From Pseudanabaena sp. PCC 6802 (GTDB lineage: Bacteria; Cyanobacteriota; Cyanobacteriia; Pseudanabaenales; Pseudanabaenaceae): DNA of 64,000 nt. The notes below the pieces were generated by a model. That model worked only from the letters and a program-made list of their open reading frames with translations, was not told the origin of the DNA and did no database searches. The stretch lies in the NCBI RefSeq assembly GCF_000332175.1, contig NZ_KB235914.1:3096868-3160867 (forward strand), read 5' to 3'. A program made the position numbers and the translations under genes. Of this stretch, positions 1 to 64,000 are shown one piece after another. How positions within the stretch are numbered: the first letter of the stretch is position 1; each line of letters begins with the position of its first letter.

Positions 1-510
1 ATAGGGAACGGTCGTTAAGGTATCGAGTCGCACGGCTTTTACTAATTGCCACAGATCCCACAGGCTGCGCGGCGGCAGAATGGGATCGCGAGACTGAAAT
101 GCCCAGCTCGGTTCAAATAATTCCGCCAGAAACTGCCAAAATGGTTCGCTACCAGGAAACTGCCTTTGTCTTTCCGCTTGCCATTTGGTGCGATCGCGCC
201 AAATGTTAATTGGTTCCGTTTCCCCTGGCAAATAGACGGCACAAGCAGGATCGCAGTAGGTAGCAGCAGGCAATTCTACGCCTAATTCCGTAAAGATGCG
301 GTGATGAATGCCTCCCGGTTCCAAACCTGCCACCTGGGTTGCCCCCACATCAAAGGTAAAACCTTTACGCTTGAATGTAGAGGCACAGCCACCAGGGACA
401 TCAGCCAGATCGAACATAACCACCTCATAGCCGCGATGCGCCAATAGCGCCCCCGCCGTCAGCCCACCGATACCTGCTCCCACTACAATTACGCGCCGCC
501 GTTTCGCCAT
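1..510 (-). CDS. crtD: Carotenoid desaturase, CrtD-type (C-3',4' desaturase), N-terminal part
   Basis: This is the N-terminal 170 residues of an FAD-dependent carotenoid desaturase; the rest lies beyond the left edge. The protein begins MAKRRRVIVVGAGIGGLTAG, a dinucleotide-binding beta-alpha-beta motif (GxGxxG) followed by ALLAHRGY. Further on it has VPGGCAST and FDVGATQVAGLEPGG, which I recognise from cyanobacterial proteins annotated as CrtD, the enzyme that introduces the 3',4' double bond during myxol glycoside synthesis. Other members of the phytoene-desaturase-like amine oxidase superfamily are possible, because the substrate-discriminating C-terminus is not visible. The start is the ATG at 508-510. 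Confidence 0.75.
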   Translation of the reverse strand, partial: MAKRRRVIVVGAGIGGLTAGALLAHRGYEVVMFDLADVPGGCASTFKRKGFTFDVGATQVAGLEPGGIHHRIFTELGVELPAATYCDPACAVYLPGETEPINIWRDRTKWQAERQRQFPGSEPFWQFLAELFEPSWAFQSRDPILPPRSLWDLWQLVKAVRLDTLTTVPY

Positions 511-665
511 AAACTTTCAATCGTTGCCCGATCGTGTCTCAGGCAACGATCTTACTCGAAATATTAAGAAATGTAATGCGATCGGGCGAAAAAGGGAATT
601 GCGATTAAATCAAATCCCTACAGGGAAAAAGGTAGCGGCAGCGCCCCCGTGCCTGCCCTAGATTT

Positions 666-690
666 GGGGCAACCGTGAGGGAATTGCCCC
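666..690. repeat. Small palindromic repeat in the crtD / RTX-protein gap
   Basis: GGGGCAA and TTGCCCC form a 7-bp stem around an 11-base spacer, followed by CTAC. It lies in the 237-bp gap between two genes on the minus strand. It resembles the GC-rich dispersed palindromes common in cyanobacterial genomes. No T-run follows on either strand, so terminator activity is uncertain. Confidence 0.45.
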
Positions 691-747
691 TACAGAGATC
701 TTGCTTATGAGAAATCTCCTTTTTTAGGAGAATTGGGTTGGGTTCAG

Positions 748-2238
748 CTAAAACACCTGGATAGATGCTGCTGTGATTAACGGATTGCCAGTCAGCGTTG
801 CGATTTGCACAGGTGAAGATACAGCAGCATTGCCATCAGCATCAAAATTCAGAACACCTCCAGTAGTGTCGTAAATAAATCTGATATCAGCGTTCGCTGC
901 GGTTACAAGACCCGCACCAGAGGCAAAAGCAGTTCCTGGTAATGCTCCAGCAACAAGCCCTCCACTGAATCCTGTAGCAGAAACAAAGATGAGATCTTCT
1001 CCTAAAGCAAAGTCTGCGATCGTGTCACCACCATCACCAGGAGCGTTATAGAAGAACCTATCCACACCAGCACCACCAGTAAGAGAGTCGGCACCTACAT
1101 TGCCAGTAATGGTATCAGCGCCATTACCACCAGTCAGGGCATCATTACCATCGCCGCCTTGAAGGATATCATTATCATCATTGCCAAGCAGCGTATCAGC
1201 GCCTTCCAAACCTCGGATAGTATCGTTGCCAGCTAGACCGTCGATATTATCTGCGTTAGTCGTACCAGTCAACAAATCGGCACCTGCCGTAGGTACGGTT
1301 GATGGCCCGCCACCGCCGCCACCGCCGCCGCCGCCAGCATCTATAATTGTTACTGTCGCGTTGCTAGGAGAACCGACATTGTAAGCAACGCTGGGACTAA
1401 TATCTATGACAGCGGTCTCATTTGGTTCGGCAATCCCCTCATCAAATGCTGAGATCTTAACGGTGGCGGATGATTGTCCCTCGGGGATTGTGACGGCATT
1501 GGGAATATTTAAGTAGTCCGTACCATTTAATGCCGTCCCCGAAACGACATAATTTACCGTCAGATTCCCACTTGTATTCGTGCGGGTGAAGGTAAATACG
1601 CCATCTTCAAATACCCCTTCGGTTGCGCTTGCGTCAGTTGCCGCCACATTGACCGTGGGCAACGCAGGATTGAAACTTGGAGGTAGAAATGTAGTAAAGT
1701 TACCTGAGCCGATATCACCACGGTTGACACCTTGTAGAATGGCAAGGATCTCACCTGTAAAATTATTTTCAATAATTGTGTTGCCGATATTATCAGCTAC
1801 GCCTGCAACAATATTTAAATCCCTAAAGTTCAGACCGTCTGCTAAGCCAATTAAGTCCTCGCCATTTCTAAAATCTGAGATAATGTCTGCTTCCTGAAAA
1901 GAACTGCCACCCGTGCCAGGCCCAATTACGAAAAGATCGCTACCCTCGCCACCTTGGAGAAAATCTGCGCCGCGATTACCAAGAAGAGTATCATCGCCGC
2001 GATCGCCAAATAAAACATCACTACCCTTGCCACCAAAGAGAAGGTCATTGCTAAAGCCACCGTAGAGCGTATCGTTGCCAATATTACCGTATAGAACATC
2101 GATCCCAGGATTGCCCTGTATGACATCATCACCCGCCTGACCAAAGGCAAAATCGTCACCTTCAAACCCACGCACTAGATCGTCCACATCTGTCCCGAAT
2201 AGCAAATCGCTAAATGGGGTGCCAAGAATAACTGCCAT
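748..2238 (-). CDS. Secreted RTX-repeat / Calx-beta domain protein
   Basis: A 496-residue calcium-binding protein, probably exported by a type I secretion system. No N-terminal signal peptide is visible. Residues about 5-105 are glycine-aspartate nonapeptides of the hemolysin type (GDDVIQG, GNDTLYGG, GSDVLFG). A Calx-beta domain follows at about 195-300. A run of ten glycines then links to a second RTX block at about 320-395. The C-terminal tail is hydrophobic and acidic, as is usual for type I substrates. I start at the ATG at 2238 because GAGGAG lies 11 bases upstream; an in-frame GTG at 2250 is the alternative. Its ligand is unknown. It could be an adhesin, an S-layer-like protein or an enzyme-free surface protein. 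Confidence 0.85.
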   Translation of the reverse strand: MAVILGTPFSDLLFGTDVDDLVRGFEGDDFAFGQAGDDVIQGNPGIDVLYGNIGNDTLYGGFSNDLLFGGKGSDVLFGDRGDDTLLGNRGADFLQGGEGSDLFVIGPGTGGSSFQEADIISDFRNGEDLIGLADGLNFRDLNIVAGVADNIGNTIIENNFTGEILAILQGVNRGDIGSGNFTTFLPPSFNPALPTVNVAATDASATEGVFEDGVFTFTRTNTSGNLTVNYVVSGTALNGTDYLNIPNAVTIPEGQSSATVKISAFDEGIAEPNETAVIDISPSVAYNVGSPSNATVTIIDAGGGGGGGGGGPSTVPTAGADLLTGTTNADNIDGLAGNDTIRGLEGADTLLGNDDNDILQGGDGNDALTGGNGADTITGNVGADSLTGGAGVDRFFYNAPGDGGDTIADFALGEDLIFVSATGFSGGLVAGALPGTAFASGAGLVTAANADIRFIYDTTGGVLNFDADGNAAVSSPVQIATLTGNPLITAASIQVF

Positions 2239-2319
2239 AATTTTCCACACTCCTCAGATATGACAGAGATTTGTCTCATAAACTACTTAAGATGTCAAGG
2301 TAATATCAAGCAATCTTTT

Positions 2320-3564
2320 ATGCTGTCTTCTTCAGGTGTTGATTCAGTTATCGAACAGGCGATCGCCGCACTTTCCCCGACATTTGCCGCAGTCGATCTA
2401 CAGGTCAAACAAAATCTCAGCCGAGTATTACAAGCATTTCGCGAACATCGTGTAGGGGCGCATCACTTCGCCAGTGTTTCCGGCTACGGGCACGACGATC
2501 TGGGCAGAGAAGTATTGGATAAAGTATTTGCCCAAATCGTAGGCGCGGAAGCTGCTGCTGTGCGCGTGCAGTTCGTTTCCGGCACCCATGCGATCGCCTG
2601 CTGTCTGTTTGGCATACTGCGACCAGGTGATGAATTACTCTCGGTCGTTGGCGCGCCCTACGATACCTTGGAGCAGGTAATTGGTTATCGCGGCTCCGGT
2701 CAGGGGTCGTTACGCGATTTTGGCATCGGCTATCGGCAGGTCGATCTAACCACTAATGGCGAAGTAGATTGGCAGGCCTTGGCAACAGCGGTACGCCCCA
2801 ATACGCGCATGGTCTTAATTCAGCGCTCCTGCGGCTATGATTGGCGAGCTAGTCTGGCGATCGCCGACATCGCCAGGATCGTGGAACTGGTGAAATCGCA
2901 GAATCCCAATACGGTTTGTTTTGTTGATAATTGCTACGGCGAATTCGTTGAGGGCTGCGAGCCGACGGCTGTGGGAGCCGATCTGATCGCAGGTTCGCTG
3001 ATTAAAAACCCAGGTGGCACGATCGCCACGGCGGGGGGGTATGTGGCAGGCAAAACCGAATATGTGGAAGCGGCAGCTTGTCGGCTCACGGCACCGGGAA
3101 TTGGCACCACGGGCGGCGCGACTTTGGAACAAAATCGCCTCATGTTTCAGGGACTCTTTCTCTCACCCCAGATGGTAGGTGAAGCCATGAAGGGCAATCA
3201 TTTAGCGGCAGTGGTATTTGATAAGTTGGGATATCAAGTCAATCCTCTTCCATTTGCGCCCCGTCGCGATGTCATTCAGGCGATTAGATTGGGATCGCCG
3301 GAGAAATTGATTCGATTCTGTCGCACGATCCAGAAATGTTCTCCCATCGATTCCTATGTCGATCCAGTGCCGGGGAATATGCCGGGATACGAGAGCGAAT
3401 TAGTGATGGCTGGAGGCACGTTTATTGATGGCAGTACTTCAGAACTTTCCGCTGATGGGCCATTACGTCCGCCTTATATTGCGTTTCTGCAAGGCGGCAC
3501 TCACTGGACGCACGTAGCGATCGCGCTCGAGCAGTTCGCAAGTCAGTCCGAAACCGCACTGTAA
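2320..3564 (+). CDS. PLP-dependent methionine gamma-lyase-like (aluminium-resistance family) protein
   Basis: A 414-residue fold-type I PLP enzyme of the family often annotated as 'cystathionine beta-lyase involved in aluminium resistance' or methionine gamma-lyase family (Pfam Met_gamma_lyase). Family sequences visible include VRVQFVSGTHAIACCLFGIL, the region FVDNCYGEFVE near residue 220 that should contact PLP, and LIAGSLIKNPGGTIA, where the lysine is the expected Schiff-base residue. Length is normal for the family. The open frame extends upstream to 2260, but the ATG at 2320 gives the conserved N-terminus. Physiological substrate is unresolved in this family. It stands alone, divergent from the RTX gene. 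Confidence 0.85.
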   Translation: MLSSSGVDSVIEQAIAALSPTFAAVDLQVKQNLSRVLQAFREHRVGAHHFASVSGYGHDDLGREVLDKVFAQIVGAEAAAVRVQFVSGTHAIACCLFGILRPGDELLSVVGAPYDTLEQVIGYRGSGQGSLRDFGIGYRQVDLTTNGEVDWQALATAVRPNTRMVLIQRSCGYDWRASLAIADIARIVELVKSQNPNTVCFVDNCYGEFVEGCEPTAVGADLIAGSLIKNPGGTIATAGGYVAGKTEYVEAAACRLTAPGIGTTGGATLEQNRLMFQGLFLSPQMVGEAMKGNHLAAVVFDKLGYQVNPLPFAPRRDVIQAIRLGSPEKLIRFCRTIQKCSPIDSYVDPVPGNMPGYESELVMAGGTFIDGSTSELSADGPLRPPYIAFLQGGTHWTHVAIALEQFASQSETAL

Positions 3565-4232
3565 TTTGACTCTGGATGGAACCATCCACCGTCTGGCTTG
3601 CATCAGCACGGTTCTGCTGTAAGTTTCAAGTCAGGACAAACAGAGGAAGCGATCTGCCGATCGCCTTGCAGGATTTGCGTCCGCTACAGCGGTTTTCAGA
3701 TGAAAACCGCTGTAGCTGGTTCTGGCGGCGTGCGATCGCCCCCCAAAGTCGTAGTAGGAGCGATCGGAGCAACCGGACTCAAAGGCAGACTGGCATACGG
3801 ATCTTTCGCATACGCAGAACTACCCTCAACTTCCCCGAATCCGGCACTGCGATTATCCGTTGTTGTGGGGCGATCGCTTGCCAAAGGAGGAGTACTAGCA
3901 TTAGTGCTTCCTAATTCCTTAGGTATGGTTACTGATGTCTACAACCATCCCAAAGGAACTGCTGCTGGAACCTCCACCGGAAATCTTTGGCGTAATTATA
4001 TCGGACGATCCGGTTAGATGGAAATCAACCGCACCAACATTATCGAATAGGCGCAGAGAACTACCGGCTGGCAGCGATAAGCTTGACATAATTCTATATT
4101 GATGCATAGTGTAAATAGTACACCGATAGTATAGTGTCGATATAAAACTAACCCAATACTTTCTTTCGCATTTTCTCCAATTCCTTTCAAGAACTGAACT
4201 TGAAAGGCAGTCCTATCCAGTTCTTCCCGCCC
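3565..4232. other. Gene-poor stretch with degenerate short frames
   Basis: No convincing gene. Short overlapping frames exist on both strands (for example 3598-4017 plus and 3919-4107 minus), but they have no recognisable domain and are mutually frameshifted. The stretch holds the perfect hairpin listed separately and several GCGATCGC sites. The last 130 bases before the Nudix gene are AT-rich and probably contain its promoter. A decayed gene is possible. Confidence 0.5.
3684..3715. repeat. Perfect 15-bp-stem hairpin sharing sequence with the 113-bp MITE family
   Basis: CTACAGCGGTTTTCA and its exact reverse complement are separated by GA. The inner 20 bases AGCGGTTTTCAGATGAAAAC also occur exactly at one end of the 113-bp element at 51540. 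This looks like a minimal hairpin derivative of that mobile repeat rather than a gene-specific terminator. Confidence 0.7.
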
Positions 4233-4922
4233 ATGAGTTACACCTACGAATTTCCCAGACCTGCCCTTACAGTTGATTGCGTTGTATTTGGCTTGGACGA
4301 TCGCGATCTAAAAGTGCTGTTTATCCGACGGGGCATTCCTCCCTTTGCCGATCGATGGGCACTGCCGGGCGGATTTGTGAGGATGGATGAATCCTTGGAG
4401 GAGGCTGCCCGCAGAGAACTGCTTGAAGAGACGGGAGTCGAGCAAGTCTTTTTAGAACAGCTTTATACGTTTGGTGATGTGAAGAGAGATCCACGCGATC
4501 GCGTAGTCACGGTTGCCTATTACGCCCTGATTAACCTCAGCGAACATAACATTCACGCTGCCACGGATGCAAAAGATGCAGCATGGTTCCCAGTGGCAGA
4601 TCCACCCAAATTAGCATTCGACCACGATCGAATTCTCGCTACTGCCCTAGCCAGGCTGAAAGGAAAGGTACGCTACGAACCGATTGGATTTGAACTGCTC
4701 CCACAAAAATTTACCCTCTCCCAATTACAAAAGCTTTACGAAACTATCCTGGAACAGCCATTAGACAAGCGCAATTTTCGCAAAAAAATCTTAGGCATGC
4801 AGCTTTTGGTAGAACTGGACGAACTGCAATCTGACGTGCCCCATCGCGCTGCGCGACTCTATCAGTTCGACGAACATAAATATGCCCAGCTCAAGCAAAA
4901 GGGCTTTAACTTTGAGCTTTAG
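4233..4922 (+). CDS. Nudix hydrolase / NrtR-like regulator
   Basis: A 229-residue protein with an N-terminal Nudix domain (about 5-145) and a C-terminal winged-helix-like region (about 150-229), the architecture of NrtR, the ADP-ribose-sensing repressor of NAD genes. The Nudix box fits Gx5Ex7REUxEExGU exactly (GFVRMDE, then RELLEETGV), so hydrolysis of ADP-ribose or a related dinucleotide remains possible. The C-terminal segment ([11 protein letters not shown], then KRNFRKKIL) matches the DNA-binding region of cyanobacterial NrtR-type proteins. No NAD biosynthesis gene is adjacent. The ATG at 4233 is preferred over the in-frame codon at 4200 because it gives the usual N-terminus [10 protein letters not shown]. 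Confidence 0.8.
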
Positions 4923-5010
4923 TTGAAGTCCGCGCAGGCGGACTTTGCTCGTGTAGTCGCGATTTCTAGCCGCCAGGCAATATGAGGGATAATTAACGCG
5001 GATTTGGTAT
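4921..5010. repeat. Dispersed repeat, 'GCGCAGGCGGACTTTG' family, copy 1
   Basis: It contains GTCCGCGCAGGCGGACTTTG, CTAGCCGCCAGGCAATATGA and GGGATAATTAACGCGGATTT. Related copies lie at 34647-34733 and, split by another element, at 44472-44670. Each begins with an inverted GTC(C/T)GC...GC(A/G)GAC motif. It starts at the stop codon of the Nudix gene and separates it from the convergent VOC gene. Confidence 0.8.
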
Positions 5011-5018
5011 CGTCCCTC

Positions 5019-5786
5019 TCAAAGCGAAGTTGCCGAGGGCCATACAAAACTCGTTCCCATTTCCTGGTTATATTCCCGCTGGGCTTTGATGAAAAGCTCT
5101 TTCGATCTGCGGGTTACCTGGTTGAACTCTAATTGCTCGCCATTTGGTCCTTTGCAGTAAAACAACGACCAGCCATGAAAGTCACCAAAGTCTGAGTCCG
5201 AGTATCCTTCCACAAAGTAGTCGGGATTGGGATCGTTCCAAAATTTGTTGGCGGTGTACTTAAGGGCAACTTGTCTTCTTTCTGCTTCCGATCTGACAGT
5301 GAGAATTCGATTGCAGGCGACGTTAATTCCTCGTTTTAGACATTCTTCCTCCAGCGTAATGGCAAACTTATTTAGATCCACATCATCCTTGACATGAAAA
5401 GAGATGTGACTGGCATTGGCATAGCCAACACCGCTAGGGAGCTTTTTGATTGCGTTTGGGGCATTAGGATTCAACTTGGCATCGCGGAAATGGATGAGTT
5501 CGACAACGGTATTGCCAAAGGATACAAATCTGACATCTAATGCTTCTTTCGAGCCATCCCTAACATCTGGGATCCCAAGCTCTCTCGCATCAATACCTCG
5601 TTCTATTGCTTCTAAATCCTCTTTCTGAAACATCGTGTTGTGGACTACCTCGCCTACAAATCCATCACCGCTCATCGCGATCTTGCCGCCTAAAATATCG
5701 ATGTAAAACTCGATGGATTTTGCCATATCGTCAACGGTTACACCAAAATGCTGTACTCCTTGTAGATAATTCCCTAGTACTGACAT
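5019..5786 (-). CDS. VOC (glyoxalase/dioxygenase-fold) family protein
   Basis: A 255-residue vicinal-oxygen-chelate protein. The N-terminal beta-alpha-beta-beta-beta half starts at YLQGVQHFGVTVDDM with a metal-ligand-type histidine and ends near VELIHF with a glutamate. The second half has HISFHV and EQLEFNQV, again a His/Glu pair, so one complete metal site can be built. A long insertion (about residues 145-200) sits in the second half. Substrate is not predictable from sequence. The ATG at 5786 is preceded by GAGG; the open frame continues upstream but adds an unlikely extension. It is divergent from the next gene. Confidence 0.7.
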   Translation of the reverse strand: MSVLGNYLQGVQHFGVTVDDMAKSIEFYIDILGGKIAMSGDGFVGEVVHNTMFQKEDLEAIERGIDARELGIPDVRDGSKEALDVRFVSFGNTVVELIHFRDAKLNPNAPNAIKKLPSGVGYANASHISFHVKDDVDLNKFAITLEEECLKRGINVACNRILTVRSEAERRQVALKYTANKFWNDPNPDYFVEGYSDSDFGDFHGWSLFYCKGPNGEQLEFNQVTRRSKELFIKAQREYNQEMGTSFVWPSATSL

Positions 5787-5961
5787 GCTTTTTAGTCCTC
5801 TTGCGAAACTCTGATGTGATGTTAATCGATCGCATTGCTCTTTGCAGTTTACCACGCTACCAATGACCGCATAGCCCGATCGTCCCCCATACCCATTAAC
5901 GCGAAAAGTTAAGATAATAACCGATTGCCATAGCAACCTGATTCAAGACAAAGGAGCAAGC

Positions 5962-6504
5962 ATGACCTTAGTTTATCGACTTGGCTTGAGCGACACGATC
6001 CTCAAGGCTTTGCCTAGCGAGCAAAAGTTTGATGTCTTGCAGAGATTTTGCACCATTCATCAAATTCCCGAACTGTCAGAAGTAATTGACGGTCAGGTAT
6101 ACATGTTTTTTTGCAAAGACTCAGTCATTACATGGATTCCATACGATGACTACTTTGGTGAGGATCTGAGTAGCTCTATTCTAGAAGAATATCCAAACTG
6201 GTGGCAGAGTATGCCATATCGTTTTTTCCCCGATATATCTGCCGATATATTCATTCCGCTGTGGGATGAGAATTACAAACCTAAATATGTGACCCCTATC
6301 AACTTACCCAGTACACCACTAGAAGGCCATCATGCTTGCAGCCTGGATTATCTTGCAGCAGAAGGACGAGAAAAATTTGAGATGGTAGATGAACTTTATG
6401 ATTTGTACGATTGTCACAAGGAGGATTATCTCGAAATTTATGCGACGCTGGTACGTACGTGCAGGATGGCAGAAGACTACCGGATGTGCCTATATGCAGA
6501 ATAA
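5962..6504 (+). CDS. Hypothetical protein, 180 aa
   Basis: I do not recognise this protein. It is acidic and rich in aromatic residues, with no signal peptide, membrane segment or familiar motif. A good AAGGAGCAAGC ribosome-binding site precedes the ATG, which supports it as real. It lies directly upstream of the hicBA pair with a 50-base gap, so it could share their transcript, but nothing in it suggests a toxin or antitoxin. Confidence 0.6.
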   Translation: MTLVYRLGLSDTILKALPSEQKFDVLQRFCTIHQIPELSEVIDGQVYMFFCKDSVITWIPYDDYFGEDLSSSILEEYPNWWQSMPYRFFPDISADIFIPLWDENYKPKYVTPINLPSTPLEGHHACSLDYLAAEGREKFEMVDELYDLYDCHKEDYLEIYATLVRTCRMAEDYRMCLYAE

Positions 6505-6554
6505 GGTTTTGCTATAATGCTACTGCTTACAATACAGTTAAGTTGCTTTTTCCT

Positions 6555-6758
6555 ATGAAATGGCGAGTTGTTCTCGAACCTGACCCAGAAACTAATGACT
6601 GGGCTGTCTGGTGCCCGGAGTTGCCAGGATGTATCTCTGCTGGTACTACAGAGGAAGAAGCACTCAGTAATATACGCGAAGCAATTGAACTTTATTTACA
6701 GCCAGATAACCTAGAACTTCTCCCAGGTGAAATCATCCGTGAGGTAGTAGTTGGATGA
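6555..6758 (+). CDS. hicB: HicB-family antitoxin
   Basis: A 67-residue HicB-type antitoxin consisting of the RNase-H-like partial fold only. Its sequence MKWRVVLEPDPETNDWAVWC, then PELPGCISAGTTEEEALSNI, is the family signature. There is no C-terminal DNA-binding domain, so autoregulation may depend on another factor or on a minimal complex. It should bind and neutralise HicA. Its stop overlaps the start of hicA by four bases (ATGA), implying translational coupling. The open frame extends upstream to 6411, but the ATG at 6555 gives the family N-terminus. Confidence 0.85.
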   Translation: MKWRVVLEPDPETNDWAVWCPELPGCISAGTTEEEALSNIREAIELYLQPDNLELLPGEIIREVVVG

Positions 6759-6979
6759 CCCGCTTGCGTAGAATGAATGCTGAAGTGGTTGAGCGCTTGT
6801 TGCGTAAGTATGGTTTTGAACTGATTTCACAAAAAGGTAGCCATCGCAAGTGGCGGAGTGCAGATCGAGAGAAGCAAGTCATTGTTCCGTATCATCAAGG
6901 CAGAGACTTACCAATTGGCACTTTAAGGAACATTATGACTACAGCTATGATTCCAGAAAAAGAATGGAAATCTGATTAG
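6755..6979 (+). CDS. hicA: HicA-family mRNA interferase toxin
   Basis: A 74-residue HicA toxin of the double-stranded-RNA-binding-like fold, predicted to cleave mRNA. The conserved glycine-serine-histidine (QKGSHRKW, His at about 31) carries the catalytic histidine, followed by VIVPYHQGRDLPIGTLRNI, the usual C-terminal half. The toxin appears full length. The antitoxin gene comes first here, with a four-base overlap. Confidence 0.88.
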   Translation: MTRLRRMNAEVVERLLRKYGFELISQKGSHRKWRSADREKQVIVPYHQGRDLPIGTLRNIMTTAMIPEKEWKSD

Positions 6980-7087
6980 TTAAGCTTCGGTTTAGACGAA
7001 TCTTTTAACAATCGCGATTAAGCTTGCGATCGCCGACTCCGATATAATACAAAGCAGCAAAGGTTAAGAATAATCCCTAATACGCTA

Positions 7088-8311
7088 ATGGATACTACGC
7101 CCAACAGCCCCACTTTAGATACGCAAGCATTCCGAAGATCGCTGCATCAGTCGCCCAACTATCACCGCCACGGCTTTGGGCATGAGGAAGAAGCTGAAGG
7201 TACGATGAAAACCGAGTACCACAGCGACTTAATTCAAAACATTCGCGCCCAGAACTACATCTATACCCAGGGCGATGTCACGATTTACCTGGCACAGTCG
7301 TTTGGCTTTTGTTGGGGTGTAGAACGGGCGATCGCGATCGCCTATGAAGCCCGCACCCAATTCCCCACCGAAAGAATCTGGATTACCAACGAGATCATTC
7401 ATAACCCCCTGGTGAACGAGCGCTTGAGACAAATGAACGTGCAGTTCATAAACGTCGATGCTGCCGGTCACAAGGACTTCTCCGGCGTGGTGCAGGGCGA
7501 TGTGGTGATTTTGCCTGCGTTTGGTGCCAGCTTGCAGGAAACCCAATTACTGAACGATCTCGGCTGCACGATCGTAGACACTACTTGCCCGTGGGTATCG
7601 AAGGTATGGAATCGGGTGGAAAAGCACAAAAAAGCTGATTTCACCTCGATCGTGCACGGTAAATACAACCACGAAGAAACGATCGCGACCAGTTCCTATG
7701 CCGATCGCTATTTAGTCGTACTCAACCTCAAAGAAGCCGAATACGTCGCCAATTACATGCTGCACGGTGGCGATCGCGCCGAATTTTTGGCTAAGTTCAG
7801 CCGTGCCATGTCCCAAGGATTCGATCCCGATCGCGATCTGGAGCGAATTGGGGTAGCCAATCAAACGACAATGCTAAAAGGCGAAACCGAAGCGATCGGC
7901 AAGCTATTCGAGCGCACGATCATGCAGAAATACGGCATCGAACATCTCAACGAGCATTTCCTGGCTTTTAACACGATCTGCGATGCCACCCAAGAGCGCC
8001 AGGATGCCATGCTGAAAATTGTGGAGCAGCCGCTCGACCTGATGATAGTGATTGGCGGCTACAATTCATCGAATACTACGCATTTACAGGAAATTGCGAT
8101 CGAGCGTGGCTTGCCTTCCTACCACATCGACAGTGCGGAGCGAATTATTTCCGCCGAAGCGATCGAGCATAAACCCCTAGGTAAAGCGATCGAGCAATCC
8201 ACCAACTGGTTACCCGCAGGTAAAATCAAGGTTGGCATCACTTCCGGTGCCTCGACCCCAGATCGCATAGTCGAAGATACGATTAACAAGATCTTCGCAC
8301 TCAAAAACTAG
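7088..8311 (+). CDS. ispH: 4-hydroxy-3-methylbut-2-enyl diphosphate reductase (LytB)
   Basis: The last enzyme of the MEP pathway, a [4Fe-4S] protein producing IPP and DMAPP for carotenoids, chlorophyll phytyl chains and quinones. At 407 residues it has the cyanobacterial/plastid-type length with an N-terminal extension. Cluster cysteines are visible in [21 protein letters not shown] and [13 protein letters not shown]. The substrate-binding HNP motif is in IIHNPLVN, and the SNTTHL region is present. In photosynthetic organisms the enzyme usually takes electrons from ferredoxin. Its stop codon lies inside the first unit of the tandem repeat that follows. Confidence 0.95.
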
Positions 8312-8500
8312 TACGCCAACACAAAAGTTTTGGAGGGGGTGGAGGGAGTGAAACCCCCTTCTGGGGGCTTTGCCCCCATTCCCCCATGTTGCAAAATTTA
8401 TGATTTGCAACACTAGTACGCCAACACAAAAGTTTTGGAGGGGGTGGAGGAAGTGAACCACCCTTCTGGGTAACGCCCCCAGACTCCCTACTCTACCTGG
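8307..8500. repeat. Tandem direct repeat, 105-bp period, between convergent ispH and icd
   Basis: Two successive copies begin with ACTAGTACGCCAACACAAAA at 8307 and 8412. Each continues GTTTTGGAGGGGGTGGAGG and a GC-rich palindrome (CCCCCTTCTGGGGGC in copy 1). The second copy has diverged in its central stem. The first copy contains the ispH stop codon. The G/C-rich arms are of the same kind as the other mobile palindromes in this window. It may act as a transcriptional barrier between the convergent genes. Confidence 0.85.
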
Positions 8501-8528
8501 CGGTCTCAGAAGCAGCCTATGATGAAGG

Positions 8529-10760
<2,232 letters not shown>

Positions 10761-10897
10761 TTATTTTCCTATGTGGTTTCGCACTTTCACGACTTTGGCA
10801 AGCAATCCGCGAACAATATTAGAACGCAATAAAAAGGCGTTTTTGTTTTGTCTTTTACTGTTCGTGCCAACCATCATAAAATCTCGGCGGATCGTCC

Positions 10898-11593
10898 TTA
10901 GACTGCCACTTTTTGAGAGAGCAAACTTTGAAATAATCCTCTCCCTTCAGTACTCCCTAGCAGTCCATCGGCGGCGCGTTCGGGGTGGGGCATCATACCC
11001 AGGACGTTGCCTTCACGGTTGCAGATGCCAGCAATATTGTGCATGGAACCATTGGGATTAGCGGCTTCCGTCGCATTACCGTTGCGATCGCAATATCGCC
11101 AAACGATCTGGTTATTATCTTCTAAGCTCTTTAAAGTATCGGGATCGGCGTAATAACAACCCTCACCGTGGGCGATCGGTAAAGTGACAATTTGCTCCTT
11201 GATATAAGCATTCGTCCAGGCTAAGTCGTCGCGTTCTACGCGCAACGGCACGCGATCGCAAATGAAATGCAGATCGCGATTGCGTACTAACGCACCTGGC
11301 AACAACCCCGATTCAGTCAAAATCTGGAAACCATTACATATCCCCAACACGTACTTGCCTCGATCGGCATGTGCTTTGATGGAATTCATCACGGGTGCAA
11401 AGCGGGCGATCGCGCCGCAACGCAGGTAATCCCCATAACTAAATCCACCTGGAATTACTACTACATCAATATCGCTAATATCCGTTTCCTCATGCCAGAT
11501 CGCGCGCGTGGGCAGATGGAAAATGCCGCTAGTTACTGTGACGACATCGCGATCGCAATTAGAACCAGGAAAAACTACAACACCAAATTTCAT
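10898..11593 (-). CDS. purQ: Phosphoribosylformylglycinamidine synthase subunit PurQ
   Basis: The 231-residue glutamine amidotransferase subunit of FGAM synthase, the fourth step of purine synthesis. It is a class I amidotransferase: the nucleophile cysteine is in [13 protein letters not shown], and the catalytic His/Glu pair is in MMPHPERA near the C-terminus. N-terminal [13 protein letters not shown] is typical of PurQ. It lies 65 bases downstream of purS on the same strand and they should be cotranscribed. The purL subunit is not in the window. Confidence 0.95.
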
Positions 11594-11644
11594 AATTTGC
11601 TAGGAAGACATCAATGTATCTCAACTCATTAATAACTAACAATT

Positions 11645-11668
11645 CCAGGCTTAAATTTTTAAGCCTGG
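11645..11668 (-). other. Stem-loop at the purS 3' end
   Basis: CCAGGCTTAAA and its exact complement form an 11-bp stem with a two-base loop. It overlaps the last codons of purS and lies between purS and purQ. The following bases on the minus strand (GGAATTGTTAG) are not a T-run, so an mRNA-processing or stabilising hairpin is more likely than a terminator. Confidence 0.55.
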
Positions 11669-11925
11669 TTGGTTAGCTCAAATCGATAGTTTTCGATTAC
11701 GGGATTTGTCAACAACTCATCACAAGCTCGGTGCAGTTGCTCGTTGGCAGTTGACTCATCTGTAGCATCAAGGGCTATTTCAATATATTTTCCGATCCGA
11801 ACCGATTCCACATCATAATTCATTTGTTGGAGGGCGTGTTGCACGGCGGTACCGGCTGGGTCGAGTACAGAGGGACGTAAGGTAACGTAAATTCCTGCCT
11901 TAAATTTCATGATTTTTACTAACAT
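11659..11925 (-). CDS. purS: Phosphoribosylformylglycinamidine synthase subunit PurS
   Basis: An 88-residue small subunit that bridges PurQ and PurL and helps ammonia channelling. It matches the family: MKFKAGIYVTLRPSVLDPAG, then VQHALQQMNYDVESVRIGKY, and a C-terminal LLTNPVIENYRFEL. An upstream in-frame start gives MLVKIMKFK; the second methionine (11907) corresponds to the usual family start, so the true protein may be six residues shorter. It is the first gene of a purS-purQ unit. Confidence 0.93.
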   Translation of the reverse strand: MLVKIMKFKAGIYVTLRPSVLDPAGTAVQHALQQMNYDVESVRIGKYIEIALDATDESTANEQLHRACDELLTNPVIENYRFELTNQA

Positions 11926-12225
11926 CCTGCAATGCCAAGCATAAAGGAAAATTGGTTACGGCGATCGGCGACAATATTTCCTCAGGCTTGATACTATATT
12001 TGTGGAACTTGCTTGAGACATTTCGAACATAAATTAAGTGCAACTGAATTCGAGTATGGGGGCTTTTTTGCCTAATCTAAAATTACTCCTCTTCAATACA
12101 TCAATCCTATTTGAGTTGTAAAATTTCCTCGCTGACCGCCGATCGCTAACTTACACGAATCATTTCGGATTGCTATATCCCTAATTACTAACTAAATTAC
12201 TAACAAGATCTTAAATTTCCAAGCA
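11926..12225. other. 300-bp gap between divergent purS and the pentapeptide-repeat gene
   Basis: No gene, repeat or RNA seen. It should hold the promoters of both divergent genes. It is AT-rich, especially in the last 100 bases before 12226. Confidence 0.5.
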
Positions 12226-13326
12226 ATGGCAAACTTTAAACACAGTAAGCAAATCAAAGTTGGGGCTGATGCTTGGAACAAGTGGAGGCAAAATAGCGGA
12301 TCTGAAGAAAAGTTAGATCTCAGCAAAGTCGATCTAAGCTGTCTTAAGCTAGGGGGAGCCAACCTCAGTGGGGTAAATTTAGGGGGGACCAACTGTAGCG
12401 ATACCGATCTCAAGGGTGCCGATCTGAGTGGAGCTAACCTCAGTAATGCTAATTTCAGTAATGCCGATCTAAGTGGGGCTAACCTCAGCAATGCCAATCT
12501 TAGCGGTACCTTGCTCCAAAACGCCAATCTGGATGGGGCCATATTTAGCGGTGCCAATCTAGGACAAGCACAGTTAACAGATGTGGTGTTCAGTCGAGCT
12601 AACCTCAGTAAAGTTAATCTCAAAGGCGGCAAACTTAAAGGCAAAAATCTCAGACAAGCAAACCTCAGCGGTGCCGACCTCAGTAGTGCCGACCTCAGTA
12701 GTGCCGACCTCAGTGGTTCCAATTTAATTGGTACTAATCTCAGCGGTGCGATCTTGGACAAAGCCAATCTCAACAGTGCTATCCTGAGCCGTGCCAATCT
12801 TTCCGGTGCTTCATTGGCAAAAGCAACCCTGAGCATGTCTAATTTGATTATGGCAAATCTCAGTGAAGCCTACCTCTACGATGCCATCCTCAGCAGAACA
12901 AATCTTGGCAGTGCCATTTTGAGCGGTGCCAACCTCAGTGGTGCTAATCTCAGGGACGCTTACCTCAATGAGGCTCATTTGAGCATGACAAACCTTAGCA
13001 AAGCGGATCTGAGCGATGCCGACCTCCGTCAAGCTTATCTCAATAGAGCGGATCTCAGTAGAGCAGATCTCAGTGGAGCCAATCTCAAGTGCGCCCATTT
13101 GAGTAAAGCCGATCTCAGCATGGCTAAATTAGAACGTGCCAATCTCAGCATTACCAATCTGAGTGGAGCGTTTATGAACGATGCAGACTTACAAATGGCA
13201 AATCTTGACGGTGCTGACTTGAGCCTGGCAAATTTAACCAATGCTAATCTTAACGGTGCCTCGATGGAACAGGCTAGCCTGAGCGGTACGATCATGCCGG
13301 ATGGCAAGGTTTACAAAAGTAGGTAA
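12226..13326 (+). CDS. Pentapeptide-repeat protein, 366 aa
   Basis: Almost the entire protein from about residue 28 is built of tandem A(D/N)LSx pentapeptides (ANLSG, ADLSN and similar), about 65 units, which fold as a right-handed quadrilateral beta-helix. The first 27 residues (MANFKHSKQIKVGADAWNKW) resemble the short basic N-termini of other cyanobacterial members. No signal peptide, kinase or other domain is attached. Function is not predictable; family members include gyrase-protecting DNA mimics, but many cyanobacterial ones are uncharacterised. The repeat also opens long non-coding frames on the opposite strand, which I discard. Confidence 0.9.
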   Translation: MANFKHSKQIKVGADAWNKWRQNSGSEEKLDLSKVDLSCLKLGGANLSGVNLGGTNCSDTDLKGADLSGANLSNANFSNADLSGANLSNANLSGTLLQNANLDGAIFSGANLGQAQLTDVVFSRANLSKVNLKGGKLKGKNLRQANLSGADLSSADLSSADLSGSNLIGTNLSGAILDKANLNSAILSRANLSGASLAKATLSMSNLIMANLSEAYLYDAILSRTNLGSAILSGANLSGANLRDAYLNEAHLSMTNLSKADLSDADLRQAYLNRADLSRADLSGANLKCAHLSKADLSMAKLERANLSITNLSGAFMNDADLQMANLDGADLSLANLTNANLNGASMEQASLSGTIMPDGKVYKSR

Positions 13327-13378
13327 TTGGGTGATTTTAATGTGGTTTTAGCATAGTTAGTACTTTAAATAAATGTAA

Positions 13379-14209
13379 ATGCCAAAAATCGCTTATTGGG
13401 ATTGTTCCGTAGGGATTGCCGGAGATATGTGTTTGGGGGCGCTTGTCAGTGCAGGTGTGCCTTTAGATTATTTCAGCCAAATTTTGCAGCAGTTGGGTTT
13501 AGATCGCGAAGTCACGCTTCATGCAGAATTAGTACATCGCTGCGGTCAAGCGGCAACGAAGGTTCATGTTAATTCGATCGGGTTACAGGAGGATGCTTCT
13601 AGCGATCGCCCAGAAGCTCGTAAAGAAGCACATCAATATACCGAACATCATCACCATCGTCACCTCAGCGAGATCGAGCAAATTATCCGTACTGCTAATT
13701 TGCCACCACAGGTGGAGCGATGGAGTTTGAACGCATTTCGTCAATTAGCGATCGCTGAGGGCAAAGTCCACGGCATTCCGCCCGAACAGGTGCATTTTCA
13801 CGAAGTGGGTGCGCTTGATGCCATTACAGACATTGTTTGTACTTGCGCCGGGCTAGACTGGCTAGGCGTGGAAAAGGTATTCTGCTCGGCTTTGCCAACT
13901 GGGGGAGGTTTCGTCAACTGCGAGCATGGTAGGTTACCCGTACCCGCACCCGCAACTTTGCAATTATGGCAAATGTACCAGGTCCCGATATTCAGCAATG
14001 GTATTGAGGAGGAATTAGTAACGCCTACTGGTGCTGCCCTAGCTGTTAGCTTGAGCGATCGATTTGGCGCACCACCAGATATGAAATTGCAAACGGTGGG
14101 TTTAGGGGCGGGCGATCGCGAACTCCCCATCCCCAATATCGTGCGTTTGTGGATCGGTAAACCAATCAAGGGCAAAGTTAGCAAACAAGCATCTAAAAAA
14201 AAATACTAA
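13379..14209 (+). CDS. larC: LarC nickel-pincer cofactor cyclometallase, N-terminal part (LarC1)
   Basis: The N-terminal 276 residues of LarC (DUF111), which inserts nickel into the pyridinium-bisthiocarboxylate nucleotide to complete the NPN cofactor of lactate racemase and relatives. Family sequence is clear: [20 protein letters not shown] at the start, a histidine-rich [14 protein letters not shown] stretch near residue 92, [16 protein letters not shown] near 140, and the [18 protein letters not shown] region near the end. The frame closes at TACTAA directly after a run of nine A residues (14195-14203). The rest of LarC continues in the -1 frame. In Lactiplantibacillus plantarum larC is likewise made by a programmed frameshift. 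Confidence 0.9.
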
Positions 14210-14781
14210 ACGCGCCTGATATTAACTCTAATTACGCGAGTAATCTGAGCGCGCAGGTAACTAACTCGCTGCTTGCGGAGACTAATGAGACGAGCGCGAT
14301 CGCCAAAGTAGAGATGGTGGCGGTTTTGGAAACTCAAGTTGACGATCTAAGCCCTCAAGCGATCGCTTATACGATGGAGGAGTTACTAGGCGCTGGGGCA
14401 TTAGATGTATTTGTGCAACCAGTGGGCATGAAAAAATTGCGATCCGGCACCCTAATTACGGTTATTTGTCAGCGCGATCGCGCGATCGCCTGCCAAGACA
14501 TCCTGTTTCGCGAAACCAGCACTTTAGGAATTCGGATTCGCTTGCAGGAAAGAGCAATCTTGCCTCGTGCCGTCCGCGAGGTCGAAACCACCTATGGTAA
14601 GGCACGAGTCAAGATCGCCCAACGCGGCGATCGCACGTACACAGTGCAACCCGAATACGATGACTGTGCTCGCCTGGCACGCCAGCATCAAGTACCGCTC
14701 TGGCAGATACAAGCCTGCGTTAGAGAAGCAGGAGAACGAGCGATCGACAATAATTTTTTTATTGACAGTAATTCTTATTAG
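14197..14781 (+). CDS. larC: LarC C-terminal part (LarC2), in the -1 frame relative to LarC1
   Basis: The -1 frame is open from the A9 run at 14195-14203 through 14781 without a stop. It reads about 38 linker residues rich in Asn/Ser/Ala, then [20 protein letters not shown], the start of the LarC C-terminal domain. That domain holds residues for nucleotide and CTP binding in characterised LarC (for example the [15 protein letters not shown] region). A separate start at the ATG 14314 is possible, but no convincing ribosome-binding site precedes it. Ribosomal or transcriptional slippage at A9 would give a fused protein of about 467 residues. No larA, larB or larE is in the window. Confidence 0.85.
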
Positions 14782-14827
14782 TGTTAATTTCTAAATATAG
14801 TGTTCTCCTCTCTAGGAAGTCTTAAGA

Positions 14828-14890
14828 AGCCAGGTCGCAGGTAGATAAATAGTAGTATTTAGTTTGGCTACCTGGCTTTCTTTTTTTATT
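14828..14890 (+). terminator. Intrinsic terminator downstream of larC
   Basis: AGCCAGGTCGC (14828-14838) pairs with GCTACCTGGCT (14867-14877), ten of eleven positions, and is followed by TTCTTTTTTTATT. It fits a Rho-independent terminator with a long loop, 47 bases after the larC stop. Confidence 0.7.
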
Positions 14891-14927
14891 GTCAATTTTT
14901 TAACCATAGAATATACCCAATAGTTGT

Positions 14928-14969
14928 AGGGGTAGAGCCTTCTACCCTACAGATCTGTCTACGGCTATA
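14928..14969. repeat. Truncated end of the 98-bp TATAGCC repeat family
   Basis: GTAGGGGTAGAGCCTTCTAC is followed by CCTACAGATCTGTCTACGGC and TATA, matching the right end of the 98-bp elements at 15417 and 34546. The left part is absent or highly diverged. It lies in the gap between larC and the nblA-like gene, where I see no other gene. Confidence 0.65.
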
Positions 14970-15219
14970 TTTACAAGAAATCTCCTTAATAAAAACTACT
15001 CTTATTAAACCTGAAAACGAAGGTAGTTTTTGCTACATCGATCTATAGGTATATAGACTTATTATTTAGACATGTTAAGATGTTTCTAAAGAAATGTAAC
15101 GCAAGTACAAAAAGGAACACAATTGTGATAAAAGCTTCTTTTCCTTTATCAGTTCCGTTTTACTATGGCGTACGAATTAACGAGTTAAGTCCTAATTGAC
15201 TAACAAGAGGGGTAGTACT

Positions 15220-15384
15220 ATGAACGAGATGTCGCTTGAGAAGCAGTTTGCTCATACCAAGTTTTGCCACCAAATCCAGGATATAGATCTGGAAGCTGCC
15301 AAAAAACTACTTGCTGACCTGCATCTGTTGTACTTGGGGCAACAGGCTTTATTCGCTGAAATGGCTAAAAGGGGGACTATTTGA
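15220..15384 (+). CDS. NblA-like phycobilisome degradation protein
   Basis: A 54-residue protein resembling NblA, the small adaptor that directs phycobilisomes to Clp protease during starvation. MSLEKQF, then the helix FCHQIQDIDLEAAKKLLADL, fits the family pattern of LExQF followed by a long helix with QAxxxLxxLY. The start at 15220 is set by AAGAGGGG seven bases upstream. A TGTA-N7-TACA motif at 15095-15109 resembles an NtcA site but has one base too few in the spacer. NblA sequences are short and diverse, so this identity needs a profile search. Confidence 0.55.
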   Translation: MNEMSLEKQFAHTKFCHQIQDIDLEAAKKLLADLHLLYLGQQALFAEMAKRGTI

Positions 15385-15416
15385 ACTCAGGCGATATCCG
15401 GAAAAGAAGTTATAGC

Positions 15417-15514
15417 TATAGCCGACAGGCTTAGGACGGGTGCAGGGGCGGAATCCCTGAGTGGGCGCAAAGCCCACGCACCCGCTGTCCTACACAGATC
15501 TGTTTACGGCTATA
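15417..15514. mobile_element. 98-bp MITE-like element, TATAGCC family, copy 1
   Basis: It begins TATAGCCGACAGGCTTAGGA and ends CAGATCTGTTTACGGCTATA, so the outer seven bases are inverted repeats. The GC-rich centre forms nested palindromes. The copy at 34546-34643 has exactly the same length. It carries no coding capacity; I infer mobility from multiple copies, constant length and inverted ends. Confidence 0.8.
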
Positions 15515-15532
15515 ACTGTCCTAACTACACAC

Positions 15533-15559
15533 TTTAGGGTGGGCATTGCCCACCCTAAA
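15533..15559. repeat. Perfect 12-bp-stem hairpin in the nblA / HAD gap
   Basis: TTTAGGGTGGGC and its exact reverse complement flank ATT. The core GGGCATTGCCCACC also occurs near 34400, so this is a dispersed palindrome. It sits between the nblA-like gene and the convergent HAD gene and could terminate either, though no T-run is attached. Confidence 0.7.
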
Positions 15560-15601
15560 TTCTATCTACAGCCGCGCGCGAGTTCTTCAGTCGGGGATGA
15601 C

Positions 15602-16288
15602 TTAACTAGCGATCGCCAGTTCTATAGCATCTATGAGGTGCGGTTCGATCGCATCGGGGTTTTGCAAGCGTAGTTGAGTCTCGTTCCGAATACCGCTGAG
15701 AATCCCGATAGTGCTTACGCCATGCTGTTTGCCAGCCTCAATGTCAGCTTCGGTATCGCCAACTATCCACTGACGATCTGCTTTTGGTAGCGTAGCGATC
15801 GCCCGCTTCATTAACTTGGGCTTGTCCTTGGTATCGCCCGTCTTGACGTAGTCATTGCTCAAGTAAAAGCGCCGCTCGGAGGGGAAAAATCTAGTCAAAT
15901 TATATTGATGCAAGACCGGTAGCAGTTCGCGCTCGCGGCGCATTGTCATTACAGCAAGTTCAATGCCAGCGTCTTGTGCTTTTTCTAAAGCCGCGATCGC
16001 CCCTTCAATAATTAGATCGTGCTTGAAGTATGAATCGGTATGCACGGTGGAACGTCTTAGCTGGGCAAACTGTTCTGCTTGACCTGGTTCTACCAGGCCA
16101 GACTTCAGGGCTATGTCTTTTTCATTGACTTGAGCGCGTTTGAGTGCCCAGAATTCCCGCTTGCTGAGGGGTGTAACGGTTTGACCTGCTAATTTTGTTT
16201 GCTTGAGGCAAAATTTATAAACCTGGAAATACCGTTCTGACACGTCCATAATTGGCCCATCAAAATCGGTAAATAAGCGCTTCCTCAT
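15602..16288 (-). CDS. HAD-superfamily hydrolase
   Basis: A 228-residue phosphatase-like protein of the haloacid dehalogenase superfamily. Motif I is near the N-terminus (LFTDFDGPIMD, nucleophile Asp and acid/base Asp). Motif II threonine is in ELAVMTMRRE, a lysine lies in DTKDKPKLMKRAI, and motif IV acidic residues are in WIVGDTEADIEAGKQHG. An alpha-helical cap of C1 type lies between motifs I and II. Phosphoglycolate-phosphatase-like or nucleotidase activity is plausible, but the substrate is not predictable. It is convergent with the nblA-like gene. Confidence 0.85.
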   Translation of the reverse strand: MRKRLFTDFDGPIMDVSERYFQVYKFCLKQTKLAGQTVTPLSKREFWALKRAQVNEKDIALKSGLVEPGQAEQFAQLRRSTVHTDSYFKHDLIIEGAIAALEKAQDAGIELAVMTMRRERELLPVLHQYNLTRFFPSERRFYLSNDYVKTGDTKDKPKLMKRAIATLPKADRQWIVGDTEADIEAGKQHGVSTIGILSGIRNETQLRLQNPDAIEPHLIDAIELAIAS

Positions 16289-16657
16289 AAATTTTTTTTT
16301 AAATCTTCTGATTCCACTTTAGCTGATAGTTACAATTACTTACTTCAGATTATTAAATGGCAGGTAGAAGGTTTACTTATGGAACGTATAGATCGCAATT
16401 GATTAACCATGGCATCTAATGCTTGTTGGGTAATGTCGCCTTGTACGATCTTGATGCGATCGCCCGCTTTGCTTGTAATCATATTGCTCGAATTCTTCAA
16501 GGGGCAGGCACGGAGGTGCAGCCCCTGGCGTGTATCGGTACATTTTGCAAGAATGTTGCCTACTGACTTACTCCCCTTCTCCCAAAAGGGGAGAAGAGGT
16601 TGGGGGATGAGGGAAATTGTGCTCTGCGTAACATCAGTAATTTAGAATTAATCTGAG
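16289..16657. repeat. 369-bp gap with dispersed palindromes downstream of recA
   Basis: No convincing gene. The stretch includes CTTCTCCC (16576-16583) pairing with GGGAGAAG (16589-16596) around a short A-rich loop, within a CCCCTTCTCCC repeat type frequent in cyanobacteria. GGGGCAGGCACGGAGG and CAGCCCCTG at 16501-16528 form another short GC-rich palindrome. The hairpins lie just after the recA stop codon. Confidence 0.5.
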
Positions 16658-17758
16658 TTAGAGATCGTCCATTGGTGGCATTTCCTCTTCTTCTTCTTCA
16701 CTGGGAGCAACCTTTGTAGCAGACACCACGACTCCAGAAGCTAGCTTTTCGCGTACCAATTGTTCTATTTCCTGGGCAATTTCAGACTTATCTTCCAGAT
16801 ATTTAATCGTATTGTCTCGACCTTGGGCGACATTTTCCCCTTTGTAGCTGTACCAAGCCCCCTTGCGTACGACGATCGCCATTTCTTCTGCTAGATCTAG
16901 CAAGCAGCCCAACGTAGAAATACCCTTACCAAAAATAATGTCAAATTCGGCGATGCGGAAAGGCGGAGCTACTTTATTTTTTGCCACCTTTACCTTAGCG
17001 CGAATGCCAAATTCTTCCGTACCTTTTTTGAGCGTCTGAATGCGGCGAATGTCGAGGCGCACGGAAGCATAGAACTTCAAAGCGGTACCGCCAGTAGTGG
17101 TTTCGGGGGAACCGTAGGTAACGCCGATTTTTTGGCGTAGTTGGTTGAGGAAAATTACCGTGCAGTTCGAGCGCCCAATGCTCCCAGTAATTTTACGCAG
17201 AGCCTGACTCATCAACCTGGCTTGCAAGCCCATATGCGAGTCGCCCATTTCACCCTCAATTTCGGCTTTAGGCACCAGGGCAGCTACGGAGTCGATCGCG
17301 ACTAGATCCACCGCCATCGATCGCACGAGGTTATCGACTATTTCCAGAGCCATTTCACCAGTATCGGGCTGGGACACCAGTAGGTTTTCAATATCAACGC
17401 CAACCCTGGCGGCATAGGTGGGATCGAGGGCGTGTTCGGCATCGACAAAAGCAGCTACTCCACCCTGGCGCTGTACCTCCGCGATCGCGTGCAATACTAA
17501 TGTGGTTTTACCGGAACTCTCAGGCCCGTAAATCTCGATAACCCTTCCCCTCGGTAACCCACCACCTAGTGCCAGGTCTAGGGTCAGAGCACCGCTGGGA
17601 ATCGTCTCCACGCGCATCCCTACCGCATCGCCCAGACGCATAATTGCGCCCTTACCGTGATCTTTCTCAATTTTTTGTAGTACCAGGTCGAGAGCTTTTT
17701 GCTTCTCAGGGCTAACTTTCGACTGGGGTGCTGGTGCTGCCTTAGATTTTGGTGCCAT
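16658..17758 (-). CDS. recA: RecA recombinase
   Basis: A 366-residue RecA, the ATP-dependent strand-exchange and LexA/UmuD co-protease protein. Walker A is GPESSGKTT at about residue 72. [20 protein letters not shown] carries Walker B and the start of loop L1, and [20 protein letters not shown] carries loop L2. The C-terminus is strongly acidic ([14 protein letters not shown]), as usual. I start at [11 protein letters not shown] (17758); an upstream in-frame ATG at 17791 adds eleven hydrophobic residues that do not belong to the family. Between the starts is a tandem AGTACAATAA pair, which does not match the inverted cyanobacterial LexA box. Confidence 0.97.
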
Positions 17759-17854
17759 TGCGTTTAAGTACAATAAAAGTACAATAATCATATTTATATT
17801 TGATTATGACATTGTAGTCAATCACTAAAATTTAATTACTATCGAATTACTGAC

Positions 17855-18559
17855 ATGCTTGACCGTACAGATGAGCTACGCGGCCTTATGCAAGCCGCAG
17901 GTGTTCCTAGCTTTAGGGAACTGCGCGATCGCGCCCGTATATCTCGCCGCGCCGTTGATACAATTCGGCAAGGTCGCGCCGAGAGCCTCAAATATCAGGA
18001 TCTGATGCGGCTGAGCCAGTTACTCAAAACCGATCTGTCCGCATTTATGAACATTTTCAGTAATTTGCTATCTGAGTCAATTACTGATGATGTAAATTAT
18101 CGAGGGGCAGGTGACGTAATATCTACTCTCGATCTTAATAACGATATCTCTGGAGATATGGCAATCGAACGCGAGATCGAATCCAAGCACTTGCAGGAAA
18201 AACTCATTCAGCAAAGACAAGAGCTACGTGCTGAGTTTGAGCAGGCAACCTTAGAAAAATTGGAATCGATGTTATTGCAATTGCCAACCGCTGCCTATGC
18301 TGCGCAAAACAATTCCGCCATGCCTGCCCGCAATCTCATCCCTTTGTTGCGTCCTCTCGATGAGTTGCTCAAAGCATGGGGCATCGAACGCATTGCTCAG
18401 GTGGGAGAACGAGTTAGCTATGACCCCCACTGGCACGAACTAATGGATGGCGAAGCTGAGGTTGGCTCGCCTGCGATCGTGCGCTATGTAGGCTATACAA
18501 AGCAGGGAAAGTTACTCTATCGAGCTAGGGTAAGTTCAGACACTAACAAAGCGCTCTGA
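17855..18559 (+). CDS. HTH-domain protein with GrpE-like C-terminus
   Basis: A 234-residue protein divergent from recA. Residues 1-65 look like a Cro/XRE-type helix-turn-helix (SFRELRDRARISRRAVDTIR, then YQDLMRLSQLLKTDLSAF). Residues about 105-150 are coiled coil. The C-terminal 60 residues resemble the beta-domain of GrpE: a DPHWHELMDG stretch followed by AIVRYVGYTKQGKLLYRARVS. GrpE exchanges nucleotide on DnaK, but the presence of an HTH suggests a regulator or a specialised co-chaperone. Comparable HTH-GrpE-like proteins occur in cyanobacteria; their function is not known to me. Confidence 0.6.
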   Translation: MLDRTDELRGLMQAAGVPSFRELRDRARISRRAVDTIRQGRAESLKYQDLMRLSQLLKTDLSAFMNIFSNLLSESITDDVNYRGAGDVISTLDLNNDISGDMAIEREIESKHLQEKLIQQRQELRAEFEQATLEKLESMLLQLPTAAYAAQNNSAMPARNLIPLLRPLDELLKAWGIERIAQVGERVSYDPHWHELMDGEAEVGSPAIVRYVGYTKQGKLLYRARVSSDTNKAL

Positions 18560-18643
18560 CACCAGATGCAGAAATATAGCTGTGGACAGACTAACCAATA
18601 CCAGTATCGCCAGATTCTCTACCAGTTTTTTTTAGCTGTCCAA

Positions 18644-19123
18644 CTACTCCTCTGCCAATGCCGCACTTTGCAGTCGTGCTACTTTGGGTGAAGCTTGCAG
18701 GCGATCGTGCACCAACTTGTGTACGGTCTTGTATGCGGCTGATACGCCTAGACTTTCCTCTAACCACTCGCAAATCGCGCCATAGCTATCAAACCCTTCC
18801 CCTGTTTGCAAGCGCTGCTGCAAACTCGATACTGCCCATTCCGGAATTTTGCGCGGTCGTCCGCCACCTTTTTTCTGGTGCAGTAGGCTCTCAATGCCGC
18901 CTTCGCGGTACAGTCGCAGCCAATCCTGCACCGTGACTCGATTGCGTCCTAACATGGCAGCGGCAGCTTGCACGGTTTCTGCTTGCTTCGTCTTCAATAA
19001 GTACAACAGTTGCACTCGCTCTCTAGCTCGTACCGTTTTTTGTTGGCATAACAAGCTTTTGAGTTCTGCCTCACTCTGACTGATTTCTAATTTGTACGCT
19101 CCTGCCATACTCTCTGCCTTCAA
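18644..19123 (-). mobile_element. IS630-family transposase OrfA without OrfB (IS remnant)
   Basis: A 159-residue protein with two helix-turn-helix regions, the first-frame product of IS630-type elements: ETVQAAAAMLGRNRVTVQDW, then GGGRPRKIPEWAV and SYGAICEWLEESLGVSAAYK. The DDE catalytic domain normally encoded by the second frame is missing; after the stop only about 60 bases remain before unrelated sequence. An A8 run shortly after the stop resembles the slippery sites these elements use. On the other side GTATACTATCTGTAGTATAC forms a palindrome near 19133 that may mark the element end. Confidence 0.75.
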
Positions 19124-19180
19124 ATCTAGGGGGTATACTATCTGTAGTATACCTTTGAAGAATTGGTATTATTAATTTGG

Positions 19181-19231
19181 TAATTCACAGAATCATTGGT
19201 GCGATCGCATCCTGATTCGTTAGCTAGTAAA
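19181..19231. repeat. 51-bp direct repeat, copy 1, beside the intact TA module
   Basis: TAATTCACAGAATCATTGGT is followed by GCGATCGCATCCTGATTCG. It matches 20026-20076 at 44 of 51 positions in the same orientation. The two copies bracket the intact MazF-like toxin-antitoxin pair. Confidence 0.8.
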
Positions 19232-19403
19232 ACTGCTTACCGTCAATTTGGTAATGACGCGATCGCTTGTCTATTCAGCCCAACTCTGAAACTTATCGGA
19301 GCGATCGTTCAATTTTCAAATGAGCAAAAGAACGCCGAGTTTAATTGCGATGAGAATATGACAATTTCCATCATGGTTTCAAGATAAAAATAGCTAGTCT
19401 TAC

Positions 19404-19739
19404 TCATCTAATTAGATAGTCACTTAGCGTTTTTAGCAACCTCTTATGTCGCTCTGGTGAAATCGAACCAATTGAACCAAGGATACTTCTTCGTGGCAAT
19501 ACTGCCAAAAAGCCCAACCTAATCAAGGATTCAGACCTTAATCCACTAGAAACAAAATCTGCATCCCCTGGAGAAATAATCTCATCAAAACCTTGAACTA
19601 GTTGGTTTAACTGGGTACTGATGCCACAAACGAGGAAATCTTTGTAAGGTGGTATTTCACGCAAAATAACTGCTGGGCGATTTTTGATCTTCCCATCAGC
19701 TTGCGCGACTGGCGTGAGGATGACATCACCTTCCTTCAT
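19404..19739 (-). CDS. MazF/PemK-like endoribonuclease toxin
   Basis: A 111-residue toxin of the CcdB/PemK/MazF barrel fold. It starts MKEGDVILTPVAQADGKIKN then RPAVILREIPPYKDFLVCGI, the usual beta1-beta3 region with the RPAVIL motif, and has a C-terminal LLKTLSDYL helix. It should cleave mRNA or inhibit translation. Its start overlaps the end of the upstream antitoxin gene by 14 bases. The GxP pattern is replaced by PVAQADGK, as in some cyanobacterial members, so the exact subfamily is uncertain. Confidence 0.75.
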   Translation of the reverse strand: MKEGDVILTPVAQADGKIKNRPAVILREIPPYKDFLVCGISTQLNQLVQGFDEIISPGDADFVSSGLRSESLIRLGFLAVLPRRSILGSIGSISPERHKRLLKTLSDYLIR

Positions 19740-19962
19740 ATAAAGGATTGACTTCTTTAATTAAATCTAGAGAATAATCTTCTTCATCTGGTTCATAGGC
19801 ATCTTCAAGTCTTTTGCTAGACAAATCAAGCCATTCTTCTCGATCGCGATCGTGTTTTGGAAGTACCGTAACAATCAGCTTTGTATTTGGCTCTAATTCA
19901 ATTTTTTCGTCTAAAAGAATGTGCTCCCCATTAAAATGAGCAGAAACCGATCTAAGATTCAT
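19726..19962 (-). CDS. Antitoxin partner of the MazF-like toxin
   Basis: A 78-residue protein beginning MNLRSVSAHFNGEHILLDEK, with a beta-rich N-terminal half (VSAHFNGEHILLDEKIEL, then LIVTVLP) and an acidic C-terminal tail (DAYEPDEEDYSLDLIKEVNP) suited to bind the toxin. This is a common layout of small antitoxins paired with PemK-like toxins in cyanobacteria. It overlaps the toxin gene. I start at 19962 because AGGAGGATAAATTT precedes this ATG. Confidence 0.7.
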   Translation of the reverse strand: MNLRSVSAHFNGEHILLDEKIELEPNTKLIVTVLPKHDRDREEWLDLSSKRLEDAYEPDEEDYSLDLIKEVNPLYEGR

Positions 19963-20025
19963 AAATTTATCCTCCTGAGTCAATTTTACATGGTTTTTCT
20001 TATTCTCAAAAATACCTAAACTTGA

Positions 20026-20076
20026 TAATCCACGGAATTATTGGTGCGATCGCATCCCGATTCGGTAGTAAGTAAA
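20026..20076. repeat. 51-bp direct repeat, copy 2, inside the decayed MazF remnant
   Basis: Partner of 19181-19231 (44 of 51 identical, same orientation). It contains GCGATCGC and includes the point where the MazF remnant at 20038-20172 loses its family sequence. Confidence 0.8.
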
Positions 20077-20172
20077 TCCATTCTGAGTAACTACAACTGG
20101 TCTTATACCTGACAGTTCTGTGCCAACTACTGGATTGAGGTCACAGAGTACCACGTCCCCCTCTAATGACTT
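20038..20172 (-). pseudogene. Truncated MazF toxin remnant
   Basis: The minus strand encodes GDVVLCDLNPVVGTELSGIR then PVVV, the unmistakable N-terminal strand-loop of MazF (normally GDVxxxDLNPxxGxExxGxRPxVV). After this the reading frame runs for about 20 residues into the 51-bp repeat and stops at TAA (20038). Only about the first third of a toxin is left and no start codon with a ribosome-binding site is evident. It directly follows the broken antitoxin gene. Confidence 0.75.
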
Positions 20173-20390
20173 CTACGCCTTAATTTCTCCATGTGCCAGA
20201 CGTTCTTCATAATCTTCTAGGTTCTTGAGATGATCGCTAAAATTAGATTCGCTTGTTGTCAGAGACTCACTGAACTGCATCCACTGTTGCCAGCACTTAT
20301 CATCTTGTTTTAGCAACAGAAAGTCAATATAATCGCTCACTTCCTGGGCAGTTGTTCGATTTTGGCTATGGTAGCATCCAGTATAGTCAT
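20173..20390 (-). pseudogene. Frameshifted DUF2281-type antitoxin remnant
   Basis: From the ATG at 20390 the protein reads MTILDATIAKIEQLP, then a single-base loss puts the remainder in another frame: QEVSDYIDFLLLKQ, then a helical acidic stretch ending LEDYEERLAHGEIKA and TAG at 20173. The N-terminus and 'EVxDYIDFLLxK' pattern are typical of DUF2281/VapB-like antitoxins paired with MazF. Together with the truncated toxin it is a dead module next to the living one. Confidence 0.75.
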
Positions 20391-20539
20391 AGTTAGTGTA
20401 GGGCTAAACTAACAATTATTTTAAGTGTAGCAAGAACTTAGCTATAACGATTTATGCCGCGATCAATTAGGAGAGTTGGCCATTACTTGACGGAGGGAAT
20501 TAACCAAATTAGCCCTGTCTGAAAGGGTTTGTCGTAGAA

Positions 20540-21844
20540 CTAGCGCAAAGCTAAACGACCAAAGCAACTGATTTCTTTATTGAGAATATTCTTTTTGGAA
20601 GGAAAAGTATCTGTTTTTTCAATATCATTTAGCAATCTTACTAAGGCTCTACCAACTGCATATGCAAGATTTACAGGGACAGCATTACCTATTTGTTTAT
20701 ACTGAGATGGTATTGAACCTGAAAATGACCAATCATCTGGGAATGTTTGTATCCTTGCATACTCCCTAACAGTTAATGGCCTTGTTTCTTCAGGATGGCA
20801 TCTTTCTGTTTGTTTTTGGGCAGGAGCACAAGTTAAAGTCAAGCTGGGTTCATCCCAAGCCAATCGTCGAGCCATACCTGTTTTCCCTCCACCCAGGAAG
20901 TAGCTCTTCATCATATATTCGCGTTGCAACTCATTGGGCAAGTCACGCCAGTAACCACCCTCAGGAACATAAGACATAATCTCTGCTTTACGTCTAGGAT
21001 ATCTTTGTCCTTCTGATTTTGGCACGTCATTTGGATATAGTTCACCAGCTTTTAGCGCATCTCTCAGTGTCATAATACGTTTGTAAGGAGAAGGCCAAAT
21101 AAATTCCACATCTTTAGCAAGATCCTTTCGTATACAAACTAAAAAAAGGCGTTCTCTTTTTTGCGGAACTTGATAGAACATAGCTTTGAGAACTCTTGGA
21201 GGAACCAGATAATAACCAAGTTCGTCAATAACACCAGATATTGCTTCTAAGGTTCTCCCTTCATCGTGCTTAAGCAAACCTCGAACATTCTCAGCAAGAA
21301 AAACTTTGGGAGAAGTTTCTTTGACAGCTCTTGCAAACTCAAAAAATAAAGTGCCTCGAATATCCTCAAACCCGAGCTTTTTACCGGCATATGAAAAAGA
21401 TTGGCATGGGAATCCTCCAGAAATGATATCGATGACCCCTCCATACTCGGAAAAATCTATTTTTGTAATATCTCCTTCTAAAATATTCCAGGCAGGGCGA
21501 TTTCTTCGCAAAGTATTACATGCATCTCTATCTATTTCATTAAGTAGTACTGAAGAAAAGCCAGCTTTTTCCATTCCTATTGCAAGCCCACCCGCTCCCG
21601 CAAATAGCTCAATCAATTTAAAGGATTTTACTGGTTTTGAGAGAAGTTCTTGATCCCAAGAACTATTGAATAGACATTTAGCTTCTTCAAAGTTGTCCAA
21701 CTGAGAAAAATGATACAAACGGTAATTGCTCTCAGGATGCCTTATAGGAACTAGCTTACCGCTATCATCCCATCTTCTGAGTGTCTCCTTTGAAATACCT
21801 AAGATATCAGCAACTTGGGCAATAGAATAGTACTCAGGAATCAT
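20540..21844 (-). CDS. DNA (cytosine-5)-methyltransferase with N-terminal MerR-like HTH
   Basis: A 434-residue modification enzyme. Residues about 5-52 form a MerR/excisionase-type winged helix (YYSIAQVADILGISKETLRR, then NYRLYHFSQL). The methyltransferase starts near residue 75 with motif I FAGAGGLAIG, motif IV GGFPCQSFSYAG with the catalytic cysteine, motif VI ENVRGLL, motif VIII QKRERLFLV, and motif X QIGNAVP near the C-terminus. The target recognition domain lies between motifs VIII and IX. An endonuclease-like gene precedes it on the same strand 80 bases away. The fused DNA-binding domain may let it repress its own operon as a controller. Confidence 0.93.
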   Translation of the reverse strand: MIPEYYSIAQVADILGISKETLRRWDDSGKLVPIRHPESNYRLYHFSQLDNFEEAKCLFNSSWDQELLSKPVKSFKLIELFAGAGGLAIGMEKAGFSSVLLNEIDRDACNTLRRNRPAWNILEGDITKIDFSEYGGVIDIISGGFPCQSFSYAGKKLGFEDIRGTLFFEFARAVKETSPKVFLAENVRGLLKHDEGRTLEAISGVIDELGYYLVPPRVLKAMFYQVPQKRERLFLVCIRKDLAKDVEFIWPSPYKRIMTLRDALKAGELYPNDVPKSEGQRYPRRKAEIMSYVPEGGYWRDLPNELQREYMMKSYFLGGGKTGMARRLAWDEPSLTLTCAPAQKQTERCHPEETRPLTVREYARIQTFPDDWSFSGSIPSQYKQIGNAVPVNLAYAVGRALVRLLNDIEKTDTFPSKKNILNKEISCFGRLALR

Positions 21845-21924
21845 GGCTTGTACAATAAAACATTGATCATGGTTATAAATATAGATGATTCTCCACTATA
21901 TTGCAAACTCAACTGCGTGGAGTT

Positions 21925-22650
21925 TTACTTGTCTTCTTGCTCTGAAAGTTGGTTAATGACTTCTTGCTCTGCAAGTTGTTTGATGACTTCATCAAGTTCT
22001 CGGCTGTAATCAGCTTCAGTAGCAACTGAACCTATCGCAGAAATTAGTTTCTCGTAAAACTCAGGATCTCCTGTCAGACGGTGCCAAAATTCTTTTCCGA
22101 CATAGACATGATAGTGGTACTGACTAGTAATTCTTTTATAATGCCCGCTAAGTTCATTTCTCCTTCCATAAATCACGCCAACAATCATATCGTCAAAACT
22201 AATCCTAACGTTATTTGTTCGAGCTAGACGGATGGCTGAACTAAAATGATCGGCAATAGTTTCAACATCGTCGCTGTTTATAGTATTTGGTCCGGCTTTT
22301 AATTGGCAGAACTTTTTTTGATTATCAATCTGATCGATGAACTCAATATCAATTCCCGAAGTTGTACTGCCAAAAGACTCGAGTACGTCATTTGTGAATT
22401 TTTGTATATTTGTGCCAAATGATGTAGTTATGGATGTACCTAAGGCTCTTGGATAAATCAATGCTTTGGCAATGCTCAAGGCTGATGAATTACCCGTCAA
22501 AAAGTTTGCTAAATAGACAGCCAAAAAAGGATTGATGTTAAATTCCGAGGATTTTTTTAATTTTTTCGTATTAGCTATGTGATTTATCGCAATAGTGTCT
22601 CTAAACCATTGCTTAGCTTTTTCAAGAATCTCCAAATTGCGGTCAGACAT
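21925..22650 (-). CDS. Type II restriction endonuclease, PmeII/EcoO109I-like
   Basis: A 241-residue protein partner of the adjacent methyltransferase. It resembles endonucleases annotated as PmeII family (EcoO109I-related): an N-terminal helical part with FNINPFLAVYLANFLTGNSS, a TSITTSFGTNIQKF segment, and GIDIEFIDQIDNQKKFCQLK, which I read as the D-x(n)-(E/Q)-x-K nuclease core (Asp at about 118, then Gln-Leu-Lys). The C-terminal 30 residues contain a repeated INQLSEQE/IKQLAEQE motif. EcoO109I cuts RGGNCCY, but I cannot infer the site here. Confidence rests on context plus this motif. Confidence 0.65.
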   Translation of the reverse strand: MSDRNLEILEKAKQWFRDTIAINHIANTKKLKKSSEFNINPFLAVYLANFLTGNSSALSIAKALIYPRALGTSITTSFGTNIQKFTNDVLESFGSTTSGIDIEFIDQIDNQKKFCQLKAGPNTINSDDVETIADHFSSAIRLARTNNVRISFDDMIVGVIYGRRNELSGHYKRITSQYHYHVYVGKEFWHRLTGDPEFYEKLISAIGSVATEADYSRELDEVIKQLAEQEVINQLSEQEDK

Positions 22651-22660
22651 ACTTTCCTCA

Positions 22661-23196
22661 TTAATTTATTAGGTGGCTTCTAACTAATCGTTGATAGACA
22701 GTTGCCAAAGCATCAGCGTCGCCCACATTGCCAGGGAACAATACCACAGGTGGATTCGGAAACTGTGGATGATTTGATGGAGTGGTGACTACTGAGCAAC
22801 CTACCAGAATTCGACCTAGTAAACACGCCGCCGGCAAAGCCAAACCCATACTCAATACATCGTTGTAATCCCTCCCTTACTAATCAAAAAGCTAATATCC
22901 GCTGGTAGTCCGCGCACGACATCCATTAACAAAGCCGAAACCGCTTGACTAAAAGCTAGACGTATCCGTACGTCCTTAAATGCCAGTTTCTGACGGCTGG
23001 TGAAGACTACAGCGGTTTGTCCAGAATTATGGGCCGCTTCCATTTTACCTAATGTCGCAAATAGCAAGATGGGAGTAGTGGCAGATGGATCGTCTAATAA
23101 ACGGGCGACAGCGATCGCCGCAGTCCCTTCTGCTTGCAAGAGCCTCTCTAATTGCTCCGTGGTCTTTTTGACATGAGAACCAACGATTGAGGCGGC
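22661..23196 (-). pseudogene. Four-carbon acid sugar kinase family (DUF1537) remnant
   Basis: This is the C-terminal nucleotide-binding part of a DUF1537 kinase with its N-terminal half missing. The first frame reads ASIVGSHVKKTTEQLERLL and ends with SFLISKGGITTMY. The second frame resumes with the continuation LSMGLALPAACLLGRILVGC and ends in VVLFPGNVGDADALATVYQR. A small indel near 22855 causes the frameshift, and a TAA at 23197-23199 closes the frame upstream. It lies between the restriction genes and tRNA-Phe. Confidence 0.8.
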
Positions 23197-23376
23197 TTAC
23201 AACTAAGTAAAAATGCTCATCAAAAGGGTTTATGTCAGTTTCTTATGCTAGAGCATTAAGTTAATGGATTAAGTTAATCCAAAAAATAGGACACTCTAGG
23301 ACAATAGGACAGCTAATATCCTAGTGTCTGGATGGTTAAAATCTCTGAAACCTACGCTATATCTAGTGTTCAGTTA

Positions 23377-23449
<73 letters not shown>

Positions 23450-23496
23450 TGTTTTTTGCGCTTTATGAATATAACACAGAACAATTGAAATCTATG

Positions 23497-24510
23497 CTAC
23501 TTTCTTCGTTTTTTTGTGGCTAAGATTTCTTCGGCTTGGGCAATTTCCACGTCCTGGATGGTCTGACCCGTGGCAGCTAAAAATACATCGTCCAGGCTGG
23601 GGCGGGATTGGGTAAGGCTAAATACATTCATGCCTGCTTGGGCAAGCGCGGTTTGAATCTGGCTAACTGCATCTAGATTGGGTGCAATTACCAGGTTAAT
23701 CGCATTACCTTGAGCTGAGTTAATTAAACCGCTTTTGACAAAATCCAGACTATTGAGGCTAGCTAGTGCCCGTTCGGCTTCTTGGCGCTCGGCAAATTCG
23801 CGAATGCGGACTGTGAGGCGATCGCCTCCCACTTGAGACTTTAATTCCGTTGGCGTACCTTCAGCGATAATCTTGCCGCGATCGATAATGGCGACGCGAT
23901 CGGCGAGGGCATCTATTTCCTCTAAGTAATGACTGGTGAGCAAAATCGTCACGCCGGAGTTGCGTAACTGACGCAGAAAATCCCAGATCGCCAGCCTGGT
24001 CTGAATATCTAGCCCCACTGTGGGTTCGTCTAAAACCAAAACTTGGGGTTGGTGTAGCAGTCCGGCAGCGAGGTCGAGGCGCTTCTTTAAGCCACCGGAA
24101 TAAGTTCCAGATAAGCGATCGGCATATTCGCCCAGTTGTAATAGTTCCAGGACGGAGTCAATTCTTGACTTAATCAGCGCAGGTGATATGTGGTAAAGCG
24201 CGGCATGAAATTCTAGCAACTCGCGCCCAGTCAATACTTTGTCAAGGGCAACTTCCTGCGCCACGTAGCCTAAGCGTTGCCTGATAACTCTAGGATCGCT
24301 CTCGCTGCATACTTTAACTACACCGGAGTCTGGGGCTGTCAGGGTGCAAATACAGCGTAGGGTGGTGGTTTTACCCGCACCATTTGGGCCTAACAGACCG
24401 TAAATTTGTCCCGGCGCAACGGTCAGTGAAATCCCATCGACAGCGATCGCCTTGTCGTAAGATTTGCGCAAATCTTGAATCAATAACGCTGGCTGCATTA
24501 GTGGTCTCAT
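23497..24510 (-). CDS. ABC transporter ATP-binding protein (DrrA/NodI-like exporter)
   Basis: A 337-residue ATPase of the drug/polysaccharide export type. Walker A is GPNGAGKTT at about 41, the signature is YSGGLKKRLDLAAGL at about 140, Walker B is VLVLDEPTVGLD, and the H-loop is LLTSHYLEE. The C-terminal 100 residues are the extension found in DrrA-like proteins, ending RPSLDDVFLAATGQ. The membrane partner is not adjacent. A second in-frame ATG at 24498 is an alternative start. Confidence 0.9.
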   Translation of the reverse strand: MRPLMQPALLIQDLRKSYDKAIAVDGISLTVAPGQIYGLLGPNGAGKTTTLRCICTLTAPDSGVVKVCSESDPRVIRQRLGYVAQEVALDKVLTGRELLEFHAALYHISPALIKSRIDSVLELLQLGEYADRLSGTYSGGLKKRLDLAAGLLHQPQVLVLDEPTVGLDIQTRLAIWDFLRQLRNSGVTILLTSHYLEEIDALADRVAIIDRGKIIAEGTPTELKSQVGGDRLTVRIREFAERQEAERALASLNSLDFVKSGLINSAQGNAINLVIAPNLDAVSQIQTALAQAGMNVFSLTQSRPSLDDVFLAATGQTIQDVEIAQAEEILATKKRRK

Positions 24511-24797
24511 CGCTCCATTAGAATTGCTGCTTTTTAGTTAATTGTTACATATACGTAACATTAGCTCAGCAGACATTATATTAGGTGCGATCGCTGGCTG
24601 AGTTGGCGATTTATCGCAAAATAGACCATTTGATGCATCTTTGAGGCAAAAGATAATGTTAACTTTCATTAACGATGTCATCTTCTAACTCACAGACGGG
24701 TACTTATATGTTTGTGGGGGAAAGCTAACGCCTTAGCTACGCGCGCTCAAACCCTAAGTAAAGTTAGTAAAGCTATTGTCTAATCAGTGGAACTTAA
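24511..24797. other. Upstream region of the phycobiliprotein-like gene
   Basis: A 287-bp gap between divergent genes. It is AT-rich with GTTAACTTTCATTAACG near 24658, a short inverted GTTAA/TTAAC pair that could bind a regulator. I see no gene or RNA. Confidence 0.35.
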
Positions 24798-25268
24798 ATG
24801 AGAACAATTACTCGCCTGCTTGAAGATAAAGCTAAAACGATTGAAAAGTCTTACCTTACCAACGGAGACTTGTCACAAATAGAAATATATGCTGGTAGCT
24901 TTAATACCAGGTTAACAACCTATAAGCTGTTACGCGATACTGCGGAAGAATTTCTAGATAAATCAATGGATAAAATTGCCAAAGAGTATCCCGCCTTGTA
25001 TCAGCGCCAAGCAGCTAGGTGTAGATATGACATGACTGAGACCTTACGCTACATGGCTATATCTATTTTACGCAATGATGAGGATTTCTTTCGCGATCAA
25101 CTGATTGACTGGTTAACCAACATCCTCAATAGCTACTCCGTAGCAGCTGACTGCTCGACTGTTTATCAAAATCTCCAGAAGCTGATCGATAAGAAGTTCC
25201 CATCTGAATGTGCAACCCTAGCCAAGCCCTACACGGATATGATTGTAGCGATGCTGGCTAGAAGTTAG
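24798..25268 (+). CDS. Divergent phycobiliprotein-like protein
   Basis: A 156-residue protein with the length and helical pattern of an allophycocyanin/phycocyanin subunit. The best-preserved part, YQRQAARCRYDMTETLRYMA, aligns with the chromophore-binding helix of ApcB (ACIRDLDYYLRYA): the bilin-attaching cysteine (about 74) and following aspartate are kept, while the arginine is shifted. The following ISILRNDEDFFRDQLIDWLT fits the next two helices. Overall similarity to ApcA/ApcB/CpcA appears low, so it is not a standard antenna subunit. It probably shares an operon with the linker-domain gene 160 bases downstream. A bilin-binding sensor, a specialised core subunit or an assembly factor are options. 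Confidence 0.65.
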   Translation: MRTITRLLEDKAKTIEKSYLTNGDLSQIEIYAGSFNTRLTTYKLLRDTAEEFLDKSMDKIAKEYPALYQRQAARCRYDMTETLRYMAISILRNDEDFFRDQLIDWLTNILNSYSVAADCSTVYQNLQKLIDKKFPSECATLAKPYTDMIVAMLARS

Positions 25269-25429
25269 GGAATTACGTGAAAATAAGATACCCACAATAG
25301 CGTTACGGCGATCGCCTGATGCATCCCACGGTGGGGACATTATTTAACCGCGTTTCCCTTAGTAGCTTTTACTTCTATGCTATCCGAGTTACTCCAAAGA
25401 AATCATCACTATTTAAGGAACCTACAACC

Positions 25430-26074
25430 ATGAACGATACTCGAATCATTACCCTAGAGCGCAATTCTACCCTAGAAGAACGGCAAATTGCCCTGCGACG
25501 AATCTACGCTCAGGTATTAGAGAGACAGCCCTATGAGTCCGAGCGTAAGATGCTGGCTAGCCAGGAGAAAGATTTTCTCAGTGGTAAGCTGGGAATCCGC
25601 CATTTCCTACAAGCACTAGGTAATTCGAGTCTCTATCTCAATCAATTTCTCTATAATAGTTCCAATCTAAAGTTCGTAGAAGGTTGTTTTAAGCACTTCC
25701 TCGGGCGCACTCCTAAGGATAGGTATGAAGTTGAGATGTATATGGACATTCTCATGAAGCAGGGTACATCCAAAGTAATTAGCGAGATGACTGGCTCGGA
25801 GGAATATCGTAAAACTTTTGGTCTGTTTACCGTACCACACCCTCGCTTTATGAAGCTCTCAACCTATATGTACGAGCTAGGTTTAGCCCACAAGTCAGAA
25901 CCTGTAGCGGAAAATTCAATCATGCCTGAAGCGGACTACTTGATGACGCTTGAAGCTGAAGCCGAAGAACTGGTTAAGGCATTGCAAAATGAGGAAAATG
26001 CTCGCAGAGCAGTCAAGAATATGCCTCCTGGCCAACGCGCGCAAATGCGCTATGCGGCTAAGACTGGTCGTTAG
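25430..26074 (+). CDS. Phycobilisome linker-domain protein (PF00427 type)
   Basis: A 214-residue protein with one phycobilisome linker domain (about 12-140). It shows RIYAQVLERQPYESERKML, FLSGKLGIRHFLQALGNSS, RFxx-like FVEGCFKHFLGRTPKDRYEV and GSEEYRKTFG, all hallmark positions of rod-core linkers and ApcE repeats. The 70-residue C-terminal tail (PHPRFMKLSTYMYELGLAHK onward) is not a standard CpcD or CpcG2 membrane end. I start at the ATG at 25430 (AAGGA 11 bases before); an upstream ATG at 25319 would add an unconserved segment. It pairs with the divergent phycobiliprotein just upstream. Confidence 0.8.
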   Translation: MNDTRIITLERNSTLEERQIALRRIYAQVLERQPYESERKMLASQEKDFLSGKLGIRHFLQALGNSSLYLNQFLYNSSNLKFVEGCFKHFLGRTPKDRYEVEMYMDILMKQGTSKVISEMTGSEEYRKTFGLFTVPHPRFMKLSTYMYELGLAHKSEPVAENSIMPEADYLMTLEAEAEELVKALQNEENARRAVKNMPPGQRAQMRYAAKTGR

Positions 26075-26091
26075 TAGCGCGATCGCAAGCC

Positions 26092-26712
26092 TTATTTCTC
26101 GGCTTTGAGGCGATCGCGTACTGACCGTAGCACCCCATTAATAAACCGATAGCCATCTTCGACACTGTAGCGCTTAGCCAGTTCTACTGCCTCGTTGATG
26201 GCTATTTGGTGTGGCGTTCCCAAAAAGACCATATCTGCTACCGCAATGCGCAGAATCTGGCGGTCGATTTCTGCTAGCCTCTTGAGTTGCCAATCGATCA
26301 AAGCATTGTTGAGGATGGCATCGATCTGCGCTCTTTCTTCATGTACTTTGTGTAAAATCTCTACGGTATAGGCGCGGATTTCAGTCTGGCGCGACACTTC
26401 AAATAGCTGCGGGAAATCCAGCGCGATACCCACGCGGTTAATCGCTGTTTGGGTGAGAGTAATCGACTCGTTCACAAATTCTCTGGAAGCGTCAATGTCG
26501 GCGGCACGGGTGTGGCTGTTGAGCAGTTTTTCCTGTCCGCGTTGCAGTTCGGCACTGGCAGTAGCTAGCATTTCTTTGACCTCTTCGGTAAGCGATCGCA
26601 CCGCTGCGATTACCATGTCATCGATTGTTTTTTTGTCGAGATTTTGACGCTGGGTGGGGAGTTGACTGATAGTGAGGAGGGCGAGTTCGCGGGCGATACT
26701 TCGGACTTGCAT
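26092..26712 (-). CDS. nusB: Transcription antitermination factor NusB
   Basis: A 206-residue NusB, the RNA-binding partner of NusE/S10 that supports rRNA antitermination. The all-helical fold is recognisable by SIARELALLTISQLP at the start and by the C-terminal IDRQILRIAVADMVFLGTPH then QIAINEAVELAKRYSVEDGY and FINGVLRSV. It is longer than the E. coli protein by an N-terminal helical insertion, normal for cyanobacteria. The ATG at 26712 is preferred over an upstream TTG at 26721. Confidence 0.93.
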   Translation of the reverse strand: MQVRSIARELALLTISQLPTQRQNLDKKTIDDMVIAAVRSLTEEVKEMLATASAELQRGQEKLLNSHTRAADIDASREFVNESITLTQTAINRVGIALDFPQLFEVSRQTEIRAYTVEILHKVHEERAQIDAILNNALIDWQLKRLAEIDRQILRIAVADMVFLGTPHQIAINEAVELAKRYSVEDGYRFINGVLRSVRDRLKAEK

Positions 26713-26807
26713 AGGTTCCAAGGATGGTAGAGAACGATCGAGTGTTAAAATCGAGTGTTAAAACAGATCGGGAGCTAAAATAACTCGATCATCCTATCAG
26801 TTTTTGT

Positions 26808-27137
26808 ATGAGTCAGACTTTTACTGCTAAGTTACACCATCAAGGTCAGGTCTACGAGATCTCCGTACCTGAAAACCAGTCAGTTCTAGAGGCAGCCCAC
26901 GAGCAAGGCGTGGAACTACCCTGTTCGTGTTATGCGGGCGTTTGTACTAGCTGCGCCGCTCAGTTAACCAGCGGCGAAGTCGATCAAAGCCAGGGCATGG
27001 GCGTGGGCGGTATGGGCGAAGAACTCGATGCTAAGGGTTACGTGTTGTTGTGCGTTTCCTACCCTAAATCCGATCTGGAAATCGTGACGGAAAAAGAGCA
27101 AGAGGTTTATGAAGTTCGGTTTGGGCGATCGGCATAA
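26808..27137 (+). CDS. [2Fe-2S] ferredoxin with C-terminal extension (FdC-like)
   Basis: A 109-residue plant-type ferredoxin. The cluster cysteines are in LPCSCYAGVCTSCAAQL (CxxxxCxxC pattern) and KGYVLLCVSYP. The insertion GMGVGGMGEELDAKGY and C-terminal tail EKEQEVYEVRFGRSA distinguish it from photosynthetic PetF and resemble the low-abundance FdC-type ferredoxins of cyanobacteria and plastids. It likely serves a specific electron acceptor. It is divergent from nusB and convergent with the APC transporter. Confidence 0.88.
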   Translation: MSQTFTAKLHHQGQVYEISVPENQSVLEAAHEQGVELPCSCYAGVCTSCAAQLTSGEVDQSQGMGVGGMGEELDAKGYVLLCVSYPKSDLEIVTEKEQEVYEVRFGRSA

Positions 27138-27141
27138 TCCT

Positions 27142-29067
27142 TTATCCTCCAACGTGTATAGACGGGCGGTTTTCCGGGTTCTTCTCTGCTCTGCGCAGTA
27201 CTTCACGGGTTATGACTGCTGTATCCCCTTCGCCAAATAAGAGGAACCGCAACAAATACTGCACGGGATTGCCTTCTGCCCAGCCGAAGTAGGCATGTGG
27301 TATGTTACCTGTTCGATCGCGGATTTCCAGCAGGATGGCGGCGATCGCATTGGGTACGGCGGCACTACGAGCTCGTAGAATGGGATAGTTACCAATTTGT
27401 ACGCCTTCTACCTGTATTGTTTCGACAAATTCGGAGGCGTCAGATATCTTAACTTCCAAAAACATGACTGGATCGCTCCCAGGAATGTGGTTATCGGAAC
27501 GCATTTCAGTTTCTTTGAAGAGATATTCCTCAAGAGTACCTGTTCGAGGACGATGCGCAATTATGCGGACGGCATGATGACTTGCTGCTGTAATGAAGTC
27601 GCGAGCTGTATCGTCTAGTTGAACCTGCTCTGCCCGAATCTCAGTCGATCGCCAGACCCGCGAAATTAGCGAAGTGAGTACGATTGCACCGATGAAGAAA
27701 GCCGCAATTTTGACACCGTCCGGTCTCTCAAAAATATTGAGAACGGTAGTGTATAGAAACACTAATGTAATCAGGCTAAAAACTATCGTGCCGCGACGCG
27801 ATCGCCGATAATAAGCAGCCAAAGTAACCGCAAATGCCGCAGAACTCATCAATACCAACACGCCCGTGGCATAGGCTCCACCCTGGGCATCGACATTAGC
27901 ATTAAATAGAATCGTGACTGCAAAAGCGATCGCTGTATAGACCAGGACGAGAGGGCGCGAGTAACGCGCCCAGTTGGGAGCCATGCCGTAGCGGGGCAGA
28001 TAGCGTGGGACGATATTGAGCAGCCCTGCCATTGCAGATGCACCAGCAAACCAGAGAATGCAAATCGTACTGAGATCGTAAAGCGTACCAACGAAATTCC
28101 CCAAGTATTTGTGAGCTAAATAGGCAAGGGCGCGACCGCTAGCAGCACCACCGGGTTGGAATTCGGAGAGAGGAATCAGCAACGTGGTCACCAGACTGCT
28201 TGACAACAGGAAGACGCTCATGATCGCAGCCGCCAGAGTCAGGAGTTTATACGTGTTGAGTACCCGACCGCGAGGATGTGCCTCTGTATCGTTGGGATTG
28301 CCCTTGACCAGAGGCATGACCGCCACCCCAGTCTCAAAACCAGATAGTCCCAACGCTAATTTTGGGAACAGGAAAGCAGCAGCACCCAACATAGCTAGAG
28401 GATTACTATGCTCGGCAAATAAGAGTCGCTGCCAATCGTTAATAACCGACGGGTTTTGCCAGACATGCTGAATACCAGCACAAATAACAATAAAGTTTAA
28501 CAACAAGTAGGCTGCAACTAGAAAAACAGCAATCCCGATCGCTTCGCGGAAACCCTTGAGAAATACTGCTCCTAGTAAACCAATGAGAAAAAGCGTGATG
28601 CTGACGGACTGACCGTCTAGGAATGCTGGTGCCAGAGGATTCTCGACGATGTGAGCCGTGGCATCAGCTGCTGAAAGGGTAATGGTGATAATAAAATCAG
28701 TTGCTAAGAAACCCAGCAGACAAAGCACGAATAACTTGCCCTGCCACCAGGAGAGGAGGCGTTCGAGCATGGCAATCGACCCCTCTCCATGGGGACTTAT
28801 AGTGGCAACCTGTCGATAGATGGGTAAGGCTCCTAAGAGAGTAAGCAATACCAAAATTAAAGTTGCGATGGGAGAGAGAGCACCTGCGGCTAAAGCTGCA
28901 ATTCCAGGCTGGTAACCCAGTGTCGAGAAGTAATCAACACCTGTCAGACACATAACCTGCCACCAGGCATGTTTTGGGTGATGTCCACCTGCCTCGGCTC
29001 GATCCTTACTTAGCAACCAGAACACGACCCGCTTGCGGTATTTTTTGGCTCGAATACGCCCAGCCAT
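27142..29067 (-). CDS. APC-superfamily transporter (KimA/amino-acid permease-like)
   Basis: A 641-residue membrane protein with about 12 hydrophobic segments between residues 40 and 480 and a soluble C-terminal domain of about 150 residues. [20 protein letters not shown], then [18 protein letters not shown], is the first inverted-repeat helix typical of the APC fold; an [19 protein letters not shown] segment follows later. Members close to this architecture include the potassium importer KimA and uncharacterised cyanobacterial amino-acid permeases. The C-terminal part ([20 protein letters not shown], then [20 protein letters not shown]) may regulate transport. Substrate uncertain. Confidence 0.75.
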
Positions 29068-29239
29068 TCAGTGCTGCTCCGACTTCGGAAATAATATGCC
29101 ATCTTAAATCTTAAAGCAGCTTGCGACACCTAGTAGTCTGTCAACTTTTAGATGATGGGTAGCCCGAAGTTGAGAAGTTAGCTGAGTGTGTTTTTTGAGG
29201 TTTTTCAACCCATCAAAAAATCCTTGACAGAACACTAGA

Positions 29240-29458
29240 CTGGTTGACTGACAAAAGTCATAAATACCCATGAATTCGTTAATGGGCGCTGGCGAATAAA
29301 TTCGAGCCTGCAAGAACAAAGTCTGCCTCCGCAGACTACATGCACCAAGGGTTCTGACAATCCGCACAAGTGGATTTCGCTCTTGTAGCTGCGGTTACTT
29401 TGCGAGAAGCCGATTCGCGTCTACAACCGCCAAGCAAAAAGTTTTGTCAGTCAACCAG
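29240..29458. mobile_element. 219-bp element with perfect 17-bp inverted repeats
   Basis: CTGGTTGACTGACAAAA at 29240-29256 is repeated exactly in inverted orientation at 29442-29458. The inside has no gene (an 87-codon minus-strand frame runs across one end and has no recognisable motif). The size and ends suggest a MITE or the collapsed ends of a larger insertion sequence. It fills most of the gap between the APC gene and the DUF29 fragment. Confidence 0.7.
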
Positions 29459-29527
29459 GGTCATCGCTACATCTACAAAATCTGGAAAGGCTTCGATGTA
29501 TAATTCAGTCACAATTTGCTAACAGCT

Positions 29528-29725
29528 ATGCTGCAAAAGATCGGGTACGAGACTGACCTAAATCTGTGGTTAGAAGAAACGAGCGCTCAACTGAAACGGG
29601 GCGATCTGCAAAACATTGACATCGAGCATTTGGTGGATGAGTTAGAGGGATTAGCAGGTAGGGATAAGCGCGAACTAAAAAGCAGGTTAATTGTGCTTTA
29701 CAGATCTGCCTATGGCTATATCTAA
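29528..29725 (+). pseudogene. DUF29-family gene truncated by a repeat end
   Basis: The 65 residues from MLQKIGYETDLNLWLEETSA to GLAGRDKRELKSRL are the N-terminal half of a DUF29 protein, normally about 140-150 residues and common in cyanobacteria. The next bases, TACAGATCTGCCTATGGCTA, are the terminal sequence of the 98-bp TATAGCC mobile element, so the last residues and the stop codon come from the repeat. The protein is probably non-functional. DUF29 has no established biochemical role that I know of. Confidence 0.8.
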
Positions 29726-30804
29726 GCTAGATCTGGAAAGGCTTCTGCTACAGCAGGATGCATTATTCGACCGTTCTTGATATTTAATCCCTTGGCAAGG
29801 GCGGGGTCTTCCAGGGCATCTAAGCCGCGATCACTAAGCATTTTCACATACGGCAAGGTCGAATTTACCAGCGCTTGCGTTGCCGTCCACGGTACTGCTC
29901 CGGGCATATTGGGTACGCCGTAGTGCAGTACTCCCGCCATTTCGTAGACGGGTTGGCTGTGGGAGGTGGGACGCATGGTTTCGATGCAGCCACCTTGATC
30001 GACGGCAACATCAACGATGACGGAATGCGATCGCATATTACTAACCAGATCCTTAGAAACCAAGACGGGAGCGCGTTTACCCGTTACCAGCACTGCTCCA
30101 ACCACCAGATCGGCATCCTTCACGGTTTCGGTAATATTGCTGGGCGTGCTATACAGTAACTCTACTCGCGAGCCAAAAATAATTTCCAACTCGCTTAAAC
30201 GAGTCAAATTCACGTCCAGAATCTGTACCCTTGCGCCCAAACCTACAGCCATACGAGCTGCTTCCGTACCCACTACACCACCGCCAAGTACGACAACGCG
30301 ACCGGGGCGCACGCCAGGAATGCCGCCCAGTAGCACGCCGCTACCACCTTGTTGCTTGGTGAGGAAATGCGCGCCAAATTGTACAGACAAACGTCCGGCA
30401 ATAATACTCATGGGTGTGAGCAGTGGTAACTGTCCGTTCGCTAACTGCACGGTTTCGTAGGCAATGCAGGTGGCACCCGATCGCATTAATGCCGCCGTTA
30501 GATCGTGGCTGGCGGCGAGATGCAAATAGGTAAATAGTACGAGTCGATCGTGCAGCAGTTCGTATTCCGAGGGCAAAGGTTCCTTGACCTTAACCACCAT
30601 ATCCTGAGCGTAAACTTCTTGGGCGCTACTGGCGATCGCCGCACCCACTGCTTCGTAATCGCGATCGGAAAATCCGGCACCCATACCCGCACCAGTCTCT
30701 ACCTTCACCGCATGGGAACGTTCGACTAGAGTAGCGATCGCCGCAGGGGTTAAACCGACGCGAAACTCACGATCTTTAATCTCTTTAGGCACGCCGATTT
30801 TCAT
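29722..30804 (-). CDS. ald: Alanine dehydrogenase
   Basis: A 360-residue NAD-dependent alanine dehydrogenase interconverting alanine and pyruvate plus ammonia. N-terminal MKIGVPKEIKDREFRVGLTP is diagnostic. The conserved lysine is in VKVKEPLPSEYELL, the catalytic histidine in LFTYLHLAAS, the Rossmann motif is VVLGGGVVGTEAA at about 172, and ADLVVGAVLVTGKRAP follows. The length is normal. The truncated DUF29 frame overlaps its stop by four bases on the other strand. Confidence 0.96.
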   Translation of the reverse strand: MKIGVPKEIKDREFRVGLTPAAIATLVERSHAVKVETGAGMGAGFSDRDYEAVGAAIASSAQEVYAQDMVVKVKEPLPSEYELLHDRLVLFTYLHLAASHDLTAALMRSGATCIAYETVQLANGQLPLLTPMSIIAGRLSVQFGAHFLTKQQGGSGVLLGGIPGVRPGRVVVLGGGVVGTEAARMAVGLGARVQILDVNLTRLSELEIIFGSRVELLYSTPSNITETVKDADLVVGAVLVTGKRAPVLVSKDLVSNMRSHSVIVDVAVDQGGCIETMRPTSHSQPVYEMAGVLHYGVPNMPGAVPWTATQALVNSTLPYVKMLSDRGLDALEDPALAKGLNIKNGRIMHPAVAEAFPDLA

Positions 30805-31265
30805 AATTTTTAGCTCGCAGGTATAAGACTTTCTGGCTATCAGCGGTCAGCGATCGGCTTTGTGATTTTTGAGCCTTGGTAGCACTTTATAAAATCCCGA
30901 TCGCTATTTGCTGATTTATGATTTATCTAATATCTTCAGTCTTATCTGTCTCTATTTTGACACATCGAAATATCTACTCGAAAAAGCTAGCAGTGGCATA
31001 GAAGTAATAATGAAAGTGGGGTTGTAGGGACTGCGCCCCTACTGGGTGGCAATCCCCCAAACCCCCAACCTTTAAATATCCTTACTTACTTATTCACCTT
31101 ACGTAGAAGATACTGAAACACTCACCCCACCGCGCAGCTAGCGAGGCGAAGCCTCGTGCTGCCCCTCTCCCTCAGGGCTAAGGTGTACGCACAAGTTATC
31201 TGTGACATCGTTGTAACATCAGTTACTTAGGAATACCCCAAAGCTGGCCGCTGCAAGCTATTTGC
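30805..31265. other. 461-bp gap between ald and the LON-domain gene
   Basis: No gene recognised. It contains GC-rich short palindromes, for example TGTAGGGACTGCGCCCCTAC near 31023 and CGAGGCGAAGCCTCG at 31141-31155, which resemble other dispersed repeats in the window. The right end must hold the 3' region of the LON-domain gene; the left holds the ald promoter. Confidence 0.45.
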
Positions 31266-31901
31266 TCATTCGTTAAATGTCTCTTTCAAAACTGTACGAG
31301 CGGCAAGTTGACTGCGGGTGGAGGAGAGAATTTCAGCTTCGCGACGCAGTCTGGCGGCGGTATCCTGGGTTTCCAGCAAAGCTTGCTGTTCGCCACTGGC
31401 ACCGTGAAAATTGCTAGCAATCCAGTACGATAATTCAATCGGACTGCGAGGAATTTGGGGTAGCTCGATTTCCTGCTCGGTTAGTTTTTGCGACAGTCGT
31501 ACCACATCATCGAGCAGTTCGCGCACTTCAGTTGCTAACAAATAGGGACTGTCATCGCCAGGATTGTCGTCGATAAACTCTACTAACCCAACGCGGTAAG
31601 GAGTTTCGCGGGTGTATTCTAGAACGCGAAACCGCTGCTGCCCGACGGTGAGAATCTTGAAGCGATCGTCAGGAAGGCGATGATATTGCAGGATTTTAGC
31701 CGAACAGCCGACATTCATGGGTCGATTGCGCTCTGAGTCCCACATAAGCACGCCAAAAGTGCGATCTTCCTCAAGCACTGTATTGATCATCATGCGATAG
31801 CGAAACTCAAAAATATGTAGTGGTAGAGACTGGTTGGGAAAAAGTACTACCTCAGGCAGTGGAAATAGGGGTAGTTCGCGCACGGATGGGGATGAAGTCA
31901 T
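31266..31901 (-). CDS. LON peptidase substrate-binding (N-terminal) domain protein
   Basis: A 211-residue protein consisting only of the LON N-terminal domain, without ATPase or protease. It begins with SVRELPLFPLPEVVLFPNQS, then LPLHIFEFRYRMMI, the standard motif. Cyanobacteria commonly have such a stand-alone protein. Possible roles include substrate recognition or chaperone-like binding. A helical C-terminal half ends TAARLRREAEILSSTRSQLA. Confidence 0.9.
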   Translation of the reverse strand: MTSSPSVRELPLFPLPEVVLFPNQSLPLHIFEFRYRMMINTVLEEDRTFGVLMWDSERNRPMNVGCSAKILQYHRLPDDRFKILTVGQQRFRVLEYTRETPYRVGLVEFIDDNPGDDSPYLLATEVRELLDDVVRLSQKLTEQEIELPQIPRSPIELSYWIASNFHGASGEQQALLETQDTAARLRREAEILSSTRSQLAARTVLKETFNE

Positions 31902-31975
31902 TGCTCAACGTCGTAAGTTAAGAAGGGTAAAGCTTGCTTTATCCTAGCCTAGCATTCCTAGCCTCTGCTTGGTGA

Positions 31976-32401
31976 TTAGCCTTCGCGACTGCGGATGCGC
32001 TGCCAATATTTTGATTCCTCGATCGCCGGGCGCATCTGCTCGTAAAGCTCGCGTACGTTCAGGGGTAAACGTTCTAGATGCAACTCTGGCGTGCTGCGAT
32101 CTTGGGTACGCAGGATTATGTTACCCGTACCCATTAACCGCTGTCCAAACGGCTTTTCCAAATCGATGTCATCGATCAGATAAAGCTCTAGCGTGTTGGT
32201 TTGGCGCGATAGTAAACCCGTCTCGACCAGGATGCGTTGCGACGTGATCAGGTAATGGGTGGTATTGGTAGTAATCCAAAAATAAAGCCACCCTATCCCC
32301 AGGGTAACGATCGCGATCGCTAGCCTTGGTACGCTACCAATTACAGCGGGACGACCTTCGTAAAATACGATCTCTGCCTTTCTAGGGGTGTCGCTATACA
32401 T
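31976..32401 (-). CDS. Bacterial PH-domain (YdbS-like) membrane protein
   Basis: A 141-residue protein with a hydrophobic hairpin (about residues 28-45, LAIAIVTLGIGWLYFWI) followed by a bacterial pleckstrin-homology-like domain with THYLITSQRILVETGLLSRQ and LIDDIDLEKPFGQRLMGTGN, typical of the DUF304/bPH2 family. Cyanobacteria often have a short form like this. Function unknown; likely located at the cytoplasmic membrane face. Confidence 0.85.
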   Translation of the reverse strand: MYSDTPRKAEIVFYEGRPAVIGSVPRLAIAIVTLGIGWLYFWITTNTTHYLITSQRILVETGLLSRQTNTLELYLIDDIDLEKPFGQRLMGTGNIILRTQDRSTPELHLERLPLNVRELYEQMRPAIEESKYWQRIRSREG

Positions 32402-32487
32402 CAGACTTTTCCGCTATCCTTTCACTGTAGCTCAGGCACCGATCGCCAGATTTCACAAGCCTGATTCTAGCATCACGCCACATACCC

Positions 32488-33114
32488 TTACGCGCCAGCA
32501 CTCAAAACCTGTTCAGCCGTCAACTGCAAGCCTGGGAAGCTTGGAGAGACGATGGTTTGACTGCCCCGAACCTGCTGAATCTCATACTCTCCATTTACTA
32601 GAGTACAGATAGAGAGGGTGGGTTGTTTGGGCTTGCCAATGTGTCGAGTACCACCATTACCTGCGTAATCTGCAATCCAATATTCGGGGATGCCCAAAGC
32701 CGCGTAGTCTTCGACCTTACGGGCATAGTCATTTTGCCAGTTACTACTAACAACTTCCGCCACAAATTTAATCGAACTACCCAGCATCAGAATCGACTGG
32801 GCAGACCAGAGTGGTTCCTTGACAAGTTCGTTGCGATCGACAACGGCAACGTCAGGCCGAAATGCTGTCATGCCAGCGTTAGAAGGGCGCAATATCCCCC
32901 GTTGCAGGACAAACCAGGACAAACCCATGCGATCGATCGCGACACAGACCTTTGCGGTAATGAAGGCTGCGACTTCTTCATGCGGACCTGTTGGTTCCAA
33001 GTCGAACACCTCTCCATCAATCAGTTCATAGCGGTTATCGCCGCCATAGCGGGCGAGAAACTCATCAAAGCTAAGTGGCGTTTGTTGTAGCGATCGATCG
33101 GTTGCAATGGTCAT
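32488..33114 (-). CDS. Uma2-family (DUF820) endonuclease-fold protein
   Basis: A 208-residue protein of the Uma2 group, which has a PD-(D/E)xK nuclease fold and is hugely expanded in cyanobacteria. NRYELIDGEVF at about 28 and FRPDVAVVD at about 88 carry acidic residues, and FVAEVVSSNW with a following DYARKVEDYAALGIPEYWIA is the catalytic EVxS...K...YW region. No biological role is established for most members. Its start is three bases after the argG stop codon, so it may be read from the same mRNA. Confidence 0.9.
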   Translation of the reverse strand: MTIATDRSLQQTPLSFDEFLARYGGDNRYELIDGEVFDLEPTGPHEEVAAFITAKVCVAIDRMGLSWFVLQRGILRPSNAGMTAFRPDVAVVDRNELVKEPLWSAQSILMLGSSIKFVAEVVSSNWQNDYARKVEDYAALGIPEYWIADYAGNGGTRHIGKPKQPTLSICTLVNGEYEIQQVRGSQTIVSPSFPGLQLTAEQVLSAGA

Positions 33115-33117
33115 AGG

Positions 33118-34323
33118 TCAGTCACCTCGCATTTTTTGCGCCCAGACTCGCGTTGGCATTCCCCATACATAGATGAAACCTTCGGCGGCTTTATGGTCGA
33201 ATCGATCGGCTGAGGTGTAGGTGGCGAGATCCTCATCGTAAAGGCTATAGGCGGATTTCCTGCCCACAATTGTGGCATTACCCTTAAAGAACTTGACGCG
33301 CACCACGCCGGAAACTCGTTCCTGACTGCTTTGAATAAAAGCATCCAGCGCTGTTTTCAGCGGACTGTACCACAAGCCGTTATAGATCATTTTGGCGTAG
33401 GTATCTTCGATACCGCGCTTGTATTGCGCCAGATCCGAAGTGAGCGTGAGGCTTTCCAGGTCGCGATGGGCTTGAATTAATACCACCATCGCCGGTGCTT
33501 CGTAGATTTCCCGCGACTTAATCCCCACGAGGCGGTTTTCCATCATGTCAATGCGCCCCACACCGTGACCGCCCGCGATCGCGTTTAGCTCCGCAATCAT
33601 TTCCACTGGCGATCGCGCGTTGCCATCTAGCGCCACGGGTACGCCGCGCTCGAAGGTAATTTCCGTATAGGTTGGCTCGTCGGGCGTATCGGCGATCGCT
33701 TTCGTGAGCAGGTAAATTTCTTCGGGCGGTTCGCTCCAGGCATCTTCGAGAATGCCTGCTTCGATGCTGCGTCCCAGGAGGTTGCGATCGATACTGTAGG
33801 GGGAGGATTTTTTGACAGGGGAAGGAATGCCAAACTTTTCGCCGTAGGCAATAGTTTCCTCGCGACTCATGCCCCATTCTCTAGCGGGGGCTAATACTTT
33901 GAGGTTGGGATTTAAAGCAGCGATCGAAACATCGAAGCGAACTTGATCGTTGCCTTTGCCCGTGCAGCCGTGGGCGACGGCATCGGCACCATATTCTGCT
34001 GCGGCTTCCACCAGAATTTTGGCAATTAAGGGACGCGCTAAAGCAGTAGAGAGGGGATAGCGATTTTCGTAGAGCGTATTGGCCTGGATAGCAGGAAAAG
34101 CGTAGTCGCGCACGAACTCGGCAGTGACATCTCTAACTAGAGAAACCTCGGCACCGGATGACAGCGCCTTGAGTCGAATCGGTTCGAGTTCATCTCCCTG
34201 ACCGAGATCGGCAGCCAGGGTAATTACTTCCTTGACCCCCCATTCCTGCTTGAGGTAGGGAATACAGACGGACGTGTCTACCCCACCAGAATAAGCCAGT
34301 ACAACTTTATTTGCTCTACCCAT
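33118..34323 (-). CDS. argG: Argininosuccinate synthase
   Basis: A 401-residue enzyme joining citrulline and aspartate in arginine synthesis. Diagnostic sequence: [20 protein letters not shown] (P-loop-like ATP-binding), [16 protein letters not shown] near residue 116, and a [20 protein letters not shown] stretch. Full length, start ATG with GGAGAG upstream. In this genome citrulline would also be produced by the arginine deiminase at 61457, so ArgG could participate in an arginine cycle. Confidence 0.97.
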
Positions 34324-34545
34324 GAATCTCTCCTCAGTTGGTTGTTTATAGCTATTAGCTGTTAGCTTTCAGCGCTCGGCTTGTTTGAAGCCATAGGTAG
34401 GGCGGGCATTGCCCACCACATGTAATATCAGGTGCGATCGCTAACTCACAAGCTGGTATATCAGTGCAATATCAGTTTTGTGTTGCTGTTGACTGTTCGC
34501 TATTAGCAGTCATACCAAATCTTTTTCATTTACCCCCTTTATAGC

Positions 34546-34643
34546 TATAGCCAACAGGCTTAGGACGGGGTGCAGGGGTGGAACCCCTGCGTGGGGGCGC
34601 AGCCCCCACACCCCCTGTCCTAACAGATCTGTATATGGCTATA
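34546..34643. mobile_element. 98-bp MITE-like element, TATAGCC family, copy 2
   Basis: It begins TATAGCCAACAGGCTTAGGA and ends CAGATCTGTATATGGCTATA, matching 15417-15514 in length and ends. The centre includes TGCAGGGGTGGAACCCCTGC and TGGGGGCGCAGCCCCCA, perfect or near-perfect palindromes shared with other element families in this window. Confidence 0.85.
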
Positions 34644-34646
34644 CTT

Positions 34647-34733
34647 GAAGTCTGCGCAGACAGACTTTGCTCGTGTAGCCGCGACTTTCAGTCACCAGGC
34701 AATGCAGGGATAATTGGTGCGAATGAGGTATCA
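34647..34733. repeat. Dispersed repeat, 'GCGCAGGC' family, copy 2
   Basis: GAAGTCTGCGCAGACAGACT, TTGCTCGTGTAGCCGCGACT and CACCAGGCAATGCAGGGATA match the copy at 4921-5010 with scattered substitutions. It abuts the 98-bp MITE. Confidence 0.8.
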
Positions 34734-34893
34734 GTCGATCGCAAAAAAGTAGCCCGGGTACTACGCCTATTTCAAGCATCCCGTAGTGCTGCTGTCTTCC
34801 GACCCTGACACAGTTTGGGCGTTGAAATCGCATAGATCCAGGCCATATATAGACTAGCACTACCTGGCATTGTGCTGCCAAAAATGTTTGGAG

Positions 34894-35838
34894 TTAAACA
34901 AACGAGAAGACATCGCCGATTTTTAATCTGGTACCGTTAGCAAAGTCCCAGCCCGTTTGCGATCGCTTCCCTGCAGGTTGTACTTCTTTCACTAACAGCG
35001 TTCCTGCACCAGTCTGTACGAGGAAACCGATATTTTTGCGCAACTCGATTACTGTACCAACTGGAGGCTCTGCGGTCTTAGTAAGAGTATCTGATACTTC
35101 TGAAGCAGTAATCTTAACGCGCAGATCGCCGTAGTTGGTGTGACAGTTGGGGTAAAAGCCACGAATGCGATCGCGTAGTTCCACCGCCGACTTCCTCCAG
35201 TCTAATTGCAGATCGGACTTAGAAATGACTGGCACGTAGGTGGAGGTACTGTCGTCTTGCGCTTCGGGGACAATTGTGTCCAGTTGTCTGAGCGTTTGAA
35301 TCAATAGATCCGCGCCCAGGACGGCCAGTTTCTGAGATAGGGTTTCGGCATTATCGTCTGGGGCGATTGGCAAACTCTCTTTCAGCAACATTGCTCCTGT
35401 ATCGATCCCCGCATCCATCTGCATGGTAGTAATACCAGCGACTGTCTCACCCAGGGCGATCGCCCACTGAATGGGTGCGGCACCGCGATATTTAGGTAGC
35501 AGGGAGCCATGCACGTTAATACAACCGAGTTTGGGCAGATCGAGAATTGCCTGCGACAAAATTTGACCGTAGGCGACAACGACAAATACATCGGCATTTG
35601 CCTCTGCGATCTCTTTGAGGGTGGCGGCATCTTTTTTCAGGCGTTCGGGTTGCCAGATTTTGAGATTGGGGTACTGCAAAGCCAATGCTTTAACAGGGGA
35701 AGGAGTGGTTTGGTTGCCGCGTCCTCGCCGTGTATCGGGCTGCGTAACTGCGCCAATTACTTCAAAATCTGGCTCTGTTAGCAATTTTGACAAGGTTGGT
35801 ACGGCAAACTCCGGTGTACCAAAGAAAATGACGCGCAT
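34894..35838 (-). CDS. fmt: Methionyl-tRNA formyltransferase
   Basis: A 314-residue enzyme that formylates initiator Met-tRNA. It starts MRVIFFGTPEFAVPTLSKLL, has the formyl-transfer HGSLLPKYRGAAPIQWAI segment at about residue 107 with the catalytic Asn-His-Asp group (CINVHGS, DTGAML), and carries the C-terminal OB-like tRNA-binding domain ending in GTRLKIGDVFSF. Length typical. Its start is seven bases after the stop of the DUF2325 gene upstream, on the same strand, so cotranscription is likely. Confidence 0.96.
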   Translation of the reverse strand: MRVIFFGTPEFAVPTLSKLLTEPDFEVIGAVTQPDTRRGRGNQTTPSPVKALALQYPNLKIWQPERLKKDAATLKEIAEANADVFVVVAYGQILSQAILDLPKLGCINVHGSLLPKYRGAAPIQWAIALGETVAGITTMQMDAGIDTGAMLLKESLPIAPDDNAETLSQKLAVLGADLLIQTLRQLDTIVPEAQDDSTSTYVPVISKSDLQLDWRKSAVELRDRIRGFYPNCHTNYGDLRVKITASEVSDTLTKTAEPPVGTVIELRKNIGFLVQTGAGTLLVKEVQPAGKRSQTGWDFANGTRLKIGDVFSFV

Positions 35839-35845
35839 AAATCTC

Positions 35846-36880
35846 TTACAGACTAGAATGATTCCACCGCTTGGCTAATAAACGTGCTTTCAAACCAGAT
35901 TCAATCGTTTCCAGTACCCTGGTCATACCTGTAGTATTGATAATTTCAGGCGTTTTGCCAACCCGCTTGCAGGTTTCGATCGCCCTTTCAGTTAAAGAAT
36001 GACTGGCATAGCCCGTCACGATCATAATCAGGTCGGCGCTGGCGATGTGGCTTTCCCCCTGCGCTGCTAGTTGCAGGCCGCCCTGTTCCGTACACCAGAT
36101 TAAATTAACTTCGGAATCTCGCAGGCGATTTTTGACAGCGGTTTCCAGGCGATCGTGACCGCCAAACACTACTACCTTACCGCGCAGGTCGGTGTAGAGG
36201 TTGGGTCTTTTTTCAGATTTACGGTGGCGGGTGGCTGGCTGTACGTCGGGGGCGCGATCGACGCGGGAACGATTCTCTAGCGCTTTGTTGTAAATAAAGT
36301 TAATGGTTTGCTCGTGACTGCCACGCAGTTTGGCGACGGGGCCTTCTTCGCTGTACGAGTTAATTTGATCGATCAATGCTTCGACAACTTCTTCGAGCGC
36401 GCCTACGGCTTTGAGATCGGCTATGTAACCGCGAATCGCGATCGACGCATCCGTCGCGCTGAAAAAATCATGCTGGGCTTCGATCATTTCCAAGAGATCT
36501 GCTTTTAGTTCGTGCCGCCATTGTGTAGTTTGTACTGCTATTCGCTCGTCTAATAATCTTTCTTCTTGTAAGATAAGCTGCCGATCTGCTACCTGTGCCG
36601 CTAAGATCGGAGCTTCGGCTATTTCTTTCCTAATATCTTCTGCTTTTTGCTGTAGCAGTTCTCTGGTAGTACCATTATTCACTCCTTCTAGTTCATATTC
36701 TTGCAACATCAGCTCTATTTTTTCGAGCAAGGGCTTGAGCCTGCTCTCGATTTGGTTGACAGCTTCCTGCACCTGGCGATCGCGCTGTTGTTGCAGTCGT
36801 TTTTGCTCTAGCTCTGCCTTCGCAGACAATAACAAGTGGCTAACCGAGTCTTCTAGTTCATCTAGCTCGAAAATATCCAT
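35846..36880 (-). CDS. DUF2325 / coiled-coil protein
   Basis: A 344-residue protein. Residues 1-200 are mostly charged coiled coil (SVSHLLLSAKAELEQKRLQQ and onward). Residues about 240-340 form the DUF2325 domain: KVVVFGGHDRLETAVKNRLR, then SHIASADLIMIVTGYASHSL and KRVGKTPEIINTTGMTRVLE, a Rossmann-like small domain also found alone in bacteria. It is common in cyanobacteria and of unknown function. I start at MDIFELDELEDS (36880); an upstream ATG (36910) is less likely. It precedes fmt in a probable operon. Confidence 0.8.
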   Translation of the reverse strand: MDIFELDELEDSVSHLLLSAKAELEQKRLQQQRDRQVQEAVNQIESRLKPLLEKIELMLQEYELEGVNNGTTRELLQQKAEDIRKEIAEAPILAAQVADRQLILQEERLLDERIAVQTTQWRHELKADLLEMIEAQHDFFSATDASIAIRGYIADLKAVGALEEVVEALIDQINSYSEEGPVAKLRGSHEQTINFIYNKALENRSRVDRAPDVQPATRHRKSEKRPNLYTDLRGKVVVFGGHDRLETAVKNRLRDSEVNLIWCTEQGGLQLAAQGESHIASADLIMIVTGYASHSLTERAIETCKRVGKTPEIINTTGMTRVLETIESGLKARLLAKRWNHSSL

Positions 36881-37148
36881 AACGCTTACTTCGTAACTTG
36901 GGGTTGGCAAATATACACCAATTTACGGTAGCAGAAATAGCGATCGTCATTGTTCGTGTGGCGGACTATTTTATTGACTTGCCTTATTATGTGGAAGAGG
37001 CTGAAAGTCCTCAAACCCCAGTGCAGCTAGCAAAACTAAAGCGCCGCACTCCTGAGTTATGAGGGGTATATACGGTATTCTTCCATCGTTATTGCAAAAT
37101 CTCATTTCTGAGCCGTAGCATACAGAACATCTACTTCCAATGCATATC

Positions 37149-37511
37149 TCAATCCGGCTCCTTACACACCCATTTCCATAGGGGGTGCTGGGAACCTGCC
37201 TGCTGAATTTCTGCCACCTGTCTGGCCAGCGATCGATATTCGCTGCGACGGATACCCCAGAGGATATGCCAGCTTTGCCAAATTAAAGTCGAGAGAGTCA
37301 TCGCCACGCACAAGCCCAATCCTAAAAAGACCAGGCGGTTGTATTGCAGGCTAACCCGGACGGCTGACCAGGTAAAAAATTCTATCCAGAGTGCAATATC
37401 ATCGCGCAACCACCAGAGGCAAAAACTGCCCAAGGTGAGCCACAAAAATAGGACAAACGTCCATCGCATTCGCGTTTGCACCTCAATCAGCTTGCTAATC
37501 TGCCGATCCAT
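37149..37511 (-). CDS. Small membrane protein, 120 aa
   Basis: I do not recognise the family. It has two clear hydrophobic helices (WTFVLFLWLTLGSFCLWWL and LVFLGLGLCVAMTLSTLIW) separated by a short aromatic stretch and followed by a cytoplasmic-type basic tail. The start at 37511 follows GAGGAAAAGGT. It lies downstream of secDF on the same strand with a 54-base gap, so it may be part of that transcript. Confidence 0.65.
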   Translation of the reverse strand: MDRQISKLIEVQTRMRWTFVLFLWLTLGSFCLWWLRDDIALWIEFFTWSAVRVSLQYNRLVFLGLGLCVAMTLSTLIWQSWHILWGIRRSEYRSLARQVAEIQQAGSQHPLWKWVCKEPD

Positions 37512-37565
37512 TACCTTTTCCTCATCCAGTATCATGACATCTGCTACTTTGGAAGAAATGTAAAA

Positions 37566-38543
37566 TTACTGTGCATCTGCTTCCAGGAGGGCTTTATCGG
37601 TGGGCTTGTTACGCCGATTGCGCCACCAGGCAAGTAGAATGCTGGCATTAAAAATGCTGGAATAGGCACCGGAAGCAAATCCAATAATTAGCGCCAGGGC
37701 AAAATACTTGAGCGTCGCACCGCCAAATAGAAAGATTGCGACTAGCGATAATAGAGCCGTCAAAGTCGTGTTGATCGATCGCGCTAGAGTCTGATTGACG
37801 GATATATTGACTAGCTCGTTAAAGCTGTATTTATCGCCAATTAGTTTGAGATTCTCGCGGATGCGATCGTAAATTACCACCGTATCGTTGACCGAGAACC
37901 CGATAATGGTTAGCATGGCCACGATGAATAAGCTATCAACTTCCACACCTATAGTTAGCCCCAGAATGGCAAATACACCAACCGTGACCAGAACGTCGTG
38001 GAGTAAAGCCACGATCGCAAAGAAGGCATAGTCTGGCTGAAATCGCACCGCCAAATAAATGGCAATGCCTGCAAATGATAGGAGTAATGCCAACAGACCG
38101 TTGTTCAGTAATTCTTTCCCTACGGCGGGGCCGACTTTAGTAGTTTGCGATCGCTTGGGATCGATTTTGCCGTACTGACTCAGAGCTTTTTCAAGAGACG
38201 CTCGTAACTGTGCGCTTTTCAGTTCGTCCAGGGCACCTGTTTGCACGGACACGCCCCTGCCCTTTTGTCCCTCCTGGTCTGCCAACTGAATTACGCTATC
38301 GGCAAAGCCTTGCTCGGTCATGACGCGGCGTACAACTGATATGTCAATGGGCGGGCCGCAGTTCCCCTGGCTTTCGCACACTAATCCCACTGTGAGGCGG
38401 TTGCCACCAGTAAAATCAATTGCTGGTTTTAAGGGCAAGCCCGTTTGTTGCCAAGAAAATAGCATGGCGGCAAGACCCACCAGGATTGCTAAGGTTGATG
38501 CCCAGAGATAAATATGTCGGTATTTAATGACATCCAGCTTCAT
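37566..38543 (-). CDS. secF: Protein translocase subunit SecF
   Basis: A 325-residue RND-fold membrane protein of the Sec accessory complex that uses the proton gradient to pull preproteins through SecYEG. KPAIDFTGGNRLTVGLV is the conserved D-F-T-G-G segment of SecF. The membrane half includes IGFSVNDTVVIYDRIRENLK, the conserved charged TM4 motif. Six membrane helices are visible. It overlaps the secD stop by four bases. Confidence 0.95.
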   Translation of the reverse strand: MKLDVIKYRHIYLWASTLAILVGLAAMLFSWQQTGLPLKPAIDFTGGNRLTVGLVCESQGNCGPPIDISVVRRVMTEQGFADSVIQLADQEGQKGRGVSVQTGALDELKSAQLRASLEKALSQYGKIDPKRSQTTKVGPAVGKELLNNGLLALLLSFAGIAIYLAVRFQPDYAFFAIVALLHDVLVTVGVFAILGLTIGVEVDSLFIVAMLTIIGFSVNDTVVIYDRIRENLKLIGDKYSFNELVNISVNQTLARSINTTLTALLSLVAIFLFGGATLKYFALALIIGFASGAYSSIFNASILLAWWRNRRNKPTDKALLEADAQ

Positions 38544-40114
38544 GGCGTGACTCCCTTCGTTTCATCATTCTTATCTGCCTTATCTGCCTTGTCTGCGATT
38601 TCTCTAGACTTATCCTGAAGCTGTGCGGTGGATTTGCCAAAAGCCTTCACGCCGTACAATTCTGGTTTGCGGAAATCGGGATTGCTGATTACCGCCAGTA
38701 GAAGAGCGCGGCTGCAGGTAATTGCAGTGAACATGCTCACTGCCACGCCAACTGCTAAGGTAACCGCAAAACCCTTGACCAGACCTGAACCCAACCAGAA
38801 TAGGGCAGCACAAGAGATGAGGGTTGTGATGTTGCTATCCAAAATACTTGCCCAAGCACGGTTAAATCCTGCTTCTACAGACTTGTAGAGCGTTCTACCC
38901 GCTAGTAATTCCTCGCGCGTGCGCTCGAAAATCAGCACGTTGGCATCGACCGCAATCCCAATACTGAGAATATAGCCAGCGATGCCTGGTAGAGTGAGGG
39001 TTACGCCTAATAGACTGAACAGGGCGAAAGTGATAATCGAGTACACGATCAAGGCAATGTCTGCCACCATGCCTGGAACGCGGTAATAGGCGACCATAAA
39101 CACCAACACCAGAAGCAACCCGCCTACACCAGCATAGATACTGCTCTGCACGCTATCAGCACCCAGCGTAGCTCCCACTGTATAGTTTTCCACAATCTTG
39201 ACTGGTACGGGTAAGGCTCCTGCTCGCAGTTGCAGTGCTAAGGTAGTTGCCTCTTGAATGGTGGTTCTCATTTCGATCCTGCCGCCACCACCGGTAATGC
39301 CTTTGCCTTGAAATTCCACTGGGACGATTGGAGAACTAATCAGTTTATCATCCAGGAATATACCAATGCTGCGACCTGTACCGCCAAGTTCCCCAGTCAT
39401 TTTGGCAAATAACTCGCCACCGCGCTCGTCAAATGCCAGGCTGACATCCCAACTAGATTGAGTTTGATCTGTGGGTGTAGCGAATGCATCCTTGAGGCGT
39501 TCCCCTGTCAGCCCTGTGGAAGCAAATAAGTTCTCAATGTTTTCTCTATTCTTTTTGACTTCAGCAGCGATTTTGGCGATCGCTTCTTCTCTCTTTTGGA
39601 AATCCTCATCGAATTTAGTTAGTGCTTCTTTATCTCCAGCTTGTTCCAACTCCGCTCTTTTCTTCGCGATCGCATCTCGATCGAGCGAGCCAAGTACCGA
39701 CTGTTGAATTTGGAGATTCTGACTTTCCTGTCGCCTGACTAGAAATTCACCCTCAGTTCCTGGTTTTTGCTGGCGGAATTCTAGCTGCGCCGTTGTGCCA
39801 ATCACCTTTTCTGCCTGAGCCGTGTCATTAACTCCCGGTAGTTGCACTAGCAAGCGATCGTCACCGCTAATCTGCACCGATGCCTCTGATACCCCTAAAC
39901 CGTTAATGCGTTGTTCGACTACAAACTTAGCAGCTTCCAGGTTTTTGGGCGTAATCTGGTTAATGCCCCGCTTGGGGTTAGGTTCTGCCTGTAGGGTAAT
40001 CAGCGCCCCCCCGCGCAGGTCTAAGCCCAAACGGGGCGGGTGGGTGGCAATCCAGTAGACAGAGGCAAGTACGAGTGCCAGAATTATGGTGAGCAGTCGG
40101 CTTTGTTTACCCAT
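38540..40114 (-). CDS. secD: Protein translocase subunit SecD
   Basis: A 524-residue partner of SecF. The N-terminal helix leads to HPPRLGLDLRGGALITLQAE (the D-L-R-G-G motif) and a large periplasmic or lumenal domain with a glutamate-rich coiled insertion (about residues 155-205). The C-terminal half has six membrane helices with SIGIAVDANVLIFERTREEL, the conserved proton-relay segment. In cyanobacteria SecDF can serve both plasma and thylakoid membranes. Overlap of four bases with secF shows translational coupling. Confidence 0.95.
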   Translation of the reverse strand: MGKQSRLLTIILALVLASVYWIATHPPRLGLDLRGGALITLQAEPNPKRGINQITPKNLEAAKFVVEQRINGLGVSEASVQISGDDRLLVQLPGVNDTAQAEKVIGTTAQLEFRQQKPGTEGEFLVRRQESQNLQIQQSVLGSLDRDAIAKKRAELEQAGDKEALTKFDEDFQKREEAIAKIAAEVKKNRENIENLFASTGLTGERLKDAFATPTDQTQSSWDVSLAFDERGGELFAKMTGELGGTGRSIGIFLDDKLISSPIVPVEFQGKGITGGGGRIEMRTTIQEATTLALQLRAGALPVPVKIVENYTVGATLGADSVQSSIYAGVGGLLLVLVFMVAYYRVPGMVADIALIVYSIITFALFSLLGVTLTLPGIAGYILSIGIAVDANVLIFERTREELLAGRTLYKSVEAGFNRAWASILDSNITTLISCAALFWLGSGLVKGFAVTLAVGVAVSMFTAITCSRALLLAVISNPDFRKPELYGVKAFGKSTAQLQDKSREIADKADKADKNDETKGVTP

Positions 40115-40222
40115 ATGCGGTTATTGTTTCCATCCTGGTTAGTTGAGGCAGTTAGTCAGAGCATAGAGTTTTTGGGACAACTGCCATCATAACGCACACC
40201 GTCTCCCTGGTATTTGGTTCTG

Positions 40223-41218
40223 TTAAATCCCCGCATGACCCATGGCAATGCCCGCTACCAGCATACCGATGACCAGAAAAGGCTGGGCGCTAGCTTGGTA
40301 TTTCACGTCATTTTTGAGCGGGTCGCGCAGGAAGTACATATCCTGAAATGTAATTTGGGGAATCACTAGCAGTAAGAGCAGGCTGGCAAGTAGCTGTTCG
40401 CCAACAAACACCAGATAAACGGCAATACCGATTTGGAAAACATCAATCATTGTGGCGGAAATTAAGGCGGCTGTTTCAACGCCAAACATCACGGGCAGCG
40501 ATTTTAACCCAAGAGCGCGATCGCCTTCAACACTCTTAAAGTCATTCACCACCGCAATCCCCAGACCTGCCAAACTATAAAACAGCGTCAGTGCTACTAC
40601 TGTCCAGTTCAATTCGCCAAACAAGGCGTGTCCCGCCCACCAGGGTAGGGCGATGTAGCTAGCCCCGAGGGCATAGTTACCCAACCAACCATTTTGCTTG
40701 AGCTTCAGAGGCGGCGCAGAATAAATAAAGGAAACGAAAGAGCCGCCGATCGCCAGAGCGGTCATAATCGGAAAATCGTGCCCGGCCCACAGATCCAGCC
40801 CAAATGCGACAGCCAGACCCGCCAATAACAAAATCCAGATTTGGGAGATCGCTTGCTGGAGAGGGATAGCACCTGAGGGAATGGGGCGATAGGGTTCGTT
40901 AATGGCATCGATCTCGCGATCGTAAAAGTCGTTCATGGTTTGGGTATAGCCAGCTAGCAACGGCCCCGACATCAGCATACAAGCAGCGGCGATCGCCACA
41001 TTTTCCAACGTCCAGGTGTAGTTACCAGATGAAGCCGCCCCGCACACTACCCCCCAGATCAGCGGAATCCAGGTAATTGGCTTCATGAGTTGCAGGCGGA
41101 TTTTCCAGATGGAAGTTTCTTGCACGTCGGCACCTTTCATACCAAGCATTTGTCGGGTACGGGCGCTATTACTCATTTCAGTTGTTTCAGGAGCGATTTC
41201 AGGTGATGGGGCTGACAT
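40223..41218 (-). CDS. chlG: Chlorophyll synthase ChlG
   Basis: A 331-residue UbiA-superfamily prenyltransferase that esterifies chlorophyllide with phytyl or geranylgeranyl diphosphate. MKPITWIPLIWGVVCGAASS is the family start; NDFYDREIDAINEPYRPIPS is the first Asp-rich prenyl diphosphate site, and NDFKSVEGDRALGLKSLPVM the second. About nine membrane helices. Located in thylakoid or plasma membrane and known to partner with HliD and YidC. Start at 41218 preceded by no strong ribosome-binding site. Confidence 0.97.
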   Translation of the reverse strand: MSAPSPEIAPETTEMSNSARTRQMLGMKGADVQETSIWKIRLQLMKPITWIPLIWGVVCGAASSGNYTWTLENVAIAAACMLMSGPLLAGYTQTMNDFYDREIDAINEPYRPIPSGAIPLQQAISQIWILLLAGLAVAFGLDLWAGHDFPIMTALAIGGSFVSFIYSAPPLKLKQNGWLGNYALGASYIALPWWAGHALFGELNWTVVALTLFYSLAGLGIAVVNDFKSVEGDRALGLKSLPVMFGVETAALISATMIDVFQIGIAVYLVFVGEQLLASLLLLLVIPQITFQDMYFLRDPLKNDVKYQASAQPFLVIGMLVAGIAMGHAGI

Positions 41219-41335
41219 TGGTTTGCTTATTTTGTCTAGATTACAAGTGGTAAACTCACGTACCTTTATACTCTTTAATACTCTAGTATGCCAGGATGCC
41301 TAATGTCCTGCCTTCTTACTCCCTGCTAGCGAGAT

Positions 41336-41791
41336 ATGCCAGACAATCCTTCCAGTCTTGATGCCGTGTTAGTCGCCCTGGAAACTGAACCACTGAGCGC
41401 AGCCCTGCTCGAGCTAAATACGTTTGCTGAGGCTAGCGGGCAGGTGGAGTTATGCCAGTGGGCGATCGCTGAATTACATGGCTATTCAGGTAACGAAACC
41501 TATCCCAGTTACCGCAACTTATCTTTGCAATATTTCGATGGGGGAGGACAAGCTATTCCAAGTCTGAGCGAGCAATATGGTAGTTGGCCCGTATTAAATG
41601 GCGTGCAGCAGTTAGAGTTGCAGATCAAGCACGGATTGACCATCAAGCCACCCCCCGAAGTACTCGATTTTCTCTCTCAAGCCTGCGATCGCCAGGTATT
41701 TGGCGGACACGTAAATCCCGAAACCCTACAACAACTACTTGCTGCAATCCGCACAGAAGCAATAAATAGATTGGGAGTTATAAGTCGTTAG
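41336..41791 (+). CDS. AbiTii-domain-like protein, 151 aa
   Basis: A small acidic protein. Residues 10-75 (SAALLELNTFAEASGQVELC, then QWAIAELHGY followed by PSYRNLSL) fit the AbiTii domain: a helix, W-x(3)-EL-x-GY, and a P-x-Y-R strand. AbiTii occurs in phage-resistance-related proteins but also in proteins of unknown function. No other domain is visible and the neighbours are pigment-synthesis genes, so a defence role is unsupported by context. Confidence 0.5.
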   Translation: MPDNPSSLDAVLVALETEPLSAALLELNTFAEASGQVELCQWAIAELHGYSGNETYPSYRNLSLQYFDGGGQAIPSLSEQYGSWPVLNGVQQLELQIKHGLTIKPPPEVLDFLSQACDRQVFGGHVNPETLQQLLAAIRTEAINRLGVISR

Positions 41792-41902
41792 CAACTCATT
41801 GCATTTTCGCGTCTGCCTAACCCTCCGTTTTGCCTATAGTTCGGCAACGCTGCTCCTAAAATTATTGCTATATTTGCTGGTGGAGCCACATGAGAATCGC
41901 TA

Positions 41903-41935
41903 AATCTGTAACTAATCTGTAACTAATCTGTAACT
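41903..41935. repeat. Tandem repeat AATCTGTAACT x 3
   Basis: Three perfect 11-bp units (AATCTGTAACT) directly abut the left end of the 113-bp MITE-like element. A seven-base heptamer repeat of this kind is a frequent cyanobacterial feature; here copy number could vary between strains. Confidence 0.9.
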
Positions 41936-41936
41936 A

Positions 41937-42049
41937 ATACCAATTTAAATTGTTGTGGTTACGGATGGGGGGTGGGGGCGTTGCCCCCACGAAGGGGTTC
42001 CACCCCTTCACCCCGTTCGATCTGTCGTGTTTACTGTTTAAATTAGTAT
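41937..42049. mobile_element. 113-bp MITE-like element, ATACCAATTTAAA family, copy 1
   Basis: Left end ATACCAATTTAAATTGTTG, right end TTTACTGTTTAAATTAGTAT; outer 13 bases are inverted repeats with one mismatch. The core is TGGGGGCGTTGCCCCCA and AGGGGTTCCACCCCT. It ends nine bases before the ATG of the UbiA-like gene and supplies a TATAAAT at its junction, so it may influence that gene's promoter. The second copy is at 49628-49784. Confidence 0.85.
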
Positions 42050-42057
42050 AAATACTT

Positions 42058-42954
42058 ATGACGACTGCTGAGCCTGCATATTCTGAATCTACATTTAGCC
42101 AGATCGTGCGCTTACTCCGTTGGCATAAGCCAGCGGGTAGGCTGATCCTAGCGATCCCAGCTCTCTGGTCTTTGGTGCTGGCAGCGAGAACGCAGAGCCA
42201 GTTGCCGCCATTGGATCTACTAGCCGTAGTTATAGTTGGCTCCCTTGCTACCAGTGCCGCAGGTTGCGTCATTAACGATCTGTGGGATCGCGATATTGAC
42301 GTGCAAGTAGAACGCACAAAAACTCGTCCCCTCGCGGCCAAATCGCTCTCAATTAAAGTAGGTATTGCGGTGCTGGCAGTAGCTGCGATCTGTGCTTTTT
42401 TACTGGCTACTTACCTCAATCCCCTTAGTTTTAGCCTGTGCTTTGCTGCCGTGCCCGTCATTGCGATCTATCCCGCCTGCAAGCGTGTTTTCCCTTTACC
42501 CCAGCTCGTCCTGGCGATCGCCTGGGGATTTGCCGTGCTAATTCCCTGGGCGGCGCTGATCGGTAAGCTAGACGTGCATACCTGGGGGCTATGGGGCGCA
42601 ACAGTCGCGTGGACGATGGGCTTCGATACGGTCTATGCCATGAGCGATCGCGCCGACGATCTGCGAGTGGGCGTGAAATCGAGCGCTATTTTCTTTGGGG
42701 ATTATGTAGTGGGCGCGATCGCATTATTTTTCGCCCTTACAACTGCCCTATTACTATGGCTGGGTTGGGATCTGCAATTAGGTTACATTTACCTGCTTAC
42801 CTGCGCGATCGCCGCTGTAGTCTGGCTGTGGCAGTGCGTGCAACTAAGTCAGCCCGAGCCAGCACCTGATATATATCAACGTATTTTTGGGCAGAATGTG
42901 GCGATCGGTTTTACGGTGTTAGCGGGTATGTTAAGCGCAATGCTTGTCAGATAG
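42058..42954 (+). CDS. UbiA-family 4-hydroxybenzoate prenyltransferase (plastoquinone pathway type)
   Basis: A 298-residue membrane prenyltransferase. It shows VRLLRWHKPAGRLILAIPAL then, at about residue 78, NDLWDRDIDVQVERTKTRPL (first Asp-rich motif NDxxDxxxD), and DTVYAMSDRADDLRVGVKSS (second motif). This is the sequence type assigned in cyanobacteria to the 4-hydroxybenzoate solanesyltransferase of plastoquinone synthesis (slr0926 type). About eight hydrophobic helices. The 113-bp MITE ends immediately before it. Confidence 0.88.
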   Translation: MTTAEPAYSESTFSQIVRLLRWHKPAGRLILAIPALWSLVLAARTQSQLPPLDLLAVVIVGSLATSAAGCVINDLWDRDIDVQVERTKTRPLAAKSLSIKVGIAVLAVAAICAFLLATYLNPLSFSLCFAAVPVIAIYPACKRVFPLPQLVLAIAWGFAVLIPWAALIGKLDVHTWGLWGATVAWTMGFDTVYAMSDRADDLRVGVKSSAIFFGDYVVGAIALFFALTTALLLWLGWDLQLGYIYLLTCAIAAVVWLWQCVQLSQPEPAPDIYQRIFGQNVAIGFTVLAGMLSAMLVR

Positions 42955-43137
42955 TAACCAATAAAAGTTACTACTGAACAGTATGCCAAGCACGCAAGTC
43001 TTTAACTGTTAATTAGTCAGCAGTTGTGCCTGGAGGTATACCAAAACTTAAGCTTTTGGTAACGTTTTAAGCCAAAAGATGCAGTTAAGCTACTTAGTGG
43101 TTCTGTTAAGATCAATTTGAGTTAACTTAGAAAACCT

Positions 43138-43362
43138 ATGACGACTAACATTCAAGAAAAAATCCAAGAAGAACTTCAAGGCGCTCGCGAAGCTTGCGAA
43201 GCTAACGGCCCTGGTTCAAAGGAATGCGCAGCCGCTTGGGACGCGGTAGAAGAATTGCAAGCTGAAGCTTCTCACCAGAAGCAAGAAAAGGGTAAGAACT
43301 CACTGCAACAGTACTGCGATGACAATCCAGATGCGGCTGAGTGCCGAATCTATGAAGACTAA
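43138..43362 (+). CDS. cp12: CP12, redox switch of the Calvin cycle
   Basis: A 74-residue intrinsically disordered protein that joins GAPDH and phosphoribulokinase into an inactive complex in the dark. Both cysteine pairs are present: CEANGPGSKEC in the N-terminal half and CDDNPDAAECRIYED at the C-terminus, the GAPDH-docking end. The AWDAVEELQAEASH signature segment is intact. Isolated gene. A hairpin (AGATCGACTA 43373-43382 with TAGTCGATCT 43394-43403) follows the stop. Confidence 0.97.
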   Translation: MTTNIQEKIQEELQGAREACEANGPGSKECAAAWDAVEELQAEASHQKQEKGKNSLQQYCDDNPDAAECRIYED

Positions 43363-43441
43363 ACAGTCTTCTAGATCGACTAAATAAATTCTCTAGTCGA
43401 TCTTAAAGTCTATCAAATGCGGTTTTGGGAGTAGGTTGCAT

Positions 43442-44203
43442 ATGGCAATTATTTCGCTTAAGGCTTGGTATGTGCCTGAATACGAGCCATTGCGATCGCT
43501 CTCAGATCGTCCCCACGACCTCAGGTTAGCTAAAAATAGTCTGCTTAAGTCTGCTTTGCGCGCAGATTTTCTAGATGAGATTGAAGTTGTAAGTAGTTCG
43601 GAATGGTTTCAACGTTACCTGGGGGGGGATACCGTTGAGTTCTACATTGAAGGTAGCGGTAGTTACGTTATCTCTAATATCGATTTAATTAGCCACGAGA
43701 TATATTTCACCAAACACGACACCTTCGTAAACCTGGAACCGACAGTATTTTTCAGCTATCAAACTCAGCGTGCCGACACCAGCGATATTATCCGCGAAGC
43801 TTTAGTAACTAGTATTGACAGTCTAAATAAGAAATCGCGCTTTAGTCTTTCTCTAGAGCAATCTCATCGCATGACCGACCAGCCCATCAAGCTGAATAGC
43901 GCTTTGATGTCTAAGCTGCGGCGCAGTTTGCTGTTTGTGGGAGATGTGAGTCCCATCGCTACGATTGACTCGGAGCCGCCCCAACTCTTGCTCAGCCCGC
44001 AGGTGTGCGTGGAGGTAGGGTATGCCATGCAGGTTAAACGCCTCGATCAGATTCTACTAATTCAAGTGGATGATGGCAATCAAGGGACATTTCCCTTTGA
44101 CTTGCCAGTGTTTCAGCGTCTAGTTGTCAAAGACTACAAATCTTTAGCGAAGCAGTTACCCGAAGCGATCGCCACCCACCTCAGGCGCTTTAATTTGTTC
44201 TAA
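43442..44203 (+). CDS. Conserved cyanobacterial protein with a possible TIR-like C-terminal domain
   Basis: A 253-residue protein that I know only as a conserved hypothetical of cyanobacteria. The N-terminal half (MAIISLKAWYVPEYEPLRSL, then ADFLDEIEVVSSSEWFQRYL and EFYIEGSGSYVISNIDLISH) is a beta-rich domain with no familiar motif. The C-terminal half reads LLFVGDVSPIATID, then LLLSPQVCVEVGYAMQVKRL and FPFDLPVFQRLVVKDYKSL. The pattern 'V-x-V/I-E-x-GYA...ILL' followed by 'FPFDL' resembles nucleotide-binding TIR-like domains, where the glutamate is catalytic. No partner defence gene is adjacent, so signalling or a housekeeping role is equally possible. Confidence 0.5.
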   Translation: MAIISLKAWYVPEYEPLRSLSDRPHDLRLAKNSLLKSALRADFLDEIEVVSSSEWFQRYLGGDTVEFYIEGSGSYVISNIDLISHEIYFTKHDTFVNLEPTVFFSYQTQRADTSDIIREALVTSIDSLNKKSRFSLSLEQSHRMTDQPIKLNSALMSKLRRSLLFVGDVSPIATIDSEPPQLLLSPQVCVEVGYAMQVKRLDQILLIQVDDGNQGTFPFDLPVFQRLVVKDYKSLAKQLPEAIATHLRRFNLF

Positions 44204-44471
44204 TTTGTTATAGCTTTGACTAATTTTCGCTAGATTTGACTGATATGTAACGAAGAGTACATAATTTTAAGCCGTAAAATTGCACTATAGAGTGTATGCG
44301 CAGTTTCTAGTTCAATGAACGCGTTACCCATTTTGTCCTACCCAGCAACGTGCTTGATATGGCAGCCAGTTCAAAAGCCCCGTTCCGAGACGCTTATGGG
44401 GGATTTGGCATATCGAGCAGCGATGCTTTTTTCTAAGGTTCAGGCTGATATTGGTTTGTTACCCCCCTTCC

Positions 44472-44670
44472 TCAGAGTCTGCGCAGGCAGACTTTGTTTG
44501 TGTAGCCGCGACTTCTAGTCGCCAGGCAATATAGCAATCACAAATGATTTGTGAAAAAGAGGGTGTGGGGGCTGCGCCCCCACGCAGGGGTTCTACCCCT
44601 GCACCCCGTTCATATAATGATTTACGATCGCTATATTAGGGATAATTAACGCGTAACGCGGATTTGATAT
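44472..44670. repeat. Dispersed repeat, 'GCGCAGGC' family, copy 3, split by an inserted element
   Basis: GAGTCTGCGCAGGCAGACTT to TCTAGTCGCCAGGCAA matches the left part of 4921-5010. AGGGATAATTAACGCG to GGATTTGATATG (from 44638) matches the right part. The two halves are interrupted by 44530-44635. Removing the insertion and one TA gives the uninterrupted structure seen at 4975-4990. Confidence 0.85.
44532..44633. mobile_element. 102-bp MITE-like element with TA target duplication
   Basis: It starts TAGCAATCACAAATGATTTG and ends ATGATTTACGATCGCTA; the ends are imperfect inverted repeats. TA flanks both sides (44530-44531 and 44634-44635). TA duplication is the habit of IS630/Tc1-mariner elements, so such a transposase could have moved it. 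The core GTGGGGGCTGCGCCCCCAC and CAGGGGTTCTACCCCTG is shared with other families here. Confidence 0.85.
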
Positions 44671-44913
44671 GAGCGCGCAAATCGGGTAGGAAGACATCGG
44701 CGATCTCGCTATTGAAGATGCTCTTATGTTAAAGAAAATTGGGGTTCTGGGTAACATCAGCTTAAAAATATCAATTCTTAATCAATAAGAAGATAGAACT
44801 CAGACACTTGAATGCTAAAGCCTTAATCCCCTTCGTGGGAGGTTGAGAGGAATCGACCTGTGCAGCTTTCGATCCATAAATTTCAACGATGAACTCCAAA
44901 CAGTCTTACAAAT

Positions 44914-45852
44914 ATGATGGCAAAGCATAAAAGAACAGTTCTGATCGCACACCAAGATCTGCAACAAGGTAAAGCCTGGAAGGCTGCTTTAGAGACTCAG
45001 GATGTGAGTATAAACCAGGTAGAAACGCATGTTGAGATCGCCGACCTCCTCGATACCATGAAGAGGCTGCAAATTTCTTTACCAGATCTAATTCTCATAG
45101 ATATTGGGATTAAAAGTCGCCCTCCTGGTCGGTTTTCTGAATGTCCCCAAGCTGAAACGGTATGCCGCTGGATCTGGAAAAACCAGGTGGAGACTAAAGT
45201 TGTTGTTCTTAGCCCTAAGTTAGAACAGATCTCAGACATCGAACGTGGGTGGGCGAAGCGACGAGGCGCTATTGATGTCTTACCTAAGCTTTATCAAGAG
45301 AATTTCATGGCGAACATCCAAACGATTGCTGATATTTTGGTATGCGATTTTCTGCCCGACCCCCTCCAATTAGTCGCGAGCCGCTTATTGCCGTTGGCAA
45401 GCATGAAGCTTAGGGACATCGACACGCCAGCATTTGAGCCACTTCCAATTGAAGCTCAGCTTGAAGCTCAGCAGTTGAGCGGAAAAGATATGGAGAAAGT
45501 GGAAGATCGAGAACGCTTTGAAATCCAGTCCGATGAAAGCGATCGCGATGAAGCAACTGTAATTGCATATCAGGATGCGAAGATTCATACTAGCGAAATA
45601 TCAGATACAAAACCAGAACTGCCAGCATCCGATCGATCTGCCTCTCCGCCGCAGTCGAGCGCAGCCGATATGGCCGATCCAACAGCGATCGTATATAGAG
45701 GCGTTAAGATGCGCACAAGCCAACTGCCGGGAGGCGTGGAACCACCTCCAATGCCGGACGAGCGGCCTGCTTCCCCACAGCGATCGGTTACGGATGACGA
45801 TGATGAGGATGTAATTATTTATCGAGGAGTGAGAATGAAAAAAATTAGATAA
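44914..45852 (+). CDS. Receiver-domain protein with C-terminal YRG repeats
   Basis: A 312-residue protein. Residues about 6-135 have a CheY-like receiver: RTVLIAHQDLQQGKAWKAAL, then LPDLILIDIGIKSRPPGR with the phospho-acceptor-type aspartate, and KVVVLSPKLEQIS. The acidic pair after beta-1 is poorly conserved (AHQD), so phosphorylation is uncertain. The C-terminal half is low-complexity, with three related motifs: ATVIAYQDAKIHTSE, TAIVYRGVKMRTSQ and VIIYRGVRMKK, the last at the very end. The YRGVxM(R/K) motif resembles the DUF4278-type short motif seen in cyanobacteria. It converges on the coiled-coil/ParA pair. Confidence 0.7.
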   Translation: MMAKHKRTVLIAHQDLQQGKAWKAALETQDVSINQVETHVEIADLLDTMKRLQISLPDLILIDIGIKSRPPGRFSECPQAETVCRWIWKNQVETKVVVLSPKLEQISDIERGWAKRRGAIDVLPKLYQENFMANIQTIADILVCDFLPDPLQLVASRLLPLASMKLRDIDTPAFEPLPIEAQLEAQQLSGKDMEKVEDRERFEIQSDESDRDEATVIAYQDAKIHTSEISDTKPELPASDRSASPPQSSAADMADPTAIVYRGVKMRTSQLPGGVEPPPMPDERPASPQRSVTDDDDEDVIIYRGVRMKKIR

Positions 45853-45899
45853 TTACTATCCTCTATCCTCGATCGGACGCTATTGCACAACGGTTTCTA

Positions 45900-47033
45900 T
45901 TACCTTTGACGGACGAGAAATGACGGCAAGTCAATCTTATTATTGCCAGGGCTGCGCGACTCTTTGGCCTTTGCGATCGTCGGCGAAGCTGGTTTACTAC
46001 TACCGATCGCTTCAGAACGAGTTTCGGAGCGCACAGGAATTTCAGGCACCGGTAGAGCTGTCTTTGTCTGCAAGTCTTCCATGACATCAGGCTCTTTAGA
46101 CTGCTCTAGGAACCGATCTAGAGTGCTGCTGAGCTGCATAGCATGACGCTGGTGTCCTAAAGCTTTATCCTTCCAATGTTGAATTGCGGCTTCGTACTCT
46201 GCTGTCTGACATGCCTGTTGCAATACCTGCTCTTGCAAATCGTGGATTTGCTGTTCGAGTTCCTGGAGACGAGCTTGAGTTGTGGAGTGCTCTGCTTCTG
46301 CTAGCTGGAGCGATTGCTGCAACCTTGCCTGGACAGAATTTTGTTTGGTGCGTTGAGCTTCCAATTCTTCTTTACATAAATTGGCAATATTTAGCTGCTG
46401 TTGCAGTTGCTGTACGGTTTGCTGACAAATCTGCAATTCCACCAACTCCTTTTGCTTGCCAGAATCAGCCGCATCCACTTGTTGCTGCAACGTCTGTATG
46501 GTTTGCTGTCTGGTTTGCAAGTCTTGTAAAGCCACCTTTAACTCAGCAGCTAATTGCGTTTGTGCTGTTTCCAAGCGATCTTTTTCCACCTGCAATTGCA
46601 AAATCTGGGCTTCGCGATCGGCCAGGATCTGTAAATCCTGCTGGTTGGGTGCGGCCAGACTAGCTAGTAGTTCCTGCTTTTCCTGTTCCCATGCCGCCTG
46701 GTAATATTGCACCATAGACTCAGCTTGTTCGACCTGCGCGGTGAGTGCCTGGACGCGACGATCGCGATCGCTATGCAACTGAGCTATTTCCTGCTCTAGT
46801 AGCTCGATGTATTCGCATTTAGCCTGATATTCCGACTCCCATTTAGCGACATTCTTCTCCAAAATGTCAACCTCCAGGGTTAAAGCTTGCAACTGACGAT
46901 CGCAATCTTCAGTAGAACTAGGCTTGGTTTTTCCCTCTGAAATTTCCGGCTCAGTAGAACCTGTATTTTTTTTCTGCGGCGGTGAATTTTTGGAAGCGGA
47001 GAAAAGGCTCCGAGCCAGATTGGATTCAGACAC
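45900..47033 (-). CDS. Long coiled-coil protein, probable ParA partner
   Basis: A 377-residue protein. Residues 1-55 are disordered and basic/serine-rich (MSESNLARSLFSASKNSPPQ). Residues about 60-300 are a continuous glutamine/leucine-rich coiled coil, for example RQQTIQTLQQQVDAADSGKQ. The tail is disordered and ends with a short conserved-looking IDLPSFLVRQR. Its start overlaps the end of parA by eight bases, so the two are translationally coupled. ParA partners of this style carry a basic N-terminal peptide that stimulates ATPase. A McdB-like carboxysome-positioning role is possible, but the C-terminal tryptophan of McdB is absent. Confidence 0.65.
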   Translation of the reverse strand: MSESNLARSLFSASKNSPPQKKNTGSTEPEISEGKTKPSSTEDCDRQLQALTLEVDILEKNVAKWESEYQAKCEYIELLEQEIAQLHSDRDRRVQALTAQVEQAESMVQYYQAAWEQEKQELLASLAAPNQQDLQILADREAQILQLQVEKDRLETAQTQLAAELKVALQDLQTRQQTIQTLQQQVDAADSGKQKELVELQICQQTVQQLQQQLNIANLCKEELEAQRTKQNSVQARLQQSLQLAEAEHSTTQARLQELEQQIHDLQEQVLQQACQTAEYEAAIQHWKDKALGHQRHAMQLSSTLDRFLEQSKEPDVMEDLQTKTALPVPEIPVRSETRSEAIGSSKPASPTIAKAKESRSPGNNKIDLPSFLVRQR

Positions 47034-47817
47034 TTAACACCTCACGGTTTACTAGTTCTTGGATGCGTTTTGCGGCTGCTTCACCAGGTTTATATTCCAC
47101 GATTGTCAAGCCGCGATCGAAGGCAGTACGAATATCAGTGCTATCAGGAATCGTCACGGGCGAGAGCACGTCACTAAAGGTTTTCTGAGCCTGACTGTAA
47201 AGCTCGCCGGTATGGGAGTTCGCCCAAATTCCTCCTGGCTTATAGCGATCGTCCAACATATTAATCAAAACTTTGACTTTGCGCGGCCCGATAAAATTCT
47301 CTGCCTCCTGAATAAAACGAATGGTTGTTTCGGTGCATTGAAAATCGGTGCGATTTAGCCGAGTTGGAATAAATATCTTGTCAGCCGGCACCAGCGCGTT
47401 CGCTGTTAATTCATTGAGATCGCCAGGGCTGTCAATGAATATGTAGTCGTACTGATCTTTGATCCTTTCAATTTCACGATTAAGTACTCCCTCTTTGCCC
47501 ATCTGCATAGCTGCTAGCTGCGTAACTGCCTCTGCCATCGAGACATGGGCAGAAACTGCATCAAGTCCCTTGGGCGACTCAAAGATAACCTCCTCAATAT
47601 GTTTATCGGGTCGTTTCTTTAGGAACGCCAGGATTGTATCAGACTCATCCAGTGTGTCAACCTTGCCCAAGAACAAACTGCTACAGGTCGTCTGTGAAGT
47701 CATGTCAATGACCAGTACTCTGGCTCCATTCCGTGCGACCAGATGTGCTGAATTCGAGCACAGGGTAGATTTCCCCGTGCCACCTTTGTTGTTGGTAAAT
47801 GCTAATACCTTAGTCAT
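47026..47817 (-). CDS. ParA/Soj-family ATPase
   Basis: A 263-residue deviant-Walker ATPase: NNKGGTGKSTL at residue 9 has the signature lysine of the ParA/MinD group; ARVLVIDMTSQTT is the A' motif with the catalytic Asp; YDYIFIDSPGDLNEL is the Walker B region. No helix-turn-helix precedes it, so it belongs to the small type Ib/orphan class used for plasmid, carboxysome or protein-cluster positioning. There is no parB or parS-like array next to it; instead the next gene encodes a coiled-coil protein. Start at 47817. Confidence 0.9.
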   Translation of the reverse strand: MTKVLAFTNNKGGTGKSTLCSNSAHLVARNGARVLVIDMTSQTTCSSLFLGKVDTLDESDTILAFLKKRPDKHIEEVIFESPKGLDAVSAHVSMAEAVTQLAAMQMGKEGVLNREIERIKDQYDYIFIDSPGDLNELTANALVPADKIFIPTRLNRTDFQCTETTIRFIQEAENFIGPRKVKVLINMLDDRYKPGGIWANSHTGELYSQAQKTFSDVLSPVTIPDSTDIRTAFDRGLTIVEYKPGEAAAKRIQELVNREVLSV

Positions 47818-48162
47818 TTACAGCTCTTAGAACTGATGGGTAAAGTTTTACAGAAAGGTTAGCAGAATTGTGTCATTTTGTCAGGCTTTCTTGGGAAAGC
47901 TACCTAAAAATAACTACCTTTTTACGGGCAGCGATCGCATGAGGCAATGTGCTGTTATCCATTCAGCGATCGCTTTGCGATCGCCAGACCCCTTTTAGGA
48001 TCGACATAAGTATGCTTGATGCCAACACGATTTTGCGCGATCGCTACCAACTCGATCGTCAATTAGGCAAAAATGCCGGGCGACAAACCTGGTTAGCGCG
48101 AGATCTCGAACAGGACGAACCCGTAGTGGTCAAACTCCTGACTTTTGGTGGCGACGTACAAT

Positions 48163-49110
48163 AGACCTCTTGCAGATTAGGTTGAGGTTGAGTTGCCAAA
48201 GAACCCCAAGATAGGAAAATATCAGGACATAGCAATAACGAAAAAGCGTCCTGATGATGAACTATATAATAGCGCAAACCCTACCTGCTGCACACTTTAA
48301 GCGTCGATTTGGTATCGAGACTAATACGTTCAAAGCAATTGTGAAAGTGCTTAAACCAGAGTGGCGAGCAACGCCAACACCTGGAGCCAAGCCTAAACTC
48401 GGACTAGAAGACCGCATATTGGTTGCCTTCGAGTATTGGCGGGAATATCGCACCTACTTTCACATCGCCACTAGTTGGGGCATCAGCGAGTCTACAGTTT
48501 GTCGAATAGTGCATTGGGTAGAGGAGACTTTAATCCGCTCACGTCGCTTTCGACTACCTGGGAAGCGCCAGTTGGTGCGGGGCTTTGGGATACCTACAGT
48601 CGCGATCGTTGATGTGACTGAAACTCGCATTGAGCGTCCTAAGCGGCACCAACGTGCCTTTTATAGCGGCAAACAGAAAGGGCACACGCTCAAATGTCAA
48701 CTCATAATTGACGCTCTTACTGGGCAGATTATCTGTACGTTTTTCGGCAAGGGGCGACGGCATGATTTCAAGCTGTTCAAAGCTTCTGGCATCCATTTCC
48801 ATCCTCAAACCGAGAGTTTGCAGGACAAGGGTTATCAAGGCATCCAGAAACTGCATCTCTACTGCCGCTTACCCCACAAGAAACCGAAAGGTGGTCAGCT
48901 TACGCCTGAGCAGAAAGCGTTCAACCGCCAACTTGCGCGCCAACGGGTTGGCATTGAGCATGTTAATCGCCGCTTGAAGATCTTCCGCATCTTATCTGGA
49001 CGCTATCGCAATCGTCGTCACCGCTTTGGTTTGCGTTGCAATCTAATTGCTGGTCTCTACAATTTTGAACGCTCTCAAGGCTCCTCAGTTGGCTAATTTG
49101 CAAGAGGTCT
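48163..49110 (+). mobile_element. IS5-family insertion sequence, 948 bp, complete
   Basis: Terminal inverted repeats AGACCTCTTGCAGATTAG and (reverse) AGACCTCTTGCAAATTAG match at 17 of 18 positions. A 3-bp target duplication AAT is present at 48160-48162 and 49111-49113. One transposase gene fills it. Precise ends, duplication and an intact open frame suggest a recent insertion. Confidence 0.95.
48254..49096 (+). CDS. IS5-family transposase (DDE_Tnp_4 type)
   Basis: A 280-residue transposase with an N-terminal helix-turn-helix (YRTYFHIATSWGISESTVCR) and a DDE domain: first aspartate in TVAIVDVTETRIERP, second in GKGRRHDFKLF, and the glutamate in RVGIEHVNRRLKIF. Complete frame, so the element may be active. 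It belongs to the IS1031/IS427-like group by size and target duplication; a database comparison is needed for exact subgroup. Confidence 0.92.
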   Translation: MMNYIIAQTLPAAHFKRRFGIETNTFKAIVKVLKPEWRATPTPGAKPKLGLEDRILVAFEYWREYRTYFHIATSWGISESTVCRIVHWVEETLIRSRRFRLPGKRQLVRGFGIPTVAIVDVTETRIERPKRHQRAFYSGKQKGHTLKCQLIIDALTGQIICTFFGKGRRHDFKLFKASGIHFHPQTESLQDKGYQGIQKLHLYCRLPHKKPKGGQLTPEQKAFNRQLARQRVGIEHVNRRLKIFRILSGRYRNRRHRFGLRCNLIAGLYNFERSQGSSVG

Positions 49111-49627
49111 AATGGGACGATCTCAAGCTATTCGAGCGCGAAGCCCAGGTATTGCAGCAACTCGACCATCCCTGCATTCCCAAGTATCGCGACTACTTTG
49201 CCATTGACGATCGCGCCCTGTGGTTTGGTCTGGTGCAGGAATATATCCCCGGTACATCGTTGCAGGAACGGCTCGATCGCGGCGATCGCTTCTCGGTTGC
49301 TCAGGTATACGGCATCGCACGGGCAATCCTGGAGATTTTGTTCTACCTGCACGAACTCTCGCCGCCCTTACTGCATCGGGATATCAAGCCTGGTAATATC
49401 TTGCTGGACGAGGGCGATCGCGTATATCTAGTAGACTTTGGCGCGGTGCAGGATCGGGCGGTAGCAGAGGGCAGAACCTTTACCTCAATTTCTCCTCGGC
49501 TATGCAGTTCTCGATGCCGCAAGCGATCGCGGCACTTATCGTGGCAATATTCTCACTGCCGAAGAAGCCATGTGGCTGGCTGCCAATATCAAAGATTGGT
49601 TGCAGAGTATGGCAATTTGAGCGCGTA

Positions 49628-49784
49628 ATACCAATTTAAATTGTTGTGGTTACGGATGGGGAGTGGGGGCGTTGCCCCCACGAAGGGGAGGCAGGGCGGT
49701 CTTGGGGGTTCCCCGCTAGAGCCACTGCCGTGTTCTACCCCTTCACCCCGTTCGATCTGTCGTGTTTGCCGTTCAAATTGCTAT
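49628..49784. mobile_element. ATACCAATTTAAA-family element, copy 2, with a 44-bp internal insertion
   Basis: Same ends and core as 41937-42049, 157 bp long, that is, 113 plus 44. The extra sequence starts AGGCAGGGCGGTCTTGGGG and ends GAGCCACTGCCGTG; its outer GGCAG/CTGCC are inverted. It lies between the two arms of the core hairpin (AGGGG / TTCTACCCC). This is an element within an element and resembles the small dispersed repeats reported in Nostoc. Confidence 0.85.
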
Positions 49785-49876
49785 ATGGCTAAGTCTCTGG
49801 TGGCTCGTTCCTAGGATACGTTTGCACTCAATTCGTACCTTTTTTCTGCCCTAAACTTCTCAAACACGCTCTAATC

Positions 49877-51439
49877 CTAGGATGACTCTTCTATGGTCTC
49901 AACCCTCAAAAAGAGAGGCAATTCTTGATTCAATCGCCCCAATCTCACAAACTCAGCGTAGGTGTCAGCCTCGATGGACAGAAGTTCTGCTTGCAGTTGC
50001 TCCGCAACGATCGTCTGGAGGTCAGGGTAGTTTGTCTGAAGCTGTTCAATTTCGGCTTGTAGTCGGGTTAGCTCTTCCTCAACCAACCATACTTGCTTGA
50101 GATAAAATTTAGACTCGACACCGAGCTGCTGCTCTACGTCGCTCAATCTTTGCCGCACTCGTCTCAAAGCAGCCTGACGGGCAATGACCGCTAAATACTG
50201 CTGGCGTATCGATTGGTCGCCCAGCAGATTAAGTTTTTGGAGCATGGGTTGAATCGTCAGACCTTGGACGAGTAGCGTAAATAGCACGGTTCCAAAAACA
50301 GTTGCAATTACCACCTCACGTCCCGCAAAGCTATCGGGCACGCTCAATACCAAGGCAATGGTCACGGCACCCCGTAATCCTCCCCACCACAACACAGTCT
50401 GTTTGGGTAAGGGAATAGCAGAATGCGCGAAATAGTTGCTCAATCCCCCCAGTCCGTAAATAACGATCGCCCGAGTCAAAATTATCGCGGCGATCGCTGC
50501 AGCGATCGCGCCCAAATTTTCACCCAAATTCGCAAAGCGAACTTGAGTACCAATGAGCAAGAAGACAATCGAATTCACGAAAAAAGCTAAAAATTCCCAA
50601 AACTCACTCACAATGATACGGGTACGAGGACTCATGCCGATAAGAGAGCCAAAGTTGCCTAAGATGAGTCCCGTGGTAACTACCCCAATCACCCCCGATC
50701 CCCCTAATTCTTCCGAAATCACGAAAGCGCTATAGGCAACAACTAGAGTTAACGACTGCTCCACTAGCGGTAAATCAAGCCTCTGGGTTAGATAAGATGT
50801 CCCAAATCCAATCAGTCCGCCAACCGCCAACCCAATCCCAACTACCGCAATCAACTGAGTCAAAATGGGCTGAAGCGCTAAATTTGCAGCTCCCTGAGAG
50901 AATGCCGCCAGAAATCCAAAGGCAACTACTGCCACCCCATCATTAAACAAACTTTCTCCTTCCATCAAAGTCGTTAGTCGCTTGCCAACACCCAGAGATC
51001 GGAACAAAGCCGTCACCGAGACAGGATCGGTTGCAGATAGGCTGGCACCTATCAATAACGCAGTTGTCAAAGAAAAACCGACGAATTGATTTAGGCTAAT
51101 GGCAATCCCTGCAATGGTAATGAAAACACCCAGGCTCGCATAAAGAGAAATTGGAATTAAATCCCGCTTTAACATTGTCCATTTCAGGTTCCATGATGCT
51201 TCAAATAGCAAAGGCGGTAGAAAAATTAATAGAATCAATTCGGGCGAGAGTTCGATCAATCGCACATCTGCCAAAGCAAGTCCTAATCCCACAATCACCA
51301 GTAGCAATGTATAGGGAATTCGACGAAGCCAGCTAAAAACCTGTGGTAGGATTGCCACGCTCAAAGCTATCGAAAGCACGAGTAAAAATCGCTTCAAGTT
51401 CTCTTCGATGAGAACTTCCTGTAGACTTGCCTCTATCAT
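49877..51439 (-). CDS. Na+/H+ antiporter (CPA1/NhaP type)
   Basis: A 520-residue antiporter. About twelve hydrophobic helices to residue 400, with the ion-binding SATDPVSVTALFRSLGVGKR then LTTLMEGESLFNDGVAVVAF (ND motif). A predicted coiled-coil C-terminal domain (about 430-510) follows, rich in Gln/Leu (EEELTRLQAEIEQLQTNYPD). Cyanobacteria have several NhaS homologues of this class for pH and salt homeostasis. Start at 51439. Confidence 0.92.
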   Translation of the reverse strand: MIEASLQEVLIEENLKRFLLVLSIALSVAILPQVFSWLRRIPYTLLLVIVGLGLALADVRLIELSPELILLIFLPPLLFEASWNLKWTMLKRDLIPISLYASLGVFITIAGIAISLNQFVGFSLTTALLIGASLSATDPVSVTALFRSLGVGKRLTTLMEGESLFNDGVAVVAFGFLAAFSQGAANLALQPILTQLIAVVGIGLAVGGLIGFGTSYLTQRLDLPLVEQSLTLVVAYSAFVISEELGGSGVIGVVTTGLILGNFGSLIGMSPRTRIIVSEFWEFLAFFVNSIVFLLIGTQVRFANLGENLGAIAAAIAAIILTRAIVIYGLGGLSNYFAHSAIPLPKQTVLWWGGLRGAVTIALVLSVPDSFAGREVVIATVFGTVLFTLLVQGLTIQPMLQKLNLLGDQSIRQQYLAVIARQAALRRVRQRLSDVEQQLGVESKFYLKQVWLVEEELTRLQAEIEQLQTNYPDLQTIVAEQLQAELLSIEADTYAEFVRLGRLNQELPLFLRVETIEESS

Positions 51440-51870
51440 TAATCTTTAATTTCCCATAGTAATTGTTTATGGTACACAGCTTCAATCTCGCTTGTCAACG
51501 GTAAAGAGATGTGGCTGAAGCGATCGCTAGCAGTAGGCTTATAGCGGTTTTCAGATGAAAACGAGAAGGGGGTTTGGGGGCGTTGCCCCCAAGAAGGGGT
51601 TCCACCCCTTCACCCCATCCATCAAACCTGTTCTCAATTAAAAAACGCTATAAGAAGCGGGAGTTAAGTTCAATAACTATATCGTTTGATGGCTTTATTA
51701 ACGATGTCAAGAGTAAAAGCGTCATGATTAAGGCTTCTAGCGTACCTTATCCTACAGGAAAAGCCAATTAGACTGACTGAAGGGCAAAAATAGGCTAGAT
51801 AATCTCAAACGCTTAGGATATAATAACTGACAATTTATGTGGTAGAGAACTACCCAGAAAAATTATATTT
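51440..51870. other. 431-bp gap containing a 113-bp MITE
   Basis: No gene. The 113-bp element at 51540-51652 is the only recognised feature. A 65-codon frame at 51574 runs through it and is not coding. The last 100 bases before 51871 are AT-rich and should hold the promoter of the iron-sulfur protein gene. Confidence 0.6.
51540..51652. mobile_element. 113-bp MITE-like element, TATAGCG family, copy 1
   Basis: Left TATAGCGGTTTTCAGATGAA, right TCTCAATTAAAAAACGCTATA (reverse strand TATAGCGTTTTTTAATTGAG). The core is TTGGGGGCGTTGCCCCCAA and AGGGGTTCCACCCCT. An inverted copy of the same length is at 54855-54967, so two inverted copies bracket the gene 51871-54690. Confidence 0.9.
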
Positions 51871-54690
51871 ATGTTTTCTCACATGCATGAGCGACAGATG
51901 CACTGGGTTCGCTGGTTATTGACGTGCGGGTGGCTCTCGATCGTCGCTTCTTTGTTTTACGATCCCTGGACATCGGCACTAACCAAGCCAGATCATCCCT
52001 GGAGTCCCTTGCGACTCACTGATGTATGCGTGCGGGTGCAGGGTAAATGTTTGACAGAACAACCTTACCCCTTGGGAGCAACTCTGTTCTGGGGAGCGAT
52101 CGTTCCGTCGGGCATCTTTATTTTGCTGGTGTTCGGTCACGAATTGTGGCGGCGAATTTGTCCCTTATCGTTTCTATCCCAAATCCCCCGCGCTCTAGGT
52201 TGGCAACGACAGTTCAAACGGGAGAACAAACAAACCGGGAAAGTGCGCTACGAACTGGCAAAGGTTAAACCCGAATCCTGTCTGGGCAGGAACTCTCTCT
52301 ACGTGCAATTTAGCTGGCTGTTTGTGGGAATATGCGGGCGGATTTTGTTTTTCAACGCCGATCGCCTCGTGCTGGGGTTGTGGATCTCGTTTACGATCGC
52401 AGCGGCAATTGCGGTTGGCTACTTTTATGGGGGCAAGTCCTGGTGTCAGTATTTCTGCCCGATGGCACCCGTGCAAACGATTTTTAGCGAACCGAGTGGT
52501 TTGTTGGGAAGCAAGGCGCACACGAGCGACCAAAAGATTACCCAATCGATGTGCCGCACGGTTCTGCCGGATGGCACAGAACAAAGTGCTTGTGTGGCCT
52601 GTCAAAGTCCTTGTTTTGATATCGATTCCGAACGAGCCTATTGGGATGGACTGAACAAGCCGACAGAATCTCTGGTGCGCTACGGCTACGTGGGCTTGGT
52701 AATTGGTTATTTTGTTTATTACTATTTATACGCGGGTAACTGGGATTATTACTTTTCCGGTGCTTGGAATCGCGACCCCAATCAACTCGCTTCCCTGATG
52801 AATCCGGGACTCTATCTATTCGGTCAGGCTATCAATATCCCAAAACTGTTCGCGGTGCCGCTGGTGCTGGGCGGGTTTACGGCAATCGGGGTTCTCGTTG
52901 GGCGATCGATTGAAAACTATGCAATATCCAATCGTCAGCGGTATCACCTAAATCTGTCCCCCGAACTGATTCGACATCGCCTGTTTGCCATTTGCACCTT
53001 TGGTGTTTTCAACTTCTTTTTCTTCTTTGCGGGCCGTCCCCTCATGCAATTGCTGCCGTTGTGGGTGCAATATGGGTTTGATGTCAGTATTGTCTTCTTC
53101 AGTACGCTTTGGCTGCAAAAGACCTGGCGGCGCAGTCGAGATCTCTATGCTCGCGAGAATCTCGCCAGTCGATTTCGCAAACAATTGGAGAAATTGCAAC
53201 TGGACGTTTCGCAGTTCTTAGAGGGCCGTTCTCTTGCGGATCTCAATGCCAATGAAGTGTACGTGTTGGCAAAAGTGCTGCCTGGTTTTACCCGTGAAAA
53301 GCGCCACGAAGCATATAAAGGCGTGTTGCAGGAAGCTTTAGAAGAAGGCCATGTGAACTACTCCAACAGTCTGGAGGTTTTGCAGCAAATGCGCCAGGAG
53401 TTGGGTATTTCCGATGACGAACACCGTGAGGTGCTAGAAGAATTGGGCATCGAAGACCCAGAATTACTCAACCCACAACGTCAACGGACGTTAGAAAATC
53501 AGATTCGCTTAAGCGGCTACCAAAAATCCCTGGAACGATTGATGAGGCTAAAACAAAGACAGCCCGATTTGACAACATTTGAGCCATCTCAGCAAGATTC
53601 GATCGAAATTCGCTCCCTGCAACGCGAGTATGGAATTTCGGCAGAAGAAGACGACGGGATTTTGAGAGGGCTTTCTCCCAATGCCGATATAGTTCAAAAA
53701 GCTGAATTTTTATTGGCTCAATTAACTGAGTGGATTGCCTGCGATCGCGCCTTGCATCACCCCAGCCTTCAGAGGCAGCCAGCAGTAGTAACACTGTTAC
53801 GTGACAGCGTAGATCGCAAACAAAAACCGATCGTGCAATCGATTTTGAAAATCCTGATCGCGCTGCAAGATAGTCCACCGGCATTGACGATCGCGCAATC
53901 CCTGAAACAGCGCGCTCCCCAAATTGTCATAGAACGGGTGAACCCCAAACTCTGGCAAAATCGCCTGCATCCTGAGATCGCCCGAACTTTGACGCAGCCA
54001 GCAGAATTCCCGATTCCCAGCAATCCCGAATCTCCTACTCAAGAAACCTTGAGCTATTTAGAACTTTTACGACAACACGACAATCCTTTGGTACAAGCGA
54101 CGGCGCTTTATGCGATCGCGCAATTGGATACAGAACTCGCTCAGAGCCTGGCTCGCGATCTGCGGCACGAGCCGCATTCATTGCTTGTCCGAGACACCGC
54201 CGCACACCTACTGGCTTTGCCGCCCTCACCTGCCCTCATGGATTTTTCCAAGCTAGAGAAATTGGTTTATTTGTTTAACAACGATTTCTTTCATCTTGTC
54301 CGAACCGAAACCTTGATGGCACTTGGCGATCGCTCTGAAATAAGAACTTACTCATTAGACGAAGCGATCACAGAAGCAGGGGATACCTGTCGGGAGTTGC
54401 TGTTGTCGCTCGAAGGGGAGGTCAAAATTCACTACCAGCTTGCCGATGGTGTTCGCATCGAAAGGCTGCATCCCGGCCAACTGTTAGATGAATTGGAGGT
54501 TTTGACGCACAGCAACCTTGAAAATACCATTCTCGCAGATAGCGCAAGGACTCGTATTTTGGCAATCTCTGTTGATGCCTTCGATGACCTCCTTGTCGAT
54601 GACCCTGATTTTGCCCGTCGGGTTCTGGAACTCGAAAGTCAGCAACTCCAGCGACTCATGCGATCGACGCAAGGAACATCTATTAGTTAG
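51871..54690 (+). CDS. Membrane 4Fe-4S protein fused to HEAT-like and cyclic-nucleotide-binding-like domains
   Basis: A 939-residue protein. Residues about 1-440 hold roughly nine hydrophobic helices and polyferredoxin-type cysteine motifs: ELWRRICPLSFLSQIP, GKSWCQYFCPMAPVQTIF and SACVACQSPCFDID, the NapH/CcoG/NosR style of membrane electron-transfer proteins. Residues about 440-820 are soluble and helical, with repeated acidic/leucine helices. The last 120 residues (LLLSLEGEVKIHYQLADGVR, then LHPGQLLDELEVLTH and RILAISVDAFDDLL) resemble a CRP-type cyclic-nucleotide-binding barrel. It precedes the RND efflux genes. Cluster binding and ligand are inferred, not shown. Confidence 0.8.
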   Translation: MFSHMHERQMHWVRWLLTCGWLSIVASLFYDPWTSALTKPDHPWSPLRLTDVCVRVQGKCLTEQPYPLGATLFWGAIVPSGIFILLVFGHELWRRICPLSFLSQIPRALGWQRQFKRENKQTGKVRYELAKVKPESCLGRNSLYVQFSWLFVGICGRILFFNADRLVLGLWISFTIAAAIAVGYFYGGKSWCQYFCPMAPVQTIFSEPSGLLGSKAHTSDQKITQSMCRTVLPDGTEQSACVACQSPCFDIDSERAYWDGLNKPTESLVRYGYVGLVIGYFVYYYLYAGNWDYYFSGAWNRDPNQLASLMNPGLYLFGQAINIPKLFAVPLVLGGFTAIGVLVGRSIENYAISNRQRYHLNLSPELIRHRLFAICTFGVFNFFFFFAGRPLMQLLPLWVQYGFDVSIVFFSTLWLQKTWRRSRDLYARENLASRFRKQLEKLQLDVSQFLEGRSLADLNANEVYVLAKVLPGFTREKRHEAYKGVLQEALEEGHVNYSNSLEVLQQMRQELGISDDEHREVLEELGIEDPELLNPQRQRTLENQIRLSGYQKSLERLMRLKQRQPDLTTFEPSQQDSIEIRSLQREYGISAEEDDGILRGLSPNADIVQKAEFLLAQLTEWIACDRALHHPSLQRQPAVVTLLRDSVDRKQKPIVQSILKILIALQDSPPALTIAQSLKQRAPQIVIERVNPKLWQNRLHPEIARTLTQPAEFPIPSNPESPTQETLSYLELLRQHDNPLVQATALYAIAQLDTELAQSLARDLRHEPHSLLVRDTAAHLLALPPSPALMDFSKLEKLVYLFNNDFFHLVRTETLMALGDRSEIRTYSLDEAITEAGDTCRELLLSLEGEVKIHYQLADGVRIERLHPGQLLDELEVLTHSNLENTILADSARTRILAISVDAFDDLLVDDPDFARRVLELESQQLQRLMRSTQGTSIS

Positions 54691-54854
54691 TAGATTGATT
54701 ATTAGCAGACTATGGCATCAGTTTATGAGGTATAGTAATAGAGCATCCGCTCTTTTTGACATTGCGACATGAGTTGCTTCCGGTTGGAAATCTACTGGAA
54801 TTGAAGGTGCAGATGATTGAATTTGTACGAGGTATTGTGTTTTAATTTCTCTTA

Positions 54855-54967
54855 TATAGCACTTTTTAATTGAGAACGGGTTTTATTGATGGGGTGAAGG
54901 GGTTCCACCCCTTCTTGGGGGCAACGCCCCCAAACCCCCTACTTGTTCCGATCTGAAAACCGCTATA
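54855..54967. mobile_element. 113-bp MITE-like element, TATAGCG family, copy 2 (inverted)
   Basis: TATAGCACTTTTTAATTGAG on the left and ATCTGAAAACCGCTATA on the right; this is the reverse orientation of 51540-51652 with few differences. It lies in the 300-bp gap upstream of the efflux adaptor and ends 23 bases before the ATG I choose. Such an element could move or silence the promoter. Confidence 0.9.
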
Positions 54968-54990
54968 TTATCCAACTTATCCAACTGGCG

Positions 54991-56265
54991 ATGAAATATT
55001 GCAACAGAGTATTATTCCCATCTGCTGGCTCCTGGAGTGGCAGTGAATTCCTCTTGGGGGTGCTGATTTTATTCGGTTTGGGAGGCTGTGCAGGTAACCA
55101 GCCTGTGGTTAGAAGTCCTCAAGCTATACCGGTAAAACTACAACGATTAGATTCGAATGTGCTGGAGGATGCCACCGAGTTTGTCGGCAATTTGGAAGCT
55201 GTCAAAAAGGTGCAGCTAAGAGCCCAGATCGAGGGGGAAATTACCGAGATTCCCGTGATTTTCGGACAGCGAGTCCAACAGGGAGAACTGTTGTTTCGAC
55301 TGGAGCCCGCTCAAACTGCTCCTCAACTAGCAGGCGTGAACGCCCAAGTTAATGCTGCCGAAATGGCTTTGAAATCAGCCGAAGCAAATTTGGAACAGAC
55401 CATTGCCCAGCGGGGGACTATTGAGTCTGAGTTGGAGTTTAATAAGACTAACTTTCAGCGAGCTAAGACGCTGGTCGATGAAGGGGTTGCGCCTCAAGTT
55501 TCTTTGGATGAGAAAACTAAAAGAGTCGATATTAACATCGCCCAACTCAGGGCTCAGGATAAAGTGATTCGAGCTAGCAGAGCAGCAGTCAATCAGGCTC
55601 AAGCCAATCTGCGTAATGCTAAGACTCAAGTAAATACTGCTCTGGTGCCTTATCAGCTAAAGCAGATTAGGTCTCCTATTAATGGGGTGATTGGGAATTT
55701 CAACGTTCGGGTTGGGGACTATATTACCGCCGGACAAGTCTTAACGACGATCAATCAGAATGATTTCTTCGATCTGGTCATTCCAGTGCCGACGACCTAC
55801 GCCAACCAATTGCGACAGGGGGTGTCCGTATCTCTGATAGACCCCCAATCCAATGAGGTGTTATCGTCGGAAGGCAGTATTGCTTTTATTTCTCCTGTCG
55901 TCAACAATTCTGCCCAATCCATCACCACTCGTGCCCGTTTTCCCAACCCCAATGGCAGGTTGCGAGACAATCAGAACGTCAAGGCAAGAGTGACCTGGAA
56001 CCGTCGATCGGGAGTTTTGATTCCCGTTACAGCAGTTGCACAGATCGGCGGTCAGGCTTTTGTCTTTGTCGCCCAGAAAACCCCTTGCCGAGAAGGAGAA
56101 CCACCCCTCGTCAGCGATCTAATCGTCTGTCAGCGACTCATCAAAGTGGGAGAAATTCAAGGGCAGAACTACCAAGCGATCGAGGGTCTAAAGCCCGGCG
56201 ATACGATCGCCGTGTCGAACATTCTCAGCTTGAGGAATGGTACCCCGATCAGACCGGAATCTTAG
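54991..56265 (+). CDS. RND efflux periplasmic adaptor (AcrA/MexA type), lipoprotein
   Basis: A 424-residue membrane-fusion protein. It has a lipoprotein signal: a hydrophobic segment then LFGLGGCAGNQP with a lipobox cysteine near residue 31. After this come a beta-barrel/lipoyl half (VQLRAQIEGEITEIPVIFGQ, VQQGELLFRLEPAQ), a long coiled-coil hairpin (about 115-225), then the second lipoyl half RSPINGVIGNFNVRVGDYIT and a membrane-proximal domain. It bridges the RND pump downstream to an outer-membrane channel not in this window. The start at 54991 is preferred to a TTG inside the MITE. Confidence 0.93.
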   Translation: MKYCNRVLFPSAGSWSGSEFLLGVLILFGLGGCAGNQPVVRSPQAIPVKLQRLDSNVLEDATEFVGNLEAVKKVQLRAQIEGEITEIPVIFGQRVQQGELLFRLEPAQTAPQLAGVNAQVNAAEMALKSAEANLEQTIAQRGTIESELEFNKTNFQRAKTLVDEGVAPQVSLDEKTKRVDINIAQLRAQDKVIRASRAAVNQAQANLRNAKTQVNTALVPYQLKQIRSPINGVIGNFNVRVGDYITAGQVLTTINQNDFFDLVIPVPTTYANQLRQGVSVSLIDPQSNEVLSSEGSIAFISPVVNNSAQSITTRARFPNPNGRLRDNQNVKARVTWNRRSGVLIPVTAVAQIGGQAFVFVAQKTPCREGEPPLVSDLIVCQRLIKVGEIQGQNYQAIEGLKPGDTIAVSNILSLRNGTPIRPES

Positions 56266-56281
56266 GAGCGCACCGACATAG

Positions 56282-59200
56282 ATGTTACTATCGTTCTCCA
56301 GCAATTTTATTAAGCGTCCCATATTGACAACGGTTTGCACCCTGTTGATCGTGTTGGTGGGTGCCATTTGTATCCCTCTATTGCCAATCAGCTATCTGCC
56401 GCCCCTGACGCCGGTGACGATCCAGGTGGCTGCTAGCCTGACTGGAGGGGATGCGATTACAGTAGAAAATACCGTTACCACGCCTCTAGAGCGACAGATC
56501 AACGGGGCCAGCAACATGCAGTACATGACTTCCAATAGCACGGCTACGGGACTGTCGCTCATTACTGCCTATTTCAGACCCGACCAGAATCAAAATCTGG
56601 CCCAAGTGGACGTGCAAAACCGGGTGGGAATTGCCTCTCCTCTGCTGCCAGTTCAGGTGCAACAACTGGGTGTGAGAGTGGAGAAAACCTCTCCTGCTAT
56701 CCTTTTGGGCATTGGCATCTATTCCCCCGATGACTCCCTCGATCCCAAATTTATTAGTAACTACGTCGATCTCCAAATCAAGGATCAAATTACCCGGATT
56801 CCCGGCATCTCTCAAGTCTTAAGCGGTGGCGAACTCCTCTATGCCATGCGGATCTGGCTCGACCCCAAAGCGTTGGCGGCGCGGGGCTTAACCTCTCAAG
56901 ATGTCACCCGCAGAATACAAGAGCAAAACCCGCTCATTGGTTTGGGGGGGATCGGACAATCTCCTACCGCTGAGGATCAAACCTTCGTGTTCACTATTCC
57001 CTCGGCAACCCAGCTAAAGGATGTCAGGGACTTTGAAAACATCGTACTAAGAGTTCAGCCCAACGGTGACCTGGTGAAGCTGAAAGATGTCGGACGGGCA
57101 GAACTGGGAGCGCAGAACTACAACACTGCCTCCTTTACGAACGGTCACCAGGGAATGACCATGCTGATTTTTCAAGAGTCAGATGCCAATGCCCTGGTTG
57201 TGGCGGAAGCAGTCAAACAGAAACTAGCCGAGTTGAAGCAAAATTTTCCACCAGGGTTAGCGGCTGTGCCAGTTTTCGACACTACCCTATTTGTGAATCA
57301 GGCCACTACTGAAGTGATATGGACGTTAGTGAAAGCGGTGGCTCTGGTGGTGATCGTGATCTACATCTTTCTCCAGGATTGGCGCGCCCTGGTGGTTCCC
57401 ATTATTTCCATGCCCGTAGCACTGGTGGGATCTCTGGCGATCGCCTATGTCTCCGGCTTTTCACTCAATACCCTTACCCTATTGGGTCTGATCCTGGGGA
57501 CAGGAATGTTGGTGGACGATGGTATTGTGGTGGTCGAAGCCATTGTCGAAAAGCTGGACAGTAGCCCGGGCATTTCGCCCCGACAGGCAGCCTTTGATGT
57601 CATGCAAGTGCTGACACGAGCGATCGTTGGCACCACCATGGTATTGATGGCGGTATTTGTGCCCGTAGCTTTTTTCCCCGGTACGACCGGGATTATTTAC
57701 AAGCAGTTTGCCCTGATCATTGCCTTTGCGCTGTTGGTCTCTGCCTTTAACGGGCTGACTTTCAACCCCAGTATTGGTGGCCTTGTGATGCTCCCCCACA
57801 CCCACGGAGAAAAGACTGGGTTTATGGGCGGTTTCTTTAATGCTTTTAACCGCAGCTTCGATCGGTTCAGAGAACGCTACCTTGCGGTAGTAACATTCCT
57901 AATTCGCATCCGTTACCTCGTGTTGGTCGGTTTTGGACTTCTGATTGCCACAACCATATTTTTATTTCAGGCTCTACCCACTGGATTTGTCCCCCAAGAA
58001 GACCAGGGGGTATTTCTGGGGATTATTAACGCTCCTCCTGGTGCTTCTCTCAGCTATACCAATAAGGTGGCAAACCAGATTTGGCAAAAATTGAAAACCT
58101 ACGACGAAATTGAATACGTCACCGTCGTGTCCGGTTTCAGTAACAGGGGAAGTATTCCCAACGCTGGCTCTTTATATGTTTCGCTTAAACCCTGGAGTCA
58201 GCGCACAAGGCCAGAACAGCAAATTGACGGTCTATTGGAGCGCGTCAATCGAGATTTGGCATCGATTACGGATGCACGGGTTACAGCATTAAATATACCT
58301 GCCATCCTTGGGCTAGGCAGATTTGGCGGCAGTGAGATGCAATTTCTGGATAGCACTGGCGGCACTTTGACCTTCGATCAATTTGTCGCCAATGCCAACT
58401 CAATCGTCGATCGGGCCAGAACCAATCCAGTCATTGGGGCAAGAAATATTTTTTCGCCCACGCCTCCCAGTGCGCCTCAGTTAGAGATTAAGATCGACCG
58501 CGATCGCCTGCAATCCCTCAATGTCAATTTCAACGATGCGATGGCTACCTTAGGAACCTATCTGGGGTCTAGTTTTGTGAACCAGTTTTCCTTTGGCCCG
58601 CGTTATTACCAGGTCTATGTCCAGTCGGATGCAAAGTTTCGCAGCTCTCCTTCAGATATCAAGCAAATTTATGTCCGTTCCCAGGATAACCAGATGGTAG
58701 CTTTGAGCGAATTCGTCACGATCGAGAAAACTACGGGACCTCAGGTAATTAACCACTTCAATATTTTTCGTTCGGTTGATATTGTTGGCAACCCCGCACC
58801 CGGCTATAGTAGCGGACAGGCGATGGAGGGCATGGTGCAAGCTTTTAAGGAAAAGGCACTCCCCGGCACAAGCTACGAATGGTACGGCTCGGCCAGAGAA
58901 CAAATTGCATCTGGTAGACTGGCACCAATTATCTTTGGTCTGGGGCTGTTGGTTGTGTTCCTGGTGTTGTCGGCGCTGTACGAAAGCTTTATTGACCCGT
59001 TCATCATCCTGATCGTCGTACCCTTAGCCATGCTGGGGGCTTTGGCATTCACTATGGCGCGGGGTTTGGAGAATAATGTCTTTTGCCAAATTGCTCTGCT
59101 AATGCTGATTGGTCTCTCCAGTAAAAATGCAATTTTGGTTGTAGAGCTAGCCAACCAGGCCGTTCTGAAGGGAGCGAGCTACACGCAAGGCATTCTTAGT

Positions 59201-59488
59201 GCTTTTGGACAGCGGTTTCGACCGATTTTAATGACCGCAGCCTCAGACTTAGCGGGATTCTCTGTGCTGCTGATCGCCTCAGGGGCGGGGGCAAATTCCC
59301 GTTGGTCGGTCGGCTATGCCGTTTTTGGTGGCGTACTGACTGCTACCATCATGAATCTGTTGATGTTGCCAGTGCTGTACGTGGTGATTAAGACCTTGGC
59401 GGGGAAAGTCAAAGGTAAGCCCCCTCAGCCACCTTCTGCCCTACCTCCTGAAAATCCTAACACGGATGTCATGCAGCCATCTGGTTAA
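56282..59488 (+). CDS. RND multidrug efflux permease (AcrB/MexB type)
   Basis: A 1068-residue HAE1-family RND pump. It starts FIKRPILTTVCTLLIVLVGA, has a large periplasmic loop, then the TM4 segment GTGMLVDDGIVVVEAIVEKL with the paired aspartates of the proton relay, and in the second half FCQIALLMLIGLSSKNAILV with the conserved lysine. Length and twelve-helix layout are complete. It lies 16 bases after the adaptor gene, in one operon. Substrates would be lipophilic or amphiphilic compounds, unspecified. Confidence 0.96.
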   Translation: MLLSFSSNFIKRPILTTVCTLLIVLVGAICIPLLPISYLPPLTPVTIQVAASLTGGDAITVENTVTTPLERQINGASNMQYMTSNSTATGLSLITAYFRPDQNQNLAQVDVQNRVGIASPLLPVQVQQLGVRVEKTSPAILLGIGIYSPDDSLDPKFISNYVDLQIKDQITRIPGISQVLSGGELLYAMRIWLDPKALAARGLTSQDVTRRIQEQNPLIGLGGIGQSPTAEDQTFVFTIPSATQLKDVRDFENIVLRVQPNGDLVKLKDVGRAELGAQNYNTASFTNGHQGMTMLIFQESDANALVVAEAVKQKLAELKQNFPPGLAAVPVFDTTLFVNQATTEVIWTLVKAVALVVIVIYIFLQDWRALVVPIISMPVALVGSLAIAYVSGFSLNTLTLLGLILGTGMLVDDGIVVVEAIVEKLDSSPGISPRQAAFDVMQVLTRAIVGTTMVLMAVFVPVAFFPGTTGIIYKQFALIIAFALLVSAFNGLTFNPSIGGLVMLPHTHGEKTGFMGGFFNAFNRSFDRFRERYLAVVTFLIRIRYLVLVGFGLLIATTIFLFQALPTGFVPQEDQGVFLGIINAPPGASLSYTNKVANQIWQKLKTYDEIEYVTVVSGFSNRGSIPNAGSLYVSLKPWSQRTRPEQQIDGLLERVNRDLASITDARVTALNIPAILGLGRFGGSEMQFLDSTGGTLTFDQFVANANSIVDRARTNPVIGARNIFSPTPPSAPQLEIKIDRDRLQSLNVNFNDAMATLGTYLGSSFVNQFSFGPRYYQVYVQSDAKFRSSPSDIKQIYVRSQDNQMVALSEFVTIEKTTGPQVINHFNIFRSVDIVGNPAPGYSSGQAMEGMVQAFKEKALPGTSYEWYGSAREQIASGRLAPIIFGLGLLVVFLVLSALYESFIDPFIILIVVPLAMLGALAFTMARGLENNVFCQIALLMLIGLSSKNAILVVELANQAVLKGASYTQGILSAFGQRFRPILMTAASDLAGFSVLLIASGAGANSRWSVGYAVFGGVLTATIMNLLMLPVLYVVIKTLAGKVKGKPPQPPSALPPENPNTDVMQPSG

Positions 59489-59752
59489 GGTGAGAAGCTA
59501 TCAGATTTCAGAACATTGAAGTAAAAAGGTATTTATCTCAATGAATCTCCTTTATATAACTCTTTTATACGCGATGTTCAACTAAAAGGCTGAAAGCCTT
59601 GATCCCTCGTACTGAACTAATGAGGAGTTTGAATTTCCGGTATCTCAAACAACCTCATGGCAATAGCTCAAAAATAGTTAGACATCGATTGATTCTAATA
59701 GATTTGAAACCTGTATCAATTTAGGTGATATCATCATGTAAGCAGAAAATTC
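59489..59752. other. Gap between the RND pump and the decayed tRNA
   Basis: No gene. It contains the small hairpin AAGGCTGAAAGCCTT (59586-59600) and the motif ACGCGATGTTCAACTAAA (59569-59586), which is nearly repeated after the arginine deiminase gene at 62740. Confidence 0.5.
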
Positions 59753-59826
59753 AGGGCTATAGCGCAGTTGGTAGCGCATCTCAGTGGCATTGAGAGGGGT
59801 AGCAGTTCGAATCCACTTTAGCTCCA
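59753..59826 (+). tRNA. Degenerate tRNA-Ala (GGC), probably a tRNA pseudogene
   Basis: A 74-nt tRNA-like sequence. D arm and anticodon arm are perfect (TCTCAGTGGCATTGAGA, anticodon GGC). The acceptor has an A-C mismatch at the first pair (AGGGCTA with TAGCTCC), the T stem has two mismatches (AGCAG with CCACT), and an extra T sits between T stem and acceptor. A sound cyanobacterial tRNA-Ala(GGC) would have AGCGG/CCGCT. It is likely a duplicated, decaying copy rather than the only gene. It directly precedes the arginine-deiminase cassette, as integration-site remnants often do. Confidence 0.75.
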
Positions 59827-59894
59827 TAAATTATGGAGGAAGCAGAGTCGCCAAAGCTGTCCAGACTATTGCTAGTAGTAAACGGGAGCATCCT

Positions 59895-61370
59895 ATGGCA
59901 TCAAACAAGGATTATAGTCCATATTCAGATCGGGATTTCAGCCCGATGACAGAAAAGCAAACCCTGCCCCTGAACGCCCTGATTGCCCTCGTCGTGGGGT
60001 CGATGGTGGGCGCTGGGATCTTTACGCTACCTGCTGGATTTGGTCGTGCGACGGGAGTGATCGGCGGGTTAATCGCCTGGGTGATTGCAGGCATTGGCAT
60101 GTTGATGCTGGCGTTCGTCTTCCAAACCTTGGCGCAACGCAAACCCGATCTGGATTCGGGTATTTTCGCCTATGCCAAAGCTGGATTTGGGAATTATATT
60201 GGCTTCCTGGCAGCGCTGGCTTTTTGGTCGAGTACCTGCGTCGGTAACGTCTCCTACTTTGTCCTGATCAAATCAACCTTGGGAACTTTCTTTCCGGTCT
60301 TTGGCGACGGCAACACCGTTCCGGCGATCGCGACTGCTTCCATCATTCTGTGGATTTTTCACTTTATGATTCTGCGCGGAGTGAAGCAGGCCGCTGGATT
60401 GAACACCATTGTCACGATCGCCAAGATTGTGCCGATCCTGATCTTTATTGCCGTCCTCCTATTTGCTTTTAAGCTGGATGTCTTTTCTGCCAATCTTTTG
60501 GGTGGGCAGGGCTATGAGGCGGAGTCGCTGTTTGCTCAGGTGCGTAACACCATGCTCATTACGGTGTTCGTGTTTATCGGTATTGAAGGAGCCAGCGTTT
60601 ACTCTCGGTATGCCGAAAAGCGAACTGATGTTGGGAAAGCCACGATTTTGGGATTCCTGGCAGTCCTCTGCTTGCTGATCCTGGTGACAATGTTGCCCTT
60701 TGGTCTGATGCCTCGCACCGAACTAGCAGCCTTAAGGAATCCATCCATGGCAGGCGCATTTGAGGTGGTTGTGGGGCGCTGGGGCAATGTATTCATCAGT
60801 GTGGGTCTGCTGATTTCAGTCTTTGGGGCATTCCTGGCATGGACTTTATTTGCCGCCGAAGTCCCATTTATGGCAGCCAAAAACCAGATCATGCCGCACT
60901 TTCTCACTCGAGAAAATGCTCAGAAGGTGCCATCCATATCGCTTTGGATGACCAATATTGTGGTTCAGTCATTTTTGATTGTGACCCTGTTCTCCCAAAA
61001 TGCGTTCACACTGGCTTTAGAGCTAGCCAGTTCTCTGTCGCTGATTCCCTACCTGTTGGTGGCTGGTTACGGGCTGAAATTGGCTTTAACTCGAGAAACC
61101 TACGAGCGGGATGCTCCCAACCGAACTAAGGAACTGGTAATTGCCGCGATCGCCACCCTTTATGCGATTTTGATGCTCGTAGCGGGTGGTTTAGGAAAAC
61201 TGCAGTTGTCAGCGCTCATCCTCGCCCCGGGAACCATTCTATTCTTCCTGGCTCGACGGGAGCAAAACCGCAAAGTATTTACCTTCGGTGAGTGGTTTAT
61301 TTTTTCTGTGATTGTGATCGCTGCCCTGTCAGCCCTTTACGGGTTTGCAACGGGTCGGATCGTCATCTAA
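59895..61370 (+). CDS. Arginine/ornithine antiporter (APC family, ArcD-like)
   Basis: A 491-residue basic amino acid antiporter of the APC superfamily. LPLNALIALVVGSMVGAGIF then TLPAGFGRATG is the helix-1 substrate-binding motif of the arginine/ornithine and related antiporters. About twelve to fourteen helices. SRYAEKRTDVGKATILGF in the middle is a family landmark. The ATG at 59895 follows GGGAG; an open frame from 59784 overlaps the tRNA-like sequence and is not used. It lies 86 bases upstream of arginine deiminase, so it likely exchanges arginine for ornithine. Confidence 0.85.
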   Translation: MASNKDYSPYSDRDFSPMTEKQTLPLNALIALVVGSMVGAGIFTLPAGFGRATGVIGGLIAWVIAGIGMLMLAFVFQTLAQRKPDLDSGIFAYAKAGFGNYIGFLAALAFWSSTCVGNVSYFVLIKSTLGTFFPVFGDGNTVPAIATASIILWIFHFMILRGVKQAAGLNTIVTIAKIVPILIFIAVLLFAFKLDVFSANLLGGQGYEAESLFAQVRNTMLITVFVFIGIEGASVYSRYAEKRTDVGKATILGFLAVLCLLILVTMLPFGLMPRTELAALRNPSMAGAFEVVVGRWGNVFISVGLLISVFGAFLAWTLFAAEVPFMAAKNQIMPHFLTRENAQKVPSISLWMTNIVVQSFLIVTLFSQNAFTLALELASSLSLIPYLLVAGYGLKLALTRETYERDAPNRTKELVIAAIATLYAILMLVAGGLGKLQLSALILAPGTILFFLARREQNRKVFTFGEWFIFSVIVIAALSALYGFATGRIVI

Positions 61371-61456
61371 TCGATCGTGTTACGCAGATATTTTCAACGA
61401 ATGAGAGGCTCACTTTAACCGCCTTGCTCAACTGTAAATAAACGAACGGAGTTTTT

Positions 61457-62737
61457 ATGACTGTTGCAACCAACACGACTACGTCCAATCAAGGTTCCAC
61501 TGCTTATGGCGTACATTCAGAAGTGGGTACGCTGCGGAAAGTGATGGTGTGTGCCCCCGGTTTGGCTCACACTCGACTGACTCCCACCAATTGCGACGAT
61601 TTGCTGTTTGATGATGTGATGTGGGTGGATAACGCTAAGCGCGACCACTACGATTTCGTCTTGAAAATGCGCGATCGCGGCGTGGAAGTCGTGGAAATGC
61701 ACAATCTCTTGGCGGAAACTCTGGATAAGCCAGAAGCCAAAAAATGGTTGTTAGACCAGCAAATCACCCCCAATGAAGTTGGAGTGGGACTGATGGAGGA
61801 TGTCCGATCCTTTCTGGAAAGTCTACCTTCTCGGCAGCTCGCAGAGTTCATGATCGGCGGACTTTCCGTTGTCGATATGCCTGAAGACTTCGGCAGTCAA
61901 ATGCTGAAGCTGTCCCGCGAGGAGTTTGGCATGGCGGGATATCTGCTGCCCCCCTTGCCCAACACTTTATACACCCGCGACACCACCTGCTGGATTTATG
62001 GCGGTGTGACACTAAACCCGCTCTATTGGCCCGCTCGCCACGAAGAAACGCTGCTGACCACCGCCATTTACAAGTTCCATCCCAGCTTTGGAGCGGATAA
62101 GGTGAATGTGTGGTGGGGCGATCCAACTCAAAACTTCGGGTCTGCCACCATCGAAGGCGGCGATGTGATGCCCATCGGCAATGGCAATTTGCTGATTGGT
62201 ATGAGCGAGCGCACCTCCCGCCAGGGAATTACCCAACTGGCGGCAGCCCTATTTGCCAAAGGTGCAGTGGAACGCGTGATTGTGGCCGGAATGCCCAAGC
62301 TGCGATCGGCGATGCACCTGGATACGGTGTTTACGTTTTGCGATCGCGATGTCGTCACTCTCTTTCCCCAAATCATGGATCGAGTGGTAACCTTCTCGCT
62401 CCGACCCAGCGACAAAGCTCCTGGCTACGAGTTGACCAAAGAAACGGAACCATTTGTGGATGTGGTTGCGGCGGCATTGAATTTCAAAAAACTGCGCGTG
62501 GTAGAAACCGCTGGTAATCCTTATGCCATGGAGCGGCAACAGTGGGATAGCGGTAATAACATGGTGGCGATCGCCCCTGGAGTCGTCTTTGCCTACGATC
62601 GCAACACTCTCACCAATACCGCTCTCCGCAAAGAGGGCGTCGAAGTGATCACGATCGTCGGAGCAGAACTGGGTCGTGGACGCGGTGGTGGACATTGCAT
62701 GACCTGTCCGATCGTTCGAGATGCTGTTGATTTCTAA
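61457..62737 (+). CDS. arcA: Arginine deiminase
   Basis: A 426-residue enzyme hydrolysing arginine to citrulline and ammonia. Landmarks: [20 protein letters not shown] at the start, [43 protein letters not shown] with the catalytic His, and [17 protein letters not shown] with the nucleophile Cys. Most cyanobacteria degrade arginine with AgrE or agmatine routes, so a true ArcA-type deiminase is unusual. Carbamate kinase is not adjacent. Start at 61457 with AACGGAGT upstream. Confidence 0.95.
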
Positions 62738-62801
62738 ACACGCGATGTGCAACTAAAGAAACTGAAAAAAACTCACAGCCGAGAATGTTAGAAAATAGGA
62801 C

Positions 62802-63593
62802 GGTAGTGATGCAAAGTAATGTTTAGGCGCGAAGCAAGGCATTGTAATGATTTATGAAATACCAAATAGCTCCTACATGATTCTCTAACTTCTTAGAAAA
62901 AGATAATGACTGGCGCACCAGTCTGCCAATTCTTTGCCGCAAAGTATTGTTAAGTCTTTCGATATAGCTGGTCTTACCAGTTTCTTTGCCAACCGCCTGA
63001 TGGCGCTTCCTCAGCAAAATCAGAGCGTAAGCTTCCCAAAAATCGGTATAACATAACGCACATTGACGATAGACTGCAGGTATTGATTGCCATAGCTTCT
63101 TGGCGGAGCGACGAGAGCGATCGCCGATATAGGCCCCCACAATTTCGCGGGTATTAGCATCAAGAGCCAACCAAACCCATTTTTTGTGCTGTTTACTACC
63201 TACAAACGACCACATCTCATCTAACTGAATCGTCAGCTTTCCCACCGCTTTGGGCTTAACCTCAACTTGCTGGGGGACATCTTTGTATTTGCGATTGACA
63301 TAGAGTTGTAACTACCGCGCCGATACGCCTGTGATTCTGACGATTGCCGCGAGTGCTAGACGTTCGAGCAACAGTTTATCAATGAGAGCGCGGATGGCTG
63401 CATCAATGGGTTGTTTTGTGGGATTTTCCACAAACTGCCGACCGCATTCTTGGCACTTGAATCTTGGTTTGCCATAGTGTGTTTTTCCGTATTTGATGAT
63501 TTGTGGCGATCCGCATTTGGGGCAGTTCATTTATATGCTTAAAATGATTGACTGTTATAGATTACAGGAGAAACATTACTTTGCATCACTACC
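62802..63593 (-). mobile_element. IS1-family insertion sequence, 792 bp, with perfect 23-bp terminal repeats
   Basis: GGTAGTGATGCAAAGTAATG followed by TTT at 62802-62824 is repeated exactly inverted at 63571-63593. The flanks AATAGGAC and ACCCCTGC do not match, so no target duplication is seen. Right of the element is the right half of a 98-bp TATAGCC element; its left half is not on the other side. This implies deletion or recombination after insertion. Confidence 0.92.
62823..63530 (-). pseudogene. IS1-family transposase interrupted by an amber codon
   Basis: The N-terminal part has an InsA-type zinc ribbon (MNCPKCGSPQIIKYGKTHYG, then KCQECGRQF) and helix-turn-helix up to IVRITGVSAR. TAG at 63312-63314 then interrupts the frame; the codons after it continue in the same frame (LQLYVNRKYKDVPQQVEVKP) into the InsB DDE domain with LDEMWSFVGSKQHKKWVW, DFWEAY and ERLNNTLRQRIGRLVR. 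TGG to TAG would explain it: W is expected there. The two parts can be read through only by suppression, so the element is probably inactive. Confidence 0.9.
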
Positions 63594-63654
63594 ACCCCTG
63601 CGTGGGGGCGCAGCCCCCACACTCCCTGTCCTAAGAGATCTGTCTATGGCTATA
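63594..63654. repeat. Right part of a 98-bp TATAGCC element, truncated by the IS1 element
   Basis: ACCCCTGCGTGGGGGCGCAG to GAGATCTGTCTATGGCTATA matches the right two thirds of the element at 34546-34643. Its left third is missing where the insertion sequence begins. Confidence 0.85.
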
Positions 63655-63662
63655 AAAGCAAA

Positions 63663-63686
63663 GGTCTTCGGAAATACCCGAAGACC
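63663..63686 (-). terminator. Intrinsic terminator of the last (partial) gene
   Basis: GGTCTTCGG and CCGAAGACC form a perfect 9-bp stem with a six-base loop. On the minus strand it is followed by TTTGCTTTT. It lies 67 bases after the stop codon of the minus-strand gene at the right edge. Confidence 0.75.
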
Positions 63687-63752
63687 GCTATTCTAGTAAA
63701 GGTAAATTCTCTAAGAAGTCATATCAAGAACTTCAACTATTGAATTTAATCT

Positions 63753-64000
63753 TTAAGTTTGAGTAACTGGTTCAACCTTGGTATAAGATAGAACCCCTTC
63801 AACTCCGGCAAAAGTTCCTGACAGGGGGAACCCTCTCTGCTCGTCTGTCAAAATTGCCACAATGGGAATAATTAAGTCTTGGATATTCTTTGGGTCGTCA
63901 ATGTATACACCCATCTGGATGTGACCGTCGGTTGCCCGTGCCGTCCCTGTAAACTTGCTATTGATGTCGGCTTGAGAAATAAAAGCAGTTACTTTTATAT
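63753..64000 (-). CDS. Unknown protein, C-terminal part
   Basis: The last 81 residues of a minus-strand protein whose start lies outside the window. Sequence includes IKVTAFISQADINSKFTGTA, then MGVYIDDPKNIQDLIIPIVA and a C-terminal GVLSYTKVEPVTQT. I do not recognise a family. It is soluble and beta-strand-rich, with no membrane segment. The terminator at 63663 supports a real 3' end. Confidence 0.6.
   Translation of the reverse strand, partial: IKVTAFISQADINSKFTGTARATDGHIQMGVYIDDPKNIQDLIIPIVAILTDEQRGFPLSGTFAGVEGVLSYTKVEPVTQT

Follow-up and report, generated by a model that had tools for sequence, protein, structure and literature searches.

The larC gene of Pseudanabaena sp. PCC 6802 is very probably one gene expressed by programmed frameshifting, of either the ribosomal or the transcriptional kind, at a run of nine A residues (A9) that joins its two parts. 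The initial annotation had proposed as much, and the run, the direction of the shift, the linker and the selection acting on the gene across the family bear it out. The gene lies on the + strand of the 64,000 nt stretch of contig NZ_KB235914.1 that was analysed here (the window). The larC1 frame (13379..14209) encodes the N-terminal part of LarC, with 276 aa if terminated at its own stop codon, and it reads TCT AAA AAA AAA TAC TAA at the junction. The A9 run (14195..14203) is thus in frame as AAA AAA AAA and contains A_AAA_AAA, a slippery sequence in the correct frame ahead of the zero-frame TAA (14207..14209) that begins four bases past the run. The larC2 frame (14197..14781, + strand) encodes the C-terminal domain and is the -1 (equivalently +2) frame relative to LarC1; its first open position is 14197, directly behind a TAA of the same frame (14194-14196), and it comprises 194 codons and ends at the TAG at 14779-14781. 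In this -1 frame a linker of 122 nt (14204..14325, + strand) leads from the run to the conserved core. The positions first given for the run and for the TACTAA that ends LarC1 are exact in the sequence, the -1 frame is indeed open from the A run to 14781, and a run of A10 or A7 would, as stated there, bring the two parts into one frame.

The two frames correspond to the two parts of LarC, the nickel insertase of nickel-pincer nucleotide synthesis. The LarC1 part matches NCBIfam nickel_LarC1 (TIGR00299, E 1.7e-65), PF01969 (E 5.8e-92, profile 1-235) and PDB 12bi (E 1.1e-60), and the LarC2 part matches NCBIfam nickel_LarC2 (NF052512, E 1.2e-43) as well as PDB 6bwo (E 7e-23) and 12bi (E 3e-24). 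Both NCBIfam models score above cut-off and the two domains stand in order at one locus, with PF01969 profile positions 1-235 followed by 235-374. Against the full-length LarC structure 12bi (414 aa), part one ends and part two starts near residue 262, so that the break falls between two domains. The genome, which encodes the cyanobacterial PsaA/PsaB and has the HIP1 octamer 95 times in the 64-kb window versus about once expected, also contains intact LarB (299.5 bits) and LarE (314.7 bits), both above cut-off; LarA was sought in the genome and is absent. The cyanobacterial LarC of Synechocystis is active, and LarA is missing from most cyanobacteria, which make the nickel-pincer cofactor without it (PMC11796402).

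The PF01969 profile was searched in 145 relatives and then across the order. Within the family (38 genomes, this one included) larC is split in 34 genomes, always at the same domain junction, continuous in 3, and without a match in 1. Outside the family nearly all of the 107 genomes of the class have larC in one frame; two frame breaks found there (L067 in G068 and L068 in G141) have no A run and are likely errors or decay. The run at the junction of the split genes is A9 in 27 genomes, A10 in 4, A6G in 2 and A8 in 1, which makes A9 or A10 in 31 of the 34. The A6G run belongs to the two genomes of genus g7, where the junction reads CCA AAA AAG stop, a dnaX-type A_AAA_AAG with six A residues. 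The same or an equivalent slippery site is present in 33 of the 34 split genomes and the shift needed is -1 in all of these, the exception being G011 with an A8 run that would need +1. Since rpoB is broken over several frames in the G011 assembly (L110), and G005 of the same genus has A9 and -1, an assembly indel is the simplest reading of this exception. The zero-frame stop lies at most 10 nt from the run in 30 of the 34 genomes, A9 occurs in three different codon phases, and the length from run to core ranges from 17 to 122 nt.

Relatives with a continuous larC, which the initial annotation had counted against its proposal, do exist in the family, but only as three genomes of one genus (g2), and the g2 linker when examined contained no A run. 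In an rpoB tree made without G011, the split genomes and g2 group together in the family and the split label needs two changes, corresponding either to one gain with a reversion in g2 or to two gains. A single origin of the split was not established by this tree, in which two changes are needed and the AU p at the base is 0.30 for one clade of split genomes.

Among the 34 split genomes, which share ancestry and hence are not independent and whose run-to-core lengths vary, stops between run and core number 62, 58 and 1 in frames 0, +1 and -1, respectively. In the window itself the linker is free of stops in the -1 frame, against 4 and 7 in the two remaining frames. The comparison of run and linker with relatives, suggested at the outset as a check, found an A run at the same place in 34 genomes and a -1 linker frame open in 33 of them, versus 7.2 expected from composition. 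Both halves of larC are under purifying selection, with dN/dS in ten close pairs lying at 0.04-0.13 in the N-terminal part and at 0.09-0.24 in the C-terminal part. In 14 of the 34 genomes the C frame contains no ATG, GTG or TTG between the run and the core. Taken together, the open -1 linker, the dN/dS values and the missing start codons argue for translation of the two frames into a single protein.

The same data bear on the idea that LarC1 and LarC2 are separately translated subunits, made by re-initiation or coupling after the LarC1 stop. The window does have an ATG at 14314, 12 nt ahead of the conserved core, and NCBIfam has distinct models for the two parts. However, the 14 genomes just mentioned would have no start codon to use and in most of the remaining genomes the candidate start is just a TTG or GTG, or pairs poorly with the anti-SD; moreover, separate translation does not require linkers kept open in the -1 frame, and the conserved slippery run would be superfluous. 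We therefore consider such subunits improbable. A sequencing or assembly error at the homopolymer, or a decaying pseudogene, is scarcely credible. While homopolymers are error-prone and the G011 assembly does contain errors of this type, the break recurs in 34 genomes that were sequenced separately, with differing run lengths and a single direction, the linkers are free of stops, dN/dS is 0.04-0.24, and this genome has an intact LarB and LarE. At the level of the family an error or a pseudogene is refuted, and so is the one-base indel that the initial annotation had kept as an alternative: a -1 shift is required even in relatives with A10 or A6G, 33 of the 34 split genomes share the direction, the -1 linker has no stops and purifying selection acts on either half.

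With both strands counted, the 5.62 Mb genome has just 22 distinct runs of at least nine A residues (25 matches with overlaps allowed), and by our own arithmetic a sense-strand run of this length would fall in the 131-nt junction by chance in about 3 of 10,000 cases. The 64-kb window contains two A9 runs, which equals the number expected from composition, so that the weight rests on the location and the conservation of the run. The second one, on the minus strand (16292-16300), lies just upstream of the start codon of a minus-strand ORF (15602-16288) that looks like a HAD-type phosphatase. We read the surroundings of this run and of 20 other runs of at least nine A residues in the genome. Besides larC, frames are joined by A runs in three identical IS3-type copies, one probable IS630-type transposase and one TPR/glycosyltransferase pair; the remaining runs are within intact frames or outside long frames. 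A9 on the coding strand is rare in this genome and often found at a frame junction. In the TPR/glycosyltransferase pair (L113, G000:C1:88300-90300; Pfam TPR and Glycos_transf_2), the TPR-repeat ORF ends at A9 and the -1 frame opens into a family-2 glycosyltransferase, possibly another A9 frameshift fusion in this genome.

As we picture it, ribosomes would translate LarC1 as far as the AAA AAA AAA stretch. Some of them would read one further codon (TAC) and stop at the TAA, giving the 276-aa LarC1, while a fraction would slip one base back at A_AAA_AAA, with both lysine tRNAs re-pairing, and would then read on across linker and C-terminal domain, ending at 14781 with the full-length nickel insertase. 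What the sequences show directly is a pair of frames, a slippery run and a slip direction that are both conserved, a -1 linker without stops, and purifying selection on either half; the slip itself, its mainly ribosomal nature and the existence of both products are our inference. The ribosomal route seems reasonably probable to us. It is favoured by the direction, fixed at -1 in 33 of the 34 genomes, by the dnaX-type A_AAA_AAG heptamer in g7 and by hairpins downstream of the run in genus g5. Constancy of direction was likewise used as a mark of ribosomal rather than transcriptional slippage by Antonov et al. 2013 (PMC3711429). Against the ribosomal route stand the junction of the window, where neither a stem nor an SD-like site was detected, and the persistence of A9 in three codon phases, which transcriptional slippage would explain at least equally well. 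Equally strong hairpins are also present in the flanks of larC in g5, and those at the junction may thus reflect a general habit.

With transcriptional slippage, RNA polymerase would add one A (or drop two) at the A9 run, so that some of the mRNA would carry A10 (or A7) and full LarC would result from ordinary translation. This is a possibility to be taken seriously, though we think it rather unlikely as the explanation. The larC run of the window is nine A residues long, A9 is the classic slippage length, and it is kept in 27 of the 34 genomes, in three different codon phases; conservation of an A9 among homologs has been put forward as an indicator of slippage by RNA polymerase (PMC1088944). 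The three identical IS3-type copies of the same genome (L115, L116 and L128, with HTH_Tnp_1 and rve domains) likewise have an A9 where their ORFs meet, with a shift of +1, the reverse of that in larC. IS1447 joins ORFs at A9 like these copies, and for this element transcriptional slippage was shown, and measured in both directions (PMC6211511). The IS3-type junctions suggest that transcriptional slippage is used in this genome. Another A9 joins the two frames of a transposase-like gene, probably of the IS630 type (L125, G000:C5:1424600-1426600), in the -1 direction. However, transcriptional slippage is at odds with a direction fixed at -1 in 33 of the 34 split genomes and with two genomes that have just six A residues before a G. 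It also fails to accommodate the g5 hairpins, which cannot act on an RNA polymerase at the run; at the moment of a polymerase slip the RNA 3′ of the run has yet to be synthesized, so that downstream stems fit ribosomes. The evidence as a whole leans towards ribosomal slippage in larC, and both processes may act.

Stimulators of -1 ribosomal frameshifting are an upstream Shine–Dalgarno sequence, a stem or pseudoknot some 5-8 nt past the slippery site, or both. At the junction of the window no significant RNA stem was detected (fold z of 0.05 with dinucleotide shuffles) and no SD-like site was found (anti-SD pairing of +0.3). The mean upstream anti-SD pairing is -4.2 kcal/mol, versus -2.9 kcal/mol at control positions; an upstream SD-like stimulator as a general feature was rejected because strong sites are fewer than at the control positions. 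In g7 an SD-like stimulator is possible.

In genus g5, hairpins are found just 3′ of the run in 14 of the 25 genomes with larC. They have stems of 12-25 bp that start 2-12 nt past the run (mostly 2-4 or 9 nt), several of them represent the strongest structure in the larC gene, and the folding z at the junction goes down to -11.7. The stems differ in sequence yet stay paired: in nine loop-aligned genomes 158 of 162 cells are paired and both sides have changed in 16 of 18 pairs, counts made with our own scripts on arms picked as complementary in neighbours that share ancestry, which are not an independent significance test. They do show that these g5 stems have stayed paired while their sequence changed. 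The flanks of larC in g5 (for example in L035, L045 and L058) contain many near-perfect hairpins of 15-25 bp that likewise differ in sequence. This seems to be a general palindrome habit of the genus, from which the junction hairpins may have been borrowed. For one hairpin type a dispersed palindrome was considered as the source and dismissed, the palindrome being present at one place per genome, larC. We tentatively suggest, as an idea more doubtful than the ribosomal route itself, that the stimulator in g5 is a long near-perfect hairpin rebuilt with different sequences by lineage, seemingly from the palindrome stock of the genome, next to a nearly fixed A run. If this is true, a changeable hairpin would determine how much LarC1 is made relative to full LarC in this genus.

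In Lactiplantibacillus plantarum, larC1 and larC2 are likewise linked by a programmed frameshift. The gene and its two parts are the same, a comparison that concerns the gene split; in contrast, LarA is absent from the present genome. The E. coli dnaX gene uses a -1 ribosomal frameshift at A_AAA_AAG with a Shine–Dalgarno sequence and a stem-loop. The CCA AAA AAG followed by a stop in g7 and the downstream stems in many g5 relatives resemble this arrangement, but in larC the slip would fuse two domains, whereas in dnaX it cuts the protein short, and larC has no SD signal above background. Transcriptional slippage at A9 operates in Thermus dnaX and in IS elements. Here the run length is equal and A9 junctions are also present in the IS elements of this genome, whereas the direction is fixed in larC and some larC relatives have just A6G.

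DUF111 is the earlier Pfam name of the PF01969 (LarC) family. In the text available from Antonov et al. 2013 (PMC3711429), a DUF111 cluster with A-rich heptamers is reported, with frameshifting of up to 39% in E. coli reporters. This cluster shares with our case the protein family, two ORFs for a fused protein and an A-rich slippery heptamer; the cyanobacterial family, the genus-specific hairpins and the genus with a continuous gene are not described in that text. The kind of event is thus already known since 2013, and what is new is its spread and anatomy in a cyanobacterial family.

Annotation pipelines are likely to call a split larC two genes or a pseudogene. The probable frameshift is an unusual decoding step in a cofactor-synthesis gene, conserved across nearly a whole cyanobacterial family, for which genus g2 with its continuous larC provides a natural comparison as to what the split is good for. 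As most cyanobacteria make the cofactor without LarA, control of the amount of LarC bears on an enzyme still to be found.
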